A program made the position numbers and the translations under genes. Shown here piece after piece: positions 1 through 64,000 of a stretch of DNA of 64,000 bases. The DNA is taken from assembly GCF_003574655.1 (NCBI RefSeq), contig NZ_QNUM01000002.1, forward strand, positions 620,001-684,000, given 5' to 3'. The stretch is from Cohaesibacter haloalkalitolerans (lineage in GTDB: Bacteria; Pseudomonadota; Alphaproteobacteria; Rhizobiales; Cohaesibacteraceae). Within the stretch, counting starts at the first letter, position 1, and each line of letters opens with the position of its first letter. The notes below the pieces were generated by a model. It was not told the DNA's origin. It did not search any database and saw only the letters and a list, made by a program, of their open reading frames with translations.

Positions 1-424
1 CGCCGATGAACTGTTTGCCATCTTCCGTCTCCGCGACGCCGACCGACAGGTCAAAAGGGAAGGTCGAGCCGTCCTTGTGACGACCGACAACCTCACGCCC
101 GATGCCGATGATGGAATGTTCCCCGGTGCGCAGGTAGCGGTCCACCCATCCGGCGTGATGGGTGGAATATTGAGGAGGCATCAGGATATCAACGGATTTG
201 CCGATCACCTCTTCTGCGCTATATCCAAACATGGCTTCAGACGCCTTGTTGAACAGAAGAATGCGGGACTGATCGTCCATCAGACAGACAGAATCAGCGG
301 CCACATCCAGAAGGGACGTGAGACGCGAATCAAGTTCACCAAGTGGTCGAAATGGACGCTCCTGCCGGTCATAGGCTTGGGTGTGCATCCTCTTGGGGCC
401 ATTTATGGTCACAGACTCGTTCAT
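1..424 (-). CDS. PAS-domain sensor protein, N-terminal part (cut by window edge)
   Basis: This open frame runs off the left edge, so only the first 141 residues are visible. The start ATG is at 424, with a weak AGAAAGA ribosome site before it. After about 35 residues comes a PAS domain with MFGYSAEEVIGKSV, then DILMPPQYSTHHAGWVDRYL and GRHKDGSTFPFDLSVG, the usual FixL-like PAS pattern. In rhizobia such proteins are commonly histidine kinases or diguanylate cyclases, but the output domain lies outside the window and cannot be told. No membrane segment is seen before the PAS domain, so sensing is probably cytoplasmic. The neighbour on the right is an aminotransferase on the same strand, about 80 bases away. 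Confidence 0.8.
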   Translation of the reverse strand, partial: MNESVTINGPKRMHTQAYDRQERPFRPLGELDSRLTSLLDVAADSVCLMDDQSRILLFNKASEAMFGYSAEEVIGKSVDILMPPQYSTHHAGWVDRYLRTGEHSIIGIGREVVGRHKDGSTFPFDLSVGVAETEDGKQFIG

Positions 425-506
425 TCTTTCTGCTTCTGCGGACACGGACCGGTGCTGGCGGCGCGTCACCGTTGATTCTAGGTGTTATTACTAAGTCTAG
501 CACAGA

Positions 507-1718
507 TTACCGGGTCATCCATTGGGTCAATCGGGAAATCGCCAGATCCAATCTGTCCGGATTTGTCGCAAAACATAGTCGCATAAATGCGGACCCGCTT
601 TGACCAAACGCAAACCCTGGCGCCAAACCAACATTTGCTTCATCAACCAGCCGGCGCGCGAGCTGTAACGCGTCAGGCTCTCCCTCCAGACCGAAAAAGT
701 AGTAGAAACTCCCCATGGGTGGGGCATGGCGTATGGCGTTCTGGCCTTCAAAGGCCTTCAAAAGCTTCTCGCGCCCAACGCGAGCCCGCTCTATTTGCTC
801 AGCAATAAACAATTCACCTTCATTGAGAGCGACTGTTGCTGCCCGCTGCATGAAGGGGGCGACACCGGAAGTGGAACACTGGATCAGGTTGCCAATCACC
901 AGCTCAAGCGCAATCGGAGCGCCAAGCCAGCCGACGCGCCAACCAGTCATCGCCCAGTTCTTCGACATGCTGTTGACAAACAGGATCTTGTCATCGTCAT
1001 CGGCGATTTCATAGAAGGACGGCGCGTTTTCCCGATCCTTGCCATAATAGAAGCGCGTGTAGATCTCGTCGGCGATGATCCAGATATTGCGCTTGCGGGC
1101 AAAATCGAGAATGGCTTTGAGCTCATCAAGGGTCGCCACCCAGCCGGTGGGGTTGTTGGGCGAGTTGATGAACAGGGCCCGGGTCTTGTCCGTGCAGGCA
1201 TCGAACAGCTCGTCAATATCAAGCTTCCAGCCTTCCGGGTGGAAATGCAGGGCCAGATCAACAGGCTTGCCACCAGCCACAACCACGGCGGAGCGAATGT
1301 TCGTCCAGGCAGGAGACGGCACGATGACCTCCTCGCCAGCGCTGATCACCATGCGGACGGCCATCTGGATGGCCTGCATGCCCGACCCGGTGATCGAAAA
1401 GCGGTAGGGGTCGAACGGACGGCCATAAAGGCGCTCATGATAGGCTGCAATGGCAGAGCGCAATTCCGGGATACCGTTCTGATAGGTATAGAAGGTCTCG
1501 CCCGCTTCCAGTGCCTCTTCCGCCGCCTTGCAGATGAAGTCCGGTGTGGGAATGGCCCCCTCGCCGATCCAAAGGGGAATGACATCGCCCTTGCCCTGGG
1601 CATAGGTCTTGATGCCGACGATGCCACTGGCGGGCGCATTTTGCGCTTCCGGGCTCAGATGGCTCAACAGATCATTCATTGGGGTAGCAGAAGGCGCAAC
1701 TTGATTTTCTTGATTCAT
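507..1718 (-). CDS. Pyridoxal-phosphate aminotransferase, class I/II (aspartate aminotransferase-like)
   Basis: This is a 403-residue fold-type I aminotransferase moving an amino group between an amino acid and a 2-oxo acid in the cytoplasm. Visible motifs are NSPNNPTGWVAT, the cofactor-binding DEIYTRF, the lysine that forms the Schiff base in SMSKNWAMTGWRVGW, and a C-terminal arginine region in AFMRLCF. The frame is open to 2090, but the extra 124 upstream residues look like non-coding translation (rich in W, R, S). I therefore start at MNQENQ (1718); MNDLLSH at 1679 is an alternative. Substrate cannot be read from the sequence. It stands alone, divergent from the sensor kinase at 2187. Confidence 0.88.
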   Translation of the reverse strand: MNQENQVAPSATPMNDLLSHLSPEAQNAPASGIVGIKTYAQGKGDVIPLWIGEGAIPTPDFICKAAEEALEAGETFYTYQNGIPELRSAIAAYHERLYGRPFDPYRFSITGSGMQAIQMAVRMVISAGEEVIVPSPAWTNIRSAVVVAGGKPVDLALHFHPEGWKLDIDELFDACTDKTRALFINSPNNPTGWVATLDELKAILDFARKRNIWIIADEIYTRFYYGKDRENAPSFYEIADDDDKILFVNSMSKNWAMTGWRVGWLGAPIALELVIGNLIQCSTSGVAPFMQRAATVALNEGELFIAEQIERARVGREKLLKAFEGQNAIRHAPPMGSFYYFFGLEGEPDALQLARRLVDEANVGLAPGFAFGQSGSAFMRLCFATNPDRLDLAISRLTQWMTR

Positions 1719-2186
1719 GACAGGCTCTGGAAAGTAGGGGATATTATTAGAATTATTCGAGTATTTCAGCCAAGGGACAAAGCGGCGAGCGCTTCCGGAT
1801 TGGCAGGAAGGATGCCTATCTTTGCGATCTTTGTGCCGAGAGCGCAACAATGCTGCCCAGAATTTGTGGTTCACCGGACCGATCGATTGACCGGTTTTCC
1901 ACCAAAATGACCGCAGCACAGTGATGAACCCATGAAGATGACACAACTTTCCAGCTCTGGCGGACAGGCCGTGCCAGGAAATGAACCGGATCCAGAATAT
2001 AGGCTGGATCAAGACAATGTGCAGCGACAGTCCAACGGCCTTTGTACGAAACGAGCCAGCCTTTTCCCACCTTTGTGTACTTGTGCTCAAAAACTGGTCT
2101 AAATTTCTGCGCGAACGAAGCTCTTTCTAGCCGAGGCGTTTTTTCTTGTGCTATATCTTTGATAACTCGAACAAGGATCAGGCTTC
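1719..2186. other. Intergenic region between divergent genes
   Basis: These 468 bases separate the aminotransferase and the hybrid kinase, so they should carry promoters for both. I see no ORF with a convincing ribosome site, no strong hairpin and no tRNA here. The short stretch just before 2187 is AT-richer and ends in a GGATCAGG ribosome site for the kinase. Confidence 0.5.
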
Positions 2187-5100
2187 ATGCTTCAGGGCTG
2201 GGTGGTTGTTCTTACAACCCTTCTTTATATCGGGCTTCTGTTTGCCATCGCGTCTTATGGAGACCATCGGGCACGGAACAAGTCGGCAGACCAACGCCAT
2301 CCAAGCCTGTATGCGCTGTCGCTTGCGGTCTATTGTACCAGCTGGACCTTCTTCGGATCCGTGGGCATGGCCAAGGCAAGCGGGCTTGATTTCCTGACCA
2401 TCTATATCGGCCCTGTCGTTGTCTTCACGCTCGGATATCCGCTTGTCTGGCGGATCATCCGCCTGTCCAAGACCGAGCGGATCACCTCGATTGCCGACTT
2501 TCTGGGCGCCCGCTATGGCAAGAACCAGCAGGTGGCGGCTGTAGCCACCATCATCGCCGTGGTCGGCACGATGCCCTATATCGCCCTTCAGCTGAAGGCG
2601 GTCGCCACCTCCGTTGCCACGCTGATCCAGCATATGAACATCGCCTTTCCGAACGGCTCGGTGCCGGTTCTGGCTGATATCGCCTTCTTCGTGGCGCTGG
2701 CCATGGCCGTTTTTGCCATCCTGTTCGGCACGCGCCATGCGGACGCCACCGAGCATCAGGGTGGGCTCATTCTGGCAGTTGCAGCCGAGAGTGTCGTCAA
2801 GCTCGTGGCCTTTCTGACCGTCGGGCTGTTCGTGACCTATTCCATCTTCGATGGCCCTTACGATCTGTTCTCCAAGGCAGCCGAGGCTGGCATCTCCATC
2901 CACGGGGTGGAACAGGGCCCGGATGCCATCCACTGGATCGTCCTGTCGATCCTGTCGGCTAGTGCAGCATTGCTGCTGCCGCGCCAGTTCCACGTGGCAG
3001 TGGTGGAAAACACCTCCAAGAAATCGCTCATCCGCGCAACATGGATGTTTCCGCTCTATCTCATTGGCATCAACCTGTTCGTCATTCCGATCACGCTGGC
3101 CGGGCAACTGGTGCTCGGCCCCGGCGTTGATGCGGACAGCTATGTTCTGAGCCTGCCGATGGCGGTCAATGCGGACGTCATCACGCTGATCGCCTTTCTG
3201 GGCGGACTTTCTGCCGCGACGGCGATGGTCATCATTTCCTCGGTCGCGCTGGCGATCATGATTTCCAATGATCTGGTGATCCCGCTCATTCTGCGCCGCC
3301 ATGCCGACGATGCCATTGATGCCCCGGATATGGGGCGGCTTCTGCTCAATGTGCGGCGGGTGGCTATCCTAGTGCTGTTTACCCTCGCCTATGCCTTCTA
3401 TCGTCTGGCGGTGAACAACAGCTCGCTGGCCCAGATCGGACTGATCGCTTTTGCTGCCATGGCGCAGTTCCTGCCGGCGCTGATCGGCGGTCTGGTCTGG
3501 AAACGGGCCAACGCCCGCGGGGCCATTGCCGGGCTCGTCGCTGGCTTCGTTGTCTGGGCCTATACGCTGCTGTTGCCGATGTTCGCCCAATCGGGGCTGT
3601 TCCCCTCCGGCTTCCTGACCGAAGGGCCGTTCGGCATTTCCTTCCTTGAACCGCAGGCGCTGTTCGGAACGGATTTGCCGCCGCTGTTGCACGGCGTATT
3701 CTGGAGCATCCTGTTCAACTTCATCGCCTATACGGCAGGATCCGTTTCGCGGCGGCCTGAGCTGATCGAACGGCTGCAGGCCAATCTGTTCGTGCCTGAT
3801 GAACTGCGCCCTTCCCCGACCCTGCGCCTGTGGCGCTCGATGCTGTCGGTTGGTGATCTGGAAGACATGGTTGCCCGTTATCTCGGGGCCGAGCGCACCC
3901 AGCGCAGCTTCCGCTCCCACGCTCTGCAGCGGGACATTGTCTATGACCGCAACATGGAGGTCGACCCGCAGTTCATGCGCTTTGCCGAGCAGCTGTTGGC
4001 CAGTGCTATTGGCGCCGCCTCGTCGCGGCTCTTGATGAGCCTGTTGCTGAAGCGCCGGGAAAGCTCGCCCAAGGGCACTATGAAGCTGCTCGACGATGCT
4101 TCGGAAGCCCTGCATTACAACCGCGACCTGTTGCAAACGGCGCTCAACCATGTGCGGCAGGGCATAGCCGTGTTCGACGCCGACCTGCGCCTGACACTGT
4201 GGAACCGGCCTTTCCGCGATCTGCTGCATATTCCCGCCGATTTCGGCCAGGTGGGGACACCGCTTGCCTCGGTACTGCGCCACATCGCAGCCCGTGGCGA
4301 TCTCGGTGAAGGCTCGGTCGAGGAACTGGTCAGCCATCGTCTCGACCTAATCGTCGTCCAGCAGGCACCCTATCAGGAGAGCATGGCCGGGTCTGGTCTG
4401 ACGCTTGATATTCGCGCCAACTCCATGCCCGATGGCGGCATCGTGATCACCTTCACCGATGTCTCGGAACGGGTGCGGGCGGAGCGGGCGCTGGAAGCGG
4501 CCAACGAGTCGCTGGAGCGGCGGGTCAAGGATCGCACCCGCGAGCTGATGCATCTGAACGATGCTCTGCGCGGCGCCAAGCAGGCCGCCGAAGAGGCCAG
4601 CGTCTCCAAGACCCGCTTCCTTGCCGCTGCCGGGCACGACATCATGCAGCCGATGAATGCGGCGCGGCTCTATACGACGGCTCTGGTCAACCGTCTCGAA
4701 GCGCTGACCAAGGCAGATGAGGCCAACTCCGGGCTGGCTGAAAGCGCCGTCATGGCGACCAACATCGACAGCTCGCTGGAAGCGGTGGAAGACATTCTGG
4801 CGGCGCTGCTGGATATTGCACGGCTTGATTCCGGTGCCATGAAACCTCAGCTCTCGGCCTTCCCGATCGACGAAATGCTCGACCGGATGCGGATCGACTT
4901 CGAGCCTCAGGCCAAGGAAAAGGGCCTGACACTGAAGATCGTCTCCTGCGGCCTGCATGTGCGCTCGGACAAGCATCTGCTGCGGCGCCTGTTGCAGAAT
5001 CTCATTTCCAACGCCATCAAATACACTCCAGAAGGGGAAGTTCTTGTCGGCTGCCGCCGGTTCGAGGGTGCCATCGAAGTGCAGGTGCATGACACCGGCG

Positions 5101-5744
5101 TCGGTATCCCGCCGGAGCGTCAGGAAGAGATTTTCCTCGAGTTCCAGCGGCTTGACGAAGGGGCGCGCATTGCCAGCGGGTTGGGGCTTGGCCTGTCCAT
5201 CGTTGATCGCATCTCAAAGGTGCTCGACCACCCAATCCGCCTGATGTCGACGCCGGGCAAGGGCTCGGCCTTTGCCATCAAGCTGCCCGCCTTCCGCCTG
5301 CTGCACAGCGCCAGCCGTGCCGAAGCGCCTCGCTCCATGGCCAATCAGCCACTCAGTGACCTGTGCGTTCTGTGCGTCGACAACGAGCCGGTCATTCAGG
5401 ATGGCATGAAGGTGATGCTTGAGGGCTGGGGCTGCAATGTCAAGACCGCCTCGTCGCTGGAAGAGGCCGAAAAGGTGCTTGAGGAATGCGGCAAGGTGCC
5501 TGACGGCATTCTCATCGACTATCATCTGGACAATATGCTCGGCACCGAGGCCTGCGAGAAGCTGCGCATGCGCTTCGGGCAGGAGATCGCCGCCAGCCTG
5601 ATCACCGCCGACCGCACCACGGAAGTGCGCGACGAGGCCAGATCAAAGGACATGGCCATTCTCAACAAACCGGTCAAACCGGCCCAGCTGCGCGCCCTGC
5701 TCAACACCTGGAACATGACCGCCATCCGCCGACGGGCGAAATAG
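2187..5744 (+). CDS. CrbS/MxtR-like hybrid sensor histidine kinase with N-terminal sodium/solute-symporter domain
   Basis: The 1185-residue membrane protein begins with a 13-helix sodium/solute symporter-type domain (about residues 1-510), whose YALSLAVYCTSWTFFGSVG stretch is typical of CrbS/MxtR/NahK kinases. Then come a linker, a PAS domain (about 640-760), a coiled coil, a HisKA domain with H-box AAGHDIMQPMNAARLY (His817), an ATPase domain with NLISNAIKYTPEGEV, DTGVGIPPERQEE and GLGLGLSIVDRI, and a C-terminal receiver with phospho-acceptor Asp1111 in LIDYHLD. In gamma-proteobacteria CrbS with the LuxR regulator CrbR controls the acetate switch (acs). A LuxR regulator lies 650 bases downstream on the opposite strand, so the pair is probably a CrbSR-type system. 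The ligand and targets here are inferred only. Confidence 0.85.
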   Translation: MLQGWVVVLTTLLYIGLLFAIASYGDHRARNKSADQRHPSLYALSLAVYCTSWTFFGSVGMAKASGLDFLTIYIGPVVVFTLGYPLVWRIIRLSKTERITSIADFLGARYGKNQQVAAVATIIAVVGTMPYIALQLKAVATSVATLIQHMNIAFPNGSVPVLADIAFFVALAMAVFAILFGTRHADATEHQGGLILAVAAESVVKLVAFLTVGLFVTYSIFDGPYDLFSKAAEAGISIHGVEQGPDAIHWIVLSILSASAALLLPRQFHVAVVENTSKKSLIRATWMFPLYLIGINLFVIPITLAGQLVLGPGVDADSYVLSLPMAVNADVITLIAFLGGLSAATAMVIISSVALAIMISNDLVIPLILRRHADDAIDAPDMGRLLLNVRRVAILVLFTLAYAFYRLAVNNSSLAQIGLIAFAAMAQFLPALIGGLVWKRANARGAIAGLVAGFVVWAYTLLLPMFAQSGLFPSGFLTEGPFGISFLEPQALFGTDLPPLLHGVFWSILFNFIAYTAGSVSRRPELIERLQANLFVPDELRPSPTLRLWRSMLSVGDLEDMVARYLGAERTQRSFRSHALQRDIVYDRNMEVDPQFMRFAEQLLASAIGAASSRLLMSLLLKRRESSPKGTMKLLDDASEALHYNRDLLQTALNHVRQGIAVFDADLRLTLWNRPFRDLLHIPADFGQVGTPLASVLRHIAARGDLGEGSVEELVSHRLDLIVVQQAPYQESMAGSGLTLDIRANSMPDGGIVITFTDVSERVRAERALEAANESLERRVKDRTRELMHLNDALRGAKQAAEEASVSKTRFLAAAGHDIMQPMNAARLYTTALVNRLEALTKADEANSGLAESAVMATNIDSSLEAVEDILAALLDIARLDSGAMKPQLSAFPIDEMLDRMRIDFEPQAKEKGLTLKIVSCGLHVRSDKHLLRRLLQNLISNAIKYTPEGEVLVGCRRFEGAIEVQVHDTGVGIPPERQEEIFLEFQRLDEGARIASGLGLGLSIVDRISKVLDHPIRLMSTPGKGSAFAIKLPAFRLLHSASRAEAPRSMANQPLSDLCVLCVDNEPVIQDGMKVMLEGWGCNVKTASSLEEAEKVLEECGKVPDGILIDYHLDNMLGTEACEKLRMRFGQEIAASLITADRTTEVRDEARSKDMAILNKPVKPAQLRALLNTWNMTAIRRRAK

Positions 5745-5786
5745 TGATGGTCTGATCATAGAGCCCGGACTGAAAAGGAAGAACCA

Positions 5787-6179
5787 TTGTTTCCGGCGGC
5801 ATTGATGTGGATCTGGATGACCGGTTGGCCTTCTGTTGCGTGGCTGGGGTATCTGCTTCTGGCTTTGTATTGCCAGAACCTTTCATCGGCCAAGTGGCTA
5901 CTCGCCGCTCAGGTGCCTCTGTTACTGCTAGCCATACCGGGAACCGTTTGGATTCCTCTTTATATAACGTCCTTCCACTGCACGGGGAGTATGCTCAAAG
6001 GTGTTGTCTGCCCGGAACAGACCATCTGGACACAGTTGATCTCCTATCACAGCTTTGTCTGGTTTTATTGCTGGATCTATACGGTGTTTGCTCTGCCGTT
6101 TCTGCTGGTGGCTACCGGACTTGGTGAATATGCCCTGCGCAGAAAGGCTATCCGGCGGGCACGCCGAATGTTTCAGTAA
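5787..6179 (+). CDS. Small multi-pass membrane protein of unknown function
   Basis: The 130-residue protein has about four hydrophobic segments (WLGYLLLALYC, WLLAAQVPLLLLAIPGTVWI, a short aromatic one, and FVWFYCWIYTVFALPFLLVA) and a basic C-terminus (RRKAIRRARRMFQ), as expected for an inner-membrane protein. The start is an unusual TTG at 5787, preceded by AAGGAAG at a good distance; no ATG upstream fits. It follows the hybrid kinase by 42 bases on the same strand, so the two may be cotranscribed. I do not recognise the family. A competing frame, 5807-6127, lacks a ribosome site and a sensible composition. Confidence 0.6.
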   Translation: MFPAALMWIWMTGWPSVAWLGYLLLALYCQNLSSAKWLLAAQVPLLLLAIPGTVWIPLYITSFHCTGSMLKGVVCPEQTIWTQLISYHSFVWFYCWIYTVFALPFLLVATGLGEYALRRKAIRRARRMFQ

Positions 6180-6274
6180 CGGGCACCCTTGCTCTCGTTT
6201 CACACCAGCTTGATAATCCATCGGGCATCCCTCCCGGCGGGCTGGTTGAGACATCCGCCACAAGTCCGAACAGC

Positions 6275-6305
6275 AAAAGGCCCACGTTCGCCGGAACGCG
6301 GGCCT
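6275..6305 (-). terminator. Rho-independent terminator of the LuxR regulator gene
   Basis: Read on the minus strand, AGGCCC-G-CGTTC and GAACG-T-GGGCCT form a 12-pair stem (the middle G-T is a wobble pair in RNA) with a CGGC loop, followed directly by TTTT. On the plus strand the middle pair would be an A-C mismatch, which favours minus-strand use. It lies 85 bases after the end of the regulator gene. Confidence 0.75.
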
Positions 6306-6389
6306 CAAGACATTTCATAAGTCATTTCACCAAACGGGCCTTGCCGAAACAGGCAGGGCTTCGCCTCGAAGACACGCGCCCGGCAAGGC

Positions 6390-7061
6390 TCAGCTCTTGG
6401 CGCCGATGGCCTGCCACTGACCGGCTTCGATCTTGGCGGCGGCGATCACGGCCTGGGTACGGCTGTCCACGTTGAGCTTCTGCAGGATGGCAGAGACGTG
6501 GGCCTTGACTGTGGCTTCGGAGACGCTGAGCTCATAGGCGATCTGCTTGTTGAGCAGGCCTTCGGAGAGCATCATCAGGACGCGAACCTGCTGCGGGGTC
6601 AGCGTATTGAGACGCTCGACCAGATCGGTGATTTCATCGCTGTAAGGCGCGCTGAGATCAATGCTTTCCGGCACCCATGTCTCACCGTTCAGCACGGCGC
6701 GAATGCCTTGCGCGATGTCATCGATCGGCAGGGACTTCGGAATGAAGCCAGATGCACCGAATTCCATGCAGCGGCGAATGGTCGGCACGTCCTCACTGGC
6801 CGAAACAATCACCACAGGAATGGATGGATACTGCGCTCGCAGATACAAAAGCCCGGAGAACCCCCGGACGCCCGGCATGGAGAGGTCCAGCAGGACAAGG
6901 TCCATGTCTTCAAACTGTTCCAGTTTTCCGCCAACTTCTTCGAGGGTTCCGGCTTCATGGATAGCTATCTGATCGAAGATCGTCTCCAGTGTCTGCCGTA
7001 GCGCTCCACGGAACAATGGGTGATCGTCCGCGATAATGATATTAAGCGACGCCTGTTGCAC
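6390..7061 (-). CDS. LuxR/NarL-family response regulator, CrbR-like
   Basis: The 223-residue regulator has a receiver domain with acidic pocket ADDHP, phospho-acceptor Asp59 in VLLDLSMPG, the conserved Thr/Ser in VSAS and Lys in IPKS. A LuxR-type helix-turn-helix follows near the C-terminus (LTPQQVRVLMMLSEGLLNKQIA, quoted in part: LSEGLLNKQIAYELSVSEA). The start is GTG at 7061, because GGGGAGGA stands 6 bases before it; the frame is open to 7199 but the extra residues have no ribosome site. It is convergent with the CrbS-like kinase gene, and the pair is likely a phosphorelay. A 12-base inverted repeat upstream (7297-7341) is a candidate binding site. Confidence 0.87.
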   Translation of the reverse strand: MQQASLNIIIADDHPLFRGALRQTLETIFDQIAIHEAGTLEEVGGKLEQFEDMDLVLLDLSMPGVRGFSGLLYLRAQYPSIPVVIVSASEDVPTIRRCMEFGASGFIPKSLPIDDIAQGIRAVLNGETWVPESIDLSAPYSDEITDLVERLNTLTPQQVRVLMMLSEGLLNKQIAYELSVSEATVKAHVSAILQKLNVDSRTQAVIAAAKIEAGQWQAIGAKS

Positions 7062-7856
7062 TTTCGGTCCTCCCCAGCGACTGAACGGAATGATTGCACC
7101 TTGCGTGAGGTGAACGGCTATCATTCCAACTTGCGCATCCTTCGGTGTCGGAGCCAACCGCCCCTCATCCCGGCGAATACGCGCAACCAAATAACACAAG
7201 GCCCCTTCCCACAGGAGACGGGGCAGTCCCTTCAGCGTTTTGAGGACAGTCGGCTTTGCAAGTCAAGGTTTGGTGCCCTGTTTTCCTGTTGACGATGTCG
7301 TCAGGATTCTGCCTGTTGCCCCCAAATCAAATTCTGACGACTTGTAGCAAAACCCTATACCCGAATAGGTTGCCGTCAGATCGCTTGGTAACTTTAGTCA
7401 AACTATGAGCGGTTGCTTGGCTGTTGGCAAGTCATTGCTTGGATATATTGGCAATTTCATCTATTTAATCAGATATTTCTGCACTGACCCAACCGTTCCG
7501 CAGGGGTTGGAGGAAAAAATTCACCACCTTGGAAGACTTCGTATTACATCCCGGGCAAGGTGGTTTACCCAAAGGGAATCGGTCTTTCGTCTCATTCCCC
7601 TCGCCTTTACGTCATGGTCAAGCAATTCATGGCTGTATTGGCCCCCCGCTTCCCGACGCCGAGGCAGGACGGGAAAGACATCTGTTCGTTACATTCTCTG
7701 CCTAGATTGCCGCATGTATCGGTCTGAAATCCGCTTGCCGTCACATATCGGCCATTCTCTGTTTCGCGCTTGCCGGATTGCTGCAGGTGTCGGACCAAGA
7801 AGGCATCATGCCTGAGGCAGGATCAGGACAGCGTATGCGGACAGCGGGGAGTGGTC
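7062..7856. other. Long intergenic region with an inverted repeat
   Basis: These 795 bases between the divergent LuxR regulator and the EEP-family gene hold no frame I can support. The longest, 7405-7815 plus, starts without a ribosome site and has a composition unlike a protein. The part 7290-7490 is AT-richer than its surroundings and contains the 7297-7341 inverted repeat and a shorter CCTAT/ATAGG repeat at 7354-7369. It is best read as a regulatory region. Confidence 0.5.
7297..7341. promoter_or_regulatory. Inverted repeat, candidate operator upstream of the LuxR regulator gene
   Basis: GTCGTCAGGATT (7297-7308) and AATTCTGACGAC (7330-7341) are inverted copies matching at 11 of 12 positions. 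The centres are 33 bases apart, about three helical turns, as for two protein subunits on one DNA face. It lies about 240 bases upstream of the regulator start. The binding protein is unknown. Confidence 0.45.
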
Positions 7857-8909
7857 ATGAAACTCTTTGAAACGGCAACATGTTCCAGCCTGCCACAGGT
7901 GAGTCCGGATCTGTCGCGGGATATCCAGTGTTCCGAGAAGACCCCGCAAGAGCACCGGGCACTGTTCGCGCGCCTTGACGCCCTGCACCTTCTGGAAACC
8001 GGCGGGGAAATGCCGATGCCCCACCCGCTGGCGGATCGGATCACCGTTATGGCCTGGAACCTGCAACGCTGCCTTTTTCCCGAACAGAGTGCCGATCTGC
8101 TGCGCCCCCATGATCCGGATGTCATCCTGCTGTCCGAGATGGATATCGGCATGGCGAGGACCCACCAGCGCCACACCGTGCGCGCGCTGGCTGACAGTCT
8201 GGGCATGCGCTATGCCTTCGGAGTGGAGTTCTTCGAGTTGGGACTGGGCAACGATCTGGAACGGCGGCTGGCTGCCGATGACCACAACAACTGCGGCTGG
8301 CATGGCAACGCTCTTTTGTGCCGACAGGAGCCGGACGCGCTGGCGCTCATTCGTCTTGATGAATCTGGCCTCTGGTTCTGCCCGGAGGATGGCCTTGGCA
8401 ATGACAGTGTGGCCAAGCAACCGCGTGTCGGCGGGCGATGTGCCATTGCCGCGATCCTGCCGAGCGAGGCAGGCACGATCTGCGTGGCCTCCGCCCATCT
8501 GGAAAGCCTTGATGATCCGTCCATCCGCCTGTCGCAAATGGAACGCCTGATCGCGGCGCTGGATGGCTTTGCACCCGGCCTTCCGACCATCATCGGGGGG
8601 GATCTCAACACCGCATTCACCCCGGAAGGCGGCGGGACAAAGGAGGAGCCATTGTTCCGGGCTGCGGAACGCCACGGCTTCAGCTGGGCGAACAATGCAA
8701 AGGGCACGACGACCCGGCGCAGTCTGCTCACCTACAAGCCGCGCCCGCCCAGAAAGCTCGACTGGTTGTGTGCCCGCGGCTTTGTGCCCGTTGAGGCGGC
8801 CATCCTTCCAGCCATCGAGGCAAGCGGCAAGGCGCTTTCGGATCATGAGATCATTCTGGGCCGCTACGCCCTTCCCAATGGTCCGCAGGATGAACGGCAA
8901 GATGGTTGA
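7857..8909 (+). CDS. Endonuclease/exonuclease/phosphatase-family protein
   Basis: The 350-residue protein has the metal-dependent phosphoesterase fold seen in DNase I, exonuclease III and sphingomyelinases. Visible landmarks are VMAWNLQ near residue 65 (catalytic Asn), LLSEMD (metal-binding Glu), ASAHLES, the GGDLNT metal and catalytic residues, DWLCARG and the terminal LSDHEIIL (catalytic Asp-His). I start at ATG 7857, after GGGGAG, although the frame is open to 7770. No signal peptide is seen, so it is probably cytoplasmic. Whether it cuts nucleic acid or another phosphodiester cannot be decided. Confidence 0.83.
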   Translation: MKLFETATCSSLPQVSPDLSRDIQCSEKTPQEHRALFARLDALHLLETGGEMPMPHPLADRITVMAWNLQRCLFPEQSADLLRPHDPDVILLSEMDIGMARTHQRHTVRALADSLGMRYAFGVEFFELGLGNDLERRLAADDHNNCGWHGNALLCRQEPDALALIRLDESGLWFCPEDGLGNDSVAKQPRVGGRCAIAAILPSEAGTICVASAHLESLDDPSIRLSQMERLIAALDGFAPGLPTIIGGDLNTAFTPEGGGTKEEPLFRAAERHGFSWANNAKGTTTRRSLLTYKPRPPRKLDWLCARGFVPVEAAILPAIEASGKALSDHEIILGRYALPNGPQDERQDG

Positions 8910-8914
8910 CGCCG

Positions 8915-9610
8915 TCAGGCGCGGCTGTCGTCAAAATCCTTGCGGAATTCCCTGACCACACCAAAGAAGCGGCGCATCATGGCTTCACCCAAGTCGAGAA
9001 AGCGCTCGAACTCATCCATCGACTTGCCATCCTTTTCGGCTTCAGCCTGCTTGTCCGCGCCGTCTGCCTTGGGGGTGGTTGTGCCCTGCCCGGCATCAGG
9101 GCTCTTCTTGACCTCAGCCGATGGAGTTTCGGGCGGAGATACCTCGGGTTCAGATGCTTCCGGGGCCTTGCTGCTGGCGACGGCCTGCTCCTCAGATTTT
9201 GGCGTGGCGGCTTGCTGGTCCGCCTTGCTTGCCAGGGATTGCAGAGCCTCTATCCGCTTGGCCTGCGCAATGGTGCGCTGTTCCAGCCGGTCAATCCGGG
9301 CGGTCAGATAGTCAACCTTGTCTTCGAGCAGGATGTTGAGACGGCGCTGCAAGTCAAGGTCGGTTGCCATCCGCTCCATCTCGGCCAGAAGCGGCGCACG
9401 CCATTCACTTTCGGTCGATTGGGCAGATGAACTGGCCGGAGAGGTCTGTCCAGCGGTGGGCGTTGACTTTTCCATCGCAAGGCTCGCGCCCGCAGCGCCC
9501 TCCGCCTTTGCCCCCCCTAAAGAGAACGCAATACCAGCAAGCAGCAGGAGGGCAGTAGCAATGCCTTGCAACGGTTTTGAAAAAGGCTGTGAAGAGACGA
9601 CAGTCATCAT
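8915..9610 (-). CDS. Exported or membrane-tethered coiled-coil protein of unknown function
   Basis: The protein (231 residues from ATG 9610) begins with a signal-peptide-like segment, ATALLLLAGIAFSLGGAKA. A Ser/Thr/Ala-rich part follows, then a coiled coil (LDLQRRLNILLEDKVDYLTA, IDRLEQRTIAQAKRIEAL), a low-complexity Ala/Pro/Glu/Lys stretch, and an amphipathic end with FERFLDLGEAMMRRFFGVV. No family is recognised. Starts at 9607 or 9640 are also possible because none has a strong ribosome site. The stop nearly touches the end of the convergent EEP gene (gap 5 bases). Confidence 0.6.
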   Translation of the reverse strand: MMTVVSSQPFSKPLQGIATALLLLAGIAFSLGGAKAEGAAGASLAMEKSTPTAGQTSPASSSAQSTESEWRAPLLAEMERMATDLDLQRRLNILLEDKVDYLTARIDRLEQRTIAQAKRIEALQSLASKADQQAATPKSEEQAVASSKAPEASEPEVSPPETPSAEVKKSPDAGQGTTTPKADGADKQAEAEKDGKSMDEFERFLDLGEAMMRRFFGVVREFRKDFDDSRA

Positions 9611-9777
9611 GCGATTTTCCCGTATCCGAACGGCCTTCATGTGCTCTTGCCATGAGACCCGTGGCCTTTGGATCAGGGCTTGCAGCGCAGTCGCACCAGA
9701 TGATCGGAGCGAATCTGTCTGTAACCCTTCGGTTATCAGCCATTTTATCAGATCAGGGAAAGGATTTGCAGGGTAAA

Positions 9778-10842
9778 TCAGACCGCGCTGGCAATCTGGT
9801 CTTCGCTCTTGCGCTTCTGCGAAACCGACTGGCGATAATTCTCCACCTCGCGATGGATGTGACGGTTCGGGAAACCCAGATGATCCACGCGCCATTGCGT
9901 CAGGGCCGCGAAGGTCTTGACCGAGACATTCTGTTCGAGCAGCAGGCGCGTCAGGATCCGGTTGGTCTCGCTGGCCAACAGATGCTCCATGGCATTGGCC
10001 GAAAGCCCCGGCGCATCCTTGAGCAACCAGATCACGTCTTCCTTGCGATCCTTGGCGATCAGGGTTTCGAGCAGTTTGTCAAAGGTCAGCTCGCCCAGAT
10101 TGATCCTGACCAGCAATTCATCCCGTGTCGGATCATCGTTGAGGCCATCGGCCCTGAACAGCCGGGCTTCCATGTCATGCACCAGTTGGTCCAGCGTCCC
10201 CTCAAGGGTCGCCTTGGACAGCACTCCAGGCAGGAACGGACACCCCTGCTCGGCCTGCAGGCGCATGCGTGAATGGAACAGATGGTCAGCAAGACAGCGG
10301 GCAGCCATGAGCGACTGGATTTCCAGCGACGTCTGGCAGATGATTGCGCACAACAACAGCGCGTTGCTGGAAAAATCGCTGCCGAGATTGCGCAACAGGT
10401 CGCTGACGACGCTGTTCTTGGCCCGCGACATCAGGGCATCCACCACCGGCTCCGGCACCCGCTGGCGGCGGGCGATGGCACGCAGGACGGTTTCACTGCG
10501 CATCCGGGCGGCCTGCAGCAGGGTTTCCTGACTGAGCATCGGGGAATATTCATAAAGGGTCGTCACCAGCTCGTCATGCTCTCCTGCAAGACGTTCCGCC
10601 AATGGCGTGGAAATATGCTGGGTGCGAGCGAGCAGAGTGATGATATCGCGGCGCACAGAAAGGTCGATCTGCTCATAAAGATCCAGCACGAGCGCAGAGA
10701 ACAACTCCCGCTCGGTGTCCGTCGGAGCCAGTCCCGTTCGGCGCACATATTCTGCGGTCACCTTGCGGATCAGCAGGGACCGTGCGGCAGGATCCTTCTC
10801 CTTCGCCAGATGCTGGAACTGTTGGACGATATCTTCAGGCAT
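9778..10842 (-). CDS. DUF2336 domain-containing protein
   Basis: The 354-residue, all-helical protein begins MPEDIVQQFQHLAKEKDPAA and matches the alphaproteobacterial DUF2336 family in pattern: repeated short helices with SVRRDIITLLARTQHIS, AIARRQRVPEPVVDALM and a later segment on carrier surfaces. No signal peptide or membrane segment is seen. The start is well supported by GAGGAGAAAG right before the ATG. DUF2336 proteins are often encoded near sensory genes, but a biochemical role is not established. It is divergent from the NUDIX gene. Confidence 0.8.
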   Translation of the reverse strand: MPEDIVQQFQHLAKEKDPAARSLLIRKVTAEYVRRTGLAPTDTERELFSALVLDLYEQIDLSVRRDIITLLARTQHISTPLAERLAGEHDELVTTLYEYSPMLSQETLLQAARMRSETVLRAIARRQRVPEPVVDALMSRAKNSVVSDLLRNLGSDFSSNALLLCAIICQTSLEIQSLMAARCLADHLFHSRMRLQAEQGCPFLPGVLSKATLEGTLDQLVHDMEARLFRADGLNDDPTRDELLVRINLGELTFDKLLETLIAKDRKEDVIWLLKDAPGLSANAMEHLLASETNRILTRLLLEQNVSVKTFAALTQWRVDHLGFPNRHIHREVENYRQSVSQKRKSEDQIASAV

Positions 10843-11158
10843 TCTTTCTCCTCAGGCGCAGAGTGACATGCGGTCCCCTTGCCCCCAAGACGTCGGCCAA
10901 AGGCCGGATTAGTCACACTTCACCCGACGCACCCCAATGCGCCTCCAATCGACATTAGCGCCAATTTATTAAGGAGATCTCCATAGAGCGTTAATTTCGA
11001 GTTAGCGTCCCAAGGCACGCCGGGGCGAGTGCCATCTCGATATTTTTCTGGCTACGTCCATTCTTCTGCCACAGAAAGACGATTATGATACGGTGAGGCC
11101 TTTATCGATCAGGCGCTGCCATTTTTGTTTTATCGATTATTGAAACGAGTTTGTGACC
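10843..11158. other. Divergent promoter region with a CtrA-like motif
   Basis: These 316 bases separate DUF2336 and the NUDIX gene. I see no supported ORF. The part 10960-11010 is AT-rich and includes a TTAA-N7-TTAG element at 10991-11005, one base from the CtrA consensus half-site pair TTAA-N7-TTAA. No terminator is visible. Confidence 0.4.
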
Positions 11159-11716
11159 ATGGAAGAGCAGAATAGCAAGACCATCATCCAGCTTTCACGC
11201 CGCACCGTTTATGAAAACCGGTGGATGCGGGTGAATGAAGACAAGGTCAGGTTCCCGGCCGGTTTCGAAGGCATCTATGGTGTGGTCGAAAAGCCCGACT
11301 TCGTCATTGTCATCCCGGTTCATGCCGATGGCCGCATCCAGTTGGTCCAGCAATATCGCTATCCCGTGAGCTGTCGCTACTGGGAGTTGCCGCAAGGCAC
11401 ATGGGAGAGTGCTCCGGACAGCGACCGCGAAGAACTGGCGCGCGGAGAGCTGGCCGAGGAAACCGGTTTTCGCGCCGGAAAAATGGAAAAGATCGGCGAG
11501 ATGTTCCCCGCAGGCGGACTGGTCAGCCAGCGCTGCGAGATCTTTGTGGCAACCGACCTGACACCGGGGGAAGCCAGACGGGAAGCCACGGAAGCCGACA
11601 TGGAAACAGCAGCCTTCAGCCTTGCCGAGATCATGGACATGTTTGCCCGCGGCACCATGCCCGACGCCAACTCCATGGCCGCAATCGGTTACTGGCAGAT
11701 GAAAGGTCGTATCTGA
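11159..11716 (+). CDS. NUDIX hydrolase (nucleoside-diphosphate-sugar type)
   Basis: The 185-residue protein hydrolyses a nucleoside diphosphate linked to another group, probably ADP-ribose or a similar sugar nucleotide. It has a Nudix box of slightly unusual form: LPQGTWESAP then ARGELAEETGF. The Glu pair of EExG is intact, but the Arg of the usual REL triplet is Gly, and the box is about two residues longer before it. This variant is common to a NUDIX subfamily, so activity is likely kept. I start at ATG 11159; a GTG two codons earlier (11153) is possible. It is convergent with the MerR gene. Confidence 0.82.
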   Translation: MEEQNSKTIIQLSRRTVYENRWMRVNEDKVRFPAGFEGIYGVVEKPDFVIVIPVHADGRIQLVQQYRYPVSCRYWELPQGTWESAPDSDREELARGELAEETGFRAGKMEKIGEMFPAGGLVSQRCEIFVATDLTPGEARREATEADMETAAFSLAEIMDMFARGTMPDANSMAAIGYWQMKGRI

Positions 11717-11774
11717 GCAACGCCATGCTGGAACAGATCAAGCACCCGGACAGACAGGCAGGCAGAACTCCACC

Positions 11775-12239
11775 CTAGCCCTCTTTCCTGACCTTCTCGC
11801 GCAACATGCCGGAGACGACCTCGACGGTCCTCTCCAGATCGGCAATGGCCTGTTCCACGTCGGCGCGCTGTTGCCGCAGGATTGTAATATGCAGGCTGAA
11901 GCGGTCCAGCGCCGCCTTCAGCTGCGGCACCTGCCCGTCCCTCAGGTCGTACAGATCCAGCATTTCCTTGATTTCAGAAAGGGAAAAGCCGACCTTCTTG
12001 CCCATCAGTACCAGCTTCAGGCGGGCGCGATCCCGCCGACTGTAGATGCGATTCGTTCCATCGCGACGCGGGCTGATCAGATTCTTGTCTTCATAAAAGC
12101 GCAAGGTGCGCAGCGTGATGCCAAACTCCTTGGCGAGATCACCAATGGAATAGAAGAGCGGACCTGACTGGCTGGTTGCTGCGCTCAGCACATCCTTGCC
12201 TTCTTCCGCAGAAGGCAGTGGCGTCTTCTCGTCTTTCAC
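11775..12239 (-). CDS. MerR-family transcriptional regulator
   Basis: The 154-residue regulator has an N-terminal MerR DNA-binding domain after a short tail: YSIGDLAKEFGITLRTLRFY, then EDKNLISPRRDGTNRIYSRR and the wing GKKVGFSLSEIKEMLDLYD. A coiled-coil dimerisation helix follows (HITILRQQRADVEQAIADLE). No cysteine cluster for metal binding is seen, so the inducer is not a typical metal. The frame is open to 13061, but that part lies over the podJ-like gene. A GTG at 12239 has GGGGGGA seven bases before it, while ATG 12284 has no ribosome site. It is divergent from the podJ-like gene. Confidence 0.82.
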   Translation of the reverse strand: MKDEKTPLPSAEEGKDVLSAATSQSGPLFYSIGDLAKEFGITLRTLRFYEDKNLISPRRDGTNRIYSRRDRARLKLVLMGKKVGFSLSEIKEMLDLYDLRDGQVPQLKAALDRFSLHITILRQQRADVEQAIADLERTVEVVSGMLREKVRKEG

Positions 12240-12584
12240 AACAATTCCCCCCTGACCGCCGTTGTTGCAGGCGGTTTCCTTCATTTTCTGTCGCTGTGAG
12301 CCACCTGTCGGTAAATCACTCCCCACCCCGTCTGTCAATGTCGGGTGTGAATTGCCCCCCTTTGGATCGGCACACGCCCCAGACCGAAGCCCCAACCATG
12401 ACGCGAGAATTATAGTGAGCAAATCATTAAAGGGTTCAGTATTTTTCGCAATACGCATCAGGATTAACGCGTTATTTACCCTAACTTTGCAAAGTACTCT
12501 TGGAAAAGACCGTTTTCGCGGGGGTTCGGGCGCCCGCATTTTGCGCAGCGGATGACCAGAACCGCACAGAGTTGAGCCAGTACC
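12240..12584. other. Divergent promoter region of MerR and PodJ-like genes
   Basis: These 345 bases hold the start regions of the two divergent genes. The part 12410-12490 is AT-rich and contains a CtrA-like element (12464-12479, listed separately). No gene is supported here. Confidence 0.45.
12464..12479 (+). promoter_or_regulatory. Candidate CtrA binding site upstream of the podJ-like gene
   Basis: TTAA-CGCGTTA-TTTAC matches the CtrA consensus TTAA-N7-TTAAC at 8 of 9 defined positions. It lies about 105 bases before the start codon. Cell-cycle control of podJ is known in Caulobacter; a role here is inferred from the motif only, and such AT-rich words occur by chance. Confidence 0.35.
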
Positions 12585-15500
12585 ATGATTGATGAAACAT
12601 ACCACACCGATCGCGACGTAGGCGAATTTATCGAGGGTTTCCGGGGATCTGATCCTGTAAGAAAACCACGTGGTCGGGCTCGCGGGGCCTTGTCTCAGAA
12701 CCAATCCCGGCAGAACGCGGCTTTGCTCAGCGCCATAGAAGACATTGAAGCCCAGCTTCATTCCCTTGCGGGTCAATCGGGTCTGGTTACCGATGACACG
12801 CGCAGCAATGCCCGCAATGAGCGTCCGGCTCGCAAACGGGCCCCCATGGAACGGTCCGGTTATGGCAGCGCCCTCGAGCGCATCGAAGCCCAGTTGCAGC
12901 GCGTCGACCATGCGCTTGAACGTCAACAGCCACGCGCCGCACGGGAGCCCTATGCAGCAGCAGCCGCCCCTGCCGAACGCGACTATGTGCGCAGTGCGGC
13001 CGTCGCCACAGGAACCACCGGCGCATCGCGCGATTACAGCCTTGATTCCACTGTGCGGCAAATGCTCGACCGAACCCAGTCGCTCAACGAGGAAATCGGC
13101 AGAACCGCCAAGGCCTCCGTATCGGAAGTGGCGCGCACGGCACAGGATGCGATGTCCGTAGCCAGCAAGTCACAAGACACCTATCGAGATGCGTTGGCAA
13201 AGCTCGCCAAGCTGCAGAGTCAGGACGACAGCCTCGATATCCTGCGCGACGATGTGTCTTCCCTGCGCACGCTGATCGAGGAAGCCAACCTCAGCGGTGC
13301 ATCGGAAGCGGTATTGCGAGAAATCGCCAATCTGTCCGGCCGCATCGAACAGCTTTCGAGCGCCATTGCCGAAACGCGGGAAGATCCGGCGCTGCTGGAC
13401 ACCATGCATGAAATCCGTGCGCTGCTGGACCGCCCGACGCTCGACCCCTCGATCGACAGCCATTTCGACCGTATTCTGCGCAAGCTCGATGACATGCATT
13501 CGAGCGGTCATGACAAGGATTTTGCCCGGCTCTCCGAACAGATGGATCATCTGCGCGATATTCTGTCGACGCAGCCGGACGTCCAGCATCTGAGCAACAT
13601 CTCCGGACAGATCAACGAGTTGATCAACCGTCTGGCAATTCTGGAAGATGACGTGCGGCGCGGCGGCAACGCCAGCTCTGGCGCTTCCCAGAGCGGGATT
13701 GAAGAGCGTCTGGCACAGATGCAGACAATGATCGAACGGCTCGACCCGTCCGACCGGCTGATGAGCCTTGAAAACCAGCTGGCAAGCCTTGCCGACCGGC
13801 TGGAAGACAATTCCGATGTCTCCGGCATTCACAAGCCGCTCGAAGCCCTCGCCCGGCAGGTGGAAAGCCTTGTGAAGCTGACAGACCAGCGCAGTCAGCC
13901 CGACCGCCTTGATATTCTGGAAAATCTGGCCGAGCGCGTCGCCAATCTTGATCAGTTCATTCGCCACGAACAGGCGCCCAACACCTCCGAAAAACGCTTC
14001 GATCAAGTCGAACAGACCCTTGCCCGCATTGACGACATGCTCGCCAGCAAGATGGAAAGCGCTGATCTGACCTCGCTGGAACGCAGCCTTTCAAGGCTGG
14101 CCGATCGGATGGAGGCGCAGGAAGACCTGTTGCGCGCCGCGCCTGTTGGCGGCAATGGCAACGGGGTCTCTCCGCATGCCCTGTCGCAGCTGGAAAGCCA
14201 GATTGTCGATCTGGCCCAGCGCCTCGATAGCGCCAGCAACATGTCCGATGACCGTCAGTTCTTTGAAATGCTGACCGAGCGGCTGGACACCCTTGCCGCA
14301 GAATTTGCCCGGGCACAAAGCCGCTTCGAGGCCGTGGACCGCATGGGCGAGGACATCCGTCAGCTTGCCTCCAAGGGGGCGCCCGCTGGCGTCAACACCA
14401 GCAAGCTGGCCGAGCAGGCAGCCATCAAGGCCCTGCAGCAGGTTGGCCCGCTTGGCAGTGGATCCCATGACGCCGAACTGCAGGTCATCATTGACGGTCT
14501 GAAGGACGATCTGCACGGTCTGCGCCGGTTTGCCGAAACCAGCGAAACCAGCACGCAGCAGAGCCTGAACAGCGTCAGCTCGATGCTAAACATCATCGTC
14601 GACCGCCTCGGCCAACTGGAAGAACAGGTACGGGCCGGTGAAAGCGCAGCCGCCGCCGCTGGCGCACCGTCAGCAACGGTCGGTGCAGTTGCAGCAGACG
14701 AGAGCGAACCGCAGAGCCGTGGCTTTGGCAAGCTCTTGCGTCGTCGCAAGGCCAAGGAAGCCCCCGTTGCGCAAGATGCCGTGCAGAACACCGTATCCGG
14801 GGGCCGTCCACTTACCGCCGATGAACTGTTGCAGTCGCGCGGCAGGATGGTGCCACGCGGGCAAGCCAGCGAGCCCCTCGCAGCCCAGCAGGCTCCCCAG
14901 GCGCCACAGGCCGGTCGCCCTGTGCTCACCGCCTCCGCGCCAGCCGCCTCCGCCCCCCGTGTTTCTGCACAGGGTGAAGCCAGACAGCCGGGCATCTATC
15001 TATCAGGCAAGGCCGTCAGTGGGACCAGAGCACAGACAACTCAGGCAGCTCAGGGACAGGCAGCGCAGGCACCGACGGCAAAAGCTCCAGGCGGCAATCC
15101 GTCCGCTCAGCAGCAGTTCGCTGGCAATGCCGTACTGAAGCAAGAAGCCGAAGCGGCTCCGGCCGCCAAGCCACGGACAGCCCGCATCGTTCCGGGGCGT
15201 CCGGGTGCTACTCAGACTCAGGCGCAGCCGACGCAGACCCGTGATCCGAGCCAGTCGAAAGCCGACTTCATTGCCGCCGCCCGTCGCGCCGCACAGGCCG
15301 CCGCACAGGAAAGCGAAAAGGTCGAGAAGGAACAGAGCGAGGCAGGCTCCTTCCTCTCCCGTTTCAAGGGCAGCAAGAAAGCCAAGCCGGAAGCCGCCAT
15401 CAACGCGCCCCAGAAGGCTGACGGCAAGGAAGCCACCGTCGGCATGAGCCGCAAGGAGCGCCGCGCCGCCATTTCCGAAGCGGCCCGCATGGCCAAACAG

Positions 15501-17057
15501 ATGAAGAAGGAGCAGGAGCTCGCCCGCGCCGACCAGACCGCAATCGAGGATGGTGCCGCGCAGCTGCTGGAAGACGACGAGGTCAGCAACAGCCTGTTTG
15601 CCAAGCTGGGCCATTCATTCTCGCGTCACAGCCGCCCGCTGTTGATGGCCGCTGCTGCGATCCTTTTGGCGATCACCACCATTCAGTTGGTCAAGAATCC
15701 GGACTCCAGCCTCTACAGCCTGTTCAATGCCGCCTCCAGTCAGAGCAATGGCGACGCCGTTGCCCCGAGCGCCTCGGATGTCCCGACGGCCGACCCGGCT
15801 CCGGAAACCGGTCAACCGGCCGCACCGGGGCCTCAGTCGAGCCTTACGCCATCGTCCGGCAATCTGGCGCCCCACATGGGCAGCGAAGAAGCCACAAGAG
15901 CAATCGCCTTTGCCCAGCCGACGCTGGCGCAGGGGAGCCTCGGTGCGCCGCGCGTCGCCGATACCGCTCGGCCACAGATTTCGCAGCAGGATGCCATGGC
16001 GCGCGCCAAGGCTGCGCTCAACCAGTCCGGCGATCATGGTATCGACCTGACACCGACCAGCTCCATCCCGAAGGACGTTGCGCTTGAAAGCGACGACTCC
16101 GGTGATCTGCAGGCTGCGCAAACCAGCCAACCAATGCCACCGGTCTTGTCCGATGACAAGGCCGAGCAGCAGGCCAGCCTGTCGACGGACGAAGCAGCGG
16201 CCATCCAGACGCCGATCATGCAGGCAGCCAACAGTGGCAACACGCTGGCGCAGTTTGAACTCGGTCGCCGCTATACCGTTGGCGACGGGGTCGAAGTCAA
16301 TCTTCCCGAAGCCGCCAAGTGGTTCGAGAAAGCGGCAAACCTCAACATGGCGCAGGCCCAGTATAGTCTGGCCAACCTTTACGAGAAGGGTCAGGGCGTC
16401 AAGAAGGACCTGCAGGTGGCCCGGCTCTGGTATCAGCGGGCAGCCGATCAGGGCAACGTGAAGTCGATGCACAATCTCGCCGTGCTCTATGCCGAGGGCG
16501 GTCTTGGCCAGCCCGACTTCAACGAAGCAGCCCAATGGTTCCTCAAGGCCGCCGATCATGGCCTCAAGGACAGCCAGTATAACCTCGCCATCCTGTTTGC
16601 GCGGGGCATGGGGGTCAAGCAGGACCTGTTGCAGAGCTACAAGTGGTTCGCCCTTGCCGCCTACCAGGGTGACAAAGGTGCTGAAGCCAAACGCGACGAG
16701 ATTCTTAGCGTTCTGAAAGGCCCGCAGCAGAAGGCCGCCAAGGCCCTTGTCGCGGCCTGGTCGCCCAAGGCTGTCAAACCATCGGTCAACGAGTTTTCAG
16801 TCCTGCCACCCGAATGGGCAGCAACGACGCCCGATCAGATGAGTTCGGCCAGTGGCGGCTTTGCGGTGACGCAAGGGGTCATTGCCAAGACGCAGGCCAT
16901 GCTCGGGGCTCTGGGCTACAACGCAGGCCCGGCTGACGGGCAGATGGGGCCACGCACCCGGATGGCAATCCGCAATTTTCAGGAAATCGCCGGCCTGAAG
17001 GTAACCGGCCAGATCGATACCGCCCTGCTCGACGCACTGGCAAAGCGCACGATCTGA
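12585..17057 (+). CDS. podJ: PodJ-like polar localization factor (coiled coil, one TM, Sel1 repeats, peptidoglycan-binding)
   Basis: The 1490-residue protein has long cytoplasmic coiled coils (about residues 30-700, with many heptads such as LASLADRLEDNSDVSG), an Ala/Gln/Pro-rich disordered stretch (about 700-1000), one transmembrane helix near 1017-1038 (LLMAAAAILLAITTIQLV), a periplasmic Ser/Pro/Gln linker, three to four Sel1-like repeats (about 1218-1385, e.g. AKWFEKAANLNMAQAQYSLA) and a C-terminal peptidoglycan-binding domain (about 1427-1490, LGYNAGPADGQMGPRTRMAI). This is the order of domains in PodJ, which marks a cell pole and recruits division and motility proteins. It is longer than many PodJ proteins. 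Identification rests on domain order, not on an alignment. Confidence 0.82.
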   Translation: MIDETYHTDRDVGEFIEGFRGSDPVRKPRGRARGALSQNQSRQNAALLSAIEDIEAQLHSLAGQSGLVTDDTRSNARNERPARKRAPMERSGYGSALERIEAQLQRVDHALERQQPRAAREPYAAAAAPAERDYVRSAAVATGTTGASRDYSLDSTVRQMLDRTQSLNEEIGRTAKASVSEVARTAQDAMSVASKSQDTYRDALAKLAKLQSQDDSLDILRDDVSSLRTLIEEANLSGASEAVLREIANLSGRIEQLSSAIAETREDPALLDTMHEIRALLDRPTLDPSIDSHFDRILRKLDDMHSSGHDKDFARLSEQMDHLRDILSTQPDVQHLSNISGQINELINRLAILEDDVRRGGNASSGASQSGIEERLAQMQTMIERLDPSDRLMSLENQLASLADRLEDNSDVSGIHKPLEALARQVESLVKLTDQRSQPDRLDILENLAERVANLDQFIRHEQAPNTSEKRFDQVEQTLARIDDMLASKMESADLTSLERSLSRLADRMEAQEDLLRAAPVGGNGNGVSPHALSQLESQIVDLAQRLDSASNMSDDRQFFEMLTERLDTLAAEFARAQSRFEAVDRMGEDIRQLASKGAPAGVNTSKLAEQAAIKALQQVGPLGSGSHDAELQVIIDGLKDDLHGLRRFAETSETSTQQSLNSVSSMLNIIVDRLGQLEEQVRAGESAAAAAGAPSATVGAVAADESEPQSRGFGKLLRRRKAKEAPVAQDAVQNTVSGGRPLTADELLQSRGRMVPRGQASEPLAAQQAPQAPQAGRPVLTASAPAASAPRVSAQGEARQPGIYLSGKAVSGTRAQTTQAAQGQAAQAPTAKAPGGNPSAQQQFAGNAVLKQEAEAAPAAKPRTARIVPGRPGATQTQAQPTQTRDPSQSKADFIAAARRAAQAAAQESEKVEKEQSEAGSFLSRFKGSKKAKPEAAINAPQKADGKEATVGMSRKERRAAISEAARMAKQMKKEQELARADQTAIEDGAAQLLEDDEVSNSLFAKLGHSFSRHSRPLLMAAAAILLAITTIQLVKNPDSSLYSLFNAASSQSNGDAVAPSASDVPTADPAPETGQPAAPGPQSSLTPSSGNLAPHMGSEEATRAIAFAQPTLAQGSLGAPRVADTARPQISQQDAMARAKAALNQSGDHGIDLTPTSSIPKDVALESDDSGDLQAAQTSQPMPPVLSDDKAEQQASLSTDEAAAIQTPIMQAANSGNTLAQFELGRRYTVGDGVEVNLPEAAKWFEKAANLNMAQAQYSLANLYEKGQGVKKDLQVARLWYQRAADQGNVKSMHNLAVLYAEGGLGQPDFNEAAQWFLKAADHGLKDSQYNLAILFARGMGVKQDLLQSYKWFALAAYQGDKGAEAKRDEILSVLKGPQQKAAKALVAAWSPKAVKPSVNEFSVLPPEWAATTPDQMSSASGGFAVTQGVIAKTQAMLGALGYNAGPADGQMGPRTRMAIRNFQEIAGLKVTGQIDTALLDALAKRTI

Positions 17058-17065
17058 TCGTCTTG

Positions 17066-17099
17066 CGGGCTGCCTCTCCCTATGGCATATGGCAGCCCG
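17066..17099 (+). terminator. Hairpin after the podJ-like gene, possible terminator
   Basis: CGGGCTGCC (17066-17074) and GGCAGCCCG (17091-17099) form a perfect 9-pair stem with a 16-base loop, starting 9 bases after the stop codon. No real U-tract follows, so it may act as a rho-independent terminator only weakly, or protect the mRNA end. Confidence 0.4.
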
Positions 17100-17486
17100 A
17101 GGATCTTTGCGATATCTTTCAGGTGGCTTTCCTATCTGATTGAGTCCACCCTGACCGACAGGACAGTTGATGGGGTGGGCAAAAGACGAACGGGCTTTGC
17201 ACAGATGCTGTTTTTTCTGGCAAGACGGTGCAATTTAAAGTGATTTTCAAGATGTTTCGTTGACACTGGTGCGCACGATATGGGAAGGATGCAGACACAT
17301 CTTTCATGTGTTCGAGCGACGATCCCTGTCATCAGAACGTGACTGAAAAGGCAAAATGGCCCGAAGGTCCGTGCTTCAGCGGCAACGGCTTCCGGCTCTT
17401 TGTTCTCGACCAAGATGCTGCGCGTTTCAGGCTCCCGAGGGCGAGACAAGCGGTTACCCTGGCGGCTGGAAAAACTGGAGTGGCAC
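17100..17486. other. Intergenic region, nothing supported
   Basis: About 390 bases between the podJ-like and TauE/SafE genes. I find no frame with both a ribosome site and a protein-like composition, and no strong repeat. The open frame of the next gene reaches back to 17400, but its first 29 codons look non-coding. Confidence 0.45.
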
Positions 17487-18410
17487 GTGGAGCTCTACCT
17501 GCCCATCGCTGAAATGCCTGTCAATATCTTTGTCATCCTTGGCATGGGAGGCACGGTCGGGTTTCTCTCGGGCATTTTCGGGGTTGGCGGCGGCTTTCTT
17601 CTCACCCCTCTGCTCATTTTCTACGGCATTTCCCCTGCGGTTGCGGTCGCCTCCGTGACGGCGCAGATCACAGCCTCCTCCACCACGGGCGCGTTGGCCT
17701 ACCTCAGAACTGGCAATCTCGATCTCAAACTGGGGACGGTGCTGTTCAGCGCGGGTATAACAGGCTCGACAATCGGGGTCTTTGTCTTCAAGCAGCTGCG
17801 GGCGCTCGGCCAGCTCGATCTGATCATTTCCATCTCCTATGTTACCTTCCTGGGGGCTGTCGGCACCCTGATGGTCATGGAGAGCGTGCGCGCCATCGTC
17901 AAGGCGCGCAAGGGCATCGTCACCATGCGCAAGCCGGGCCAGCACAACTGGATTCACGGCCTGCCGTTCAAGATGCGCTTCAAGAAGTCGAAGATCTATG
18001 TCAGCGTCCTACCGGTGATTGTGATTGGTGCCAGTATCGGCTTTCTGGGAACTGTGCTGGGCATCGGCGGCGGCTTCATGCTGGTGCCAGCGCTCATCTA
18101 TCTGCTGCGCGTCCCCACCGCCGTCGTCATCGGCACCTCGCTCTACCAGATCCTCGTCACCATGGCGGTTGCCACCATCCTGCATGCGACCACCAACCAT
18201 TCGGTCGACATCGTGCTGGCGCTGATCCTGATGATCGGCGGCACGATCGGGGCCCAGTTCGGGGCACAGATCGGGCAGAAGATGAAGGGCGAACAGTTAC
18301 GCGCCCTTTTGGGCATTCTCGTTCTGATGGTCGGGCTGCGCTTTGCCGTCGATCTCATTCTCGAACCGACCGACCATTACAGCACCGAGGTGATGGAGGT
18401 CTACAAATGA
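17487..18410 (+). CDS. TauE/SafE-family sulfite/anion exporter
   Basis: The 307-residue inner-membrane protein has two repeated halves with the Gly-rich signatures GIFGVGGGFLLTPLLIFYGI and GTVLGIGGGFMLVPALIYLL, and about eight membrane helices. The family exports sulfite, sulfoacetate and related sulfur anions. I start at GTG 17487, since GGAG lies about six bases upstream and the hydrophobic N-terminus follows soon. It overlaps the next gene by 4 bases, so the two are translationally coupled. This pair (TauE/SafE plus TIGR02186) is a recurrent alphaproteobacterial arrangement. Confidence 0.85.
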   Translation: MELYLPIAEMPVNIFVILGMGGTVGFLSGIFGVGGGFLLTPLLIFYGISPAVAVASVTAQITASSTTGALAYLRTGNLDLKLGTVLFSAGITGSTIGVFVFKQLRALGQLDLIISISYVTFLGAVGTLMVMESVRAIVKARKGIVTMRKPGQHNWIHGLPFKMRFKKSKIYVSVLPVIVIGASIGFLGTVLGIGGGFMLVPALIYLLRVPTAVVIGTSLYQILVTMAVATILHATTNHSVDIVLALILMIGGTIGAQFGAQIGQKMKGEQLRALLGILVLMVGLRFAVDLILEPTDHYSTEVMEVYK

Positions 18411-19192
18411 CCCCCGCGCGCCTCGTCAGCCTGCTGTCCAGTCTCCTTCTATCGCTTGGCCTGTTCATTCCGGCGGCCCACAGCGAGCGGATCGTGGCCG
18501 ACCTGTCTGACCGGGTGATCAAGATTTCATCAAATTTCACCGGCTCCGAGATCGTCGTGTTCGGCACGATCGAGCGGGACCAGTCGACCGTTTCCCGCGG
18601 CGATCCCTATGATCTGGTGGTCATTGTGCGAGGGTGGGACCAGACGCTGGTGTCCCGCCGCAAGGACCGCACTTTCGGCATCTGGATCAACAAGGAGCGC
18701 AAGCTCTACAACAACGCGCCCAATTTCTACGCCCTGTCGAGCACCCGCAAGCTGAGCGACATCGCCCACCCCACGCTGCTGACGAAGTTGCAGATCGGCA
18801 CACAATATCTGCTGCTGCCGCCCGATTTCAACCCACAGGATCGCTTTGCCACCTATGACCCCTTCCGGGTGGCTGCGCTCAGAAAGATGCGTGAGAAGGG
18901 CCTTTACACTGACGACCAGTCGTCTATCACCTTCCTCAGCAAGATCCTGTTCCGCAGCACCATTCCCATCCCGGCTGATGTGGAGGTTGGCGGCTATGAT
19001 GTGACGGTGCATCTGTTCCGGGGCGGAGCCCTTCTGCACACGGAAACCCAGACACTGCATGTGGCCAAGACCGGCTTCGAACAGCATGCCTTCACGCTGG
19101 CGCGGGATCATGCCTTCTTCTATGGGCTCGCCTGTGTCTTGATTGCGCTGTTCACCGGCTGGATGACCGGCGTCGTCTTCCGCAAGAACTGA
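18407..19192 (+). CDS. TIGR02186-family membrane-anchored periplasmic protein
   Basis: The 261-residue protein starts with a signal peptide (LSSLLLSLGLFIPAAHS) and ends with a membrane helix (FFYGLACVLIALFTGWMTGV) and a basic tail, so most of it lies in the periplasm with a C-terminal anchor. The middle is beta-rich (IKISSNFTGSEIVVFGTIER, ADVEVGGYDVTVHLFRGGAL). Such proteins travel with TauE/SafE exporters, as here where start and stop overlap (ATGA). They probably help the exporter, but their function is not known. Confidence 0.82.
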   Translation: MTPARLVSLLSSLLLSLGLFIPAAHSERIVADLSDRVIKISSNFTGSEIVVFGTIERDQSTVSRGDPYDLVVIVRGWDQTLVSRRKDRTFGIWINKERKLYNNAPNFYALSSTRKLSDIAHPTLLTKLQIGTQYLLLPPDFNPQDRFATYDPFRVAALRKMREKGLYTDDQSSITFLSKILFRSTIPIPADVEVGGYDVTVHLFRGGALLHTETQTLHVAKTGFEQHAFTLARDHAFFYGLACVLIALFTGWMTGVVFRKN

Positions 19193-19203
19193 GCCGTCTT
19201 GCC

Positions 19204-19220
19204 GGGGCACCCCTTGCCCC
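19204..19220. terminator. Short GC hairpin between convergent genes
   Basis: GGGGCA and TGCCCC form a 6-pair stem with a five-base loop, 12 bases after the TIGR02186 stop and before the end of the convergent pdeM gene. It has no U-tract to speak of, so the call is weak. Confidence 0.3.
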
Positions 19221-19238
19221 CGTTTGGCGGCAGCTTTG

Positions 19239-20093
19239 CTATCGCCTGCGTCTTGGCACAGAGATCGATGCATCATGCATGGCAAGGGTCTTGCGTCCGA
19301 TCACCAGCAGCTTCGAGTCTCTTGATAGGAAGGGTCCAAAGGCCTCATCATCCAGCTCAAGCCCGCCTGTGTAGCTGCCGTAGGCTGGCATGATGATGCG
19401 CTCATCCGTCAGCACGAAACACTTGCAGCGCAAGGTGCGGCCCCGTGCGGGGATCCGTGCGGCGGGGTGGAGATGGCCGCAAATCTCAAGCTGCTTTTCC
19501 GAAGGACTGTCGGGGGTCTGAGAACCGCCCGGTTCGTGACAGAGCGACAATCGGATGGTGCTGCTGGCAAGGGTCATGGCGTCGATGGCGACACCACCCA
19601 GCGGATCGGAGAGCACCGGATCATGATTGCCGGTCAGCCAGATCCATTCCTGCGCGGCGGTCAAAGCGTGCAGACGCTCGGCGATGCTGGTCGCCATGCG
19701 TTTGGGGCCGTCGACGTCATGGAACGAGTCGCCAAGGCAGATGACTTTCTGCGGCTTGAAATGGGCGATATCGAGCGCCAGTTGGTCAAGCGTGCGCTGG
19801 CTGTCATAGGGGGGCAGAAACTGGCCAAGACGGGCAAAGGCCGATCCCTTCTCCAGATGCAGATCGGCAACCAGCAGCGTCTTTTGCTCAGGCCAGTAGA
19901 GCGCACCGGACAGGCTGGCAACGAAGGACTCTCCGGCATGGGAAAAGGCAAAGTCTACATAGTCGGCAGGATTCGGGTCAGCAGGCACAGGGTCAGTAGG
20001 CACAGGGGTCTCGCCGTCCGGGCTCTGCTCTTCAAAACCCTCCGGCAGCCTTGATGAAAGGGAGCATTGCTGCAGGCGTTTTTGCCACCCCAT
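19239..20093 (-). CDS. pdeM: Ligase-associated DNA damage response metallophosphoesterase PdeM
   Basis: The 284-residue calcineurin-like phosphoesterase shows the metal-ligand motifs in order: LVADLHLEKG, CLGDSFHD, WLTGNHDP and CGHLHPAA, with a late MPAYGSYTGG. Compared with the usual protein it carries an N-terminal extension with imperfect repeats (PVPTDPVPADPNPAD). In other bacteria pdeM forms a set with a DEXH helicase, a beta-CASP exonuclease and an ATP-dependent DNA ligase; here only the helicase lies next to it, 44 bases upstream on the same strand. The start has AGGAGG 8 bases before. It probably cleaves damaged DNA ends. Confidence 0.85.
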   Translation of the reverse strand: MGWQKRLQQCSLSSRLPEGFEEQSPDGETPVPTDPVPADPNPADYVDFAFSHAGESFVASLSGALYWPEQKTLLVADLHLEKGSAFARLGQFLPPYDSQRTLDQLALDIAHFKPQKVICLGDSFHDVDGPKRMATSIAERLHALTAAQEWIWLTGNHDPVLSDPLGGVAIDAMTLASSTIRLSLCHEPGGSQTPDSPSEKQLEICGHLHPAARIPARGRTLRCKCFVLTDERIIMPAYGSYTGGLELDDEAFGPFLSRDSKLLVIGRKTLAMHDASISVPRRRR

Positions 20094-20137
20094 GGTCCGG
20101 GCCTCCTGATGCCGCGTGTCTTAATCAATTGCGGGCG

Positions 20138-22741
20138 TCACAGCCCCATCTGCTCGGCCGCTTCCAGCAGTAACTCGTCTTCCGCCTCGCCATAGACCGG
20201 CTCACGACCAATTTCCAGCAGCACCGGAATGGCCAATGGCGACGGCTCCTCAAGGGCCGCGTGGACGATTCGCCCCTTGATCCGCCGGAGCATAGCGCCA
20301 AGGCGGGCAATATCCAACAGACCGCTTGCGGCATCGTCCCACGTTGCCTTCAGCAACAGGTGGTCCGGCTCATGATCCTTCAGCACATTGTAGATGAGAT
20401 CGGAGGACATGGTGATCTGCCGCCCCGACTTTTCCAGCCCCGGATGGCGGCGCTCGATCATGCCGGAGATGACGGCGCAATTGCGGAAGGTACGCTTAAG
20501 CATGGCGGACTCGGCCAGCCAGCTTTCCAGATCATCCCCGAGCATGTCCTCATCGAACAATTGGTCAAAGCTCCAGCCCAAATCCGCTTCCAGCTTGGAG
20601 AGATCCCTGAGGCCCCAGACCATCAGGGCATAGTCGGAGGCGACGAAGCCCAAGGGCCGGGCCCCGGCCCGTTCCAGACGGCGGGTGAGCAGCATGCCGA
20701 GGGTTTGTAGCGCCAGCCGCCCCTCGAAGGCATAGAGCGTGAGATAATATTTGCCAGCCCGCGGGAAGGTCTCGATCAGCATCTCGTCGGCTGCGGGAAT
20801 GATCGAGCGCTCCTTTTGCAGCTGCAACCAATGCCGGACCTGCCCGGGCAGCCTTGGCCAGCTTTCCGGATCGGCAAGCATGGCCCGCACACGGGACGCC
20901 AGATAGGTGGACAGCGGGAATTTTCCGCCATTATACGCAGGCACCTTGGGTTCGCGATGCTGGGTCCGCGTCACCAGCGCCGAATTCTCCTCAAGCCGCT
21001 CGAAACGCAGCACCTGCCCGGCAAACAAAAAGCTGTCACCCGGCGACAGGCCCTCTATGAAGCCCTCCTCCACCTCGCCCAGCACCCGACCCGACCGCCC
21101 GAGCCGCTTTGGCTCGCCGCTGCCGCCCTTCCATGAGGTCAGGCGCACCTTGATCATTGCGTCCTCGACGATGGTGCCGATGTTGAGGCGATATTGCTGG
21201 GCGCGCTTGGGGTGAGACAGGCGCCAGAGGGTGCGGCCTGTCTCCTTGTCCTTTAGGGGCTTGAGCTTGGCAAACTGCTCATAGACCCGCATGGCATACC
21301 CACCGGTGGCAACAAAATCGATGGCCTGCTCGAACAGCTCCCACGGCAATTGGCGATAGGGATAGGCGGCGGTGACCTCGCGATAGAGGTCGAGAGGGTC
21401 GAAGGGTCCGGCGCAGGCCCGCCCGAGAATATGCTGAGCCAGCACATCCAGCCCCCCTTTCCGCACCGGCGGGGTGTCCTGATCGCCAATATAATTGGCG
21501 TCGAGCGCGGCCCGGCATTCCAGCAGCTCGAAGCAGTTGGACGGCACCAGAATGGCCTTGGAGGGTTCATCAAGGCGATGGTTGGCCCGACCGATCCTCT
21601 GGGCAAGGCGGCTCGCGCCCTTTGGCGCCCCGACATTGATCACCAGATCCACATCACCCCAGTCGATGCCCAGATCAAGGGTCGAGGTACAGACCACGGC
21701 CCTGAGACTTCCCGCTGTCATCGCGGCCTCGACCTTGCGCCGCTGGCCCACATCGAGCGAGCCGTGGTGGAGGGCAATCGGCAGGGTGTCTTCATTAATG
21801 GTCCAGAGCGACTGGAACAGGAATTCGGCCTGCGAGCGGGTGTTGACGAACAGCAGCGTTGTCCTGTGCGCCTTGATGAGAGCATAGAGGTCGGGCAACG
21901 CATAGCGGGCGCTGTGACCGGCCCAGGGGATGGTCTCTTCCGATTCCAGTACCTCGATGTTGGGGCTCATGCCGCCCTTAAGCTGAATGATCTGGGGCTC
22001 GTTCAGTGGCTTGCCTTCGGCATGGGGCACCAGCCAGTGGGCCAGCTCCAGCGGGTCGGTCACCGTCGCCGAAAGCCCCACCGGACGGACGTCGGGCACC
22101 AGTGCCCTGAGGCGCGACAGGCCGAGGCTCAGCAGTTCACCGCGCTTGGAGGTGACAAGGGCATGCAGCTCGTCGAGAATGATGGTCCTCAGAGACGCAA
22201 ACAGCGTTTCGGCCTCACGCGAGGCCAGCAGCAGGGCCAGCTGTTCGGGAGTCGTCAGCAGAAAATTGGGGGGGCGCTGCTTTTGCCGCTGACGCTTGTG
22301 GGCCGGGGTGTCGCCGGTCCGGGTCTCGACCGTGATATCAAGCCCCATTTCCGCAATCGGCATTTCAAGATTGCGCGCCACATCGACGGCCAGCGCCTTG
22401 AGCGGCGAGATATAGAGGGTGTGCAGCCTGTCCTGCCAGACCTCCGGCCCGCCCTTGCGCCTGTCTTCCTCAAGCTCGATCAGCGAGGGCAGAAAGCCCG
22501 AGAGGGTCTTGCCTGCCCCCGTCGGGGCAATGAGCAGGGTCGGCTGTCCGGCGTCTTGCGCGGAGAGCATCGCCCTCTGGTGCGGACGCAGCGACCAGCC
22601 TCGCCCCTTCAGCCAGCGCTCGACCACCACCGGGAGCGGCGGCGTTCGATCGCCCATAGAGGGCAGCGCAAAGCGGGTTTCCAGCCGCCCGAGGGTTGGC
22701 GCCTTGCTGTCGTCAGGGTCTGTGTCGATTGGCTGGGTCAT
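20138..22741 (-). CDS. Ligase-associated DNA damage response DEXH-box helicase (Lhr-like)
   Basis: The 867-residue superfamily 2 helicase has Walker A APTGAGKTLSGF, motif II DELH in ILDELHALVTSKRGELLSLG, motif III LSATV, motif IV-like LLFVNTRSQAE, motif V TLDLGIDWGDVD and motif VI QRIGRANHRLD. The long C-terminal half is the Lhr-type winged-helix and beta-barrel region. It is ATP-driven and acts on nucleic acids in repair. It begins the operon with pdeM. The matching ligase and exonuclease genes are not in the window. Confidence 0.88.
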   Translation of the reverse strand: MTQPIDTDPDDSKAPTLGRLETRFALPSMGDRTPPLPVVVERWLKGRGWSLRPHQRAMLSAQDAGQPTLLIAPTGAGKTLSGFLPSLIELEEDRRKGGPEVWQDRLHTLYISPLKALAVDVARNLEMPIAEMGLDITVETRTGDTPAHKRQRQKQRPPNFLLTTPEQLALLLASREAETLFASLRTIILDELHALVTSKRGELLSLGLSRLRALVPDVRPVGLSATVTDPLELAHWLVPHAEGKPLNEPQIIQLKGGMSPNIEVLESEETIPWAGHSARYALPDLYALIKAHRTTLLFVNTRSQAEFLFQSLWTINEDTLPIALHHGSLDVGQRRKVEAAMTAGSLRAVVCTSTLDLGIDWGDVDLVINVGAPKGASRLAQRIGRANHRLDEPSKAILVPSNCFELLECRAALDANYIGDQDTPPVRKGGLDVLAQHILGRACAGPFDPLDLYREVTAAYPYRQLPWELFEQAIDFVATGGYAMRVYEQFAKLKPLKDKETGRTLWRLSHPKRAQQYRLNIGTIVEDAMIKVRLTSWKGGSGEPKRLGRSGRVLGEVEEGFIEGLSPGDSFLFAGQVLRFERLEENSALVTRTQHREPKVPAYNGGKFPLSTYLASRVRAMLADPESWPRLPGQVRHWLQLQKERSIIPAADEMLIETFPRAGKYYLTLYAFEGRLALQTLGMLLTRRLERAGARPLGFVASDYALMVWGLRDLSKLEADLGWSFDQLFDEDMLGDDLESWLAESAMLKRTFRNCAVISGMIERRHPGLEKSGRQITMSSDLIYNVLKDHEPDHLLLKATWDDAASGLLDIARLGAMLRRIKGRIVHAALEEPSPLAIPVLLEIGREPVYGEAEDELLLEAAEQMGL

Positions 22742-22844
22742 GAAGAGACTATGGGTCAGCTCTTCGTTAATGTCATCAGCCGGTTGACTTTGCGCAGGAC
22801 TTTTTGTCCAGCTGGGCTGACGCTTAGCTCAGGCGGCCTATTCC

Positions 22845-23705
22845 TCAGGCGGCCGCTTCGCTTTTCACCGGCGCCCGGTCTGGCTGCTCGTCAAAGCAGA
22901 CATCCTGTTCGTAGCCAGCGACGGTTTCGAGATGGGAACGGAGCAGATGCACATGGTTGCGACCTTCGTTCTTGGCCAGATAGAGGCCCTGGTCGGAGCG
23001 TTCGATCAAGGCCTCGAAGCTGTCCTGCTGATGCCGCCATTCCGTCACTCCGGCACTGATGGTAAGCTGAACCGTCTTATCGTTCCAGTGGAGCGGAGAC
23101 TTGGCCACTTCTTCGCGCAGGCGCTCGGCAAGGATGGCCGCCCCTTGTGCATTGGCAAGTGGCATGATGATGGCGAACTCCTCGCCACCCCAACGGGCGA
23201 TGACGTCGCCGGTGCGGCATGTCTGGCGCAGGACATCCGCCAAATGCTTGAGCGCCATGTCGCCCGCGGTATGGCCGCTTGTGTCGTTGATCGACTTGAA
23301 ATGGTCGACGTCCAGCATGATCACTGACAGGGAGGACATGTCCCGTTCGGCCAGTTGGACAAGCTTCTGGCCCCGGCGCAGAAAGCCGGCACGATTGACA
23401 AGGCGTGTCAGGTCATCCCGTTCGGCAACCTCGAACAGATATTCATTCTTGCTATGAAGCCGGGCAAACCCGCGAATAAGCAGGAAGCTGGTCATGAAGA
23501 CGAGCAGGAAAGGCATGATGTAGGTCAGGATCTTGACGAAGGGCAGGATCGGCGAACTGACGTTGAAAAAGGCGATATGGGTGCTGGCGAGAGAAAGAAG
23601 GCTGCAAACCGCGGCGAAAAGAGCCGCCGCAACGAGCATGTGTCCCGTTGTCTTTATCTTGCTCAGATAGCTGCAGAAGCCATCAAGAAATTCGTCAGTC
23701 ATCAC
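22845..23705 (-). CDS. Membrane-bound diguanylate cyclase (GGEEF) with I-site
   Basis: The 286-residue protein has two N-terminal membrane helices (MLVAAALFAAVCSLLSLAST, and ILTYIMPFLLVFMTSFLLI) and a GGDEF domain with active signature RWGGEEF. Five residues before it is RTGD, the RxxD allosteric site, so product inhibition by c-di-GMP is expected. Other conserved points are DDLTRLVNRAGF and DVDHFKSINDTSGHTAGD. The short input part between the helices gives no hint of signal. GGGGAC precedes the start. It follows the helicase gene on the same strand order but about 100 bases away, upstream. Confidence 0.87.
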   Translation of the reverse strand: MMTDEFLDGFCSYLSKIKTTGHMLVAAALFAAVCSLLSLASTHIAFFNVSSPILPFVKILTYIMPFLLVFMTSFLLIRGFARLHSKNEYLFEVAERDDLTRLVNRAGFLRRGQKLVQLAERDMSSLSVIMLDVDHFKSINDTSGHTAGDMALKHLADVLRQTCRTGDVIARWGGEEFAIIMPLANAQGAAILAERLREEVAKSPLHWNDKTVQLTISAGVTEWRHQQDSFEALIERSDQGLYLAKNEGRNHVHLLRSHLETVAGYEQDVCFDEQPDRAPVKSEAAA

Positions 23706-23967
23706 TGCAAACGTCCCCAGTCATCAGCACATCCCGCCCACACAGGATGCTTTCATCGCTGAATTACATGGTAGGGTTAAGCATGCATATTGGATAAAAT
23801 CCATCCGTAGGACGGGCAATACAAGTATTACTACTGGCAATTATCGCCGAATTTCCCCCCGTATGATTAATCAATGGTTGAAGCCAACCTTCAAGTTAAC
23901 TACATGCTCGTTTATGATGGTTCAAACCGGAGAAAGCTGTCCGCACAGATGGCCCATGGAGGTTTGC

Positions 23968-24267
23968 ATGGCACAAGGAGATGACACCGTGACCGATTCG
24001 AAACTCTCGCGCTTTTTCGGCGGCTCGCCCGGTCCGGTCATTCTGCGGCTGATCGGTCTTTCGGTTGTGGTCGGCGTTGTCCTCAGCGCCCTCAATCTGC
24101 ACCCGCGCCAGTTGCTTTCCTATCTGACAAGCCTGGTGCAGCACATCTATTACATGGGCTTCGATGCCATTCACTGGGCGGTCGAATATTTTCTGCTCGG
24201 CGCGCTCATCGTCTTCCCGATCTGGCTGATCCTGCGGCTGTTGAAGATCGGCCGCAAGGAGCCCTGA
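23968..24267 (+). CDS. DUF6460-family small membrane protein
   Basis: The 99-residue protein begins MAQGDDTVTDSKLSRFFGGS and has two hydrophobic segments (VILRLIGLSVVVGVVLSALN and FLLGALIVFPIWLILRLL) with a basic end. This matches the pattern of the alphaproteobacterial DUF6460 family as I remember it. The frame is open to 23863, but GGAGG stands 5 bases before ATG 23968, which fixes the start. Function unknown. It ends about 40 bases before the convergent 53-residue ORF. Confidence 0.72.
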   Translation: MAQGDDTVTDSKLSRFFGGSPGPVILRLIGLSVVVGVVLSALNLHPRQLLSYLTSLVQHIYYMGFDAIHWAVEYFLLGALIVFPIWLILRLLKIGRKEP

Positions 24268-24307
24268 CCCTTCGGGAGGGCGAACCTTTCCAAGACATTA
24301 CTGATGT

Positions 24308-24469
24308 TTAAGATGACTTGGCGCCGCGAAAGCGCGATAGTTTGTTCAACAGCAACGATCCTGAGACACAGGAAGCCAAAGGCCAGTCCATTGGCGTTTC
24401 AGGGTCACTTGGGAAGATGTCTCTCCGGTCTGACAACTTCCCAAACCAGAGTGCCTGTTCCACGCCCAT
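24308..24469 (-). CDS. Candidate small ORF (53 residues) with a perfect ribosome site
   Basis: The frame MGVEQALWFGKL to the end at SRFRGAKSS is short, but AAGGAGGT stands 7 bases before its ATG at 24469, the best Shine-Dalgarno match in this region. The middle is moderately hydrophobic (WPLASCVSGSLLLNKL) and the tail basic, which could suit a membrane-surface peptide. I do not recognise it. A large hairpin (24511-24551) lies in what would be its leader. It may be a real microprotein or a chance ORF; no homologue can be tested here. Confidence 0.42.
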   Translation of the reverse strand: MGVEQALWFGKLSDRRDIFPSDPETPMDWPLASCVSGSLLLNKLSRFRGAKSS

Positions 24470-24510
24470 CCCCAGTACCTCCTTGGTAGGGTTTTGGATT
24501 TGACACTGCA

Positions 24511-24551
24511 AATCAACCGTCGCACGAATGGTCCCCGTGCGGCGGTTGATT
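24511..24551. other. Strong 16-pair stem-loop in the region before MATE
   Basis: AATCAACCGTCGCACG (24511-24526) and CGTGCGGCGGTTGATT (24536-24551) pair completely in plus-strand RNA (one U-G wobble) with a nine-base loop; in minus-strand RNA one position is a C-A mismatch. A second hairpin, GATTTG/CAAATC around 24497-24514, overlaps it by four bases, so the two exclude each other. There is no U-tract after it. It could be part of a small RNA, a leader switch or a weak terminator. The remaining bases 24552-24829 show nothing else I can support. Confidence 0.5.
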
Positions 24552-24829
24552 GCTTTCTGGCCTCGCCATCGCGGGTGGATCGCCCTCATCTCCGCTGCCG
24601 ATGCACCTCCACAACAGTCGTTCACGGCACTCTTTCAGCTCATTCCAGGCTGTGTTTCGTGTCTGCATGACATCATGGTGTAATCTTTATGCTTTCTCTT
24701 GTCGGGATCTGATGCTAGAGCTTTGAGGCTCAGACACCGCTTTCAACCTGCTTATAAAGCTTCTGGCAGCCCTTTCGGCAGGCCTCCTGCACACCACACC
24801 ACATGCCTTTACATTGGTGACTTTGCCCC

Positions 24830-26167
24830 ATGGATCCCGCTCACGACCACAACCCGCGTGCCTTTGGCGTATCGAACCGGATGGTTCTGGGTATTGCCAT
24901 CCCCATGACGCTTGGCCTGATCACCGTTCCGCTGGTCGGCATTGTCGATATGGCGGTTATCGGCCAACTGGGCAGCGCAGCCCTGATGGGGGGGATAGCG
25001 GTCGGGTCGTCCCTGTTCGATATCGTCGCCTCCTCGTTCAACTTCCTGCGCATGGGCACAACGGGGCTGACAGCACAGGCACTTGGAGCCGGAGATCATG
25101 TCTCGGAACGGGCGGTGGCCTACCGCGCCCTGATGATCGCACTCGTTCTCGGACTCGTCACCGTGCTGATCGGCCCGTTCGTCGTGCCATGGGCGCTGAC
25201 CGCGATGGGCGGGTCTTCTGCCGTCAATGAGGCAGCCCGGACCTATCTCCTCATCCGGCTCTATGCGATGCCCTTCAGTCTTGCCAACTATGCCATTTTC
25301 GGCTGGCTGTTCGGGCTCGGAAAATCGCGGCAGGGCATGGTCCTGCTGATCCTTCAGAACAGCATCAACGTTGTGCTCAGCATGTGGTTCGTGCTCGGGT
25401 TGGGCCTCGGGGTTGCGGGCGCGGCCTTCGGCTCGATCGCCGCCGAAGTGGTTGCCACCCTCGTCGGCCTTGGCATGATGGCCCATCATCTGCGGCGGGA
25501 CTGGCGCGTGCCACTGCCACGGCTGTTTCATCGTGAGGCCTTTGCTCGCTTTCTGGCCGTCAACAGCGACATCTTCATTCGCTCCATGGTGATGCTGTTC
25601 ACCTTCACCCTGTTCACGGCACTGAGCGCCCGGCAGACAGATGATATTCTGGCAGCCAACGAACTCTTGATGAAATTCTTCATGTTCGGCGGCTTCTTCC
25701 TCGACGGGATCGCCACGGCAGCAGAACAGCTTGGCGGGCGGGCCATCGGCGCACGCTATCGTCCGGCCTTCGAGCAGACCGTGCGGCTGACCCTGCGCTG
25801 GGGGCTCGGGCTCGGGCTGGGCCTCAGTCTGATCATGCTGCTGCTTGGCCCTGCGATCATAGATGCCCTGACCACGGCACCCGAGGTGCGGGCGTTGTCA
25901 CGGGTCTATCTCTTCTGGGTCGCCATGACGCCGCTGATTGCCACCATCGCCTTCCAGCTCGATGGCATCTATGTGGGCGCGACATGGTCTTCGACCATGC
26001 GCAATGTCTCCATTCTTGCGACCAGCGTGTTTTTCGTCGTGCAGTATCTGGCGATGCCGTCCCTGGGCAATCACGGTCTGTGGCTGGGGCTGCTCTGCTT
26101 CCTCGCCGCACGCGGCATCAGCCTCGGCCTGATGCTACCCAAGCATATGGCCAGGGCCTTCGCCTGA
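24830..26167 (+). CDS. MATE-family efflux transporter (DinF-like)
   Basis: The 445-residue protein has about twelve membrane helices in two similar halves and the family start IPMTLGLITVPLVGIVDMAV, followed by LGSAALMGGIAVG. It belongs to the DinF/NorM group that exports cationic drugs or metabolites in exchange for sodium or protons. No strong ribosome site precedes ATG 24830; a later start would lose the first helix. It is a single-gene unit closed by a strong terminator at 26178. Confidence 0.87.
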   Translation: MDPAHDHNPRAFGVSNRMVLGIAIPMTLGLITVPLVGIVDMAVIGQLGSAALMGGIAVGSSLFDIVASSFNFLRMGTTGLTAQALGAGDHVSERAVAYRALMIALVLGLVTVLIGPFVVPWALTAMGGSSAVNEAARTYLLIRLYAMPFSLANYAIFGWLFGLGKSRQGMVLLILQNSINVVLSMWFVLGLGLGVAGAAFGSIAAEVVATLVGLGMMAHHLRRDWRVPLPRLFHREAFARFLAVNSDIFIRSMVMLFTFTLFTALSARQTDDILAANELLMKFFMFGGFFLDGIATAAEQLGGRAIGARYRPAFEQTVRLTLRWGLGLGLGLSLIMLLLGPAIIDALTTAPEVRALSRVYLFWVAMTPLIATIAFQLDGIYVGATWSSTMRNVSILATSVFFVVQYLAMPSLGNHGLWLGLLCFLAARGISLGLMLPKHMARAFA

Positions 26168-26177
26168 CAGCCAGCCC

Positions 26178-26219
26178 ATCAACAAAAACGGGACCATCTG
26201 TGGTCCCGTTTTTGTTGAT
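26178..26219. terminator. Perfect 19-pair bidirectional terminator
   Basis: ATCAACAAAAACGGGACCA and its exact reverse complement flank a TCTG loop. The stem has a GC-rich upper part and A/T-rich base, so it gives a U-run in RNA from both strands. It lies between the convergent MATE and ArsC genes and serves both. Confidence 0.9.
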
Positions 26220-26245
26220 CTCTCATGGTCTTTGATGGCTGTTGC

Positions 26246-26590
26246 CTAGAGGATTTCCAGCACCGATTCCGGCGGGCGCCCAAGACGGGCCTGGCCGTTC
26301 TTGATGACCACCGGGCGTTCGATCAGCTTGGGATTGTCAGCCATGGCCTTGATCAGGGCGTCGGCATCGGACACATCTGCCAGACCCAGCTCCTTGTAAA
26401 GGGCTTCGCCGGTGCGCATCAGGGCGCGTGGCTCGATGCCAAGCAGCCCGAGGACATCGCGGATTTCCGCAACGCTCGGCGCGTCCTCGAGATATTTGCG
26501 AATCTCGGGCGTCTCGCCCTTGCTTTCGATCAGTTCGAGGGTCTGCCGCGATTTGGAGCAACGCGGATTGTGCCAGATGGTCGTGCTCAT
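26246..26590 (-). CDS. arsC: ArsC-family arsenate reductase (glutaredoxin-dependent type)
   Basis: The 114-residue thioredoxin-fold protein begins STTIWHNPRCSKSRQTLELI, with the catalytic Cys in NPRCSKSR, and ends with the arginine region LIERPVVIKNGQARLGRPPE. It would reduce arsenate to arsenite using glutaredoxin and glutathione. I start at ATG 26590, the usual family length; ATG 26608 adds six residues. No ars regulator or arsenite pump lies nearby, so a general thiol-reductase role is also possible. Confidence 0.82.
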   Translation of the reverse strand: MSTTIWHNPRCSKSRQTLELIESKGETPEIRKYLEDAPSVAEIRDVLGLLGIEPRALMRTGEALYKELGLADVSDADALIKAMADNPKLIERPVVIKNGQARLGRPPESVLEIL

Positions 26591-26646
26591 GCTCTCTACC
26601 TTCTTCATCGGCCTCGCCTTGAGGCCATTTATCTAATCGCTACCCG

Positions 26647-27747
26647 TCAAGCCAGCGGATGCTTGGCCCAGTCGTCACAGCTCTCGCCACGGATCTCGTC
26701 GATATGGGCGACACCCCTGTCGGCCAGAATGCCGGACATCCCGATGACCATTTGGCCCACCATGGATACACCACCATAGACCATGGAGGAGTAGAACTGT
26801 ACCAGATTGGCGCCAGCCCGGACCTTCTCAACGGCCGAGAGTGCATCGGTCACGCCACCAACGCCCACCAGCGGCATTTTGGTGCCAACCCGCTTGCGGG
26901 TCTTGGCGAGGGCAATGGTCGACTTGTCGAACAGCGGCTTGCCGGACAGCCCCCCTGCTTCAGCGAGCTGCTTCTGGCATTTGAGATGCGTGGGCCGGTC
27001 AAGCGTAGTGTTGGAGACCACCATGCCGTCGATGCCCCGTGCGACGGCGACGGCACAGATATCATCCAGCCCGAATTCATCCACATCCGGCGCGATCTTG
27101 AGCAGCACTGGCACCTTGCGGCCGACCCATTTGGTCTGGGTGTCGCGCTCTTCCAATACCCGGGCGAGCAGATTGTCCAGCGCGTCCCGCGCCTGCAGGT
27201 CACGCAGGCCCGGCGTATTGGGCGAGGAAATGTTGACCGTGAAGAAGGACGCCAGATCCGCAAAGGCAGCAATGCCCTTCACGTAGTCCTGAACACGATC
27301 GGCGCTGTCCTTGTTGGCACCAACATTGACCCCGACAATGCCCGGCCTCGCCTTGCGCGCGGCAAGGCGGGCATGGGCGGCTGCATGGCCCTCATTGTTG
27401 AAGCCCATGCGGTTGATGACGGCATCGTCATCAATGAGGCGGAACAGACGCGGCCTTGGATTGCCCGGCTGGGGCAGTGGCGTGACGGTGCCGATTTCGG
27501 TCGCACCAAACCCGAGAGCGAGGGTCGCATCGGGCACTTCGGCATTCTTGTCAAAACCGGCCGCCATGCCAAGCGGATTGGGAAACTCCAGATCCCAGAG
27601 CCGGACCTTCAATGCCGGATCGTCGGGCAGTCTGGGACCTCGCACCAGCCCTGTCTTGAGCGCCACAATGGCCAGCTTGTGCGCCAGCTCCGGGTTTAAC
27701 GTGAAGAGGGCTTTGCGCGCCATCGTGTCAATAAACGGGTTGGACAT
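26647..27747 (-). CDS. pyrD: Dihydroorotate dehydrogenase, quinone-dependent (class 2)
   Basis: The 366-residue FMN enzyme oxidises dihydroorotate to orotate at the inner membrane, passing electrons to quinone, in pyrimidine synthesis. It shows the N-terminal helix region (LTLNPELAHKLAI is present as FTLNPELAHKLAIVALKTG), FNPLGMAAGFDKNAE in part as NPLGMAAGFDKNAE, NISSPNTPGLRDLQ with the class 2 Ser, VVSNTTLDRP and GVGGVTDALSAVEKV. It follows the DUF952 gene by 17 bases, so both share a transcript. Confidence 0.93.
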   Translation of the reverse strand: MSNPFIDTMARKALFTLNPELAHKLAIVALKTGLVRGPRLPDDPALKVRLWDLEFPNPLGMAAGFDKNAEVPDATLALGFGATEIGTVTPLPQPGNPRPRLFRLIDDDAVINRMGFNNEGHAAAHARLAARKARPGIVGVNVGANKDSADRVQDYVKGIAAFADLASFFTVNISSPNTPGLRDLQARDALDNLLARVLEERDTQTKWVGRKVPVLLKIAPDVDEFGLDDICAVAVARGIDGMVVSNTTLDRPTHLKCQKQLAEAGGLSGKPLFDKSTIALAKTRKRVGTKMPLVGVGGVTDALSAVEKVRAGANLVQFYSSMVYGGVSMVGQMVIGMSGILADRGVAHIDEIRGESCDDWAKHPLA

Positions 27748-27764
27748 GGTCTTTTGCTCTTGTT

Positions 27765-28127
27765 CTATTCTTCTTGTTGCAACTGCGGAAATGCATGAAA
27801 GCCTTCCTCATCGATGGGCAAGGCGATCTCTTCAAGGACGGCGGATACCGGCATGCTGGTGTAAAGATGGGGGAACAGGGCGCCGCCACGGGAGGGCTCC
27901 CATTTCAGGGGTCCATCGAGAGCACTCAGTTGGTCAACCGATACGGCAAGAAGCAGCAGGTCATCAACACCCCGGAAATGCTTGCGGGCGGTTTCCTCCA
28001 CCTGTGCGGCCGTGGAAAAATGAATGAACCCGTCGGCAAGATCCACCGGTGCGCCGAGAAACAACCCCGTTTCCCTGGCCCCCGCCCACTGATCTCTTGT
28101 CGCCAGCTTGTAGATGCGTTTCACCAT
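27765..28127 (-). CDS. DUF952-family protein
   Basis: The 120-residue cytoplasmic protein begins MVKRIYKLATRDQWAGA and contains DGFIHFSTAAQVEETA and LFPHLYTSMPVSAVLEE, the family's conserved pattern. In the DUF952 family the fold resembles ADP-ribosyltransferase-like glutathione-independent proteins, but no activity is established. It is the first gene of a two-gene unit with pyrD. Confidence 0.85.
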   Translation of the reverse strand: MVKRIYKLATRDQWAGARETGLFLGAPVDLADGFIHFSTAAQVEETARKHFRGVDDLLLLAVSVDQLSALDGPLKWEPSRGGALFPHLYTSMPVSAVLEEIALPIDEEGFHAFPQLQQEE

Positions 28128-28279
28128 CGGACATCACGCTCCAGAAAAAGCCGATCACTCCGGAGGGCTCCTTTCGGAAAGGACGCGCGGCATGAAACCT
28201 GTCCGGATTCTTTGAAATTCTAATAGCAGCCCCATAGCAAGCGGGAAAGTGGCAAAGTTCCCGCATTCGCCGCTGAGTG

Positions 28280-28317
28280 CAAAAGGCTCCTTGAGGGAGG
28301 CCCCCGAAGGGCTTTTG
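28280..28317. other. Branched hairpin element between divergent genes
   Basis: An outer stem CAAAAG/CTTTTG encloses two small hairpins, CTCC-TTGAG-GGAG and CCC-CCGAA-GGG. The three-way shape is neat for 38 bases. It lies between the divergent DUF952 and HTH genes; the plus-strand read ends in UUUUG, so it could terminate a short upstream RNA. Evidence is structural only. The remaining bases 28128-28423 are AT-rich near the HTH start and hold no supported gene. Confidence 0.35.
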
Positions 28318-28423
28318 TCAACAATAGGTCCGAGAAGTTTGTGAAAAAAACAACCTTTGATTGCAATATTTAATTCACGTCCTATGGTTTAGGCAAGTTT
28401 TATTTATTGGTTGAGAATCACTG

Positions 28424-29083
28424 ATGTTATCCCACGAAGGCATATGGCGAGCAATTGACGCCCTTGCGCTGCGCGAAGATATTTCGCCCTCCACTCTGGC
28501 TCGCCGGGCCGGGCTGGACTCGAGCATATTCAACCGCTCCAAACGCTTCCAGCGGGATGGGCGCCCACGATGGCCCTCCACAGAGTCCATCGCCAGAATA
28601 CTCGATGCCACAAACCTCTCCGTCGAGACATTCTTCGTCGAGCTGCTGGGTGAGCGTCGCTGTGTAGTCTGGCCATATGAGGATTTGCTCGACCAGCGCC
28701 CGGCTTCCGATATCGCCCGTTTCCCGCAGAAACTGGACCAGCGCCTATCGCTGTCACCCTCTCCCGGTGATCAACGCGATATCGCTTCGGGTGTGACCCC
28801 GGCGGAGCAGGTTTTTGTGCTGGAGCTTGATCACGACCGCTTTGCCCCCTTTTACAAACAGGGAGCCATCCTGCTGCTTGGCATATTCTGTGCGATCAAA
28901 CCCGGCGATCGGGTGCTGTTTTTCAACCGCAGCCATGGCCGCACCGAGATCTGCCTTGGCGATCTGGCCGAGATAGCCGAAAGAAGCTGCAAGATTCTGC
29001 CGCTGATCGCGGGTGATCCGGCCTTGCAGATCGAGGCGGGCCATGCCGCCCAGATTGCCAAGATCCTCTGGGCCAGTCAGTAA
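28424..29083 (+). CDS. HTH regulator with a degenerate S24/LexA-like C-terminal domain
   Basis: The 219-residue protein has an N-terminal helix-turn-helix (ISPSTLARRAGLDSSIFNRS) and a C-terminal domain with the S24 shape: EQVFVLELDHDRFAPFYKQG, GDRVLFFNRS. In active S24 peptidases (LexA, CI) the first stretch has a catalytic Ser before MxPxxxxG; here it is Asp/His, and no good catalytic Lys is seen. It is therefore likely a non-cleavable repressor-type regulator. Such proteins are common in Hyphomicrobiales. The ribosome site is weak (GTTGAGAATC). Confidence 0.75.
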   Translation: MLSHEGIWRAIDALALREDISPSTLARRAGLDSSIFNRSKRFQRDGRPRWPSTESIARILDATNLSVETFFVELLGERRCVVWPYEDLLDQRPASDIARFPQKLDQRLSLSPSPGDQRDIASGVTPAEQVFVLELDHDRFAPFYKQGAILLLGIFCAIKPGDRVLFFNRSHGRTEICLGDLAEIAERSCKILPLIAGDPALQIEAGHAAQIAKILWASQ

Positions 29084-29252
29084 ACGGTATCACTGACTGC
29101 ATGCCTGCCTCCGAACTGTTTGTTTGGCTTGTCAGAAGTGCGGCTTTAAATCTCCGCATTTGTGGGTATAGTCTCCCCTAATGGCTGTCCATGGACGAAT
29201 CCCGGACAGCCGTGACTAACCCGAGAAGCGTGATCGAAGCCATGAGCAGACC

Positions 29253-30422
29253 ATGAGCAGAAAAAGGCGGACAATCGGAAAGCCGATGGCAGAGCCCCAT
29301 GCCAGCCAGCAACCCGCCGCCGAGCGATCGTGGTTGAACAGGCTGGTGGGCAACATCATGCTGCTGGGCGCAGCCTTTGCCCTCACGGGGCTGGTGTTCT
29401 ATCTGTTCTGGTACTGGCAGGGAGATACGACGGCACCGCAGGATTCCTATCAGTCCTCCTCCGAGCGCAAAAAGAGCGATCCACGCCCGGCTACGGATGT
29501 AGACAGCTCCCATTCCTCTGCCGAGACCACTACGGCAGGCACCTCTGAGCAACGAGCGGAACAAGACAGCGCTGCCTCCCAGAACGCTGCCTCCCAGACT
29601 ATGGAGCTGCTCTTGCAAGGCCCCGAGGCAGGCAAGCTGGTTGCGCCTCCCGGCCGCAATGTCACACCCGGCTATGCGCTCTCTCCCTATTATCAGGCTG
29701 CACCGCTGGTAAGGGAAAGCGGCAGCCCCCTGCCACCCGCGCCTGAGCCTGATCCGCTGCCGGAAATCTTCCGTCGAGTCTCGGTCCTGTCTCCATCGCG
29801 TCTGTCGCTGGTCGTCAGCAAGTTTCGGGACGTGGATGTCAATCTGGCCCACCTCAAGCCGGTGAACGCCGATGAAGACTGCTGGATGTCCGGGCGAACA
29901 GCCAAGTGCACAACGCTCGGTGCCTCCGCCCTCAGCCGCTTCATTCGCTTTCGTTCCGTCCGATGCGACTGGGTCGGAGCCGATGGCTCCAGCAACGACG
30001 AAAAGGCCAGAAATGGCTCGAACGCGGCCACCTGCTATCTCGGCCCCGGCATCAACCAGTTCAAACCCGGCGAGGAGCCGGTCAATGTGACTGATCTGGC
30101 AAGCTGGGTGGTGCGGTTTGGCTGGGCGGAACCGGAAGAAGGTTTTTATCAGGACGAGATGTTCGAGGCGAAGGAAGCCAAACGTGGTCGGTTCGCCACT
30201 GAAGCCACGGAGTCCGGGGATGACATCATGGTACGGCAGCAAGAAACCGATGAGGTGTCGAGCATGCTGCGCAGCCAGAGCGATGCGCTTGCTCCGATTT
30301 CCTCGCCGGAGCTGCTCAAAGACGCCAACTCGGGCGCCCTGTCCATCATGACGCCTCCCTCCGACAAGGTGGTAGAGAAGAAGGAACTACCACTCCCTCC
30401 CGGCTTCGAAATGATCCAGTGA
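29253..30422 (+). CDS. Uncharacterised single-pass membrane protein
   Basis: The 389-residue protein has one membrane helix near residues 31-50 (NIMLLGAAFALTGLVFYLFW), then a Ser/Thr/Glu/Gln-rich periplasmic part and a middle segment with two or more cysteines (DEDCWMSGRTAKCTTLGASA, VRCDWVGADG, NAATCYLGPG). Those cysteines might pair. I recognise no family. A duplicated CATGAGCAGA word at the start may mark a start-codon shift; the ATG at 29253 is chosen because it opens the long frame. The stop lies 24 bases before the convergent hydrolase. Confidence 0.65.
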   Translation: MSRKRRTIGKPMAEPHASQQPAAERSWLNRLVGNIMLLGAAFALTGLVFYLFWYWQGDTTAPQDSYQSSSERKKSDPRPATDVDSSHSSAETTTAGTSEQRAEQDSAASQNAASQTMELLLQGPEAGKLVAPPGRNVTPGYALSPYYQAAPLVRESGSPLPPAPEPDPLPEIFRRVSVLSPSRLSLVVSKFRDVDVNLAHLKPVNADEDCWMSGRTAKCTTLGASALSRFIRFRSVRCDWVGADGSSNDEKARNGSNAATCYLGPGINQFKPGEEPVNVTDLASWVVRFGWAEPEEGFYQDEMFEAKEAKRGRFATEATESGDDIMVRQQETDEVSSMLRSQSDALAPISSPELLKDANSGALSIMTPPSDKVVEKKELPLPPGFEMIQ

Positions 30423-30445
30423 GGCGACCCTGCGGGGCGGCTTCG

Positions 30446-31915
30446 CTATTTGGCCATTTGCGCGGTGAGCGTGAAGGCGAGCGTGCGGTTGTTGGCACAG
30501 GCGGTGTCCATCGCTTCGGGCTCAGCCCCCGCAAGAAAGCGGTCCGCCAGTTCGCGCGCACAGAGATTGATGCTGAGCACATCATGGCCACCGAATGGAA
30601 TGGTCACCCAAGCCGCGTCAGAGAAAAGCGGTAGCGTCTCGGCGACGGCATCGGGACGGACGATCGTGTCCAGTTCGCCGTTGAGAATGAGCGTCGGGCG
30701 GGCTGACTTGGCACCCTGATCCCATCCCTTCTTGAGTTTGACCGTATGTGTGGTCTCGCGCTTGATGCGCTCACAGGCCTGCCGGTAAAAGCCCACCGTC
30801 AGAGGCTGAAGCAGGTCCAGTTCGGATTGATCGGCCAGACGCTCCACTTCTTCGGCGCAGGAGATGGCAAAGTGCATCAGAAGACTGATCCGCTTCATTG
30901 ACTGGGGCAGCGGGTCGGGTGGGGACCAGATGCTATCCTGCTTGAGAGCCTCATCGACGCTGTGCGCCGTAGCCGTAATGTCTGCCGGCACAGAAGCTGC
31001 CTTGTTGAGAGACAGCAACGCATCAAGACGGTTCTGATAGAAGAAAGGCTGGGCAGAAGCGGGAAAGGTCTCGCCTTCGGCCAGCTTCACATTGCGCATG
31101 GCGAAGGGCAGTCGCTGATAGTCCCAGTAGAGATCGGGGAAGGCACCGCGACAGGCATCATCGTCGTTGCAGACTTCAATGAGGTCGTCGACCTTTTCCT
31201 CCGGCTTCCAGTCGAACAACCGGGTCGCCAGAAACAGCGGGCCGTTGAACAGGATGCGGTCGATCCCCTTGTCGTCGCGCCGGACCAGCCCCTGCGCCAC
31301 CCGTGCGCCGTAGGAACTGGCGATGATGGCCCATTTGTCGATCTTCAGCGCATAACGCAGAGCGCGATAGTCCTCTACTGCAAAATCCGTCCGATAGTCA
31401 GAGAGGCGATAGCCTTCGCTTTCGGCTTTCTTCAGGCAATCAATCAGCTTGTCGCTATCGATGATCTCGCCCTTGCCCAGAGCGTCCGAACACTGCAACG
31501 CCTCGGCCAGAGGGCCGGTGCCGCGCTGGTCCATGAGGATGATCTCGCGCTTCTGGCGCAGGAACTTGAGATTGTTGACGATGCTCTTTTGCAGCAGGAT
31601 CGTCGATTGCCCCGGACCACCCGCCAGAATGAGCAAGGGTGGCAGGCTTGCCCCCTTGCCCAGCGGGGCAAAGCGCATGACGGGCAATTGCATGGGGCGG
31701 TTGGCGATGTCGTTCCAGTCCGAGGGGACATGGAAGATGAAACAGACAACGTCCTGCCCTTCCGTGGCGGAGGCGGGACAATCCACCGGCTCAAGCGGCA
31801 CATGACTGTCTTCGGCCCTGAGCGGAGCCGACAGGGACAGAAGGCCAGCCAGCACAAATGCCAAAAGAAAGGCTGGCAGAAAAAAGCGTTTCTGTCTCTT
31901 CCTGCCAGCCTTCAT
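30446..31915 (-). CDS. Secreted alpha/beta hydrolase (TAP-like peptidase family)
   Basis: The 489-residue protein has a signal peptide (FLLAFVLAGLLSLSAPLRA) and an alpha/beta-hydrolase core with oxyanion part LLILAGGPGQ, nucleophile Ser in AIIASSYGARVAQ, acid in LNGELDTIVRP and His in IPFGGHDVLS. These are the family traits of tripeptidyl-aminopeptidase-like hydrolases. It would act in the periplasm or outside on peptides or esters. It follows lysyl-tRNA synthetase on the same strand but is not clearly in one operon. Confidence 0.82.
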   Translation of the reverse strand: MKAGRKRQKRFFLPAFLLAFVLAGLLSLSAPLRAEDSHVPLEPVDCPASATEGQDVVCFIFHVPSDWNDIANRPMQLPVMRFAPLGKGASLPPLLILAGGPGQSTILLQKSIVNNLKFLRQKREIILMDQRGTGPLAEALQCSDALGKGEIIDSDKLIDCLKKAESEGYRLSDYRTDFAVEDYRALRYALKIDKWAIIASSYGARVAQGLVRRDDKGIDRILFNGPLFLATRLFDWKPEEKVDDLIEVCNDDDACRGAFPDLYWDYQRLPFAMRNVKLAEGETFPASAQPFFYQNRLDALLSLNKAASVPADITATAHSVDEALKQDSIWSPPDPLPQSMKRISLLMHFAISCAEEVERLADQSELDLLQPLTVGFYRQACERIKRETTHTVKLKKGWDQGAKSARPTLILNGELDTIVRPDAVAETLPLFSDAAWVTIPFGGHDVLSINLCARELADRFLAGAEPEAMDTACANNRTLAFTLTAQMAK

Positions 31916-31969
31916 TGTTCGGTTCCCTCTCCGGTGGAGGTTTGATAGGGACGATATGGCGATGGGTGA

Positions 31970-33592
31970 TCAGCCGTTCAGCAGCTCGCCCTTCAGCCCC
32001 TTGTCAATCAGTCCGATGGTATTCTCGACCCCGTAAAGGGCGATGAAAGAGCCAAAGCGCGGCCCTTGATCCTGCCCCAGCAGCACCTGATAGAGCGCCT
32101 TGAACCAGTCGCGCAGGTTGTCAAACTCATAGGAGTTGCCAACCGCAAAGACTTCGGTCTGCAAGGCTTCCGCGTCGGAGATGTCCTTCATGCCAGCCAG
32201 ACGGGTTGCCAGATCCTGCATGGCGGTTGCTTCCATTTCGGTCGCCGCACGGAAGACCTTCTTGGGTTTGACAAAGTCCGCGAAGTAGCGGATGGCATAA
32301 CCGACCAGTTCGTCAAGCTTGGGATGGTTCTCGGCGCTGGCGCCCGGCACGTAACGGGAAATGAAGCCCCAGAGAACTTCCTTGTCCTGTGCATTGGCCG
32401 CACTCACCAGATTGAGCAGCAGCGCGAAGGTGATCGGCATGTCCACCTTGGGCGGGTTGCCCGAATGGATGTGCCAGGTCGGGTTGTTCAGCTGCTTTGT
32501 GAGATCTTCCTTATCGAGATTGCCAAGGAAGGTGAAATACTCGTCCACGGCCTTCGGGATGACATCAAAATAGAGCTTTTTGGCGGTCTTCGGCTTCTGG
32601 AACATGTAGAGAGACAGGCTCTCCGGCGACGCATAGGTCAGCCATTCCTCGATCGTCAGGCCATTGCCCTTCGACTTGGAGATCTTGGCGCCGGTTTCAT
32701 CAAGGAACAGCTCGTAGGACAGACTCTCCGGCTGCGGCTTGCCAAGGGCACGGCAAATCTTGGTCGACAGCGTAACGCTGTCGATAAGGTCCTTGCCGCT
32801 CATCTCGTAGGCCACGTCGAGAGCAGCCCAGCGCATGGCCCAGTCGGCCTTCCACTGGCATTTGACGGCACCACCAGTGACCGGCACCTTGACCTTCTCG
32901 CCGGTTTCCGGGTCCACGTAGACCACGGTGCCCTCAGAGACGTTGCGCTCGATCATCGGCACCTGCAGTACCTTGCCGGTGCGCGGGCAGACGGGCAGGA
33001 AGGGCGAGTAGGTCGCCTGACGTTCCTTGCCCAACGTCGGCAGGATGATGTCCATGACCTTGTCATAGACTTCCAGCATGCGCAGCAGGGTCTCGTCGAA
33101 ACGGCCGGACGTGTAATAGTCGGTCGAGGAAGCGAATTCATAATCGAAGCCGAACTGGTCGAGGAAGGCACAGAGGCGGGCATTGTTGTGCTGCGCAAAG
33201 CCTTCATGGGTGCCGAACGGATCGGGCACCTTGGTCAGCGGCAGCCCCAGATGTACAGCCAGCATCTCCTGATTGGGCAGGTTGGTCGGAACCTTGCGGA
33301 AGCCGTCCATATCGTCCGAGAAGCACAGCATGCGGGTCTTGACCGCGTCGTTGGTGATGGCGCGGAAAGCGGTGCGGACCATCGAGGTGCGGGCCACTTC
33401 GCCGAAGGTGCCGATGTGCGGCAGGCCGGACGGGCCATAGCCGGTCTCGAACAGGACCTCGTCCGGCATGCCGGACTTCTCATAGCGTTTGACCAGTTTT
33501 CGCGCCTCTTCAAACGGCCAGGCCTTGGACGTTGCGGCAGCTTCGACGAGTTCATCGGAGAGCGCGAGCGGAAGGGCGGTTTGCGAAGTCAT
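31970..33592 (-). CDS. lysK: Lysyl-tRNA synthetase, class I (archaeal type)
   Basis: The 540-residue enzyme charges tRNA-Lys but belongs to class I, found in archaea and many Alphaproteobacteria. The HIGH signature is [16 protein letters not shown] and the KMSKS equivalent is KISKSKGNG; a four-cysteine-like knuckle region is near [14 protein letters not shown]. The frame is open to 33646; I start at MTSQTALP (33592), which has AAGGAAA before it. It is the only tRNA synthetase in the window, so the cell's type of LysRS depends on this gene. Confidence 0.92.
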
Positions 33593-34006
33593 GATCAGTT
33601 TCCTTGAGTGTCCTTGATAATCAGGGTCAGGCAGTTCATCGGCCATGCCCCGATTGGCAGCCGATGGGCTCTTGCTGCCGGGTCCGTTGTGACAATAAAC
33701 AGGTGACGGCCTGCCCTCAAGGCAAGCCGTCGACGCTGTTCTAGCTGATCAGGAAGCTCAAGAAAAGGGACTTTTTGGCCTTTCGCAATGCCATTGCCCA
33801 TGAGAATATCGATGAGAGTGCCGTTGTGTTCGGACAATATGCGGACGGAAGGTCCGCAGAAAGCTTTCTGGGATACGGCTTCCCACAGGAAAGGCCGAAA
33901 GCCCTGCTTGATCCGGGCGCTGTTGATGCCTAAGTTCAGTAGACTTGATGAAAGTCAGGCAACTGTGCCCTTTCGCGCATTGGTGCGCCAAAACAGGAAC
34001 TGAAGA
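33593..34006. other. Intergenic region, nothing supported
   Basis: The 414 bases between the lysyl-tRNA synthetase and TerB genes hold short open frames (33595-33837 minus, 33788-34003 plus) without ribosome sites and with unlikely composition. No repeat or hairpin stands out. It should hold both promoters. Confidence 0.45.
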
Positions 34007-34417
34007 ATGACCAAGATCGTCTCGCCGGAAGAAGCGCTTATCTATGTGATGGTTTCAACATCCGCTGCTGACCGGACCATGACCGATTCCGAACTCTTGA
34101 AAATCGGAGAAGAGGTGCAGACCCTGCCCGTCTTCGCAGATTTCGACAAGGAACGCCTCGTTACGGTTTCCCGTGACTGCTCGGACCTGCTCGCAGAGGG
34201 CGGCGTCGATCTCGTCCTTCAGGTCGTCCGCGCCAGCCTGCCGGAAAAGCTGCGCGAAACCGCCTATGCTCTGGCTGTTGAAGTGGCTGCTGCCGACTTG
34301 CAGGTGGAACAGGACGAATTGCAGTTCCTGCTGCTGCTGCGTGATGAGCTCGAACTGGACCGCCTGCATGTTGGCGCCATCGAGCACAGCGCCCGCGTAC
34401 GCTATCGCCACATTTAG
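34007..34417 (+). CDS. TerB-family tellurite-resistance-like protein
   Basis: The 136-residue, all-helical cytoplasmic protein resembles the TerB fold: EEALIYVMVSTSAADRTMTD, then EVAAADLQVEQDELQFLLLL, a pattern of acidic metal-binding positions. No ter operon partner (TerC, TerD, TerZ) is nearby, so a general stress role is more likely than tellurite resistance itself. AGGAACTGAAGA precedes the ATG. Confidence 0.8.
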   Translation: MTKIVSPEEALIYVMVSTSAADRTMTDSELLKIGEEVQTLPVFADFDKERLVTVSRDCSDLLAEGGVDLVLQVVRASLPEKLRETAYALAVEVAAADLQVEQDELQFLLLLRDELELDRLHVGAIEHSARVRYRHI

Positions 34418-34932
34418 CAGACAAGCGCGGGGCAATCCGACCTGCCTGCTGCAAGACGGCACAACGGATCAACCTTGCCATTTTGCGAGCCCCGGATGGC
34501 ATCCGGGGCAACCGCTGCCTGTGACTGACACGCGTTACAGGCCACTGACAGACTGATTACGTGTTTCTTTCAAGCAGAGCTCAGATCGATTTCAGGGCGG
34601 CATTCCCACAGGTCAGGCTCACGAACGACCAGACAAACCAGTGCGGGCCAGTACAAGATTGGACACACCGCCGGGTTTCTTTTTGATAACCGCCTCTTTT
34701 TGTCCCTACTTTTGTTGGACTGGCACCATTTTGCCCGGCATGTCATCAATTTGTTGCAAGATTGATAAATTCAGTCAGCCTTGATGGGCTGATTTGCCAG
34801 TCTTTACAAGCTTGCAACAGAGAGTCCCGCCAACTGGAAGAGAGCGCCGACCAGAGCCTCAGACATCGTGCAAGGGTCGGTCCGGTTCTTAAAAGTGCAC
34901 TCGAGACACGGGTTCCAAGGGGAGATAAGGCT
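34418..34932. other. Intergenic region with one GC hairpin
   Basis: These 515 bases between TerB and the acyltransferase hold no supported gene. GCCCCGGA/TCCGGGGC at 34489-34509 is an 8-pair hairpin with a five-base loop and no U-tract, about 70 bases after the TerB stop; it may mark the transcript end. The long open frame of the acyltransferase reaches back to 34762 but the added residues do not look real. Confidence 0.45.
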
Positions 34933-35895
34933 ATGGGTGAAACTCTGGCACAGAAATCCATGCGCGTCATCTATGACGGGGTCAACAAGGCCCAATCCAG
35001 CCTGATCGCCCGCCAATCCCGCCGACATCGTGAACGGACAGCCCATATCTCGGATGATGTGCGCGAACTGGTGGACTGGTATATCGAAGTGCGGGCACGG
35101 CATCTGGTCACCGGGCGGTTCGGACCGGCCTACGCCCCTCTTATCCGCAAGGCCGTGCGTTACGACAATCTCTGCCGCCTCATTGCCGGATGGCGCTACA
35201 ACGAATCCGGCTATCAGATGGCAGAGGCCATGCTGGCGCTGATGGAACCGCGGGTGACCACGACGGGCCTTGAGAAGCTGCCGCAAAAGGGAGGCTGTCT
35301 CGTTGCCACCAACCATCCCACCGGTCTGCCCGACGGGCTGGCGCTGTTCGATCAGGTACGCAAGGTGCGGCAGGATCTGGCGCTGTTCGTGTTTGCCGAC
35401 CTGTTGTCGATCAACCCCAATGCCGCCGACCTGATGATCCCGGTGGAATGGCGTCCGAACCTGCGCGACCGCTCGGCGATGCGCCGTACCATGTCGATTG
35501 CCGCCGAAGCCTTCCGCAACGAGCGGCTGGTGGGCATCTTCCCATCCGGTCGCCTGTCCTATTGGAACGGCAGAGGTCTCAAGGAACGGCCCTGGAATTC
35601 CAGCTTCCTGCGGATGGCGAAAAAGCACAAGATTCCGATCATCCCGGGTCATATCCGGGCGCGCAATTCGCTGACCTTCTATGCTCTCAGCCAGATTTCA
35701 ACCGAATTGCGCGACATCCAGTCCATTCGCGAGTTGCAGAACAAGCATGGCGCCAAGTTCCACATCACCTTCGGCGAGCCAATCGATCCGGACAGCCTGT
35801 TGGGGGACATGGACGAGATCGCGGCCCGGATGCAGCTCTATGTGGAACGGGACTTGCCGCGCCATCCGGACCAGCGTTTCAACCCGAAGGCCTGA
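34933..35895 (+). CDS. Lysophospholipid acyltransferase-family protein
   Basis: The 320-residue protein has the acyltransferase signature NHPTGLPDG (His and Asp of the catalytic pair, spaced HX5D as in a subgroup) and later VGIFPSGRLSYW, the glycerol-phosphate motif. The N-terminal part is basic and amphipathic, suiting membrane-surface work on phospholipids or ornithine lipids. I start at ATG 34933, since GGGGAG stands about 8 bases before it. It is followed after 146 bases by thymidine kinase. Confidence 0.82.
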   Translation: MGETLAQKSMRVIYDGVNKAQSSLIARQSRRHRERTAHISDDVRELVDWYIEVRARHLVTGRFGPAYAPLIRKAVRYDNLCRLIAGWRYNESGYQMAEAMLALMEPRVTTTGLEKLPQKGGCLVATNHPTGLPDGLALFDQVRKVRQDLALFVFADLLSINPNAADLMIPVEWRPNLRDRSAMRRTMSIAAEAFRNERLVGIFPSGRLSYWNGRGLKERPWNSSFLRMAKKHKIPIIPGHIRARNSLTFYALSQISTELRDIQSIRELQNKHGAKFHITFGEPIDPDSLLGDMDEIAARMQLYVERDLPRHPDQRFNPKA

Positions 35896-36041
35896 GCAGC
35901 ATCTGCCGAGCCCTGAGGCAACATGGCTGCCTGATGATCGTCCACATGCGCGACAGGGGCTGAAGGCTCGCTCTTGCATATTCGGGCGGGCGGATTTAGC
36001 AACTAGGGACCCGTTTTCCGTTTGCTCGAGACGATTCCCGC

Positions 36042-36677
36042 ATGTCCAAGCTCTATTTCACCTATTCGGCCATGAATGCTGGCAAGTCGACCCTGCTGTT
36101 GCAGGCGTCCTATAACTATGCCGAACGGGGCATGCGGACGCTGCTCTATACTGCAGCACTCGACAACCGCACCAAGGTGGGCGAGATCTCCTCCCGCATC
36201 GGGCTCAAGGCTGAAGCCTTCGTCTTTGCGGCAGACACCGATCTGTTCGAACATGTCGCCAATCAATATGACCGGGAAACCGGGGCGAAAAGGCCCGACT
36301 GCATCTTTTTTGACGAAGCACAGTTCCTCTCCGAAGAGCAGGTCTGGCAATTGTGTCGGGTGGCAGACGAGCTACGCATTCCGGTGATGTGTTACGGGTT
36401 GAGGACCGATTTTCAGGGACGCCTGTTTCCCGGCTCCCGGCTGCTTCTGGCCTGGGCAGATGAATTGCGCGAGGCGCGGACCATCTGCTGGTGTGGCCGC
36501 AAGGCCTCGATGGTGGTGCGGATCGACCATGACGGCAAGATCATTGATGAAGGCGATCAGGTGGTCATCGGCGGCGAGGAAAGCTATGTCTCGCTCTGTC
36601 GCAAGCACTGGGCCAGCAAAGACCTTGGAGACGCAGACCGGTCCGATCCGCAAGGCGATCTGCCTTTTGATGTGTGA
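36042..36677 (+). CDS. tdk: Thymidine kinase
   Basis: The 211-residue type II thymidine kinase phosphorylates thymidine in nucleotide salvage. It shows the P-loop [16 protein letters not shown] near the base-binding site, [10 protein letters not shown], and zinc-binding cysteines in [10 protein letters not shown] and SLCRKHW. Length and motifs match the family. It is a single unit, 60 bases before the DUF930 gene. Confidence 0.92.
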
Positions 36678-36797
36678 TGCCACGCTCTTGCCACAGCTTT
36701 GACGCACTAGGATGACAGCAGGTCTTGCTCTCGGGCAGTGAACCGGCACACCATATCCATCGATTTCCTTAGGAGCGGCCGGCCCGGCGTGCGGATC

Positions 36798-37460
36798 ATG
36801 CGACCATGTGAGCCAACAGTTTCGGAAAGCATGCACATTGGCGGTGTCTCCGTCTCGCTCATCCTGCATGGCCTTTTCATTCTCGCGCTCGTCTCCATCG
36901 CGCCGCGTCTGCTGGACGCGCCGCAGGAGGAACCGCCGATCACGGTGGAGATCATCCCCTTTGTAGCACCGCCTCCGCTGGAGGCCGTTCAACTGGCCGA
37001 ACCAGAGGCCGCCGCCCCGCCCATAGAGCCCCCTACTCCGCAAAAGGCTCAGAAGGCGCTAAAGCAGCCCGATGGCATGATCCATTCAAACCGTATCTAT
37101 TCAGGAGAGGTGTTACAGCGACCGGAGAATGCGGAAGGCCTCAAAGAGTATCGCACGCTGGCCTTGGATGAACAGCGCGAGCAGCTATGCTCGCTGGAGG
37201 CGCTTGAGCAGATCGCAGCCTGGAGCGATGTCTACAAACCCGAACGCATGGTCACCTACAGCTTTGGCGAGGTGCAATACAAGGGCAACCACATGATTGC
37301 CAACGGTGCCGTCTTCTGGAGCCATGACAACTGGCACCGGGTCAAGTTCGACTGCGTGCTGTCGACGGATCAGAGCAAGGTGGAAAGCCTCGCCTTCGCC
37401 GTCGGCACCATCGTGCCCAAGAGCGACTGGGAAGAGCATTACCTCACCAAATACGAATAG
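36798..37460 (+). CDS. DUF930 protein with TonB-like N-terminus
   Basis: The 220-residue protein has one N-terminal membrane helix (VSVSLILHGLFILALVSIA), a Pro/Glu/Ala-rich periplasmic linker (VAPPPLEAVQLAEPEAAAPP) and a C-terminal DUF930 domain with two cysteines (QLCSLEALEQIA and VKFDCVLS). The order looks like a TonB-type spacer carrying a different end domain. The frame is open to a GTG at 36738; ATGs are at 36798 and 36831, none with a clear ribosome site, so the start is uncertain. Function is unknown. Confidence 0.68.
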   Translation: MRPCEPTVSESMHIGGVSVSLILHGLFILALVSIAPRLLDAPQEEPPITVEIIPFVAPPPLEAVQLAEPEAAAPPIEPPTPQKAQKALKQPDGMIHSNRIYSGEVLQRPENAEGLKEYRTLALDEQREQLCSLEALEQIAAWSDVYKPERMVTYSFGEVQYKGNHMIANGAVFWSHDNWHRVKFDCVLSTDQSKVESLAFAVGTIVPKSDWEEHYLTKYE

Positions 37461-37481
37461 TGAGGAAGGGACAGACGACAC

Positions 37482-38246
37482 CTATTCGTCGTCGTCTTCA
37501 TCCAGTCCGTCAATCGGGCCATCGGATCCGAAATCGATTTCCAGCACCGGCGGATTGGCGGCAAAGTCGGCCGCAAGCTTGGCGGCATGCATCAGGTTGC
37601 TCTTCATCGTCGCTTCGGATTTGCCGGTCGGCCCCAGATCGTGACTGCCATCGGTGATCCACTCAAGGGTTACCTGTGGCGGCAGTTCCAACGCATTCAC
37701 CTCGTCCCACCAGCCGAAATCATCCCGCTCGCCCTGACAGATGAGAACCGGCAGCAGGCTTGCCTCAAGCGGTTCAAGGCGCCAGTCGGCAGGCTCGGAC
37801 TTGCCGATCGGATGGAAAGGATAGCCAAAGACCACGACACCCTTGACCGCCAGTTCAAGATCCTCGTCGCAGGCCAGCATCGCCGCGACGCGCCCGCCCA
37901 TGCTCTTGCCTCCGATCAGCAGAGGCAGATCATCCCAGGCATGGTTCCAGTTTTCCCCCTGCAGCAGTTCCTCGACGGCACGGAAATAATGGTGCGTCCA
38001 GCGCTCGGCGCGACCGGCTGGGCGGCGCTTGCCGTCAACACGGCGACGGGCCATGTAGGAAAACTCGAACCGCACCACGACAATGCCATTGTCGGTCAAC
38101 ATGGACGCTATCCGCTCCATGAAGGAGGAATCCATCGGCGCCCCGGCACCATGCGCCAGCATCAGGACAGCGCGCGGGCTTCCTTCCGGCTGGTTGATGA
38201 GAAAATCAAAAGGGCTGTCGGCAGTGATCGGGGCAGGATTGGACAT
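37482..38246 (-). CDS. Alpha/beta hydrolase (TEX30/KANL3-like)
   Basis: The 254-residue protein has oxyanion part LMLAHGAGAPMDS, nucleophile Ser in IGGKSMGGRVAAML, and ICQGERDDFGWWDEV plus the late ITDGSHDLGPTG with the catalytic His. It matches the small bacterial relatives of TEX30. The tail is strikingly acidic (DGLDEDDDE). The frame is open to 38369 but MSNPAPIT (38246) is the sensible start. It is convergent with DUF930. Confidence 0.78.
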   Translation of the reverse strand: MSNPAPITADSPFDFLINQPEGSPRAVLMLAHGAGAPMDSSFMERIASMLTDNGIVVVRFEFSYMARRRVDGKRRPAGRAERWTHHYFRAVEELLQGENWNHAWDDLPLLIGGKSMGGRVAAMLACDEDLELAVKGVVVFGYPFHPIGKSEPADWRLEPLEASLLPVLICQGERDDFGWWDEVNALELPPQVTLEWITDGSHDLGPTGKSEATMKSNLMHAAKLAADFAANPPVLEIDFGSDGPIDGLDEDDDE

Positions 38247-38476
38247 GGTACGGTCTTTTTCAGGTTGAACTGGAGGTCCCGGCTTTCTATCAGCTTCGCC
38301 CCAAAAGGCAACGGAAATTTGAAACGCCTGTAAATCCGGAAGTGCAGGCAAGTCCGCCAGCCAGCGCACGCCTTGCCGTCACGACAAAGTGAGCCATCAG
38401 ACCAAGTTGCAATTTGCGCCAAACGGGCGTTCTGGCTATAGATGCAAAAAAGCGAAATTATCAGCTCCGGCAGACA

Positions 38477-39307
38477 ATGGATGTCCCCATGCAGGAAAGT
38501 GATCTCTTCTCCCTTTTCGGGCTCGGCGAAGCCAGCCTCCGGCTCGGTGTGTTTCTTTCGGTGTTTGTCATCATGGCGCTGGCCGAATGGGCTCTGCCGA
38601 AACGTCAGCGTTCCCTGCCACAGAGGCGGCGCTGGTTGACCAACTGGGGCATCGTGGTGTTGGACAGCGTGGTGACCCGACTGGTGATGCCCATCCTGCC
38701 AATCGGTATGGCCCTCTATGCCGCAGGGCAAGGCTGGGGGCTGTTCAACCTGCTGTCGATCCCCACATGGCTGTCGGTTCTGGTTTCCTTCCTCGTTCTG
38801 GATTTTGCCATCTGGCTGCAGCACCTTCTCTCACACCGGATCCCGCTGTTCTGGAAGCTGCACAAGGTGCACCATGTGGACCGCGACATCGACGTCTCAA
38901 CGGCGCTGCGCTTCCACCCGCTGGAGATCCTGCTCTCGCTTGTCTACAAGATTGTCTGGGTTCTGGTGTTCGGCACGCCGGCGATTGCGGTGTTCCTGTT
39001 CGAGGTGGTGCTCAATGCCGCCGCGCTGTTCAACCATGCCAATGTGCGCCTGCCGGAAAAACTCGACCGGGTATTGCGACTGGCGGTGGTGACCCCTGAC
39101 ATGCATCGGGTGCACCATTCCAACCGGCCGCGGGAAACCCACTCCAACTTCGGCTTCAACCTTTCCATCTGGGACAGGATGTTCCGCACCTATGTGGCCC
39201 AGCCGGCAGATGGTCATAAGGGAATGACCATCGGGCTCGATCCCTATCAGGACGAAAAGCCGAGCCAGTTTGTCTGGTCGCTGCTGTTGCCGTTTCTGAA
39301 GCGATAG
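38477..39307 (+). CDS. Sterol desaturase/fatty acid hydroxylase-superfamily membrane protein
   Basis: The protein (276 residues) has about four membrane helices and the di-iron histidine pattern LLSHRIPLFWKLHKVHHVDR, followed by the late MHRVHHSNRPRETHSNFGFN. This is the eight-histidine signature of the family, which hydroxylates or desaturates lipids. The frame is open to 38414; M at 38477 or 38489 is likely the start, neither with a strong ribosome site. It is convergent with the solute-binding protein gene. Confidence 0.82.
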   Translation: MDVPMQESDLFSLFGLGEASLRLGVFLSVFVIMALAEWALPKRQRSLPQRRRWLTNWGIVVLDSVVTRLVMPILPIGMALYAAGQGWGLFNLLSIPTWLSVLVSFLVLDFAIWLQHLLSHRIPLFWKLHKVHHVDRDIDVSTALRFHPLEILLSLVYKIVWVLVFGTPAIAVFLFEVVLNAAALFNHANVRLPEKLDRVLRLAVVTPDMHRVHHSNRPRETHSNFGFNLSIWDRMFRTYVAQPADGHKGMTIGLDPYQDEKPSQFVWSLLLPFLKR

Positions 39308-39329
39308 AGAGCCCTGTCAGGCTCCCAGC

Positions 39330-40535
39330 TCAATAGGTGGCATAGACATCAAGGGCGAAGTGGCGGGCATAGAGCTCGGCCAACCGACCGCTCTTGGCCA
39401 GTTTCTGAAGGCCATAGTCAAGCAGATTGCCGATGTCTGTGCGCCCTGCCTTATAGGCAAAGGACATGCCGTCGCCGAAGAAATAGTCGTCATAATAGGG
39501 CTTGCCAGCGAAGCGGAAGGTGCCATTGCGCTCGGTTGCCAATGGCAGCAACTGGAAGGCGTCGCCGAAGATCGCCACGACCTTGCCCTCGGCCAACAGC
39601 GCCCGGGCAGCATGCAGGTCATTGACCGGCACGCGGTTGATCCGCTCGAAGTAAGCCCTCAGAAATGCCTCATGCGCCGAACCGCCGATGAAGGCGATCG
39701 GCTGGCCATCCATCGAGGCCACATCCGTTTTCAAGCCGCTGTCGGCAAGAGCCAGAAACCGGCCGGGCCGCTTCAGGAACACGTTGGAGAAGGCAACCTT
39801 GTCCTGCAAATCCGGATGGCGCCCCAGACCGGCAAGCGCGGCATCCGCCTCGCCATCGGCCAGCAGATCGGGAATCGTCTCGAAGGGAACGACCTTGATC
39901 GTGCAGGCAATATTCAGCTGCTCGCAGAAGGAGCGTGCCAGCTCGACATGATAGCCGATTGGCGCGCCCGCCCTGTCGCGGAAGTTGAACGGAGCGAACC
40001 CGTCAGCCGTCACCAGACGCAAGCCGTCCTCCAGCAGGGTTTCATCGGGCTGGCGCAGCCGCCGGTGGATGTCGATGAAACCGGTGAAATCCGATTTAGC
40101 CCAACCTTCGCTGTCGATGGGCTCTTCGGTGAGGGTAGACCGCGGGGTAAGCGCGTTATTGACATTTGCCTCAGCGTCAATGCCACCATCAGTTCTGGCA
40201 TCGCCCCCGGCTGCGCCGCTGCCCTGTTGCGGCATGTCACCGGGCTGAATGATCTGGAACTCCGGCGGCTGATCGCTGTTTGCTTGCGCTACAATGAGCG
40301 GGGCAGGATGAGCCGGTGCAAGCCCTGCCGTCTGGGCTGAGGCGGGCGCTGCCACCAGAAGACTCTGCGCCATCAAAAGGGTAAGGAGCAGCGCAACAAA
40401 CTGCCCGCCTATTTGGCCAAACAGCCGGATAGACTGGAACAGGCAGCAAAAGAGCACGGAAAAGCTGCGACAAAATCTCGCACAACGGCAGATTATATCA
40501 ATTAAAAGTGGATTAAGGTTGATTGCGCAATCCAT
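39330..40535 (-). CDS. Extracellular solute-binding protein family 3 with N-terminal extension
   Basis: The 401-residue protein has a signal peptide or anchor (QFVALLLTLLMAQSLLVAAP), a Gln/Pro/Gly-rich linker, and a C-terminal SBP_bac_3 domain (about residues 175-400) with GYHVELARSFCEQL, PDLLADGEADAALAG and GMSFAYKAGRTD. Such domains bind amino acids or act as sensors. No ABC permease or ATPase gene stands beside it, and the roughly 170-residue extension is odd, so it may serve a sensor or enzyme role. The start is uncertain, as several upstream residues are cysteine-rich. Confidence 0.72.
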   Translation of the reverse strand: MDCAINLNPLLIDIICRCARFCRSFSVLFCCLFQSIRLFGQIGGQFVALLLTLLMAQSLLVAAPASAQTAGLAPAHPAPLIVAQANSDQPPEFQIIQPGDMPQQGSGAAGGDARTDGGIDAEANVNNALTPRSTLTEEPIDSEGWAKSDFTGFIDIHRRLRQPDETLLEDGLRLVTADGFAPFNFRDRAGAPIGYHVELARSFCEQLNIACTIKVVPFETIPDLLADGEADAALAGLGRHPDLQDKVAFSNVFLKRPGRFLALADSGLKTDVASMDGQPIAFIGGSAHEAFLRAYFERINRVPVNDLHAARALLAEGKVVAIFGDAFQLLPLATERNGTFRFAGKPYYDDYFFGDGMSFAYKAGRTDIGNLLDYGLQKLAKSGRLAELYARHFALDVYATY

Positions 40536-40615
40536 AAGATGCTCTTTTTGATCTACTCTAATCAGAATATTTGCTGACGTTTATTTTGATATAAAGTTAT
40601 TGGTCTGCCTTTGTC
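40536..40615. promoter_or_regulatory. AT-rich divergent promoter region
   Basis: These 80 bases separate the start codons of the solute-binding protein and the glycosyltransferase-esterase gene. They are much AT-richer than the surrounding sequence, with GATATAAAG near 40589, and probably hold both promoters. No exact -35 and -10 pair is certain. Confidence 0.4.
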
Positions 40616-43600
40616 ATGAACTTTCTGAACAAAGCCACCACTGAAGCTTCGGCGGCGACCCTGCAGGATGAGACGGTTGCATCTGCGTGGCAGGTGGGAC
40701 AAGGCCCTCCCTCCAACCCGAGGGAGTCAGCTGCCAACTGCCATGGCCCCTTGCCCTTTCATCTCTCCATCCTTGCGTCGTGCAAGGGCATCGGTACCCC
40801 TTCCCTTGAAGCCTTTCTGCTGGAGGCAGCCCGACAGGGAGGCGATCTGGCCAAACGCTGGATGCGGGAAGGCAAGCTGGATGAAGCGCTCTATTTTGCC
40901 ACGGCAGCACGGCATATGGATGTGCCTTTTGTTGCCAGTCCTTCGGCAGCCTCGGTTTATCCCGTGCCAGACAACTGGCCCATTGAAAAACTCGATGCCT
41001 TCACGTGGATTCTCGTCAAACCCTTTGCCCGGCTGGATGACGCGCCTCCCGTGTCGGATACCCTCTACCTCTGTGCCCCGCAAGGCGAGGAGCTGGACAG
41101 GCTGGCCCAGCGGCTCAGCGAAGATGATGCCCTCAGACAGCGGATACGGCTGACCACGCCAACACAACTCAGGGCCATGCAGCGTGCGTCCGCCTCCAAC
41201 GCGGTCATGAACCGGCATGTGTTCCGGTTGCGACTGGACTTCCCTCACCTGTCGGCGCACCAGAAATTCGCTATCCGCCATTCCGCCTTTCTCATTGCCG
41301 TTCTTACACTGATCATTGCCGGTGCCCTGCTGTTGCCTCCCCTCGGCATTGCACTCAACCTGTTGACCATTGCGCTGTTCCTGACCATGAGCACGCTGCG
41401 GTTCATTTCCGTCAAGCGATTGCCTCACACCCGAACCATGCAGGCGAAGCGCCTGCAGGCTTTGCTCGCTCCGGCAAGAGACATCACCGCCCCCACCGAC
41501 TGGCCCAGTTATGCCGTCATGGTGCCGCTGTTTCATGAGGGGCGCGTGGTGCCGGATCTGGTCGAGGCGCTATGCAAGCTCGACTATCCGTGCGACCGTC
41601 TGACCTGCTACCTGTTGCTGGAAGAAGAGGACGATGAAACCCGGAGCGCACTGGACCAGATCCACCTGCCTGTCTTCATCGAACGGGTCATCGTGCCAAG
41701 AGGAGGGCCGCAGACAAAACCCAAGGCGCTCAACTACGCCCTGTCCTTCGTGCAATCGGACCTCACTGTCATCTATGATGCGGAGGATCGTCCCGATCCG
41801 CAGCAGCTCAAGATTGCCGCCCTCACGATGATGAGGGGTGGCCCTTCGCTGGCCTGCCTTCAGGCGAGACTGGCCATCGACAATGCCCATAGCAATTTCC
41901 TGACGCGCCAGTTCGCCATCGAATATGCGGCCCTGTTTGACGGACTGCTGCCGTTTCTGGCCTTTGACCGGCTGGTCGTGCCGCTCGGAGGTACGTCCAA
42001 CCATTTCCGCACCGATGTGCTCAAGCAGATTGGTGGCTGGGACCCCTACAATGTGACCGAGGACGCGGATCTGGGCCTGCGCCTGTCGCGTTTTGGCTAT
42101 CGCATAGAAACCATCGCCAGCGACACCTGGGAGGAAGCGCCGGAGAGCTATTCGGCCTGGCTCAAGCAACGGACCCGCTGGTTCAAGGGCTGGATGCAGA
42201 CATGGGTCGTGCATATGCGTCGCCCCGGCGAGCTCTATCGCAAGCTCGGCAAATCGCGCTTTCTCTCGTTCCACATCATGATCGGCAGCATGCTGCTATC
42301 CACCCTCATCCATCCACTCTATTTCCTCACCTTCGGTATCACCCTCTGGGATCTGGTCACCTATGGCAGCGCCAACGGCGAGCTGTTCTTCATTCTCTTG
42401 GCCTTCAACCTGATCAATCTCACTCTGGGCTATGGTGCGGTGATGCTGCTCGGTGCCATCTGGGGGCGGCGGCGCTATGGCTTCGGCCTGCTCTCGGTTC
42501 TTGAAATGCCCCTTTACTGGTTGCTGATGACACCGGCGGCATGGCGCGCCCTCTATCAACTGATGCGAGACCCGCACCATTGGGAGAAAACCGCCCACGG
42601 CCTGTCCGGCAACCGCTCCCGGGTGCCGCAGGTCAAGGTTAGCTCTGGCATCGGCGGTCGCAATGTGCCACTTTCGGTCCGATTCAAAAGCCATTTCAGA
42701 CGGAGGCCTTTTTCCATGCGCCGCGACCCATCAACCCCCAAGGGGACCTTGCACACGCTCACCATTTCCTCAAAGGCTCTTGAGGCCAATCTGCTGGGTG
42801 ACGTGAGCGACCGGGAGGTCATCGTCTATGTTCCCCACGGGCACGACGGAGCCGGGTTGCCGCTGCTGGTCGATCTGGTCGGCTTTACCGCCGGGGGGCC
42901 TGCGCATGTCAACTGGAAGAACTTCGGAGAGAATGTGCCTGAACGCCTGGACCGGCTGATCGCCTCGGGCGAAATGCCGCCAGCCGTGGTGGCCTTTCCC
43001 GATTGCTTCACCCGTCTTGGCGGCAACCAGTATGTCAATTCGGCGGCCATGGGCAACTGGGAAGACTTCCTCATCGCCGACATGACCCCGACCATCGAGG
43101 CGCGGTTCGGCTGTGGCGGAGCGGGCAAACGCGGCCTGTTTGGCAAATCGTCAGGCGGCTATGGCTCGATCCTGCATGCGATGAAGCACGCAGATTTCTG
43201 GTCGGCCGCAGCCTGCCTTTCAGGCGACATGGCGTTCGAGCTGTGCTATTTGCCGGACATGCCGAACCTGCTGCGCGCCCTGGCCCGCAAGAACAATTCG
43301 GTCGAGGATTTTCTCACCGATTTCGAGGATGGGCCGAAATATGATGGCAAGGACATTCACGCCCTGATGACGCTGGCCATGGCGGCAAGCTATGACCCGG
43401 ACCCGTCCGCCTTCTGCGGCATCCGCCTGCCGGTCTCCATGCATGACTGCTCACTGATCGAGACGCGCTGGGAGAACTGGTTGCAGTGGGACCCGGTGGT
43501 GCTGGCCGACAGGGCCGAGGTGATCGACAGTCTGAAATCCCTCAAGGGGTTGTGGATCGAATGCGGCTATGTGGACCAGTATAATCTGGTCTATGGCGCG

Positions 43601-43732
43601 CGTCGCCTGCACGCCAAGCTGGAAAAGGCCGGAGTGGACCACATCTACGAAGAATTCCCGGATAATCACTCCTCGATCGACTATCGCATGGACCGGTGTC
43701 TGCCGTTCCTCGTCCGGGCACTGGAAGACTGA
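40616..43732 (+). CDS. Fusion: family 2 glycosyltransferase plus esterase (alpha/beta hydrolase)
   Basis: The frame is unbroken for 1038 residues. Residues about 1-200 are a soluble N-terminal part; membrane helices near 225-260 and 530-660 enclose a GT2 domain with VPLFHEG (about 300), YDAEDRPDP (DXD, about 387), TEDADLGLRL and QRTRWFKGW (QxxRW, about 518), so it polymerises or transfers sugar at the inner membrane. A basic linker (about 660-705) leads to an esterase domain that looks like a separate gene's start (MRRDPSTPKG), with nucleophile Ser in GLFGKSSGGYGS (about 845) and His in FPDNHSSIDYR. The pairing suggests synthesis plus deacylation or acyl transfer on one polysaccharide. The product is unknown. 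Confidence 0.8.
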   Translation: MNFLNKATTEASAATLQDETVASAWQVGQGPPSNPRESAANCHGPLPFHLSILASCKGIGTPSLEAFLLEAARQGGDLAKRWMREGKLDEALYFATAARHMDVPFVASPSAASVYPVPDNWPIEKLDAFTWILVKPFARLDDAPPVSDTLYLCAPQGEELDRLAQRLSEDDALRQRIRLTTPTQLRAMQRASASNAVMNRHVFRLRLDFPHLSAHQKFAIRHSAFLIAVLTLIIAGALLLPPLGIALNLLTIALFLTMSTLRFISVKRLPHTRTMQAKRLQALLAPARDITAPTDWPSYAVMVPLFHEGRVVPDLVEALCKLDYPCDRLTCYLLLEEEDDETRSALDQIHLPVFIERVIVPRGGPQTKPKALNYALSFVQSDLTVIYDAEDRPDPQQLKIAALTMMRGGPSLACLQARLAIDNAHSNFLTRQFAIEYAALFDGLLPFLAFDRLVVPLGGTSNHFRTDVLKQIGGWDPYNVTEDADLGLRLSRFGYRIETIASDTWEEAPESYSAWLKQRTRWFKGWMQTWVVHMRRPGELYRKLGKSRFLSFHIMIGSMLLSTLIHPLYFLTFGITLWDLVTYGSANGELFFILLAFNLINLTLGYGAVMLLGAIWGRRRYGFGLLSVLEMPLYWLLMTPAAWRALYQLMRDPHHWEKTAHGLSGNRSRVPQVKVSSGIGGRNVPLSVRFKSHFRRRPFSMRRDPSTPKGTLHTLTISSKALEANLLGDVSDREVIVYVPHGHDGAGLPLLVDLVGFTAGGPAHVNWKNFGENVPERLDRLIASGEMPPAVVAFPDCFTRLGGNQYVNSAAMGNWEDFLIADMTPTIEARFGCGGAGKRGLFGKSSGGYGSILHAMKHADFWSAAACLSGDMAFELCYLPDMPNLLRALARKNNSVEDFLTDFEDGPKYDGKDIHALMTLAMAASYDPDPSAFCGIRLPVSMHDCSLIETRWENWLQWDPVVLADRAEVIDSLKSLKGLWIECGYVDQYNLVYGARRLHAKLEKAGVDHIYEEFPDNHSSIDYRMDRCLPFLVRALED

Positions 43733-43930
43733 TCCGGCAGGAGGGGCCTTGTCCCCTCGTTGTCTTGCTGCCCTACCTCTGCTCCACGCTTTGCCACACT
43801 TCTTTGCGAAGCTCTGCACATGCAGCCGGGACAGGTGCGAATATCGGTTTACCTCGATGCGGCAAATCAGATAGGGTCGCTGCACACGGTTTGTTAACCA
43901 TCTTCCTTCACCAGACACCCAAGCGCCTTC

Positions 43931-45859
43931 ATGCCCCCTCACGCTCAGCCTCTTCCTGCCAGTGATGACGATGCCTTTGCGGCGGAGCTGTTCGAGCCGA
44001 CGGATGGCCTGTTGCTTGATGCCTCGGCCGACCCGCAAGAGCAGGCACGCCAGATGCTCAAGACGGTCTATGGCTATGACCAGTTTCGCGGGCGTCAGGC
44101 CGAGGTTATAGACAGTCTGCTGGCTGGCAAAAGCACCCTTGCGGTAATGCCGACAGGCATGGGCAAGAGCGTCTGCTTCCAGATCCCGGCACTGCTGTTT
44201 GGTGGCCTGACCGTTGTCGTCTCGCCACTGGTGGCACTGATGGAAGATCAGGTGATGGCGCTCAAACTGCTCGGCATCGCGGCGGACAGCATCAACAGTT
44301 CCCGCTCGCGCGAGGACAATGTATCGGTCTGGCGCAAGGTTGCTGCGGGCGAAATCCGCCTGCTCTATATTGCGCCGGAACGGCTGATGACCGAACGGAT
44401 GCTGGCGGCTCTTGCCCGCCTGCCGGTCCGTCTGATCGCCATTGACGAGGCCCATTGCATCTCCCGCTGGGGCCCGAGCTTCCGGCCCGACTATGAAGGG
44501 CTGACCCGGCTGACGGATTTCTTCCCCAAGACCCCGATTGCGGCCCTTACCGCGACAGCTGATGAAGCCACCCGTGAGGATATCGCCGAAAAACTGTTTC
44601 CGCGCACCCTTGCCGGTGAGCGCGATGGCAATGTCATCGTCTCGGGTTTCGACCGACCCAACATCCGCTTGTCCGTCCAGCTGCGCAACGACTGGAAGAA
44701 GCAGTTGCTCGACTTTGTCGAAGCAAGGCGAGACCAGTCGGGCATCGTCTATTGCCTTTCCCGCCGCAAGACCGAGGAAACCGCAGAGTTTCTCAAGGAG
44801 CATGGCATCAAGGCCTTTGCCTACCATGCGGGTATGGACAGCAATATCCGGGCCGCCCATCAGGCCCTTTTCATGCGGGAAAGCGGCACGGTGATGGTGG
44901 CCACCATTGCCTTTGGCATGGGCATCGACAAGCCGGACGTGCGCTATGTGTTCCATACCAATCTGCCGTCCAACATGGAGGCCTATGCGCAGGAGATCGG
45001 CCGCGCCGGGCGCGACGGCGAGCCGTCCGAGGCGATGATGCTCTATGGCCTTGACGATATCCGGATGCGGCGCAGCTTCATTGACAATGAAGGCGGGGAC
45101 GAGGATCATCTGGCCCGCGAGCACAAGCGGCTTGATGCGCTGATCGCCTATTGCGAAGCGCCGTCCTGTCGCCGCCAGTCCCTGCTGGTCTATTTCGGCG
45201 AGACAATCGAGCCCTGCCACAACTGCGATGTCTGTCTTGATCCGCCCGAACTTAAGGAAGGCACAAGCGAGGCCTTGAGCCTCATCGAGGTGGCCGAACA
45301 GACGGGCGAGATTTTCGGCGCAGTGCAGCTGATCGACATCCTGCGCGGTCTCACCCACGAGAAGATCAAGAAATACGGCCACCACAAGCTCGCCTGTCAT
45401 GGCACTGGCAAGACGACCTCCAAGGAGGACTGGCGCGCCATCCTGCGCCAGATGGTGGCGGCCAATTTTCTGCGCCTCGACATCCAGAACCACGGAGCCC
45501 TCAAGCTCACAGACAAGTCGGACCAGCTCAAGAAGAGCGAGATCCGCTTTTCCTACCGGACCGACGTGATGGCGCCAAGCGAGCTCAGCCGCCCCAAGCG
45601 GGCCAAGAGCAGCCTGCCGGAACTGGACAATGCCGACAAGGACCTCTACGAGGCACTGCGGGCAGCCCGGTCAGACCTAGCACGAGAGCACAAGGTGCCC
45701 GCCTATGTGATCTTCACTGACAAGACACTGGCCGACATGGCCATTCAAAAGCCGACGACACGCCCGGATTTCCTGCTAATCCACGGCGTTGGCAGCTCGA
45801 AACAGCGCAAATTCGCCGATGCGTTCATCGACGTCATCGAAAACTGGCTAAATATCTAG
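43931..45859 (+). CDS. recQ: ATP-dependent DNA helicase RecQ
   Basis: The 642-residue helicase has Walker A VMPTGMGKSVCFQ, DEAHCIS, ALTATAD, motif V and VI in GMGIDKPDVRYVFHT and QEIGRAGRDGEPSE, zinc cysteines (YCEAPSCRRQSLL, PCHNCDVCLDP), a winged-helix (RQC) and a C-terminal HRDC domain (PAYVIFTDKTLADMA). It unwinds DNA 3' to 5' in repair. The aromatic-rich loop after the DEAH box is SRWGPSFRPDYEGL, unlike the usual SQWGHDFRPEY; this may mark a second RecQ type. No strong ribosome site precedes ATG 43931. Confidence 0.9.
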   Translation: MPPHAQPLPASDDDAFAAELFEPTDGLLLDASADPQEQARQMLKTVYGYDQFRGRQAEVIDSLLAGKSTLAVMPTGMGKSVCFQIPALLFGGLTVVVSPLVALMEDQVMALKLLGIAADSINSSRSREDNVSVWRKVAAGEIRLLYIAPERLMTERMLAALARLPVRLIAIDEAHCISRWGPSFRPDYEGLTRLTDFFPKTPIAALTATADEATREDIAEKLFPRTLAGERDGNVIVSGFDRPNIRLSVQLRNDWKKQLLDFVEARRDQSGIVYCLSRRKTEETAEFLKEHGIKAFAYHAGMDSNIRAAHQALFMRESGTVMVATIAFGMGIDKPDVRYVFHTNLPSNMEAYAQEIGRAGRDGEPSEAMMLYGLDDIRMRRSFIDNEGGDEDHLAREHKRLDALIAYCEAPSCRRQSLLVYFGETIEPCHNCDVCLDPPELKEGTSEALSLIEVAEQTGEIFGAVQLIDILRGLTHEKIKKYGHHKLACHGTGKTTSKEDWRAILRQMVAANFLRLDIQNHGALKLTDKSDQLKKSEIRFSYRTDVMAPSELSRPKRAKSSLPELDNADKDLYEALRAARSDLAREHKVPAYVIFTDKTLADMAIQKPTTRPDFLLIHGVGSSKQRKFADAFIDVIENWLNI

Positions 45860-45971
45860 TTTTTCTCATATTTTATACAGCTATAAAGATTATTAATAGT
45901 TGCAATGCTATTATGCAGGAGTTGATTTGCAGCGCCCTCATCGTCTCGTGGCCATCAAAACAAGAGAATAA

Positions 45972-47120
45972 ATGCCCAACGAACTCGATCTTGCAACGGT
46001 CCTCCTGCTTCAGAAAACCGCCTATATCGTGGGCGCGGCGACATTTGTCTATTTGTGGTTCACGTCCTCTCACCTGCCAGCCCTGATCTACCTGACACTC
46101 GGCTTCCTCTTGATGGCCTTTGGCTCGACGCTGGCCGGAATGGGCGAATGGGCCAGTATCCCGCAGAGTATCTGGCAGATGGGTAGCCTTGTCTGTGGCC
46201 TGTGGGGCTATACCTTCATCTGGTTGGGCTTCAGAACCCTCAGCAAGCGCGGGGCCAGCGCACGCGACCTGTTGGCCTTTACGCCAACCACCCTGCTCAT
46301 CGTCATTGCGATGATGACCCATTTCGAACAGGTCAACGCCTATCGTGCAGCCACTTTCAATCTTGTCGCCGCAATGGCCTTTCTGGCAAGTGCCGTGCAG
46401 TTCATGATCGATTACAAGGACGAACCTTTGCGCTCCCGCTACATGATTGCGGCAGTGAGCGGCATTGCCGGGCTGCTCTGTCTCAATGCTGCCGTGGGTT
46501 TTCTCAATCCGCAGCTGTTCATCCTTGATCCCCTGACGGTCTTTTACTACGTCATCGTGCTGAATTTCATTCTGGTGGTGTTTACCGTGGTCTTGCTGTC
46601 CGACCGGGCACACACCAGCCTTCAGCGTCAGGCCCATACAGATCACCTGACCGGCGTTTCCAATCGGCGCTCCTTCTTCATGCAGTTTGCCGGTACTCCG
46701 GCCACGGAGGATGCCCTGCTGCTGCTTGATCTCGACCATTTCAAGCGGGTCAACGACCGCTTCGGCCATGTCGCCGGGGATGTGGTATTGCAGGTCATTG
46801 CCCTGCGGATCAAGTCTTGCCTGCGTCCGGATGACGTTCTGGCCCGTTATGGCGGCGAAGAATTCATCGCCCTTTTGCCAAGGGCCGGCCTGCAGGAAGC
46901 CAACATCATGTGTGAACGCATACGCCATGCGATTTGCCATGAACCAGTCATTGTCAGAGACCAACAGATCCATGTCAGCGCCAGCATCGGGGCTGCCGTT
47001 GCCAGTGATGCCGATGGCACGCTGCAACAGCTGATCAATGCAGCAGATCAGAAGCTCTATCAGGCCAAGGAAAAGGGGCGCAACCGGGTAGAACTGGTGT
47101 GCACCGACAGGGCAGCCTGA
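45972..47120 (+). CDS. Membrane-bound diguanylate cyclase (GGEEF) with I-site
   Basis: The 382-residue protein has about six membrane helices in its first 210 residues and a C-terminal GGDEF domain with TDHLTGVSNRRSF, DLDHFKRVNDRFGHVAGD and RYGGEEF. RPDD five residues before is the RxxD inhibition site, so product feedback is expected. The membrane part has no known sensor motif. The upstream 45860-45971 stretch is very AT-rich with small inverted repeats, a probable promoter. Confidence 0.87.
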   Translation: MPNELDLATVLLLQKTAYIVGAATFVYLWFTSSHLPALIYLTLGFLLMAFGSTLAGMGEWASIPQSIWQMGSLVCGLWGYTFIWLGFRTLSKRGASARDLLAFTPTTLLIVIAMMTHFEQVNAYRAATFNLVAAMAFLASAVQFMIDYKDEPLRSRYMIAAVSGIAGLLCLNAAVGFLNPQLFILDPLTVFYYVIVLNFILVVFTVVLLSDRAHTSLQRQAHTDHLTGVSNRRSFFMQFAGTPATEDALLLLDLDHFKRVNDRFGHVAGDVVLQVIALRIKSCLRPDDVLARYGGEEFIALLPRAGLQEANIMCERIRHAICHEPVIVRDQQIHVSASIGAAVASDADGTLQQLINAADQKLYQAKEKGRNRVELVCTDRAA

Positions 47121-47319
47121 CCCCTCTCAGCCTCACTCACCGGCAGTCTGCCCGGAGCAGAATGCTCCGGTGTCCTTCACGTCTTCTCAAACCAGCGTGA
47201 TCTCACGTCCCCTGACGAAACTACGCCACAATGTGTCGCCACAGTTGACTTCTGGTTGATGGAGGTCTTCAGGACAACACCTTCATGCAAGCCACAGGTT
47301 TCATGATCGGGAGGATATC

Positions 47320-48000
47320 ATGCCCATCGCTCGCTCCAGACGTTCGCCCCTTGTCACGCAGTTTCCAGCTACACCGCTTCTGGCTCTGGCCCTGTGGGCC
47401 CTTGCCCTGCTTCCCCTTGCCCTCGCCATGACGACGCCCCCGGCCAACGCGCAGCAGACGCTGAAGACCGCGATCTTTGCCGGTGGCTGCTTCTGGTGTG
47501 TGGAGAGCGATTTCGATCATGTTCCCGGTGTTGTGGAAACGATCTCCGGCTATTCCGGCGGCAGCACCACCGAGAATGTCACCTACAAGAACCATACCGC
47601 CGCCGGGCACCGGGAAGTGGTCAAGATCACCTATGACAGCAGCAAGATCAGCTACAATGCCCTGCTCAACATTTTCTGGCGCTCGGTTGACCCGACAGAC
47701 AAGGATGGCCAGTTCTGCGACCGGGGACACAGCTATACGACGGCAATCTACACGTTGAATGAAGAGCAGGAGCAGATCGCCAAGGCGTCGAAGGCGGCTC
47801 TGGAAGCCAGCGGCAAGCTATCCGCCCCGATTGCAACAGAGATTGCGCCCGCCGGGCCGTTCTTTGTGGCCGAGGATTATCATCAGAACTATTATGCCAA
47901 GAATCCCGTGCGCTATACCTATTATCGCTTTGCCTGCGGGCGTGACGCCCGCATCGAGCAGGTCTGGGGCAAGGAAGCCCATATGGGCATCGAGAAATAG
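47320..48000 (+). CDS. msrA: Peptide-methionine (S)-S-oxide reductase MsrA, exported
   Basis: The 226-residue enzyme repairs oxidised methionine. It has a signal peptide (LLALALWALALLPLALAM, then PANAQ) so it works in the periplasm, which is unusual because many MsrA are cytoplasmic. The active-site motif is AGGCFWCVES, followed by GYSGGSTTENVTY, AGHREVVKI and DRGHSYTTAIY, and the tail QVWGKEAHMGIEK. GGGAGGA precedes the start at five bases. No MsrB partner lies next to it, so the R form would be handled elsewhere. Confidence 0.93.
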   Translation: MPIARSRRSPLVTQFPATPLLALALWALALLPLALAMTTPPANAQQTLKTAIFAGGCFWCVESDFDHVPGVVETISGYSGGSTTENVTYKNHTAAGHREVVKITYDSSKISYNALLNIFWRSVDPTDKDGQFCDRGHSYTTAIYTLNEEQEQIAKASKAALEASGKLSAPIATEIAPAGPFFVAEDYHQNYYAKNPVRYTYYRFACGRDARIEQVWGKEAHMGIEK

Positions 48001-48019
48001 TCCCGCAGGAGTGGAGACG

Positions 48020-48042
48020 GGACGCGCCCTTCGGGGCCGTCC
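48020..48042 (+). terminator. Hairpin after msrA, possible terminator
   Basis: GGACG and CGTCC pair around an inner GCCC-TTCG-GGGC hairpin with a UUCG tetraloop, with an internal mismatch between. A pyrimidine-rich run (TTCCGCCCTTTCCTCTCC) follows on the plus strand, about 20 bases after the stop. Confidence 0.35.
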
Positions 48043-48206
48043 TTCCGCCCTTTCCTCTCCTTCCGGCTGCTCTTCATGCCCTCTTATGGGGCTTGCTGAA
48101 TAGGCATTTCCCCACCCGATCTTTTGCTCTAGGCTCGCCGCGACAGGGTGATCGATTCCCCGAACAGATCTCCCTCACCGACCATATGATAGCAAGGATA
48201 ATGGGC

Positions 48207-48548
48207 ATGAAACTCTTCGGCATCAAAAGCTGTGATACCTGCCGCAAGGCACTCAAGACACTGGAGCAGGCAGGCAAGCCTGTGACCTTTGTGGATCTGC
48301 GCGGCGATGATTTCGGGGCCGATGATCTGGACCGCTGGCTCAGCAAGGTCGACTGGGAATTGCTGCTCAATCGAAAATCGACATCCTGGCGAGCCCTTGC
48401 CGACAGTGACAAGGAAGACATGGACAGGGAGAAGGCTCGCGCCCTGATGCTTGCCAATCCGACTCTCATCAAGCGACCGGTTACCGAGACAGGCGATGAG
48501 ATTGTCGTGGGATTTGGCAGCGCCCAACAGGCCACCCTGCTGGGCTGA
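48207..48548 (+). CDS. ArsC/Spx-family thioredoxin-fold reductase
   Basis: The 113-residue protein begins MKLFGIKSCDTCRKALKTLE, with a CxxC in SCDTCRKA, and ends with the family stretch LIKRPVTETGDEIVVGFGSA. It belongs to the YffB/ArsC-related group of glutathione-dependent thiol reductases, different from the ArsC at 26246, which has a single active Cys. AAGGA lies 8 bases before ATG 48207, so I reject the open frame back to 48093. It is convergent with the CHASE4-GGDEF gene (gap 5 bases). Confidence 0.8.
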   Translation: MKLFGIKSCDTCRKALKTLEQAGKPVTFVDLRGDDFGADDLDRWLSKVDWELLLNRKSTSWRALADSDKEDMDREKARALMLANPTLIKRPVTETGDEIVVGFGSAQQATLLG

Positions 48549-48553
48549 CGCCA

Positions 48554-50080
48554 CTAACCGGCTTTTGCCAGCATTGACTTCAACTGTTCAAGCCCTTCTT
48601 CGGGGCTGGCAATGTGACTCTCGGCTGTCTTTCCCCGGATCTGCCCGGCGAAAGACACGCATCCGCGGCCTTTTTCCTTGGACAGATAGAGCGCCTCATC
48701 GGCACCGCGCAAGGCGGATTTGACCGTTGCCGCATCCTCCGGCCACAGGGACACTCCAATGGAAGCCCCAACCTCGGCCACGCCTCCGGTCACCAGGATC
48801 GGAGAGCACACATCGGCAATCAGCCCTTCACAAAGCGTGCGCAATTCATCCTTTTCCTTGTGGCCATAGATCAGGATGTTGAATTCATCTCCCCCGACGC
48901 GTGAGACGATGCCGGATTTGCCCAAGCGTTCGGCGATGCGCGAGGAAACGACAGCCAGCACTTCATCACCGGCTTCATGACCGAAACTGTCGTTCACCGC
49001 CTTGAAGCGATCCAGATCGAGGCAGAGAATGGCACAGTGCGCGTGCTTCTTGTGAACGATAGCGGATTCCAGCTCCTTGTCGAAAAACAGCCGGTTCGGC
49101 AGGCCGGTGAGCGCGTCATGCAGGGCGAGAAAGCGGTTCTGCTCCTCGCTTTTCTGCAGCGCATGCAAGACATGGCTGAAACGCAGGGCAATCAGCAAAA
49201 GGGTGATGGCGGCAACGATGAAGGGGGCTGCCAATACAGGCATGGTCTGGTTCCAGATCGTCTGGGAAGGGTTTTCCGGCGTCCAGCGTGCGTGGACGAT
49301 CCGGCCATCCGGCAAGGTCACAATGGGCAGAGAGCCACTTGTGCTGACCGGTTCTTTCAAGAAAGCGAAGTGAAAGTCCTTGAGGTTGAGCTTGTCACTG
49401 GCATGGGCAAGATAGTCCTTGTCGATCGCCCTGATCGTGAAGAGGATGTTCGGATGCATGTCCTTGTTTTCGACCGCCACGTCAGACGCAATTACCTGTG
49501 CGTAGGTGAAGGCCAGATGCCCATTGATGTCCCGGATGGACCAGGCAAAACGACCCTCGTCGATGCCCACCAGTTCATCCTCTCTCAGCAGAGCTGCAGC
49601 CTTTAGCTTCGGAGCCGTGAACTCATATCTGAACTTCTTGCGCGCCTCTTCGACCAGATCGGCATTGTCAGAGATTATGGCGTCCCCCTGCCCGGCCTTC
49701 AGGCGTGTATCCTTCAGAACGGCCACCGTGGTCTTATTGTCTGGCGCGACAACAAAGGTCATCAGCAGCCCGAAATCAGACCAGAGCCAGTCGGTGATAT
49801 TATCGAAGATGAACTTTTCATCAAGCGCGCCAGACAACGCTTCATAGGAATCATCCCAGTCGGAAATCTGGGATTGGGCGTGGGCGAACAGAAGAAGCTC
49901 GTGGTTGAGCTCATGCTTGACAAGCTGGCGTTCCTGCTTGTGTCGGACATCATCGGCGATTTCGCCAGAGCGCTTGAGAAGATAATAGTTGGAGAAGGCG
50001 AGAGCCATGAAAACACCAAGGCATGCCAAGACAATCACGACGCCGTAGTTGACTCTTATGCTGCCGGTTTTGAGACTCAT
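48554..50080 (-). CDS. CHASE4-GGDEF diguanylate cyclase lacking an I-site
   Basis: The 508-residue protein has an N-terminal membrane helix, a periplasmic CHASE4-type sensor with HAQSQISDWDDSYEALSG (the WDD signature), a second helix (APFIVAAITLLLIALRFSHV) and a C-terminal GGDEF domain with DALTGLPNRLFF and RVGGDEFNILIYG. At the place of RxxD is GKSG, so no product-inhibition site, unlike the other two GGDEF proteins here. A periplasmic small molecule probably sets its output. AAGGCAAGCAG precedes the ATG. Confidence 0.86.
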   Translation of the reverse strand: MSLKTGSIRVNYGVVIVLACLGVFMALAFSNYYLLKRSGEIADDVRHKQERQLVKHELNHELLLFAHAQSQISDWDDSYEALSGALDEKFIFDNITDWLWSDFGLLMTFVVAPDNKTTVAVLKDTRLKAGQGDAIISDNADLVEEARKKFRYEFTAPKLKAAALLREDELVGIDEGRFAWSIRDINGHLAFTYAQVIASDVAVENKDMHPNILFTIRAIDKDYLAHASDKLNLKDFHFAFLKEPVSTSGSLPIVTLPDGRIVHARWTPENPSQTIWNQTMPVLAAPFIVAAITLLLIALRFSHVLHALQKSEEQNRFLALHDALTGLPNRLFFDKELESAIVHKKHAHCAILCLDLDRFKAVNDSFGHEAGDEVLAVVSSRIAERLGKSGIVSRVGGDEFNILIYGHKEKDELRTLCEGLIADVCSPILVTGGVAEVGASIGVSLWPEDAATVKSALRGADEALYLSKEKGRGCVSFAGQIRGKTAESHIASPEEGLEQLKSMLAKAG

Positions 50081-50769
50081 CTGCTTGCCTTTTGTTCCAT
50101 TTTTTATGCAACACTGCGCTCAAAAGCTGAAATTCACGTTATAAATCTTGGTTTCCAAACCGTTAATTGACCAGTTTGACGCTTTGTTCAAAGTGTATCT
50201 CGGTTGAACAAACCTAAAATACTTGCATTATACAAAGGCTTCGCAATTCAAAAAGTGCCCCTAATAAGAACCCACTCGATATACTCGGCGATGTCCCGTT
50301 CTTCTTTTGGTTGTATTTCCCTGCTGTCGTTGCTTCCGGTTTGGGCGCATCAGCTCAGCTACAAGACGCACCGGAGACTCAACCTTGCCTTCTCGCCCGA
50401 ATGGGTCCTTCCCGCAAAGGCAAAAGACAGTTCCGGAACTGTGGAGCTAGAAGAAGAATATTTCGCCCAAATCCTTCTCACCGGCTATTACACCGTTATT
50501 CTTGACTTAAGCGCTTTGGTGCCAGGAATGCTCCTGATCGGCCTTTCCCACTCCGATGTTGACAGACGAAAACCACTTGTCCTAAATCATCCTCGACAAA
50601 TTCCGACAACGCAGGGTAAGGCCTTGCAAGCTTCATCAAACTAGGAGTTAGAAGCTTCTGGCCGATTGGGTAACCAGGATCATCAGAACCACTGCAACTG
50701 ATAAGCCTATTGCCAAACCATCCATTTGCGCCTCCTTCCAGCCAATGCACGTCCAAGAGACGGAACCAC
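50081..50769. other. Long AT-rich intergenic region left of the biosynthetic operon
   Basis: These 689 bases separate the GGDEF gene and the ATP-grasp operon. The first 300 are much AT-richer than the neighbours. An open plus-strand frame (50204-50644) has no ribosome site and an unlikely composition, so I do not call it. One microprotein candidate (50648-50725, minus) has strong support and is listed alone. The promoter of the operon must lie over or beside it. Confidence 0.5.
50648..50725 (-). CDS. Candidate 25-residue single-helix membrane microprotein
   Basis: The frame from ATG 50725 encodes a 25-residue peptide, MDGLAIGLSVAVVLMILV then TQSARSF, that is one hydrophobic helix with a short basic end. 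GGAAGGAGG stands five bases before the ATG, a textbook ribosome site. Such peptides often regulate or stabilise membrane proteins. It is divergent from the ATP-grasp gene, with only 44 bases between the start codons. I recognise no family. Confidence 0.5.
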   Translation of the reverse strand: MDGLAIGLSVAVVLMILVTQSARSF

Positions 50770-51846
50770 ATGCAACAAATCCCGACATCACAGGTCGAAC
50801 TGGACCTGATATCCCAGAAATTCGTTGATGCAGCAAATGCGCGCGGCATTGAAACAAGCGTCAAGATCGACGAAACCGACCAGCGGCAGTGGTTGGCCTT
50901 CTCGGTTGGTGAGACAGAATATCTCTGGTCGATCGGCGTCCCCGGCACCGCAGCATGCGATTGTGCATTGCTCCAGAACCACCCCCATCACTGGGGTACC
51001 ATGGGGCAGAATATCAACCGCGAGGCGCTTATCCTGACATGCGACAAGATTCTGACCAAGCAGCATCTGCTTGCAAAGGGTTTCTCGGTTCCCAAGGGTT
51101 TCATGTTCCGGCGCCGAAACATCGCAGAAGCCTATGCGGCATTTGATGCCTTTAATGGTCCGATCTGTGTCAAACCCAACAACGGCTCTTTGGGCAACCA
51201 TGTTCATCCCGGGCTCACCAACAGGGAATGGTACCAGAAGGCCATCGACGACGTGGCAGCAAGCTACCCCAAGGTCCTCGTTGAGGAGAGCGTGGAAGGG
51301 TCACATTTCCGATTTTTCTACGTCCATCCAAAGGTCGTCGGTATCAGACATGGCTTGCCAATGCATGTGGTTGGTGATGGCGTCTCATCAGTGCGTCAAC
51401 TCACCGACGCAAGGAACAAGGAACGCAGGAAGCGAGCTATTCCATCGCAAATGCCCTTTCCTGTTACCGATTTCATGCTGGATTATCTCGCTCGGACTGG
51501 CTGGTCAATGGACGACATTCCTGCCGTATCCGAAAAGGTTTATCTCAGTGGTGCATCCAATGGCACAGCAGGAGCCGACACAATCCTGTGCTGGGATGAG
51601 ATACATCCCAGTTACCGGGAGCTTGTAGAGAAAGCTTGCGCCTCCTTTCCGGGGCTTTTTATCACCGGTGCGGACATCATCATCAAGGATATTGCCCAAC
51701 CTGCCAGACCGGATAACTATTGGCTTCTCGAGGTCAACATGAACCCGGCCATGGCGGGGTTTTATTATCCCTGGGCGGGTGAACCGGTGGATCTTGCCAC
51801 CAAGGTGATGGATATGCTCCATGCCCGCAGCGCCGGAACCTTTTAA
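50770..51846 (+). CDS. ATP-grasp ligase, cyanophycin synthetase/GshF-like
   Basis: The 358-residue protein has the ATP-grasp order: a lead domain with HHWGTMGQNINREALIL, KQHLLAKGFSVPKGF, the ATP-binding ICVKPNNGSLGNHV, VVGDGVSSVRQLTDARNK and the metal site LLEVNMNPAMAGFYY. The family activates a carboxylate as acyl phosphate and joins it to an amine or thiol; cyanophycin synthetase and GshF do so with amino acids. Nothing tells the exact substrate. I start at ATG 50770 rather than the open frame at 50710. It leads the four-gene unit ending at 54202, with gaps of 62, 80 and 54 bases. Confidence 0.8.
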   Translation: MQQIPTSQVELDLISQKFVDAANARGIETSVKIDETDQRQWLAFSVGETEYLWSIGVPGTAACDCALLQNHPHHWGTMGQNINREALILTCDKILTKQHLLAKGFSVPKGFMFRRRNIAEAYAAFDAFNGPICVKPNNGSLGNHVHPGLTNREWYQKAIDDVAASYPKVLVEESVEGSHFRFFYVHPKVVGIRHGLPMHVVGDGVSSVRQLTDARNKERRKRAIPSQMPFPVTDFMLDYLARTGWSMDDIPAVSEKVYLSGASNGTAGADTILCWDEIHPSYRELVEKACASFPGLFITGADIIIKDIAQPARPDNYWLLEVNMNPAMAGFYYPWAGEPVDLATKVMDMLHARSAGTF

Positions 51847-51908
51847 GCCAAACGTGGAAAAGGGGCGTGCGTCCCCCTGCATAAAGATCATCAGGAAGCT
51901 TGATACCC

Positions 51909-52163
51909 ATGACCGAATTGAATGACATTAGCCTCGAGGCCCTTATCCGCTGGATGAAGCTGCATCTGGCAACCGTGTTGGGCGAACCCGTGGAACAGAT
52001 TGCCACCGATGCATGCCTGTCGGATTTTGATCTGGACTCGATCGATGCCGTCACAATGGCATTTGAAATGGAGGAGCGGTTTGGCATTCCCGTCAATCCG
52101 GAGACCTTCATGGAAGGCGATCTTCAGATCGGGCAGATCGCAGCCACGATCTCCCAAGGATGA
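51909..52163 (+). CDS. Free acyl/peptidyl carrier protein
   Basis: The 84-residue protein has a carrier fold: four helices with LSDFDLDSIDAVTMAF, in which Ser44 is the phosphopantetheine site (DSI, as in many aminoacyl and acyl carriers), and EERFGIPVNPETFMEGDLQI at the end. It would hold a building block as a thioester made by the neighbouring ligase. It is not beside fatty-acid genes, so it is probably not the housekeeping AcpP. AGGAAG precedes ATG 51909. Confidence 0.88.
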   Translation: MTELNDISLEALIRWMKLHLATVLGEPVEQIATDACLSDFDLDSIDAVTMAFEMEERFGIPVNPETFMEGDLQIGQIAATISQG

Positions 52164-52243
52164 AGCAAGGGTGAAGCTTCGGCTCGTCTGGAGATCTGCC
52201 GCTTGTTCCGATCCGCTCCCATCCAACCCGTTTGGACAAAACA

Positions 52244-53008
52244 ATGCGTAAACACGACGTCTACACCCGTTGGGACTATATCCGTGAGGAGATTTCTCTG
52301 GACGCTCTGTCAAGGGAAGATCAGGCCAGGTTTGATCTCATCTGCACCAACATAATGCGGCAGCGGGAACGGGTCGCAAAATTTGCCCACACCCAGTGCG
52401 GTGACATGCTGGTGTGGAATCCGGACGGACCGCTTCCCCCTTTATGCTGGTGCTTCAATGATTGGAGCGAGGCAATGCTGTTCTCGCGCAAACTCAGCCC
52501 GCAGCAACCCTTTTTTGCCAGCCTCTCGATGCACGCCAACACGGCGGACTGGCTGGCCAAAACGCGTTTTAACGACCTGCTGGCAAAGCGATATCTCGAT
52601 TCCATGGAAGATATCATTGCCGACAAGCCCGTTCTGGTCGGGGGCAATTGTCAGGGGGCGCCGATTGCCGAATCCATGGTCCAGCAGCTGGCAGGTCGCC
52701 GCGGCCCGATGCCGTTTCTGATCACCCTTGAGTATATTGGCCGGCGCAGTGGTGAGTGGCCCCGCCTGATGCTGTTTGGCAAGCAGAGCCGCTTCAACCC
52801 GTTTGACAATGGCCATGACCCCTTGCCTTACTGGCAGGAAAGGGGAAAACACTTTGCATGGGCAACACTTTCCGTCGGCCACGGCCAGTATTTCAAGGAG
52901 CCGAACATCGACGTTCTGGCCAGGGTCGTTGCGCAGATGTCCGGTCGATTGTCCCGCTCCGAACCCTTGCCGCAAGGCCCCTTCGAGCTACCAGCCCTTG
53001 CAGGATGA
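52244..53008 (+). CDS. Alpha/beta-hydrolase with Cys nucleophile (thioesterase/acyltransferase-like)
   Basis: The 254-residue protein has the nucleophile elbow GGNCQGAPIA with Cys136 where hydrolases usually have Ser, and a late His213 in SVGHGQYFKEPN. PHA synthases share a Gly-x-Cys-x-Gly elbow and use it to hold an acyl chain, which suggests an acyltransferase or thioesterase that takes its acyl group from the carrier protein next door. The N-terminal 100 residues are unusual, with CWCFNDWSEAM. The start at ATG 52244 has GGACAAAACA before it; a TTG at 52232 is possible. The catalytic acid is not certain. Confidence 0.68.
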   Translation: MRKHDVYTRWDYIREEISLDALSREDQARFDLICTNIMRQRERVAKFAHTQCGDMLVWNPDGPLPPLCWCFNDWSEAMLFSRKLSPQQPFFASLSMHANTADWLAKTRFNDLLAKRYLDSMEDIIADKPVLVGGNCQGAPIAESMVQQLAGRRGPMPFLITLEYIGRRSGEWPRLMLFGKQSRFNPFDNGHDPLPYWQERGKHFAWATLSVGHGQYFKEPNIDVLARVVAQMSGRLSRSEPLPQGPFELPALAG

Positions 53009-53062
53009 AGCGGACCCAGACCGCAGCCTGAGCGGTTCACCCGGTGGCCTCAGGTGAACCGA

Positions 53063-54202
53063 ATGCAAGGCAATACCATTTGCCAGAGAGGATGGCGCAG
53101 TCCTTTGTCTATCATTACGATCGGTTATCTCCCTATCTGGGAAACACTCTTTCATGAAGTCTATCCGCCACAGCGTCTGCGCGCTCTTGCCGCCGAAGCA
53201 GCATTGCAGGAAGCCCGGATCAGTGTCCTTGACCTGTCCGATTGCGATCCGGCTGAGGGGACCATCCTGACCCATTCGGTTTCGGCTCAAGGCCAGATTT
53301 CAGGGCGCCTCCCACTTCCCGATGTCGTGTTTTTTCTGGGCACCCCGACCATAGGTTCGACCATGGACTGGCAAGAACCGTTGATTGACTGGATCAAGGC
53401 AAGCCGTCCCCATGTCGCTGATGTTGGGATTGAAAAGACAGAACTGCGATCGGTGTTCACCAACAGCCCGTGTGAGAAATATCTTCTGCCCGATGCGGAA
53501 GTTCCTAAGGACCAAACTGCGGCAAGGGTGCGCGCATTTGCGCTTGAGCAGGGAGGGGTGGTGATCAAGCGCTCAAGCAGTGCCCGGGGAGTGGGGCTGT
53601 TCTTCATCCTGCGGGAACAGGATCACTGGGTTGCCCGGTTCAAGCAGACCACGCTGCGGGGAACACTCGATGAAGCCGTCGATGCGGTTGTAAGCCGCAT
53701 AGCCGGGCGATTGCGCTATCGCGATTTCCTCATGCAGCGCCATGTCCGTTCGGTTGCCAGCGACGGGCGCCCGCTGGACATTCGCGTCCATGTTCACAAG
53801 CGCCCCGGCGGCTCATGGGATGTTGTCCGCTCCTATGTCCGACTGGCCGAATGCGGCATGCCAATGACCAATATCAGTCAGGGCGGCTATCAGGGACCGC
53901 TTGCCGGTGCCATGGAGCACCGCAGCCACAGGCGCGCCGAGGAGATCGAGGCGGAAGCGCACGCGGCCGCCATCGAGATTGCCCGGCAGCAGGACAGAAG
54001 CGCATCGTGCCCGCTGTCCGAGCTTGGCATCGACTTCCTGATCGACGAGGATGATCGGCTGTGGCTGATTGAAACCAACACTCTGCCCGGCAGCCAGCTG
54101 CATGAGCATCAAAGGGCGGTCTTCCACATCGAGTATGTTCGCTGGATCGCCGAACAAGGCTTGTCATCCCCTCGTCCGGGGGGTGAGCCCCAATTTCGAT
54201 AA
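53063..54202 (+). CDS. ATP-grasp ligase, YheC/YheD-like
   Basis: The 379-residue protein differs from the first ligase. It has a lead with ITIGYLPIWETLFHEVYPPQ and FFLGTPTIGSTMD, the ATP-binding GVVIKRSSSARGVGLFFI, then LDIRVHVHKRPGGSWDVV and the metal site ELGIDFLIDEDDRLWLIETN. These match YheC/YheD-type ATP-grasp proteins of spore coats and some peptide pathways. With the carrier protein and hydrolase it could add a second amino acid or similar acid. AGGTGA precedes ATG 53063; a GTG at 53054 is possible. Confidence 0.78.
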   Translation: MQGNTICQRGWRSPLSIITIGYLPIWETLFHEVYPPQRLRALAAEAALQEARISVLDLSDCDPAEGTILTHSVSAQGQISGRLPLPDVVFFLGTPTIGSTMDWQEPLIDWIKASRPHVADVGIEKTELRSVFTNSPCEKYLLPDAEVPKDQTAARVRAFALEQGGVVIKRSSSARGVGLFFILREQDHWVARFKQTTLRGTLDEAVDAVVSRIAGRLRYRDFLMQRHVRSVASDGRPLDIRVHVHKRPGGSWDVVRSYVRLAECGMPMTNISQGGYQGPLAGAMEHRSHRRAEEIEAEAHAAAIEIARQQDRSASCPLSELGIDFLIDEDDRLWLIETNTLPGSQLHEHQRAVFHIEYVRWIAEQGLSSPRPGGEPQFR

Positions 54203-54408
54203 CACTCCCCGGCTCTGAAGTGGCTCAGGCTGTGCAAACCCGGCGCACGAAGCTGCACGGAGGAGCCAACAGATCAACACCTCAAGAAGGGATGACGGGT
54301 GAAGCGGAGCGCGCCAAGAGCGCCTTTGCCGCGTTGAGTTCAGACCGATTGCTGCCACCAAGGAAGACGCCACAAGCCAAAGCCCACTGCCGACGGTTGG
54401 AGGAAAGC

Positions 54409-55444
54409 ATGTTACAGATGCGGCGTGATATGATATTGTTATCAAATTACGCCACCCTTCTCCCGTTGGTCACCATGCATCACTTTCTAATCATTGTTCC
54501 TGATAGCAGTGTCCTGTTTGAAGCAGCAGGCATTATCGACATTTTATCTCAGGCCAAGGCTGTCCTTACGTCTTCGGATAAGGAAGCAGTTTATTCCTGC
54601 GAAATCGCATCCTGTGATTCCCATCACATTGTTCGAGGACGATCCGGGATGGCTATCCTCGCAGACCGGTGCCTCGCAGACCTCTCTCCCGAGAGCCAAT
54701 ATGATACTCTGCTCGTTACCAGCCGTGGTTTGGGCAGTGAGCAGCAGGATATGGTCGTCGATTGGCTGCATCAGGCTGCGGCAAATGCCAAACGCATCAT
54801 TTCCATCTGCGGTGGGGCCTTCCTGCTGGCGAAGGCAGGCCTTCTTGATGGCCGCAAGGCGACAACACATTGGCAAATGCTGGACAAGCTGCAGCAAGAA
54901 TTCCCTGCGGTTCAGGTGCAGCGAGGACCAATCTATGTGCAGGACGGTCCGGTCTGGACGTCTGCCGGTGTCACCGCCGGTTTTGACCTCATCCTTGCAA
55001 TCATCGAACAGGACTGCGGGACAAGCATTGCGCGTCAGGTGGCACAGAAATTTGTCATGTATTTGCGTCGCCCCGGCGGACAGCTGCAATTCAGTGAAGC
55101 CATCACGCCTTCCAGAAAAGGCAATGGGCTTGTTTCTGATCTTGAAAGCTGGATCGTTGCAGACCTGACCCGGGATTTGTCGGTCGAAGCGTTGGCTTGC
55201 CGAGCAGCAATGAGCCCACGCAATTTTTCACGTGTTTTTACCCGTGAGGCAGGCATGTCCCCCGCAAGATTTGTGGAAGAGCAGCGGCTGGCGCTTGCCC
55301 GACTTATGCTGGAGCAAAGCGCTGAAAATCTGGACGTCATAGCGCAGAAAACCGGCCTGGGGAATGGCCTCAATCTGCGCCGCGTTTTTGAACGGCGCCT
55401 GCAGCTTACTCCGACCGAATATCGGCAGCGGTTTGGATCTGTCA

Positions 55445-55455
<11 letters not shown>
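54409..55455 (+). CDS. GlxA-family AraC-type transcriptional regulator
   Basis: The 348-residue regulator has an N-terminal DJ-1/PfpI-like domain (HHFLIIVPDSSVLFEAAGII, then SICGGAFLLAKAGLLDGRKA) and two C-terminal AraC-type helix-turn-helices (LSVEALACRAAMSPRNFSRV, LDVIAQKTGLGNGLNLRRVF). In GlxA relatives the first domain binds a small metabolite. I start at ATG 54409 because GGAGGA stands just before; the frame is open to 54220. It lies after the biosynthetic operon by 206 bases and before GAPDH, and its stop codon is inside an inverted repeat, so it probably controls gap, itself or the operon. Confidence 0.85.
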
Positions 55456-56561
<1,106 letters not shown>

Positions 56562-56582
56562 TTGGCCTTGCAATACTACAGG

Positions 56583-56618
56583 CCCCTTCCACTCGACGGT
56601 CAGGGCGAATGGAAGGGG
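56583..56618. terminator. Hairpin between convergent gap and fucU
   Basis: CCCCTTCCA (56583-56591) and TGGAAGGGG (56610-56618) form a perfect 9-pair stem with an 18-base loop, 21 bases after the gap stop. No U-run follows, so it may be a weak terminator or an mRNA end stabiliser for either convergent gene. Confidence 0.42.
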
Positions 56619-56655
56619 TGACGTCATGAAACGGCCAAGGTTTCAGAAAACCGGC

Positions 56656-57084
56656 TCAGGAGGTGACAACGCCCTTACGAAGGATGAGGCTGCCAAATTT
56701 CCTTCTCTCACCAGTCCTCAGTATGAGAATGGCATTGGACGAGCGTTCGTAAAAATCAGCCTTTTTCAATGGCGAAATGTCAAAGCCAGGCTCATATTTG
56801 TCGATAATCTCTTGATATTTTTCGCAAATCTCCGGCACCTCTGAGGGATTGTCGACAACTTCCATTCGAAACACCGAGTGCTCAACGCGCGTATCAAGAG
56901 GGAAATATTTCATGATTCCCTCTACCACCAGGGCGGCATCCGTCCCGGGGAATTCCATATGGTCAGGTCCGCGAGTTGCTGCCGGGAAATTGGCATCAGC
57001 AACTACGATTTCGTCTCCATGGCCCATTTTGGACAAAACGGCCAGCAGATCGGAAGACAGGATCGGATCGATATTCTTCAGCAT
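56656..57084 (-). CDS. RbsD/FucU-family sugar mutarotase
   Basis: The 142-residue protein has the family start LSKMGHGDEIVVADANFPA, with His22 as the presumed catalytic residue, and VLRTG-like ILILRTGERRKFGSLILRKG at the end. It exchanges alpha and beta forms of a sugar (fucose or ribose in known cases), helping uptake. GGGAG lies before the start. It is the last gene of a minus-strand operon with TRAP transporter, SDR and GntR genes, which suggests the imported compound is a sugar or sugar derivative. Confidence 0.88.
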   Translation of the reverse strand: MLKNIDPILSSDLLAVLSKMGHGDEIVVADANFPAATRGPDHMEFPGTDAALVVEGIMKYFPLDTRVEHSVFRMEVVDNPSEVPEICEKYQEIIDKYEPGFDISPLKKADFYERSSNAILILRTGERRKFGSLILRKGVVTS

Positions 57085-57161
57085 TTAGTGAACTCCCTTT
57101 GTTTTTCACCCCGAGATGGGGTCATAAAGAGGTGGCACAGGTTTCCTCCGAGGACCGTTCC

Positions 57162-58025
57162 TCAAACGGCATTGTGCGCCATCACGTTTTCCTTTCCGAT
57201 CGTCAGGACGGCTTTACAAGCTTCCGTCGCTGCAATCGGATTTCGGCTGATAATCGCGTCATAGATAGCCTTGTGAGCCTGCCAGCACATTTCATCATGA
57301 GCATCAAAGCTGGAAATTCTGAAACTGGCGTTGAAGGCGGGAGCCAGCAAACGCCCAAATGGCCAGAACAATTCATTGCCAGATGCTATATAGATTGCTT
57401 CATGAAACTGGAGGTCAGCCCTTACCCATGCACCAAGATCATCAAAGCCTTCGCGCATATTTGTCAGGGCAGTATGGAGAGCATTCAGATCTTCAAGCGA
57501 TGCGTTTTGGGCAGCGAGAGAACAGGCAACGGGCTCGATGGAAAATCTCAGTATACTGAGCTTCTCCAAAAACGAAGCCACGTCACCACTGGCCAGTTGC
57601 CATTCCAAAACCAGAGGGTCAAAGAAATTCCAGAATTTTCTTTCGTTGACGACTGTGCCAGTCCTCGATCGGGTCGTTATGAGACCCTTAGCCGAAATCA
57701 GCTTCAGACCTTCCCGCAAGGCGGTACGACTGACCTTGTAGGCCGCGCAAAGATCCGCCTCATGTGGAAGGGTCGTCCCTGGAGCAACCTGGCCGTTGAT
57801 GATCTTGATAGCAAGATCTTCTGCAATCAGCCCCTGAAGACCGTTTATCATCTGAGAAGCCTCAAGCCTTATAGGCCCTGAAATCTCAGCTTTGATTTCG
57901 GACATTTCCCGCACAGGTTCAAATCTAACCAACGTTGGATTTTTTTCGCCTAGTAGAATTTCCAACTTTGATCCTCTCTGCCAGAGCCTGGCGTTTAACG
58001 TTGACGACGTCGTTTGGCTTTCCAT
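57162..58025 (-). CDS. FadR/FCD-family GntR transcriptional regulator
   Basis: The 287-residue regulator has a winged-helix domain (TLPHEADLCAAYKVSRTALR, EGLKLISAKGLITTRSRTGT) and a C-terminal FCD domain (WVRADLQFHEAIYIASGNEL). FCD proteins bind carboxylate metabolites at a metal and often repress uptake operons. A long N-terminal tail (about 58 residues) is unusual; MSEIKAEI at 57905 is an alternative start. It lies 14 bases after the SDR gene, in the TRAP operon, and probably binds the TGT-N3-ACA repeats at 61677-61734. Confidence 0.85.
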   Translation of the reverse strand: MESQTTSSTLNARLWQRGSKLEILLGEKNPTLVRFEPVREMSEIKAEISGPIRLEASQMINGLQGLIAEDLAIKIINGQVAPGTTLPHEADLCAAYKVSRTALREGLKLISAKGLITTRSRTGTVVNERKFWNFFDPLVLEWQLASGDVASFLEKLSILRFSIEPVACSLAAQNASLEDLNALHTALTNMREGFDDLGAWVRADLQFHEAIYIASGNELFWPFGRLLAPAFNASFRISSFDAHDEMCWQAHKAIYDAIISRNPIAATEACKAVLTIGKENVMAHNAV

Positions 58026-58039
58026 ACGCCGGTTATCAA

Positions 58040-58789
58040 TCAGGCGACGATCCGGACACCCATCCCGCCGTCGATTGCGACCGTTTCACCGGTAATAAAG
58101 CCGTTCCTGATCAGTTCCAGAGACATCGAAGCGACATCTTCCGGGGTCCCTTCTCTGCCGACGAGAATTCGATCGTTTATATTATGCATGCGGGCTTCTT
58201 CAGACATCCCGGCGTGAAAATCCGTTCTGATGATGCCTGGCGCAATGGCATTGATACGAATTCCCTCTTTGGCATGATCTACCGCGAGCGCACGGCATAG
58301 CTGAGGAAGAGCCCCCTTGACGGTCTGATAGGCAACGGAATTCGGGCATCCGCGGAAGCCAGCAACCGATGAAACCAGCAAGACCGCGCCCCCCTCCTTT
58401 GCCAATGATTGATAGCTGGCACGGAAGAGATGATATATAGAGTGGATGTGGATATCAAAAGCGTCTTTCCAGTCATCTTCAGATATATCAAGAATTCGCC
58501 CTCCTGCCGGCCCGCCAGCCGAGTGAACAAGGACATCAAGCCTGCCATATTTCTGCAGAACAGACGCGACTGTCTTTTCTGCATTCTCACGCCCTTTGAC
58601 GTCTATGAAGATCGGCAGGACCGCGCCCAGAGACGACAGTTCAGAAATTTTCGCCCTGGCGCTTTCATTGTCCGTTCTGCCAGTGACAGCAACCATGGCT
58701 CCTTCCAGCAGGAGTTGTTTGGCAATCTCTGCGCCAATTCCTCGCGTACCGCCGGTAATGAGCGCAACTTTTCCTTTTAGATTGTACAT
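58040..58789 (-). CDS. Short-chain dehydrogenase/reductase
   Basis: The 249-residue classical SDR binds NAD(P) by GGTRGIGAEIAKQLLLEG and has the Ser of VSSVAG, and YQTVKG as the active YxxxK pair, with a final GITGETVAIDGGMGV-type end (GFITGETVAIDGGMGV). It probably oxidises the compound brought in by the TRAP transporter. AGGAAAGTAGA precedes the ATG. The gap to the TRAP gene upstream is 18 bases, so they share one transcript. Confidence 0.9.
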   Translation of the reverse strand: MYNLKGKVALITGGTRGIGAEIAKQLLLEGAMVAVTGRTDNESARAKISELSSLGAVLPIFIDVKGRENAEKTVASVLQKYGRLDVLVHSAGGPAGGRILDISEDDWKDAFDIHIHSIYHLFRASYQSLAKEGGAVLLVSSVAGFRGCPNSVAYQTVKGALPQLCRALAVDHAKEGIRINAIAPGIIRTDFHAGMSEEARMHNINDRILVGREGTPEDVASMSLELIRNGFITGETVAIDGGMGVRIVA

Positions 58790-58807
58790 TCTACTTTCCT
58801 ATTTTGG

Positions 58808-60097
58808 CTAACCTAATGCCCAGTTGGGAATAAATGCTGCTACAGGCTCGAAGAAGATAACGAGGAGCAGCACAGCGACTTCTGTCAGAATGAAGGGCCA
58901 GACATAGCGCACAGTGTCCATGAAGTGCGTTTTCGCGATGGAGGTCGTGACAAAGAGCAAGGCTGCCATCGGAGGCGTGGTCGATCCGATCTGGTTGGCC
59001 ATCACCATGACCAGCCCGAGCTGGAATGGATCAATCTGGTAAACCTGGCCGATATACACGGCGACAGGAACAAACACGATCAGGACTGACGTTGGCTCAA
59101 CAAACATCGTCAGGACGAGCATGACTGCCGCCAAGATCAGCATCACACCGATCGGGCTGCTGGCAGCTCCCGTTACATATCCAAGCACGACGTCGTTGAA
59201 TTCCAGATAGGTGAGCAACCACCCCAAAGTGCCCGCGACGGCAATAATCCCGGACACCATTGCAGTCGTTACCGCAGCGTCAACGAGTATCTTCACCATA
59301 TCCTTGATGCTGATGGTGCGGTACACGAAGAAGCTAATTACGAATGCATAGATACAGCATGCAACACCAGCTTCCGTGGCGGTAAAGATCCCGCCCAGAA
59401 TGCCGCCGACGATGATCACGGGAGCGATCAGGGCGGACCAGACCCGCGTAGCGGAGGTGAATACGGCCCTGATGCTGAACTTGCCATGCTTTTCGCGAAG
59501 TTCAGGATATTTGGGCAGATAGGTCTGCCCCTTGATCGTCAGCATCAGGGAAAGCCCGACGAGCACGCCTGGAATAATGCCCGCCAGGAAAAGCCCCCCG
59601 ATGGAGACCTGTGCCATGGCACCGTAGATGACCATGATCATGCTCGGAGGGATAATCGCCCCGATGGTGCCGGACGTTGCGATTAACGCGGCACAATATC
59701 CGGGCTTATATCCGACCTTTTTCATGGTCGGGATCAAGATGGAGCTGATTGCAGAGGCATCAGCGACCGACGAGCCGGAAATGCCGGCAAACACCATCGA
59801 CGAGACAACGGCCACATGCGCCAACCCCGCCTTGAAATGGCCGACCAGGGCCTGTGCGAACTGAACCAGCCGCGCGCTGATTCCCCCTCGCGCCATGATT
59901 GACCCGGCGAGAATGAAGTATGGCAAGGCCAATAGGGTGAACGAATTCAGCTGCGCAAACATCTTCTGGGGGAACAGGGCGAGGACCAGACCATCCGTTC
60001 CGATAACTCCCATGAACCCGGCAGCCGCAACAGCCAGAATAACCGGCAAGCCTGCCAAAATCAGCAGGAGAAGAAGCAGGATCAAAATACCGATCAT
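58808..60097 (-). CDS. dctM: TRAP transporter large permease, DctM
   Basis: The 429-residue permease has about twelve membrane helices and the family pattern MSSMVFAGISGSSVADASAI, STMKKVGYKPGYCAALIATSG in part as KVGYKPGYCAALIATSG, then PPSMIMVIYGAMAQVSIGGL. It is the sodium-driven transport channel of the TRAP system. It overlaps dctQ by 4 bases, so translation is coupled. The substrate depends on DctP. Confidence 0.93.
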   Translation of the reverse strand: MIGILILLLLLLILAGLPVILAVAAAGFMGVIGTDGLVLALFPQKMFAQLNSFTLLALPYFILAGSIMARGGISARLVQFAQALVGHFKAGLAHVAVVSSMVFAGISGSSVADASAISSILIPTMKKVGYKPGYCAALIATSGTIGAIIPPSMIMVIYGAMAQVSIGGLFLAGIIPGVLVGLSLMLTIKGQTYLPKYPELREKHGKFSIRAVFTSATRVWSALIAPVIIVGGILGGIFTATEAGVACCIYAFVISFFVYRTISIKDMVKILVDAAVTTAMVSGIIAVAGTLGWLLTYLEFNDVVLGYVTGAASSPIGVMLILAAVMLVLTMFVEPTSVLIVFVPVAVYIGQVYQIDPFQLGLVMVMANQIGSTTPPMAALLFVTTSIAKTHFMDTVRYVWPFILTEVAVLLLVIFFEPVAAFIPNWALG

Positions 60098-60582
60098 AGC
60101 TCAACTCCCGTGTCCAGAAGATTCAGGCGGAACAGAATTCTGCGGATGCATACAAACAGCAGATAGGCTCCACCGAACACCAGACCCAGATAGGGCCAGC
60201 GCATTGAGATCTCCAATCCTGGAGAGGTCTGGAAGGCCGCAACCTCGGAGATGCGCCATGCCAATACGATAAGGCACAAGGCAAACCCGCCCCACATCAG
60301 TTCCACCGTCATGCGGAAAGTCGGAGCAACAAACCGCTCAGGATAGACATTTGAAAACATGTCCATAGCGATGAGGGACCCCTTTCTGTACCCGACAGGA
60401 ATTGCGAGAAACACAATCCAGATATGGCCGTAAATTTGCAGCTCTTCAGTCCAGCTCAAGGATTCGTTGAGAATGAAGCGATTGAATATCTGGAGCGCTC
60501 CCACCAGGACGATTACTGCAAATATGATCGCGATAAGATACTCGACGCTTCTGTCGATTAATCTTGACAGATACTTTGTCAT
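60094..60582 (-). CDS. dctQ: TRAP transporter small permease, DctQ
   Basis: The 162-residue protein has four membrane helices with the family pattern LIAIIFAVIVLVGALQIFNR, WTEELQIYGHIWIVFLAIPV and GSLIAMDMFSN. It links DctP to DctM. ATG 60582 is chosen; a GTG at 60594 would add four residues. It sits between dctP (gap about 70 bases) and dctM (overlap 4). Confidence 0.9.
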   Translation of the reverse strand: MTKYLSRLIDRSVEYLIAIIFAVIVLVGALQIFNRFILNESLSWTEELQIYGHIWIVFLAIPVGYRKGSLIAMDMFSNVYPERFVAPTFRMTVELMWGGFALCLIVLAWRISEVAAFQTSPGLEISMRWPYLGLVFGGAYLLFVCIRRILFRLNLLDTGVEL

Positions 60583-60653
60583 TTTCCTGATCACTCATTG
60601 TGTGAGATCGAAGAGGGGCGCCAACGCGCCCCTGGCGATTGAAGCGATCGTCT

Positions 60654-61640
60654 TTATTGAGCGCGGATTTCTTCAAGAAGATCCGTGGCTCCGAGTTCTT
60701 TTGCCAACTCGTCCTGTACGGATGCGGCTGCTTTCTGGAATGAACTGGTATCAATCTCGGTGACTGTCACACCATTCTCCTTCAAGGCAGCAAGGGCCTC
60801 ATTCTCTCGCTGTGGAGCAAGAGCCCGGACAACGTCAGATGCCAGTTTTGCGCCCTTCTGAACCACATCCTTGTCCAGATCGGACAGCTTGTTCCACTCC
60901 ATCTTGGACATGACGAGAAACGTCGGATCAAGCATATGCTTGGTCAGTGTCAGATGAGAGGCCACCTCATAAAACTTGCCGGTCAGGATCGTGGCTGCCG
61001 TGTGTTCAAAGCCATCGAGAACACCACTTTCAAGCGATGTGTAGATTTCGCCGTAGTTCATTGGAGTGGCGTTCGCGCCCATCGAATTGACCGAAGCAAC
61101 GAAAACCTTGTTGGGAATAGTTCTGATTTTCAGCCCCTTCAGGTCTTCCGGAGAATTGATGGCCTTTTTTGCCGTTGCGACATGGCGATAGCCCCAACTG
61201 TCGCCATAGGAAAGCACCTTGAAGCCAATCTTGTCCATGTCGGCAGCCAGGGACTTTCCCACCTCACCGTCGAAGACACGATGGACATGATCATAGTCCT
61301 TCCAGATGAATGGCAAGCCTGCCACGCCGATCTCGGCGTTGAACGATGCATACTCGCCAAGACCACCAACTGTAACCGAAGCCCCCGACCCCAGCTGCAT
61401 AGCTTCAATCACGTCTCTCATTTGACCCAGCGAGCTGCTCGGAAAGACCTTGGCTTCCAGTGTGTTGGAGTTCGAGTTGATGTAATTGGCAAAAGTCCAG
61501 GCATACATTTGCTGATCCGTGCCAAGATCGTTTGCGCCTGAATGGGCAATCCTGATGACGTGTTTGTCGTCCGCCTGTGCGCCAAACGCAGCGAAGATCA
61601 GCGCTGCGGCGGCTAAAGTGAATAGCTTTCCGTTTCTCAT
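60654..61640 (-). CDS. dctP: TRAP transporter solute-binding protein, DctP family
   Basis: The 328-residue periplasmic protein has a signal peptide (LFTLAAAALIFAAFGAQA) and DctP-type motifs: VIRIAHSGANDLGTDQQMYA, SSLGQMRDVIEAMQLGSGA, a conserved arginine in LKIRTIPNKVFVASVNSMGA that binds an organic acid group, and PMNYGEIYTSLESGVLDGFE. GGGAGGA stands 5 bases before ATG 61640, so I reject the open frame to 61691. It is the first gene of the operon; the substrate is probably a sugar acid or similar carboxylate. Confidence 0.92.
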   Translation of the reverse strand: MRNGKLFTLAAAALIFAAFGAQADDKHVIRIAHSGANDLGTDQQMYAWTFANYINSNSNTLEAKVFPSSSLGQMRDVIEAMQLGSGASVTVGGLGEYASFNAEIGVAGLPFIWKDYDHVHRVFDGEVGKSLAADMDKIGFKVLSYGDSWGYRHVATAKKAINSPEDLKGLKIRTIPNKVFVASVNSMGANATPMNYGEIYTSLESGVLDGFEHTAATILTGKFYEVASHLTLTKHMLDPTFLVMSKMEWNKLSDLDKDVVQKGAKLASDVVRALAPQRENEALAALKENGVTVTEIDTSSFQKAAASVQDELAKELGATDLLEEIRAQ

Positions 61641-61676
61641 AATTTCCTCCCGTTTAACCGACACAAAAAATCCATC

Positions 61677-61734
61677 CCAATTTTGTGTCATACATTAACT
61701 TCCTTGCAATCATTAGTGTATGACACAAAATTGG
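61677..61734. promoter_or_regulatory. Operator with two perfect inverted arms upstream of dctP
   Basis: CCAATTTTGTGTCATACA (61677-61694) and its exact reverse complement TGTATGACACAAAATTGG (61717-61734) are 18-base arms. Each arm also contains a FadR-type TGT-N3-ACA word (TGTCATACA, TGTATGACA), with centres 31 bases apart, three turns of DNA. A third, weaker TGTATGATT lies at 61782. It lies between dctP and the divergent GNAT gene and is the likely site of the GntR regulator encoded in the same operon. Confidence 0.75.
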
Positions 61735-61911
61735 ATTCTTCCAATGAAAATTACTATTTTTAATCAGAAAATATATTTTTGTGTATGATTTATTTGTTTT
61801 CTCTATCAAATCAACCAGATATCACCGGTCGAGAACTGGCCTCCCGTTGCGGAATTGAATAGGATTGCGCGTTTCGTTTGATCCGAGGGAAACTGACAGA
61901 GAGGAAATGTT

Positions 61912-62454
61912 TTGGTTATCAAGAGCGAGATCTGGACAATACGAGCATTCTCCCAATCAGACTCTGATGCGGTTGCAGACCTATTCATCAGGATCAACCG
62001 GCTGCTGGCGCCAAAGGAAATGGAGGCAGCATTCGAGGCCTATATCCAGAGGTCACTCAAAGAGGAGATAAGTCGCATAGACGATTACTACTCCGAGCAT
62101 TGCGGCCTTTTTTACGTTGCGGAGGCATCTGGCCCACTATGCGGAATGTTTGGCCTCGAAAGCGCTGGCGAGGGGGCGATGGAGCTTCGACGCATGTATG
62201 TTGCACCTGAGGCTCGCGGCCAGGGTCTTGGTCGTTTGCTTCTGGCGAAAGCCGAGACGTTGGCATTGGAAGCAGGGTGCTTCAAACTCAAACTGAGCAC
62301 CTCCGAAATCCAGAAGGCTGCCCTGTCGCTCTATCGATCAGCTGGCTACACTTTGGTTGCTGAAGAGATTGCACAATCCGCAACACTGAAGACTGTTGGC
62401 GGCAATATCCGGCGCTTTTACTTTGAGAAGGACCTGACGGTCAAAGGGCAATGA
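61912..62454 (+). CDS. GNAT-family N-acetyltransferase
   Basis: The 180-residue protein has the acetyl-CoA pattern MYVAPEARGQGLGRLLLAKA and LYRSAGYTLVAEEIAQSATL. The acceptor is unknown. The start is TTG at 61912, supported by GAGAGG about eight bases before; the ATG at 61908 is in another frame. It is divergent from dctP and may share the 61677-61734 operator region. Confidence 0.8.
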   Translation: MVIKSEIWTIRAFSQSDSDAVADLFIRINRLLAPKEMEAAFEAYIQRSLKEEISRIDDYYSEHCGLFYVAEASGPLCGMFGLESAGEGAMELRRMYVAPEARGQGLGRLLLAKAETLALEAGCFKLKLSTSEIQKAALSLYRSAGYTLVAEEIAQSATLKTVGGNIRRFYFEKDLTVKGQ

Positions 62455-62494
62455 AACAGACACGGTGCGTCCAGCCTGATGCAAAGAGCTGCGG

Positions 62495-62992
62495 TTAAAG
62501 CCGTTTCTCGATTTCTGACACGGCATCTACAACGCTCAATGCCGTGGTGTCGAGCTTTAGATCTGCTGTTGCCCAAGGCGTGTAGTCTCGAGCAAGCACC
62601 TGTTGCCAGCCAGGCTTGTTGAGGCCGGGCACATCCATCTCACGGTCTTCCACTCGCATCTGGTGCATGGCTAGGTCAGAGCAATGCGTTTCGACACCCA
62701 GCAATCTTGCTCCGGCCCGGGTTGCGGCATCAAAGAATATCTGGCGGGTTATGTCCCAAGGATTCACACAGTCGATGATCGTTGTGTGCCCCAGCTGAAG
62801 GTTGGAAGCAGCCAATGCCGCTGCTATGTGATAGCTTTCAGGGCCGATATCCCGATCGGGGTCAAGGTTCCAGATCGCAGCGTCAATCTCATCAATCCGG
62901 AGGTAAACCGCTCCGGTTGCGATCGAGAGAGCCTGTGCAATCGTGCTCTTACCGGTCCCCGGCAATCCTGCAAACGAGATGAGAACGGCCAA
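62495..62992 (-). CDS. Small AAA-type P-loop kinase-like ATPase
   Basis: The 165-residue protein starts with Walker A AGLPGTGKSTIAQAL and a second site VYLRIDEIDAAIW, then LGHTTIIDCVNPWDITRQIF and the lid HCSDLAMHQMRVEDREMDVP. It looks like a kinase of small molecules in the shikimate/gluconate group or similar. The substrate is not known. It is convergent with GNAT with a 40-base gap. Confidence 0.78.
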   Translation of the reverse strand: MAVLISFAGLPGTGKSTIAQALSIATGAVYLRIDEIDAAIWNLDPDRDIGPESYHIAAALAASNLQLGHTTIIDCVNPWDITRQIFFDAATRAGARLLGVETHCSDLAMHQMRVEDREMDVPGLNKPGWQQVLARDYTPWATADLKLDTTALSVVDAVSEIEKRL

Positions 62993-63097
62993 ACGCGCAC
63001 CTCAGTACTATTGTTGTTGTGGTCTTATAGGGCAGCATTCTACTATACGGAGAGAGACGTCTGGTCCGCAGAGCACGAAAAACCTCAGAACAAGTCG

Positions 63098-63131
63098 TGA
63101 AAACTTCTCTGAAAACTTTTTGAAAACCGCC
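63098..63131. repeat. Three imperfect tandem copies of TGAAAACTTnn
   Basis: TGAAAACTTCTC, TGAAAACTTTT and TGAAAACCGCC follow one another directly. The array lies between the kinase and tRNA-Gly genes. It is short and may be chance. Confidence 0.35.
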
Positions 63132-63176
63132 TTACTTCTAAAGGCGAAAATCACATCCAACTCATTGAAAAATAGA

Positions 63177-63250
63177 TGGAGCGGGTGAAGGGAATCGAAC
63201 CCTCGTCGTAAGCTTGGGAAGCTTCTGCTCTACCATTGAGCTACACCCGC
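63177..63250 (-). tRNA. tRNA-Gly (anticodon CCC)
   Basis: The 74-base gene on the minus strand includes an encoded CCA end. The cloverleaf has the D-arm word GTAGCTCAATGGTAGAGC, anticodon loop TTCCCAA giving anticodon CCC, and T-arm GGTTCGATTCCC. The acceptor stem GCGGGTG/CACCCGC is fully paired. One anticodon-stem end pair (G-A) is not Watson-Crick. Anticodon CCC reads GGG. Confidence 0.93.
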
Positions 63251-63540
63251 GTCTGGCTATCCCTTATATGAGGACGCCTCAGGATAGAGTGTATCTATCA
63301 TATTGAGCCATTTGCTCAAGATGGAGGAAGCGGTTTTTTGTCACTTTTTTGACGGCGCGAACAGATTTCTCATCAACGGCTTGGCCTCTGGCTGCCTGCT
63401 ATCGAGTGGGCCGCATGTGACATAACAGAAAATACTGAGCACACCTTCGCCTTTTCATCTTGAAAAAGCCCGTCAATCACCCAATCTCTGGCCTTTGAAC
63501 ATTGCCTTTTCAACCATCGATTCTACAGGACCCTCAGGGC
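63251..63540. other. Intergenic region, nothing supported
   Basis: About 290 bases between the tRNA and the ion channel gene, without a supported ORF or hairpin. A TTTTTTGTCAC stretch near 63333 is AT-rich. The promoter of the channel gene is probably here, and that of the tRNA just to the left end of it. Confidence 0.4.
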
Positions 63541-64000
63541 ATGATTGACCGTATCAAAGGAACTCTCGGCTCACGGCCATTCGAACTTGCCATCACGGCA
63601 CTCATCGTCTTGAACGCGATCACGCTGGCGCTGGAAACCTGGCCTGCGGCCGAGGCGCGCTTTGGCGGCCTGTTCCATTTTGTTGATCGCGCCATCCTGA
63701 TTGTCTTCGTGGTTGAAATCACATTACGCCTTATGATCCATCGACTGCAGTTCTTCAAGGACCCGTGGTCGCTGTTCGATTTCACGGTGGTGGCCATTGC
63801 GCTGATGCCGACCAGTGGCGCCCTGTCGGTGCTGCGTGCGCTCCGGGTGTTGCGTGTGTTGCGGCTGATCAGTTTTGTGCCTTCCCTGCGGCGCGTGGTG
63901 GGGGCTCTGCTCGAAGCCCTGCCCGGCCTTGGCTCCATCAGCCTGCTGCTCGGTCTGCTCTATTTCGTCTTTGCCGTCATGGCGACCAAGCTCTATGGCC
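63541..64000 (+). CDS. Voltage-gated ion channel (sodium-channel type), N-terminal part, cut by window edge
   Basis: The frame starts at ATG 63541 and runs off the window after 153 residues. It has four membrane helices; the fourth is a voltage sensor with regularly spaced arginines (LRALRVLRVLRLISFVPSLR), followed by the S4-S5 linker and the start of S5 (LLLGLLYFVFAVMATKLYG). This matches bacterial NaChBac-type or ion transporter proteins. The pore and selectivity filter are outside, so sodium or calcium selectivity cannot be told. Confidence 0.88.
   Translation, partial: MIDRIKGTLGSRPFELAITALIVLNAITLALETWPAAEARFGGLFHFVDRAILIVFVVEITLRLMIHRLQFFKDPWSLFDFTVVAIALMPTSGALSVLRALRVLRVLRLISFVPSLRRVVGALLEALPGLGSISLLLGLLYFVFAVMATKLYG

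What the first reader, a model, noticed from the sequence alone, without database searches (positions are those of the whole stretch)
50770..54202. Four-gene operon: two unrelated ATP-grasp ligases, a free carrier protein and a Cys-nucleophile hydrolase
Seen: four plus-strand genes with short gaps (62, 80, 54 bases), encoding a cyanophycin synthetase/GshF-like ligase, an 84-residue carrier protein with Ser44, a hydrolase with GNCQG, and a YheC/YheD-like ligase. Known: ATP-grasp enzymes activate carboxylates as acyl phosphates, and some load amino acids onto carrier proteins (BtrJ and BtrI in butirosin synthesis). Inference: the operon activates an acid, holds it on the carrier, passes it on through the Cys enzyme and extends it with the second ligase. 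I know no described pathway with exactly this set.
Basis: partly seen in the sequence, partly recalled or inferred. Interest (0 to 1): 0.9.

Follow-up and report, generated by a model that had tools for sequence, protein, structure and literature searches.

The report
Carrier-protein cassette with two ATP-grasp ligases
A small, rare set of four genes, kept together in distantly related bacteria, looks like a miniature peptide-building line in which an unusual kind of ligase stands where the usual loading enzyme would be; what it makes is unknown.

Summary
In detail: four plus-strand genes at 50770-54202 (ATP-grasp ligase, 84-residue carrier protein, Cys hydrolase, YheC/D-like ATP-grasp ligase), dN/dS 0.08-0.24 against the nearest relative. 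They are a real unit: each of the six loci found with an orthologous hydrolase holds the other three genes within about 7 kb, in alpha- and gammaproteobacteria, with gene order partly reshuffled. Two Azospirillum plasmids hold the set with an unrelated Ser hydrolase instead.

New here: the hydrolase is a thioesterase. Its model matches solved thioesterases, it has a Cys136-Glu163-His213 triad, and the seven fused relatives scanned are NRPS-like proteins (adenylation-carrier-thioesterase). In seven of the eight sets the order ligase-carrier-hydrolase matches that module, with an ATP-grasp ligase in place of the adenylation domain.

Best reading: ATP-grasp 1 loads an acid onto the carrier, the thioesterase releases or transfers it, ATP-grasp 2 adds an amine. 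Loading, substrate and product are inferred. A locus with carrier, hydrolase and ATP-grasp 2 but no ATP-grasp 1 leaves the loader open; glycan genes near several loci keep glycan decoration in play. Butirosin BtrJ/BtrI is the nearest precedent. New variant of a known kind.

The parts
50770..51846 (+). ATPg1: stand-alone 358-aa ATP-grasp ligase of a family related to the ATP-grasp domains of cyanophycin synthetase and GshF
   Evidence: with profile A8 the five set members score 555-575 bits (they helped to build it), a paralogue outside it 456, and the two other ATP-grasp hits in the six genomes searched 101 and 107
51909..52163 (+). ACP: free 84-aa carrier protein, phosphopantetheine site Ser44 (DLDSIDAV)
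   Evidence: PF00550 E 2.6e-12; DLDS, DAV and MA invariant in 8 of 8 set ACPs
52244..53008 (+). HYD: alpha/beta-hydrolase thioesterase with Cys136 nucleophile (GGNCQGAP), Glu163 and His213
   Evidence: AlphaFold mean pLDDT 93.1; 42 of the 50 PDB fold matches listed are thioesterases or hold one; Cys and His in 22 of 22, acid in 21 of 22 aligned sequences; 7 of 7 long fused relatives scanned, of 12 held, are adenylation-carrier-thioesterase proteins
53054..54202 (+). ATPg2: YheC/D-like ATP-grasp ligase (GTG 53054 or ATG 53063 start)
   Evidence: PF14398 E 5.9e-37; D327, E340, N342 invariant in 8 of 8; fold matches are ATP-grasp proteins, from a model of low confidence
50560..50769 (+). Leader and promoter region just upstream of ATPg1, about 95% identical to that of G012, above the synonymous-site identity of the genes; function not known
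   Evidence: no Rfam match of note

Best explanation
The four genes form a dedicated biosynthetic cassette that works like a one-module non-ribosomal peptide line without an adenylation domain. ATPg1 activates an acid (most likely an amino acid) as an acyl phosphate and passes it to the phosphopantetheine arm on Ser44 of the free ACP. HYD, a thioesterase of the same family as the C-terminal domain of adenylation-carrier-thioesterase proteins, takes the acyl group onto Cys136 and releases it or hands it to a small acceptor. ATPg2 forms a further amide bond, before or after release, giving a small amide or dipeptide-like product. Shown: co-conservation, purifying selection, conserved acidic and Asn residues of ATP-grasp enzymes in both ligases, conserved carrier Ser, thioesterase fold and triad, kinship of HYD with NRPS-like thioesterases. 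Inferred: that ATPg1 is the loader, the acyl-phosphate to thioester step, the order of steps, the substrates and the product.
For: Whole set in each of the six loci found with orthologous HYD and, with a Ser hydrolase instead, on 2 Azospirillum plasmids. ATPg1-ACP-hydrolase are adjacent in this order in 7 of these 8 loci; in Amphritea the ACP lies apart. A second locus in the Roseobacter MAG holds an ATPg1 paralogue beside a set-type ACP, with no HYD or ATPg2 match in the 20 kb taken, which ties ATPg1 to the ACP. HYD relatives: 7 of 7 long fused ones scanned (of 12 held) carry adenylation and carrier domains before the thioesterase. Triad C136/E163/H213. Amphritea adds a diaminopimelate-decarboxylase-like PLP enzyme in the same operon, which also matches BtrK, named in the PDB as L-glutamyl-[BtrI acyl-carrier protein] decarboxylase. 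No adenylation gene on the window's contig C17. One phosphopantetheinyl transferase match in the genome.
Against: G095 has ACP, a Ser hydrolase and an ATPg2-like gene but no ATPg1 of this family, only a 101-bit match on another contig, so ATPg1 is not always the partner of such an ACP. Adenylation genes exist elsewhere in every genome searched (8 matches in G000; one on the contig of the second Roseobacter locus about 14 kb away, one about 85 kb from the Afifellaceae set, some within about 40-80 kb of the G095 locus) and could load the ACP in trans. No residue that would show thiol rather than amine acceptor specificity was identified. BtrJ, the precedent, seems to lie in another ATP-grasp clade (passage of PMC4431377). 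No export gene common to the sets was recognised in the gene lists, many of them read by eye; Azospirillum sp. TSH100 has type I secretion and MFS genes nearby.
Confidence: 0.45

Rival explanations
1. The roles of the ligases are swapped: ATPg2 loads the carrier, and ATPg1, like the ATP-grasp domains of cyanophycin synthetase and GshF, makes the peptide bond.
For: G095 keeps ACP, hydrolase and an ATPg2-like gene without ATPg1. ATPg1's nearest solved relatives, cyanophycin synthetase and GshAB, form amide bonds (recalled).
Against: The Roseobacter MAG has an ATPg1-ACP pair with no ATPg2 match in the 20 kb taken. The G095 ATPg2 is divergent (186 bits against 531-584 for set members, which helped to build the profile). 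ATPg1 and ACP show the lowest dN/dS and are adjacent.
Confidence: 0.2
2. The ACP is loaded in trans with a fatty or aromatic acid by ordinary fatty-acid or adenylation enzymes. The two ATP-grasp ligases make a small peptide on their own, and HYD transfers the acyl group from the ACP onto it, giving an N-acyl peptide.
For: Each of the six genomes searched has adenylation enzymes. Acyl transfer by thioesterase-fold enzymes is known in general (recalled).
Against: No adenylation, ketosynthase or acyltransferase gene was recognised next to the sets in the gene lists, many ORFs being judged by eye only. A paralogous ATPg1-ACP pair occurs without a thioesterase match, though an adenylation gene lies about 14 kb from it.
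Confidence: 0.15
3. The set decorates a surface glycan or lipid with an amino acid or short peptide rather than making a free metabolite.
For: A glycosyltransferase gene lies beside both Azospirillum sets, with a weakly sulfotransferase-like gene next to it in one. A family 2 glycosyltransferase-esterase gene lies about 7 kb upstream in the window (40616-43732) and in G012; a similar glycosyltransferase lies about 2.4 kb from the second ATPg2-like gene of G095; sugar-nucleotide genes lie 4-8 kb from the second Roseobacter ATPg1-ACP pair and a UDP-glucose dehydrogenase gene about 8 kb from the first Roseobacter set. Amphritea has a sulfotransferase inside the operon.
Against: In the window and G012 the glycosyltransferase is separated from the set by recQ-, GGDEF- and MsrA-type genes. 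No glycan gene was recognised near the Afifellaceae or Thiorhodococcus sets. No membrane acyltransferase was recognised in the sets (by eye).
Confidence: 0.15
4. The genes are chance neighbours with unrelated roles.
For: The window genome's congeners mostly lack them: the hydrolase was found in 2 of 20 family genomes, the window's own included.
Against: Each of the six orthologous-HYD loci found carries all four genes within about 7 kb, in genomes of two classes and with reshuffled order.
Confidence: 0.01

Closest known systems
Butirosin side-chain pathway (BtrJ ATP-grasp ligase, BtrI carrier, BtrK decarboxylase, BtrH acyltransferase)
   Same: A stand-alone ATP-grasp ligase with a free carrier protein, a Cys-dependent enzyme that takes the acyl group off the carrier and, in Amphritea only, a PLP decarboxylase that matches BtrK. 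BtrJ loading BtrI is recalled knowledge; BtrH as ACP:aminoglycoside acyltransferase was read in passages of PMC10318531.
   Different: HYD is an alpha/beta-hydrolase thioesterase; BtrH is papain-like (PF14399), and HYD has no PF14399 match at E up to 1. There is a second, YheC/D-like ligase, and no oxygenase was recognised in the set. ATPg1 matches CphA and GshF, not evidently BtrJ (passage of PMC4431377).
[quoted passage not shown]
   Same: A stand-alone ligase paired with a free carrier protein that is aminoacylated (passages of PMC9437257, and PMC2922099); the ATPg1-ACP pair of the Roseobacter MAG looks like the same arrangement.
   Different: The ligase here is an ATP-grasp enzyme (acyl phosphate), not an aminoacyl-tRNA-synthetase fold (aminoacyl adenylate).
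NRPS-like adenylation-carrier-thioesterase proteins
   Same: HYD is homologous to their C-terminal thioesterase, and gene order ligase-carrier-thioesterase matches.
   Different: The adenylation domain is absent from the set and an ATP-grasp ligase stands in its place; the three parts are separate proteins; a second ATP-grasp ligase is added.
Cys-type thioesterases that close beta-lactam or beta-lactone rings (SulM, ObiF1)
   Same: Thioesterase fold, Cys nucleophile, carrier substrate; SulM is among the fold matches.
   Different: The catalytic acid of HYD follows the sixth strand (Glu163), not the seventh as in SulM and ObiF (passages of PMC11298585), and the motif is N-C-Q, not Q-C-N.

Membership tests
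Butirosin-type carrier loading (BtrJ/BtrI/BtrK/BtrH) | ATP-grasp ligase encoded with a free carrier protein | tested here: met
   8 of 8 full sets found
Butirosin-type carrier loading (BtrJ/BtrI/BtrK/BtrH) | Ligase is of the BtrJ family | not tested
   No BtrJ sequence was at hand; a passage of PMC4431377 groups BtrJ with the carbamoyl phosphate synthase clade whereas ATPg1 matches CphA and GshF
Butirosin-type carrier loading (BtrJ/BtrI/BtrK/BtrH) | BtrK-like PLP decarboxylase in the cluster | tested here: not met
   Not in the window set; recognised only in Amphritea, 1 of 8 sets; the best match of that protein in the window genome is 27% identical and on another contig
Butirosin-type carrier loading (BtrJ/BtrI/BtrK/BtrH) | Papain-like BtrH acyltransferase (PF14399) | tested here: not met
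   HYD is an alpha/beta hydrolase; no PF14399 match at E up to 1
Butirosin-type carrier loading (BtrJ/BtrI/BtrK/BtrH) | Carrier is acylated by the ATP-grasp ligase | not testable with these tools
   needs purified proteins and mass spectrometry
NRPS-like A-T-TE module | Adenylation domain (PF00501) in the set | tested here: not met
   None on the window contig C17 (8 matches elsewhere in G000); none in the four genes. Other sets' neighbours were in part judged by eye
NRPS-like A-T-TE module | Carrier with phosphopantetheine site | tested here: met
   PF00550 in the window ACP; DLDS invariant in 8 of 8
NRPS-like A-T-TE module | Thioesterase homologous to the module's C-terminal domain | tested here: met
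   7 of 7 long fused relatives scanned (of 12 held) hold AMP-binding, PP-binding and a thioesterase stretch, one with a sulfotransferase domain and one with a Mur-ligase part; the thioesterase match is under Pfam's cut-off in three and the carrier match in one
Cyanophycin synthetase / GshF | Score over the curated family cut-off | tested here: not met
   160.9 bits against 850 (CphA) and 150.8 against 425 (GshF)
YheC/D-like ATP-grasp (PF14398) | Score over Pfam's gathering cut-off | tested here: met
   127.7 bits against 26.8
aa:CP ligases | Aminoacyl-tRNA-synthetase fold of the ligase | tested here: not met
   The matches of both ligases over the family cut-offs or with the best scores are ATP-grasp families; no aminoacyl-tRNA synthetase family is listed
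Beta-lactam/lactone-forming Cys thioesterases | Cys nucleophile | tested here: met
   Cys136 in 22 of 22 aligned sequences
Beta-lactam/lactone-forming Cys thioesterases | Catalytic acid after strand 7 (position II) | tested here: not met
   The conserved acid (E/D in 21 of 22) is Glu163, right after the sixth strand at 157-162, the position I of PMC11298585; the geometry itself was not measured

The most novel reading that the evidence does not exclude
This is an undescribed family of adenylation-free peptide-building modules: an ATP-grasp ligase related to cyanophycin synthetase stands in for the adenylation domain of an A-T-TE line, working in trans with a free carrier and a Cys thioesterase of NRPS kinship, and a second, YheC/D-like ligase finishes the product. 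It would give ATP-grasp loading of carrier proteins a second origin beside BtrJ, and a YheC/D-like ligase a biochemical role (I recall none in proteobacteria).
Probability: 0.37. Interest if true: 0.75.

Novelty: new variant of a known kind. Interest (0 to 1): 0.62.

Why it matters
Non-ribosomal assembly is usually recognised by its adenylation domains. A line whose loading step is an ATP-grasp ligase would be easy to overlook, so its products could be unknown. The small size (four proteins, about 1,080 residues in all) makes the whole system easy to rebuild in vitro, and it would test directly whether ATP-grasp enzymes can act as general carrier-protein loaders.

Tried and rejected
Chance neighbourhood: rejected by the recurring clustering. 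Cyanophycin or glutathione synthesis: rejected, far under the family cut-offs and only the ATP-grasp part matches. Beta-lactam- or beta-lactone-forming thioesterase: catalytic acid in the other position. AraC/FtrA-like regulator at 54220-55455 as a fifth member: not found in the same place in G012, so left out. Sulfotransferase as a general partner: clear only in Amphritea; weak, below cut-off, in one Azospirillum locus and not detected by Pfam in the other; none of the window genome's five matches lies on contig C17. Adjacent type I secretion genes in Azospirillum sp. TSH100: none recognised around the window (by eye), taken as a neighbour only. A riboswitch in the leader: the single Rfam match, at E 0.39, is a HOTAIR lncRNA family. 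A small minus-strand ORF in the leader: the frame stays mostly open in both species but changes its residues freely (by eye), so not called a gene. Virus or phage carriage: no relative found with the ATPg2 profile in viral contigs and no ATPg2 match in phage records; the other three genes were not searched there. The first genome-contig scan with the single HYD sequence found nothing; the alignment scan found 21 loci, 4 of them with orthologous HYD and 17 at 26-35% identity. The ATPg2 model is of low confidence (mean pLDDT 66.8), so only its ATP-grasp fold is used. Sequence-level homology of HYD and the Azospirillum Ser hydrolase: none detected. Start codons of some relatives' genes were not settled (L019 ATPg1, L020 ATPg2), and the aligned stretches there begin where the match begins. 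Literature: the listings and passages of nine papers show no description of this set; no paper was read whole, and the 2009 amidoligase survey (PMC3268129) is not held and could contain it.


Full report
What is there. Searches show four plus-strand genes at 50770-54202 with gaps of 62, 80 and 45 or 54 bases. The last gap depends on the start of the fourth gene; the relative G012 keeps the GTG at the place of 53054 but not the ATG at 53063. Pfam and NCBIfam give: an ATP-grasp ligase whose best matches are the ATP-grasp parts of cyanophycin synthetase and GshF, far under those families' cut-offs; a PF00550 carrier of 84 residues with Ser44; a protein with only a marginal thioesterase match; and a YheC/D-type ATP-grasp ligase (PF14398). 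I call them ATPg1, ACP, HYD and ATPg2. Next to them lie a GGDEF protein on the other strand upstream and an AraC/FtrA-like regulator downstream. That regulator is not found in the same place in G012, so I do not count it in.

Is it a unit? The window genome (G000, 5.0 Mb) has one ATPg1. HYD is rare: 2 of 20 genomes of the family, the window's own included; 7 of 397 of the order at E up to 1e-3, of which three (G000, G012, G243) are orthologues; and 4 of 385 of the class, of which only the window's own is an orthologue. A scan of genome contigs with the HYD alignment gave 21 loci; four carry orthologues (38-43% identity) and 17 carry distant relatives (26-35%). One of the four, L021, is the same place as G243. 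In each of the six distinct orthologous-HYD loci found (G000, G012, Afifellaceae MAG, uncultured Roseobacter MAG, Thiorhodococcus drewsii, Amphritea pacifica) the other three genes lie within about 7 kb. G012 is a congener of G000, so five are well separated; they span Alpha- and Gammaproteobacteria. Order is the same in G000, G012 and Afifellaceae; ATPg2 is divergent in Roseobacter and Thiorhodococcus; in Amphritea the ACP is divergent and two ATPg1 copies are present. Azospirillum lipoferum 4B and Azospirillum sp. TSH100 carry ATPg2 divergent from ATPg1-ACP-hydrolase on plasmids, but their hydrolase is a Ser enzyme (GQSTGG) with no detectable sequence relation to HYD. Between G000 and G012, dN/dS is 0.084 (ATPg1), 0.087 (ACP), 0.206 (HYD) and 0.237 (ATPg2). 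ATPg2 is rare as well: with profile A6 at E up to 1e-15 only the window genome in 385 of the class, and 5 of 398 in the phylum, being the window genome, G095 and three genomes with longer fused proteins. ATPg1 at E up to 1e-60 was found in 1 of 196 genomes of the Roseobacter MAG's order, that MAG itself. These were even draws from larger groups.

What HYD is. The AlphaFold model is confident (mean pLDDT 93.1). Of the 50 PDB matches listed, 42 are thioesterases or hold one (juvenimicin TE, YbtT, Pks13 TE, AB3403, SulM, NocB and others) and 8 are other hydrolases; TM-scores are about 0.4-0.6. Among 22 aligned sequences (the window and the 21 loci) Cys136 and His213 are invariant and position 163 is Glu or Asp in 21. 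They sit just after the fifth (130-135), eighth (204-209) and sixth (157-162) strands. Passages of PMC11298585 give the nucleophile after strand 5 and the His after strand 8, with the acid after strand 6 (position I) in most NRPS thioesterases and after strand 7 in the ring-closing SulM and ObiF. Of twelve relatives held in frames longer than 850 residues I scanned seven with Pfam (the others were too long together or cut at the locus end): all seven hold adenylation and carrier domains before the thioesterase, with the thioesterase match under Pfam's cut-off in three and the carrier match in one. So HYD belongs with the terminal thioesterases of NRPS-like adenylation-carrier-thioesterase proteins.

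How it may work. In seven of the eight full sets the genes read ATPg1-ACP-hydrolase, which matches adenylation-carrier-thioesterase with the adenylation domain replaced (Amphritea is the exception). No adenylation gene lies on the window's contig, though G000 has eight matches elsewhere. A second place in the Roseobacter MAG holds an ATPg1 paralogue (456 bits) next to a set-type ACP, with no HYD or ATPg2 match in the 20 kb taken; an adenylation gene does lie about 14 kb from it. This suggests ATPg1 as the loader. Against it, G095 has an ACP, a Ser hydrolase and a divergent ATPg2-like gene and no ATPg1 of this family. Both ligases keep the acidic and Asn residues expected of an active ATP-grasp enzyme (D302, E321, N323 in ATPg1, matching those of GshAB in the alignment; D327, E340, N342 in ATPg2); their role as metal ligands is recalled knowledge. 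One phosphopantetheinyl transferase family match exists in the genome. I therefore favour: ATPg1 loads, HYD releases or transfers, ATPg2 adds an amide. The acid, the acceptor and the product are unknown. Amphritea gives the best hint: its operon adds a sulfotransferase (PF13469) and a PLP decarboxylase related to diaminopimelate decarboxylase (E 7e-35) and to BtrK (E 2e-24), named in the PDB as the decarboxylase of L-glutamyl-BtrI. An amino acid is then the likeliest cargo.

Glycans. Glycosyltransferase or sugar-nucleotide genes lie beside the Azospirillum sets, about 7 kb upstream in the window and in G012, near the second ATPg2-like gene of G095 and within 4-8 kb of both Roseobacter loci. 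In the window, genes of other kinds stand between. I recognised none near the Afifellaceae or Thiorhodococcus sets, where some neighbours were scanned and the rest read by eye. Decoration of a glycan therefore stays a serious rival (0.15).

Comparison with what is known. The nearest precedent is butirosin (BtrJ loading BtrI; recalled). Features tested: ATP-grasp plus free carrier is met; BtrK is absent from the window set; BtrH, which is papain-like (PMC10318531 passages), is not HYD; whether ATPg1 is of BtrJ's family could not be tested, and a passage of PMC4431377 places BtrJ in another clade. aa:CP ligases (PMC9437257 and PMC2922099 passages) share the logic of a stand-alone ligase with a free carrier but are of another fold. 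Scleric acid (PMC6335953 passages) combines an ATP-grasp enzyme, an ACP and a thioesterase within a larger NRPS cluster in which the ATP-grasp enzyme is proposed to join building blocks, not to load the carrier. The listings of nine paper searches show no description of this four-gene set in the open library; the 2009 amidoligase survey is not held.

Verdict. The mechanism remains inferred. I rate it a new variant of a known kind, with a fair chance of being an undescribed class of adenylation-free modules.

Noticed in passing
L042:11899-17983 (Agrobacterium tumefaciens Tul002 pAt): A 1660-residue protein joins a weakly GH76-like N-terminal part (E 0.07), a YheC/D ATP-grasp domain and two ATP-grasp domains like ATPg1, followed by a Ser hydrolase gene, beside type I secretion genes and a BapA-like gene; no carrier protein is listed among the 12 annotated features.
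   Followed up: partly
L051:3751-6549, L052:6806-9616, L053:5814-8705: Proteins of about 930-970 residues with a C-terminal YheC/D ATP-grasp domain (Pfam run on L051 and L052; profile A6 only for L053); the one in L051 lies next to an ORF that looks, by eye, like a repeat-rich adhesin.
   Followed up: partly
L023:9929-16803, L006:12076-18937, L025:9893-15305, L039:9902-15252: Stand-alone relatives of HYD lie near a weakly matching carrier-protein gene and, in L006, an annotated AMP-binding protein and carbamoyl transferase: another, different carrier system.
   Followed up: no
L033:7175-10645 (Aliiroseovarius marinus) and L008:8497-12600 (Paracoccus aminophilus): Two HYD relatives with odd architectures: adenylation-carrier-sulfotransferase-thioesterase, and Mur ligase-adenylation-carrier-thioesterase.
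   Followed up: no
L049:7207-9714 and L050:14652-15824 (genome G095): A reduced set (ATPg2-like gene, Ser hydrolase, ACP) without ATPg1, and a second ATPg2-like gene about 27 kb away with a family 2 glycosyltransferase gene about 2.4 kb from it.
   Followed up: partly
window 50560-50769: The 210 bases before ATPg1 are about 95% identical to those of G012, more conserved than synonymous sites of the genes; no meaningful Rfam match.
   Followed up: partly
window 54220-55455: An AraC-type regulator with a DJ-1/PfpI domain (FtrA-like) and low GC3 (0.568) follows the set but is not found in the same place in G012.
   Followed up: partly
window 40616-43732: A 1038-residue protein with a family 2 glycosyltransferase part and an esterase part, about 7 kb upstream of the set, also present in G012.
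   Followed up: no
L020:3316-4260 (Thiorhodococcus drewsii): A DDE transposase gene lies about 3 kb from the set, a hint of mobility.
   Followed up: no
L019:11882-15847: Next to the Roseobacter set lies a circularly permuted ATP-grasp gene (PF14403) followed by ORFs that look, by eye, like its usual alpha-E, transglutaminase and Anbu proteasome-like partners.
   Followed up: no
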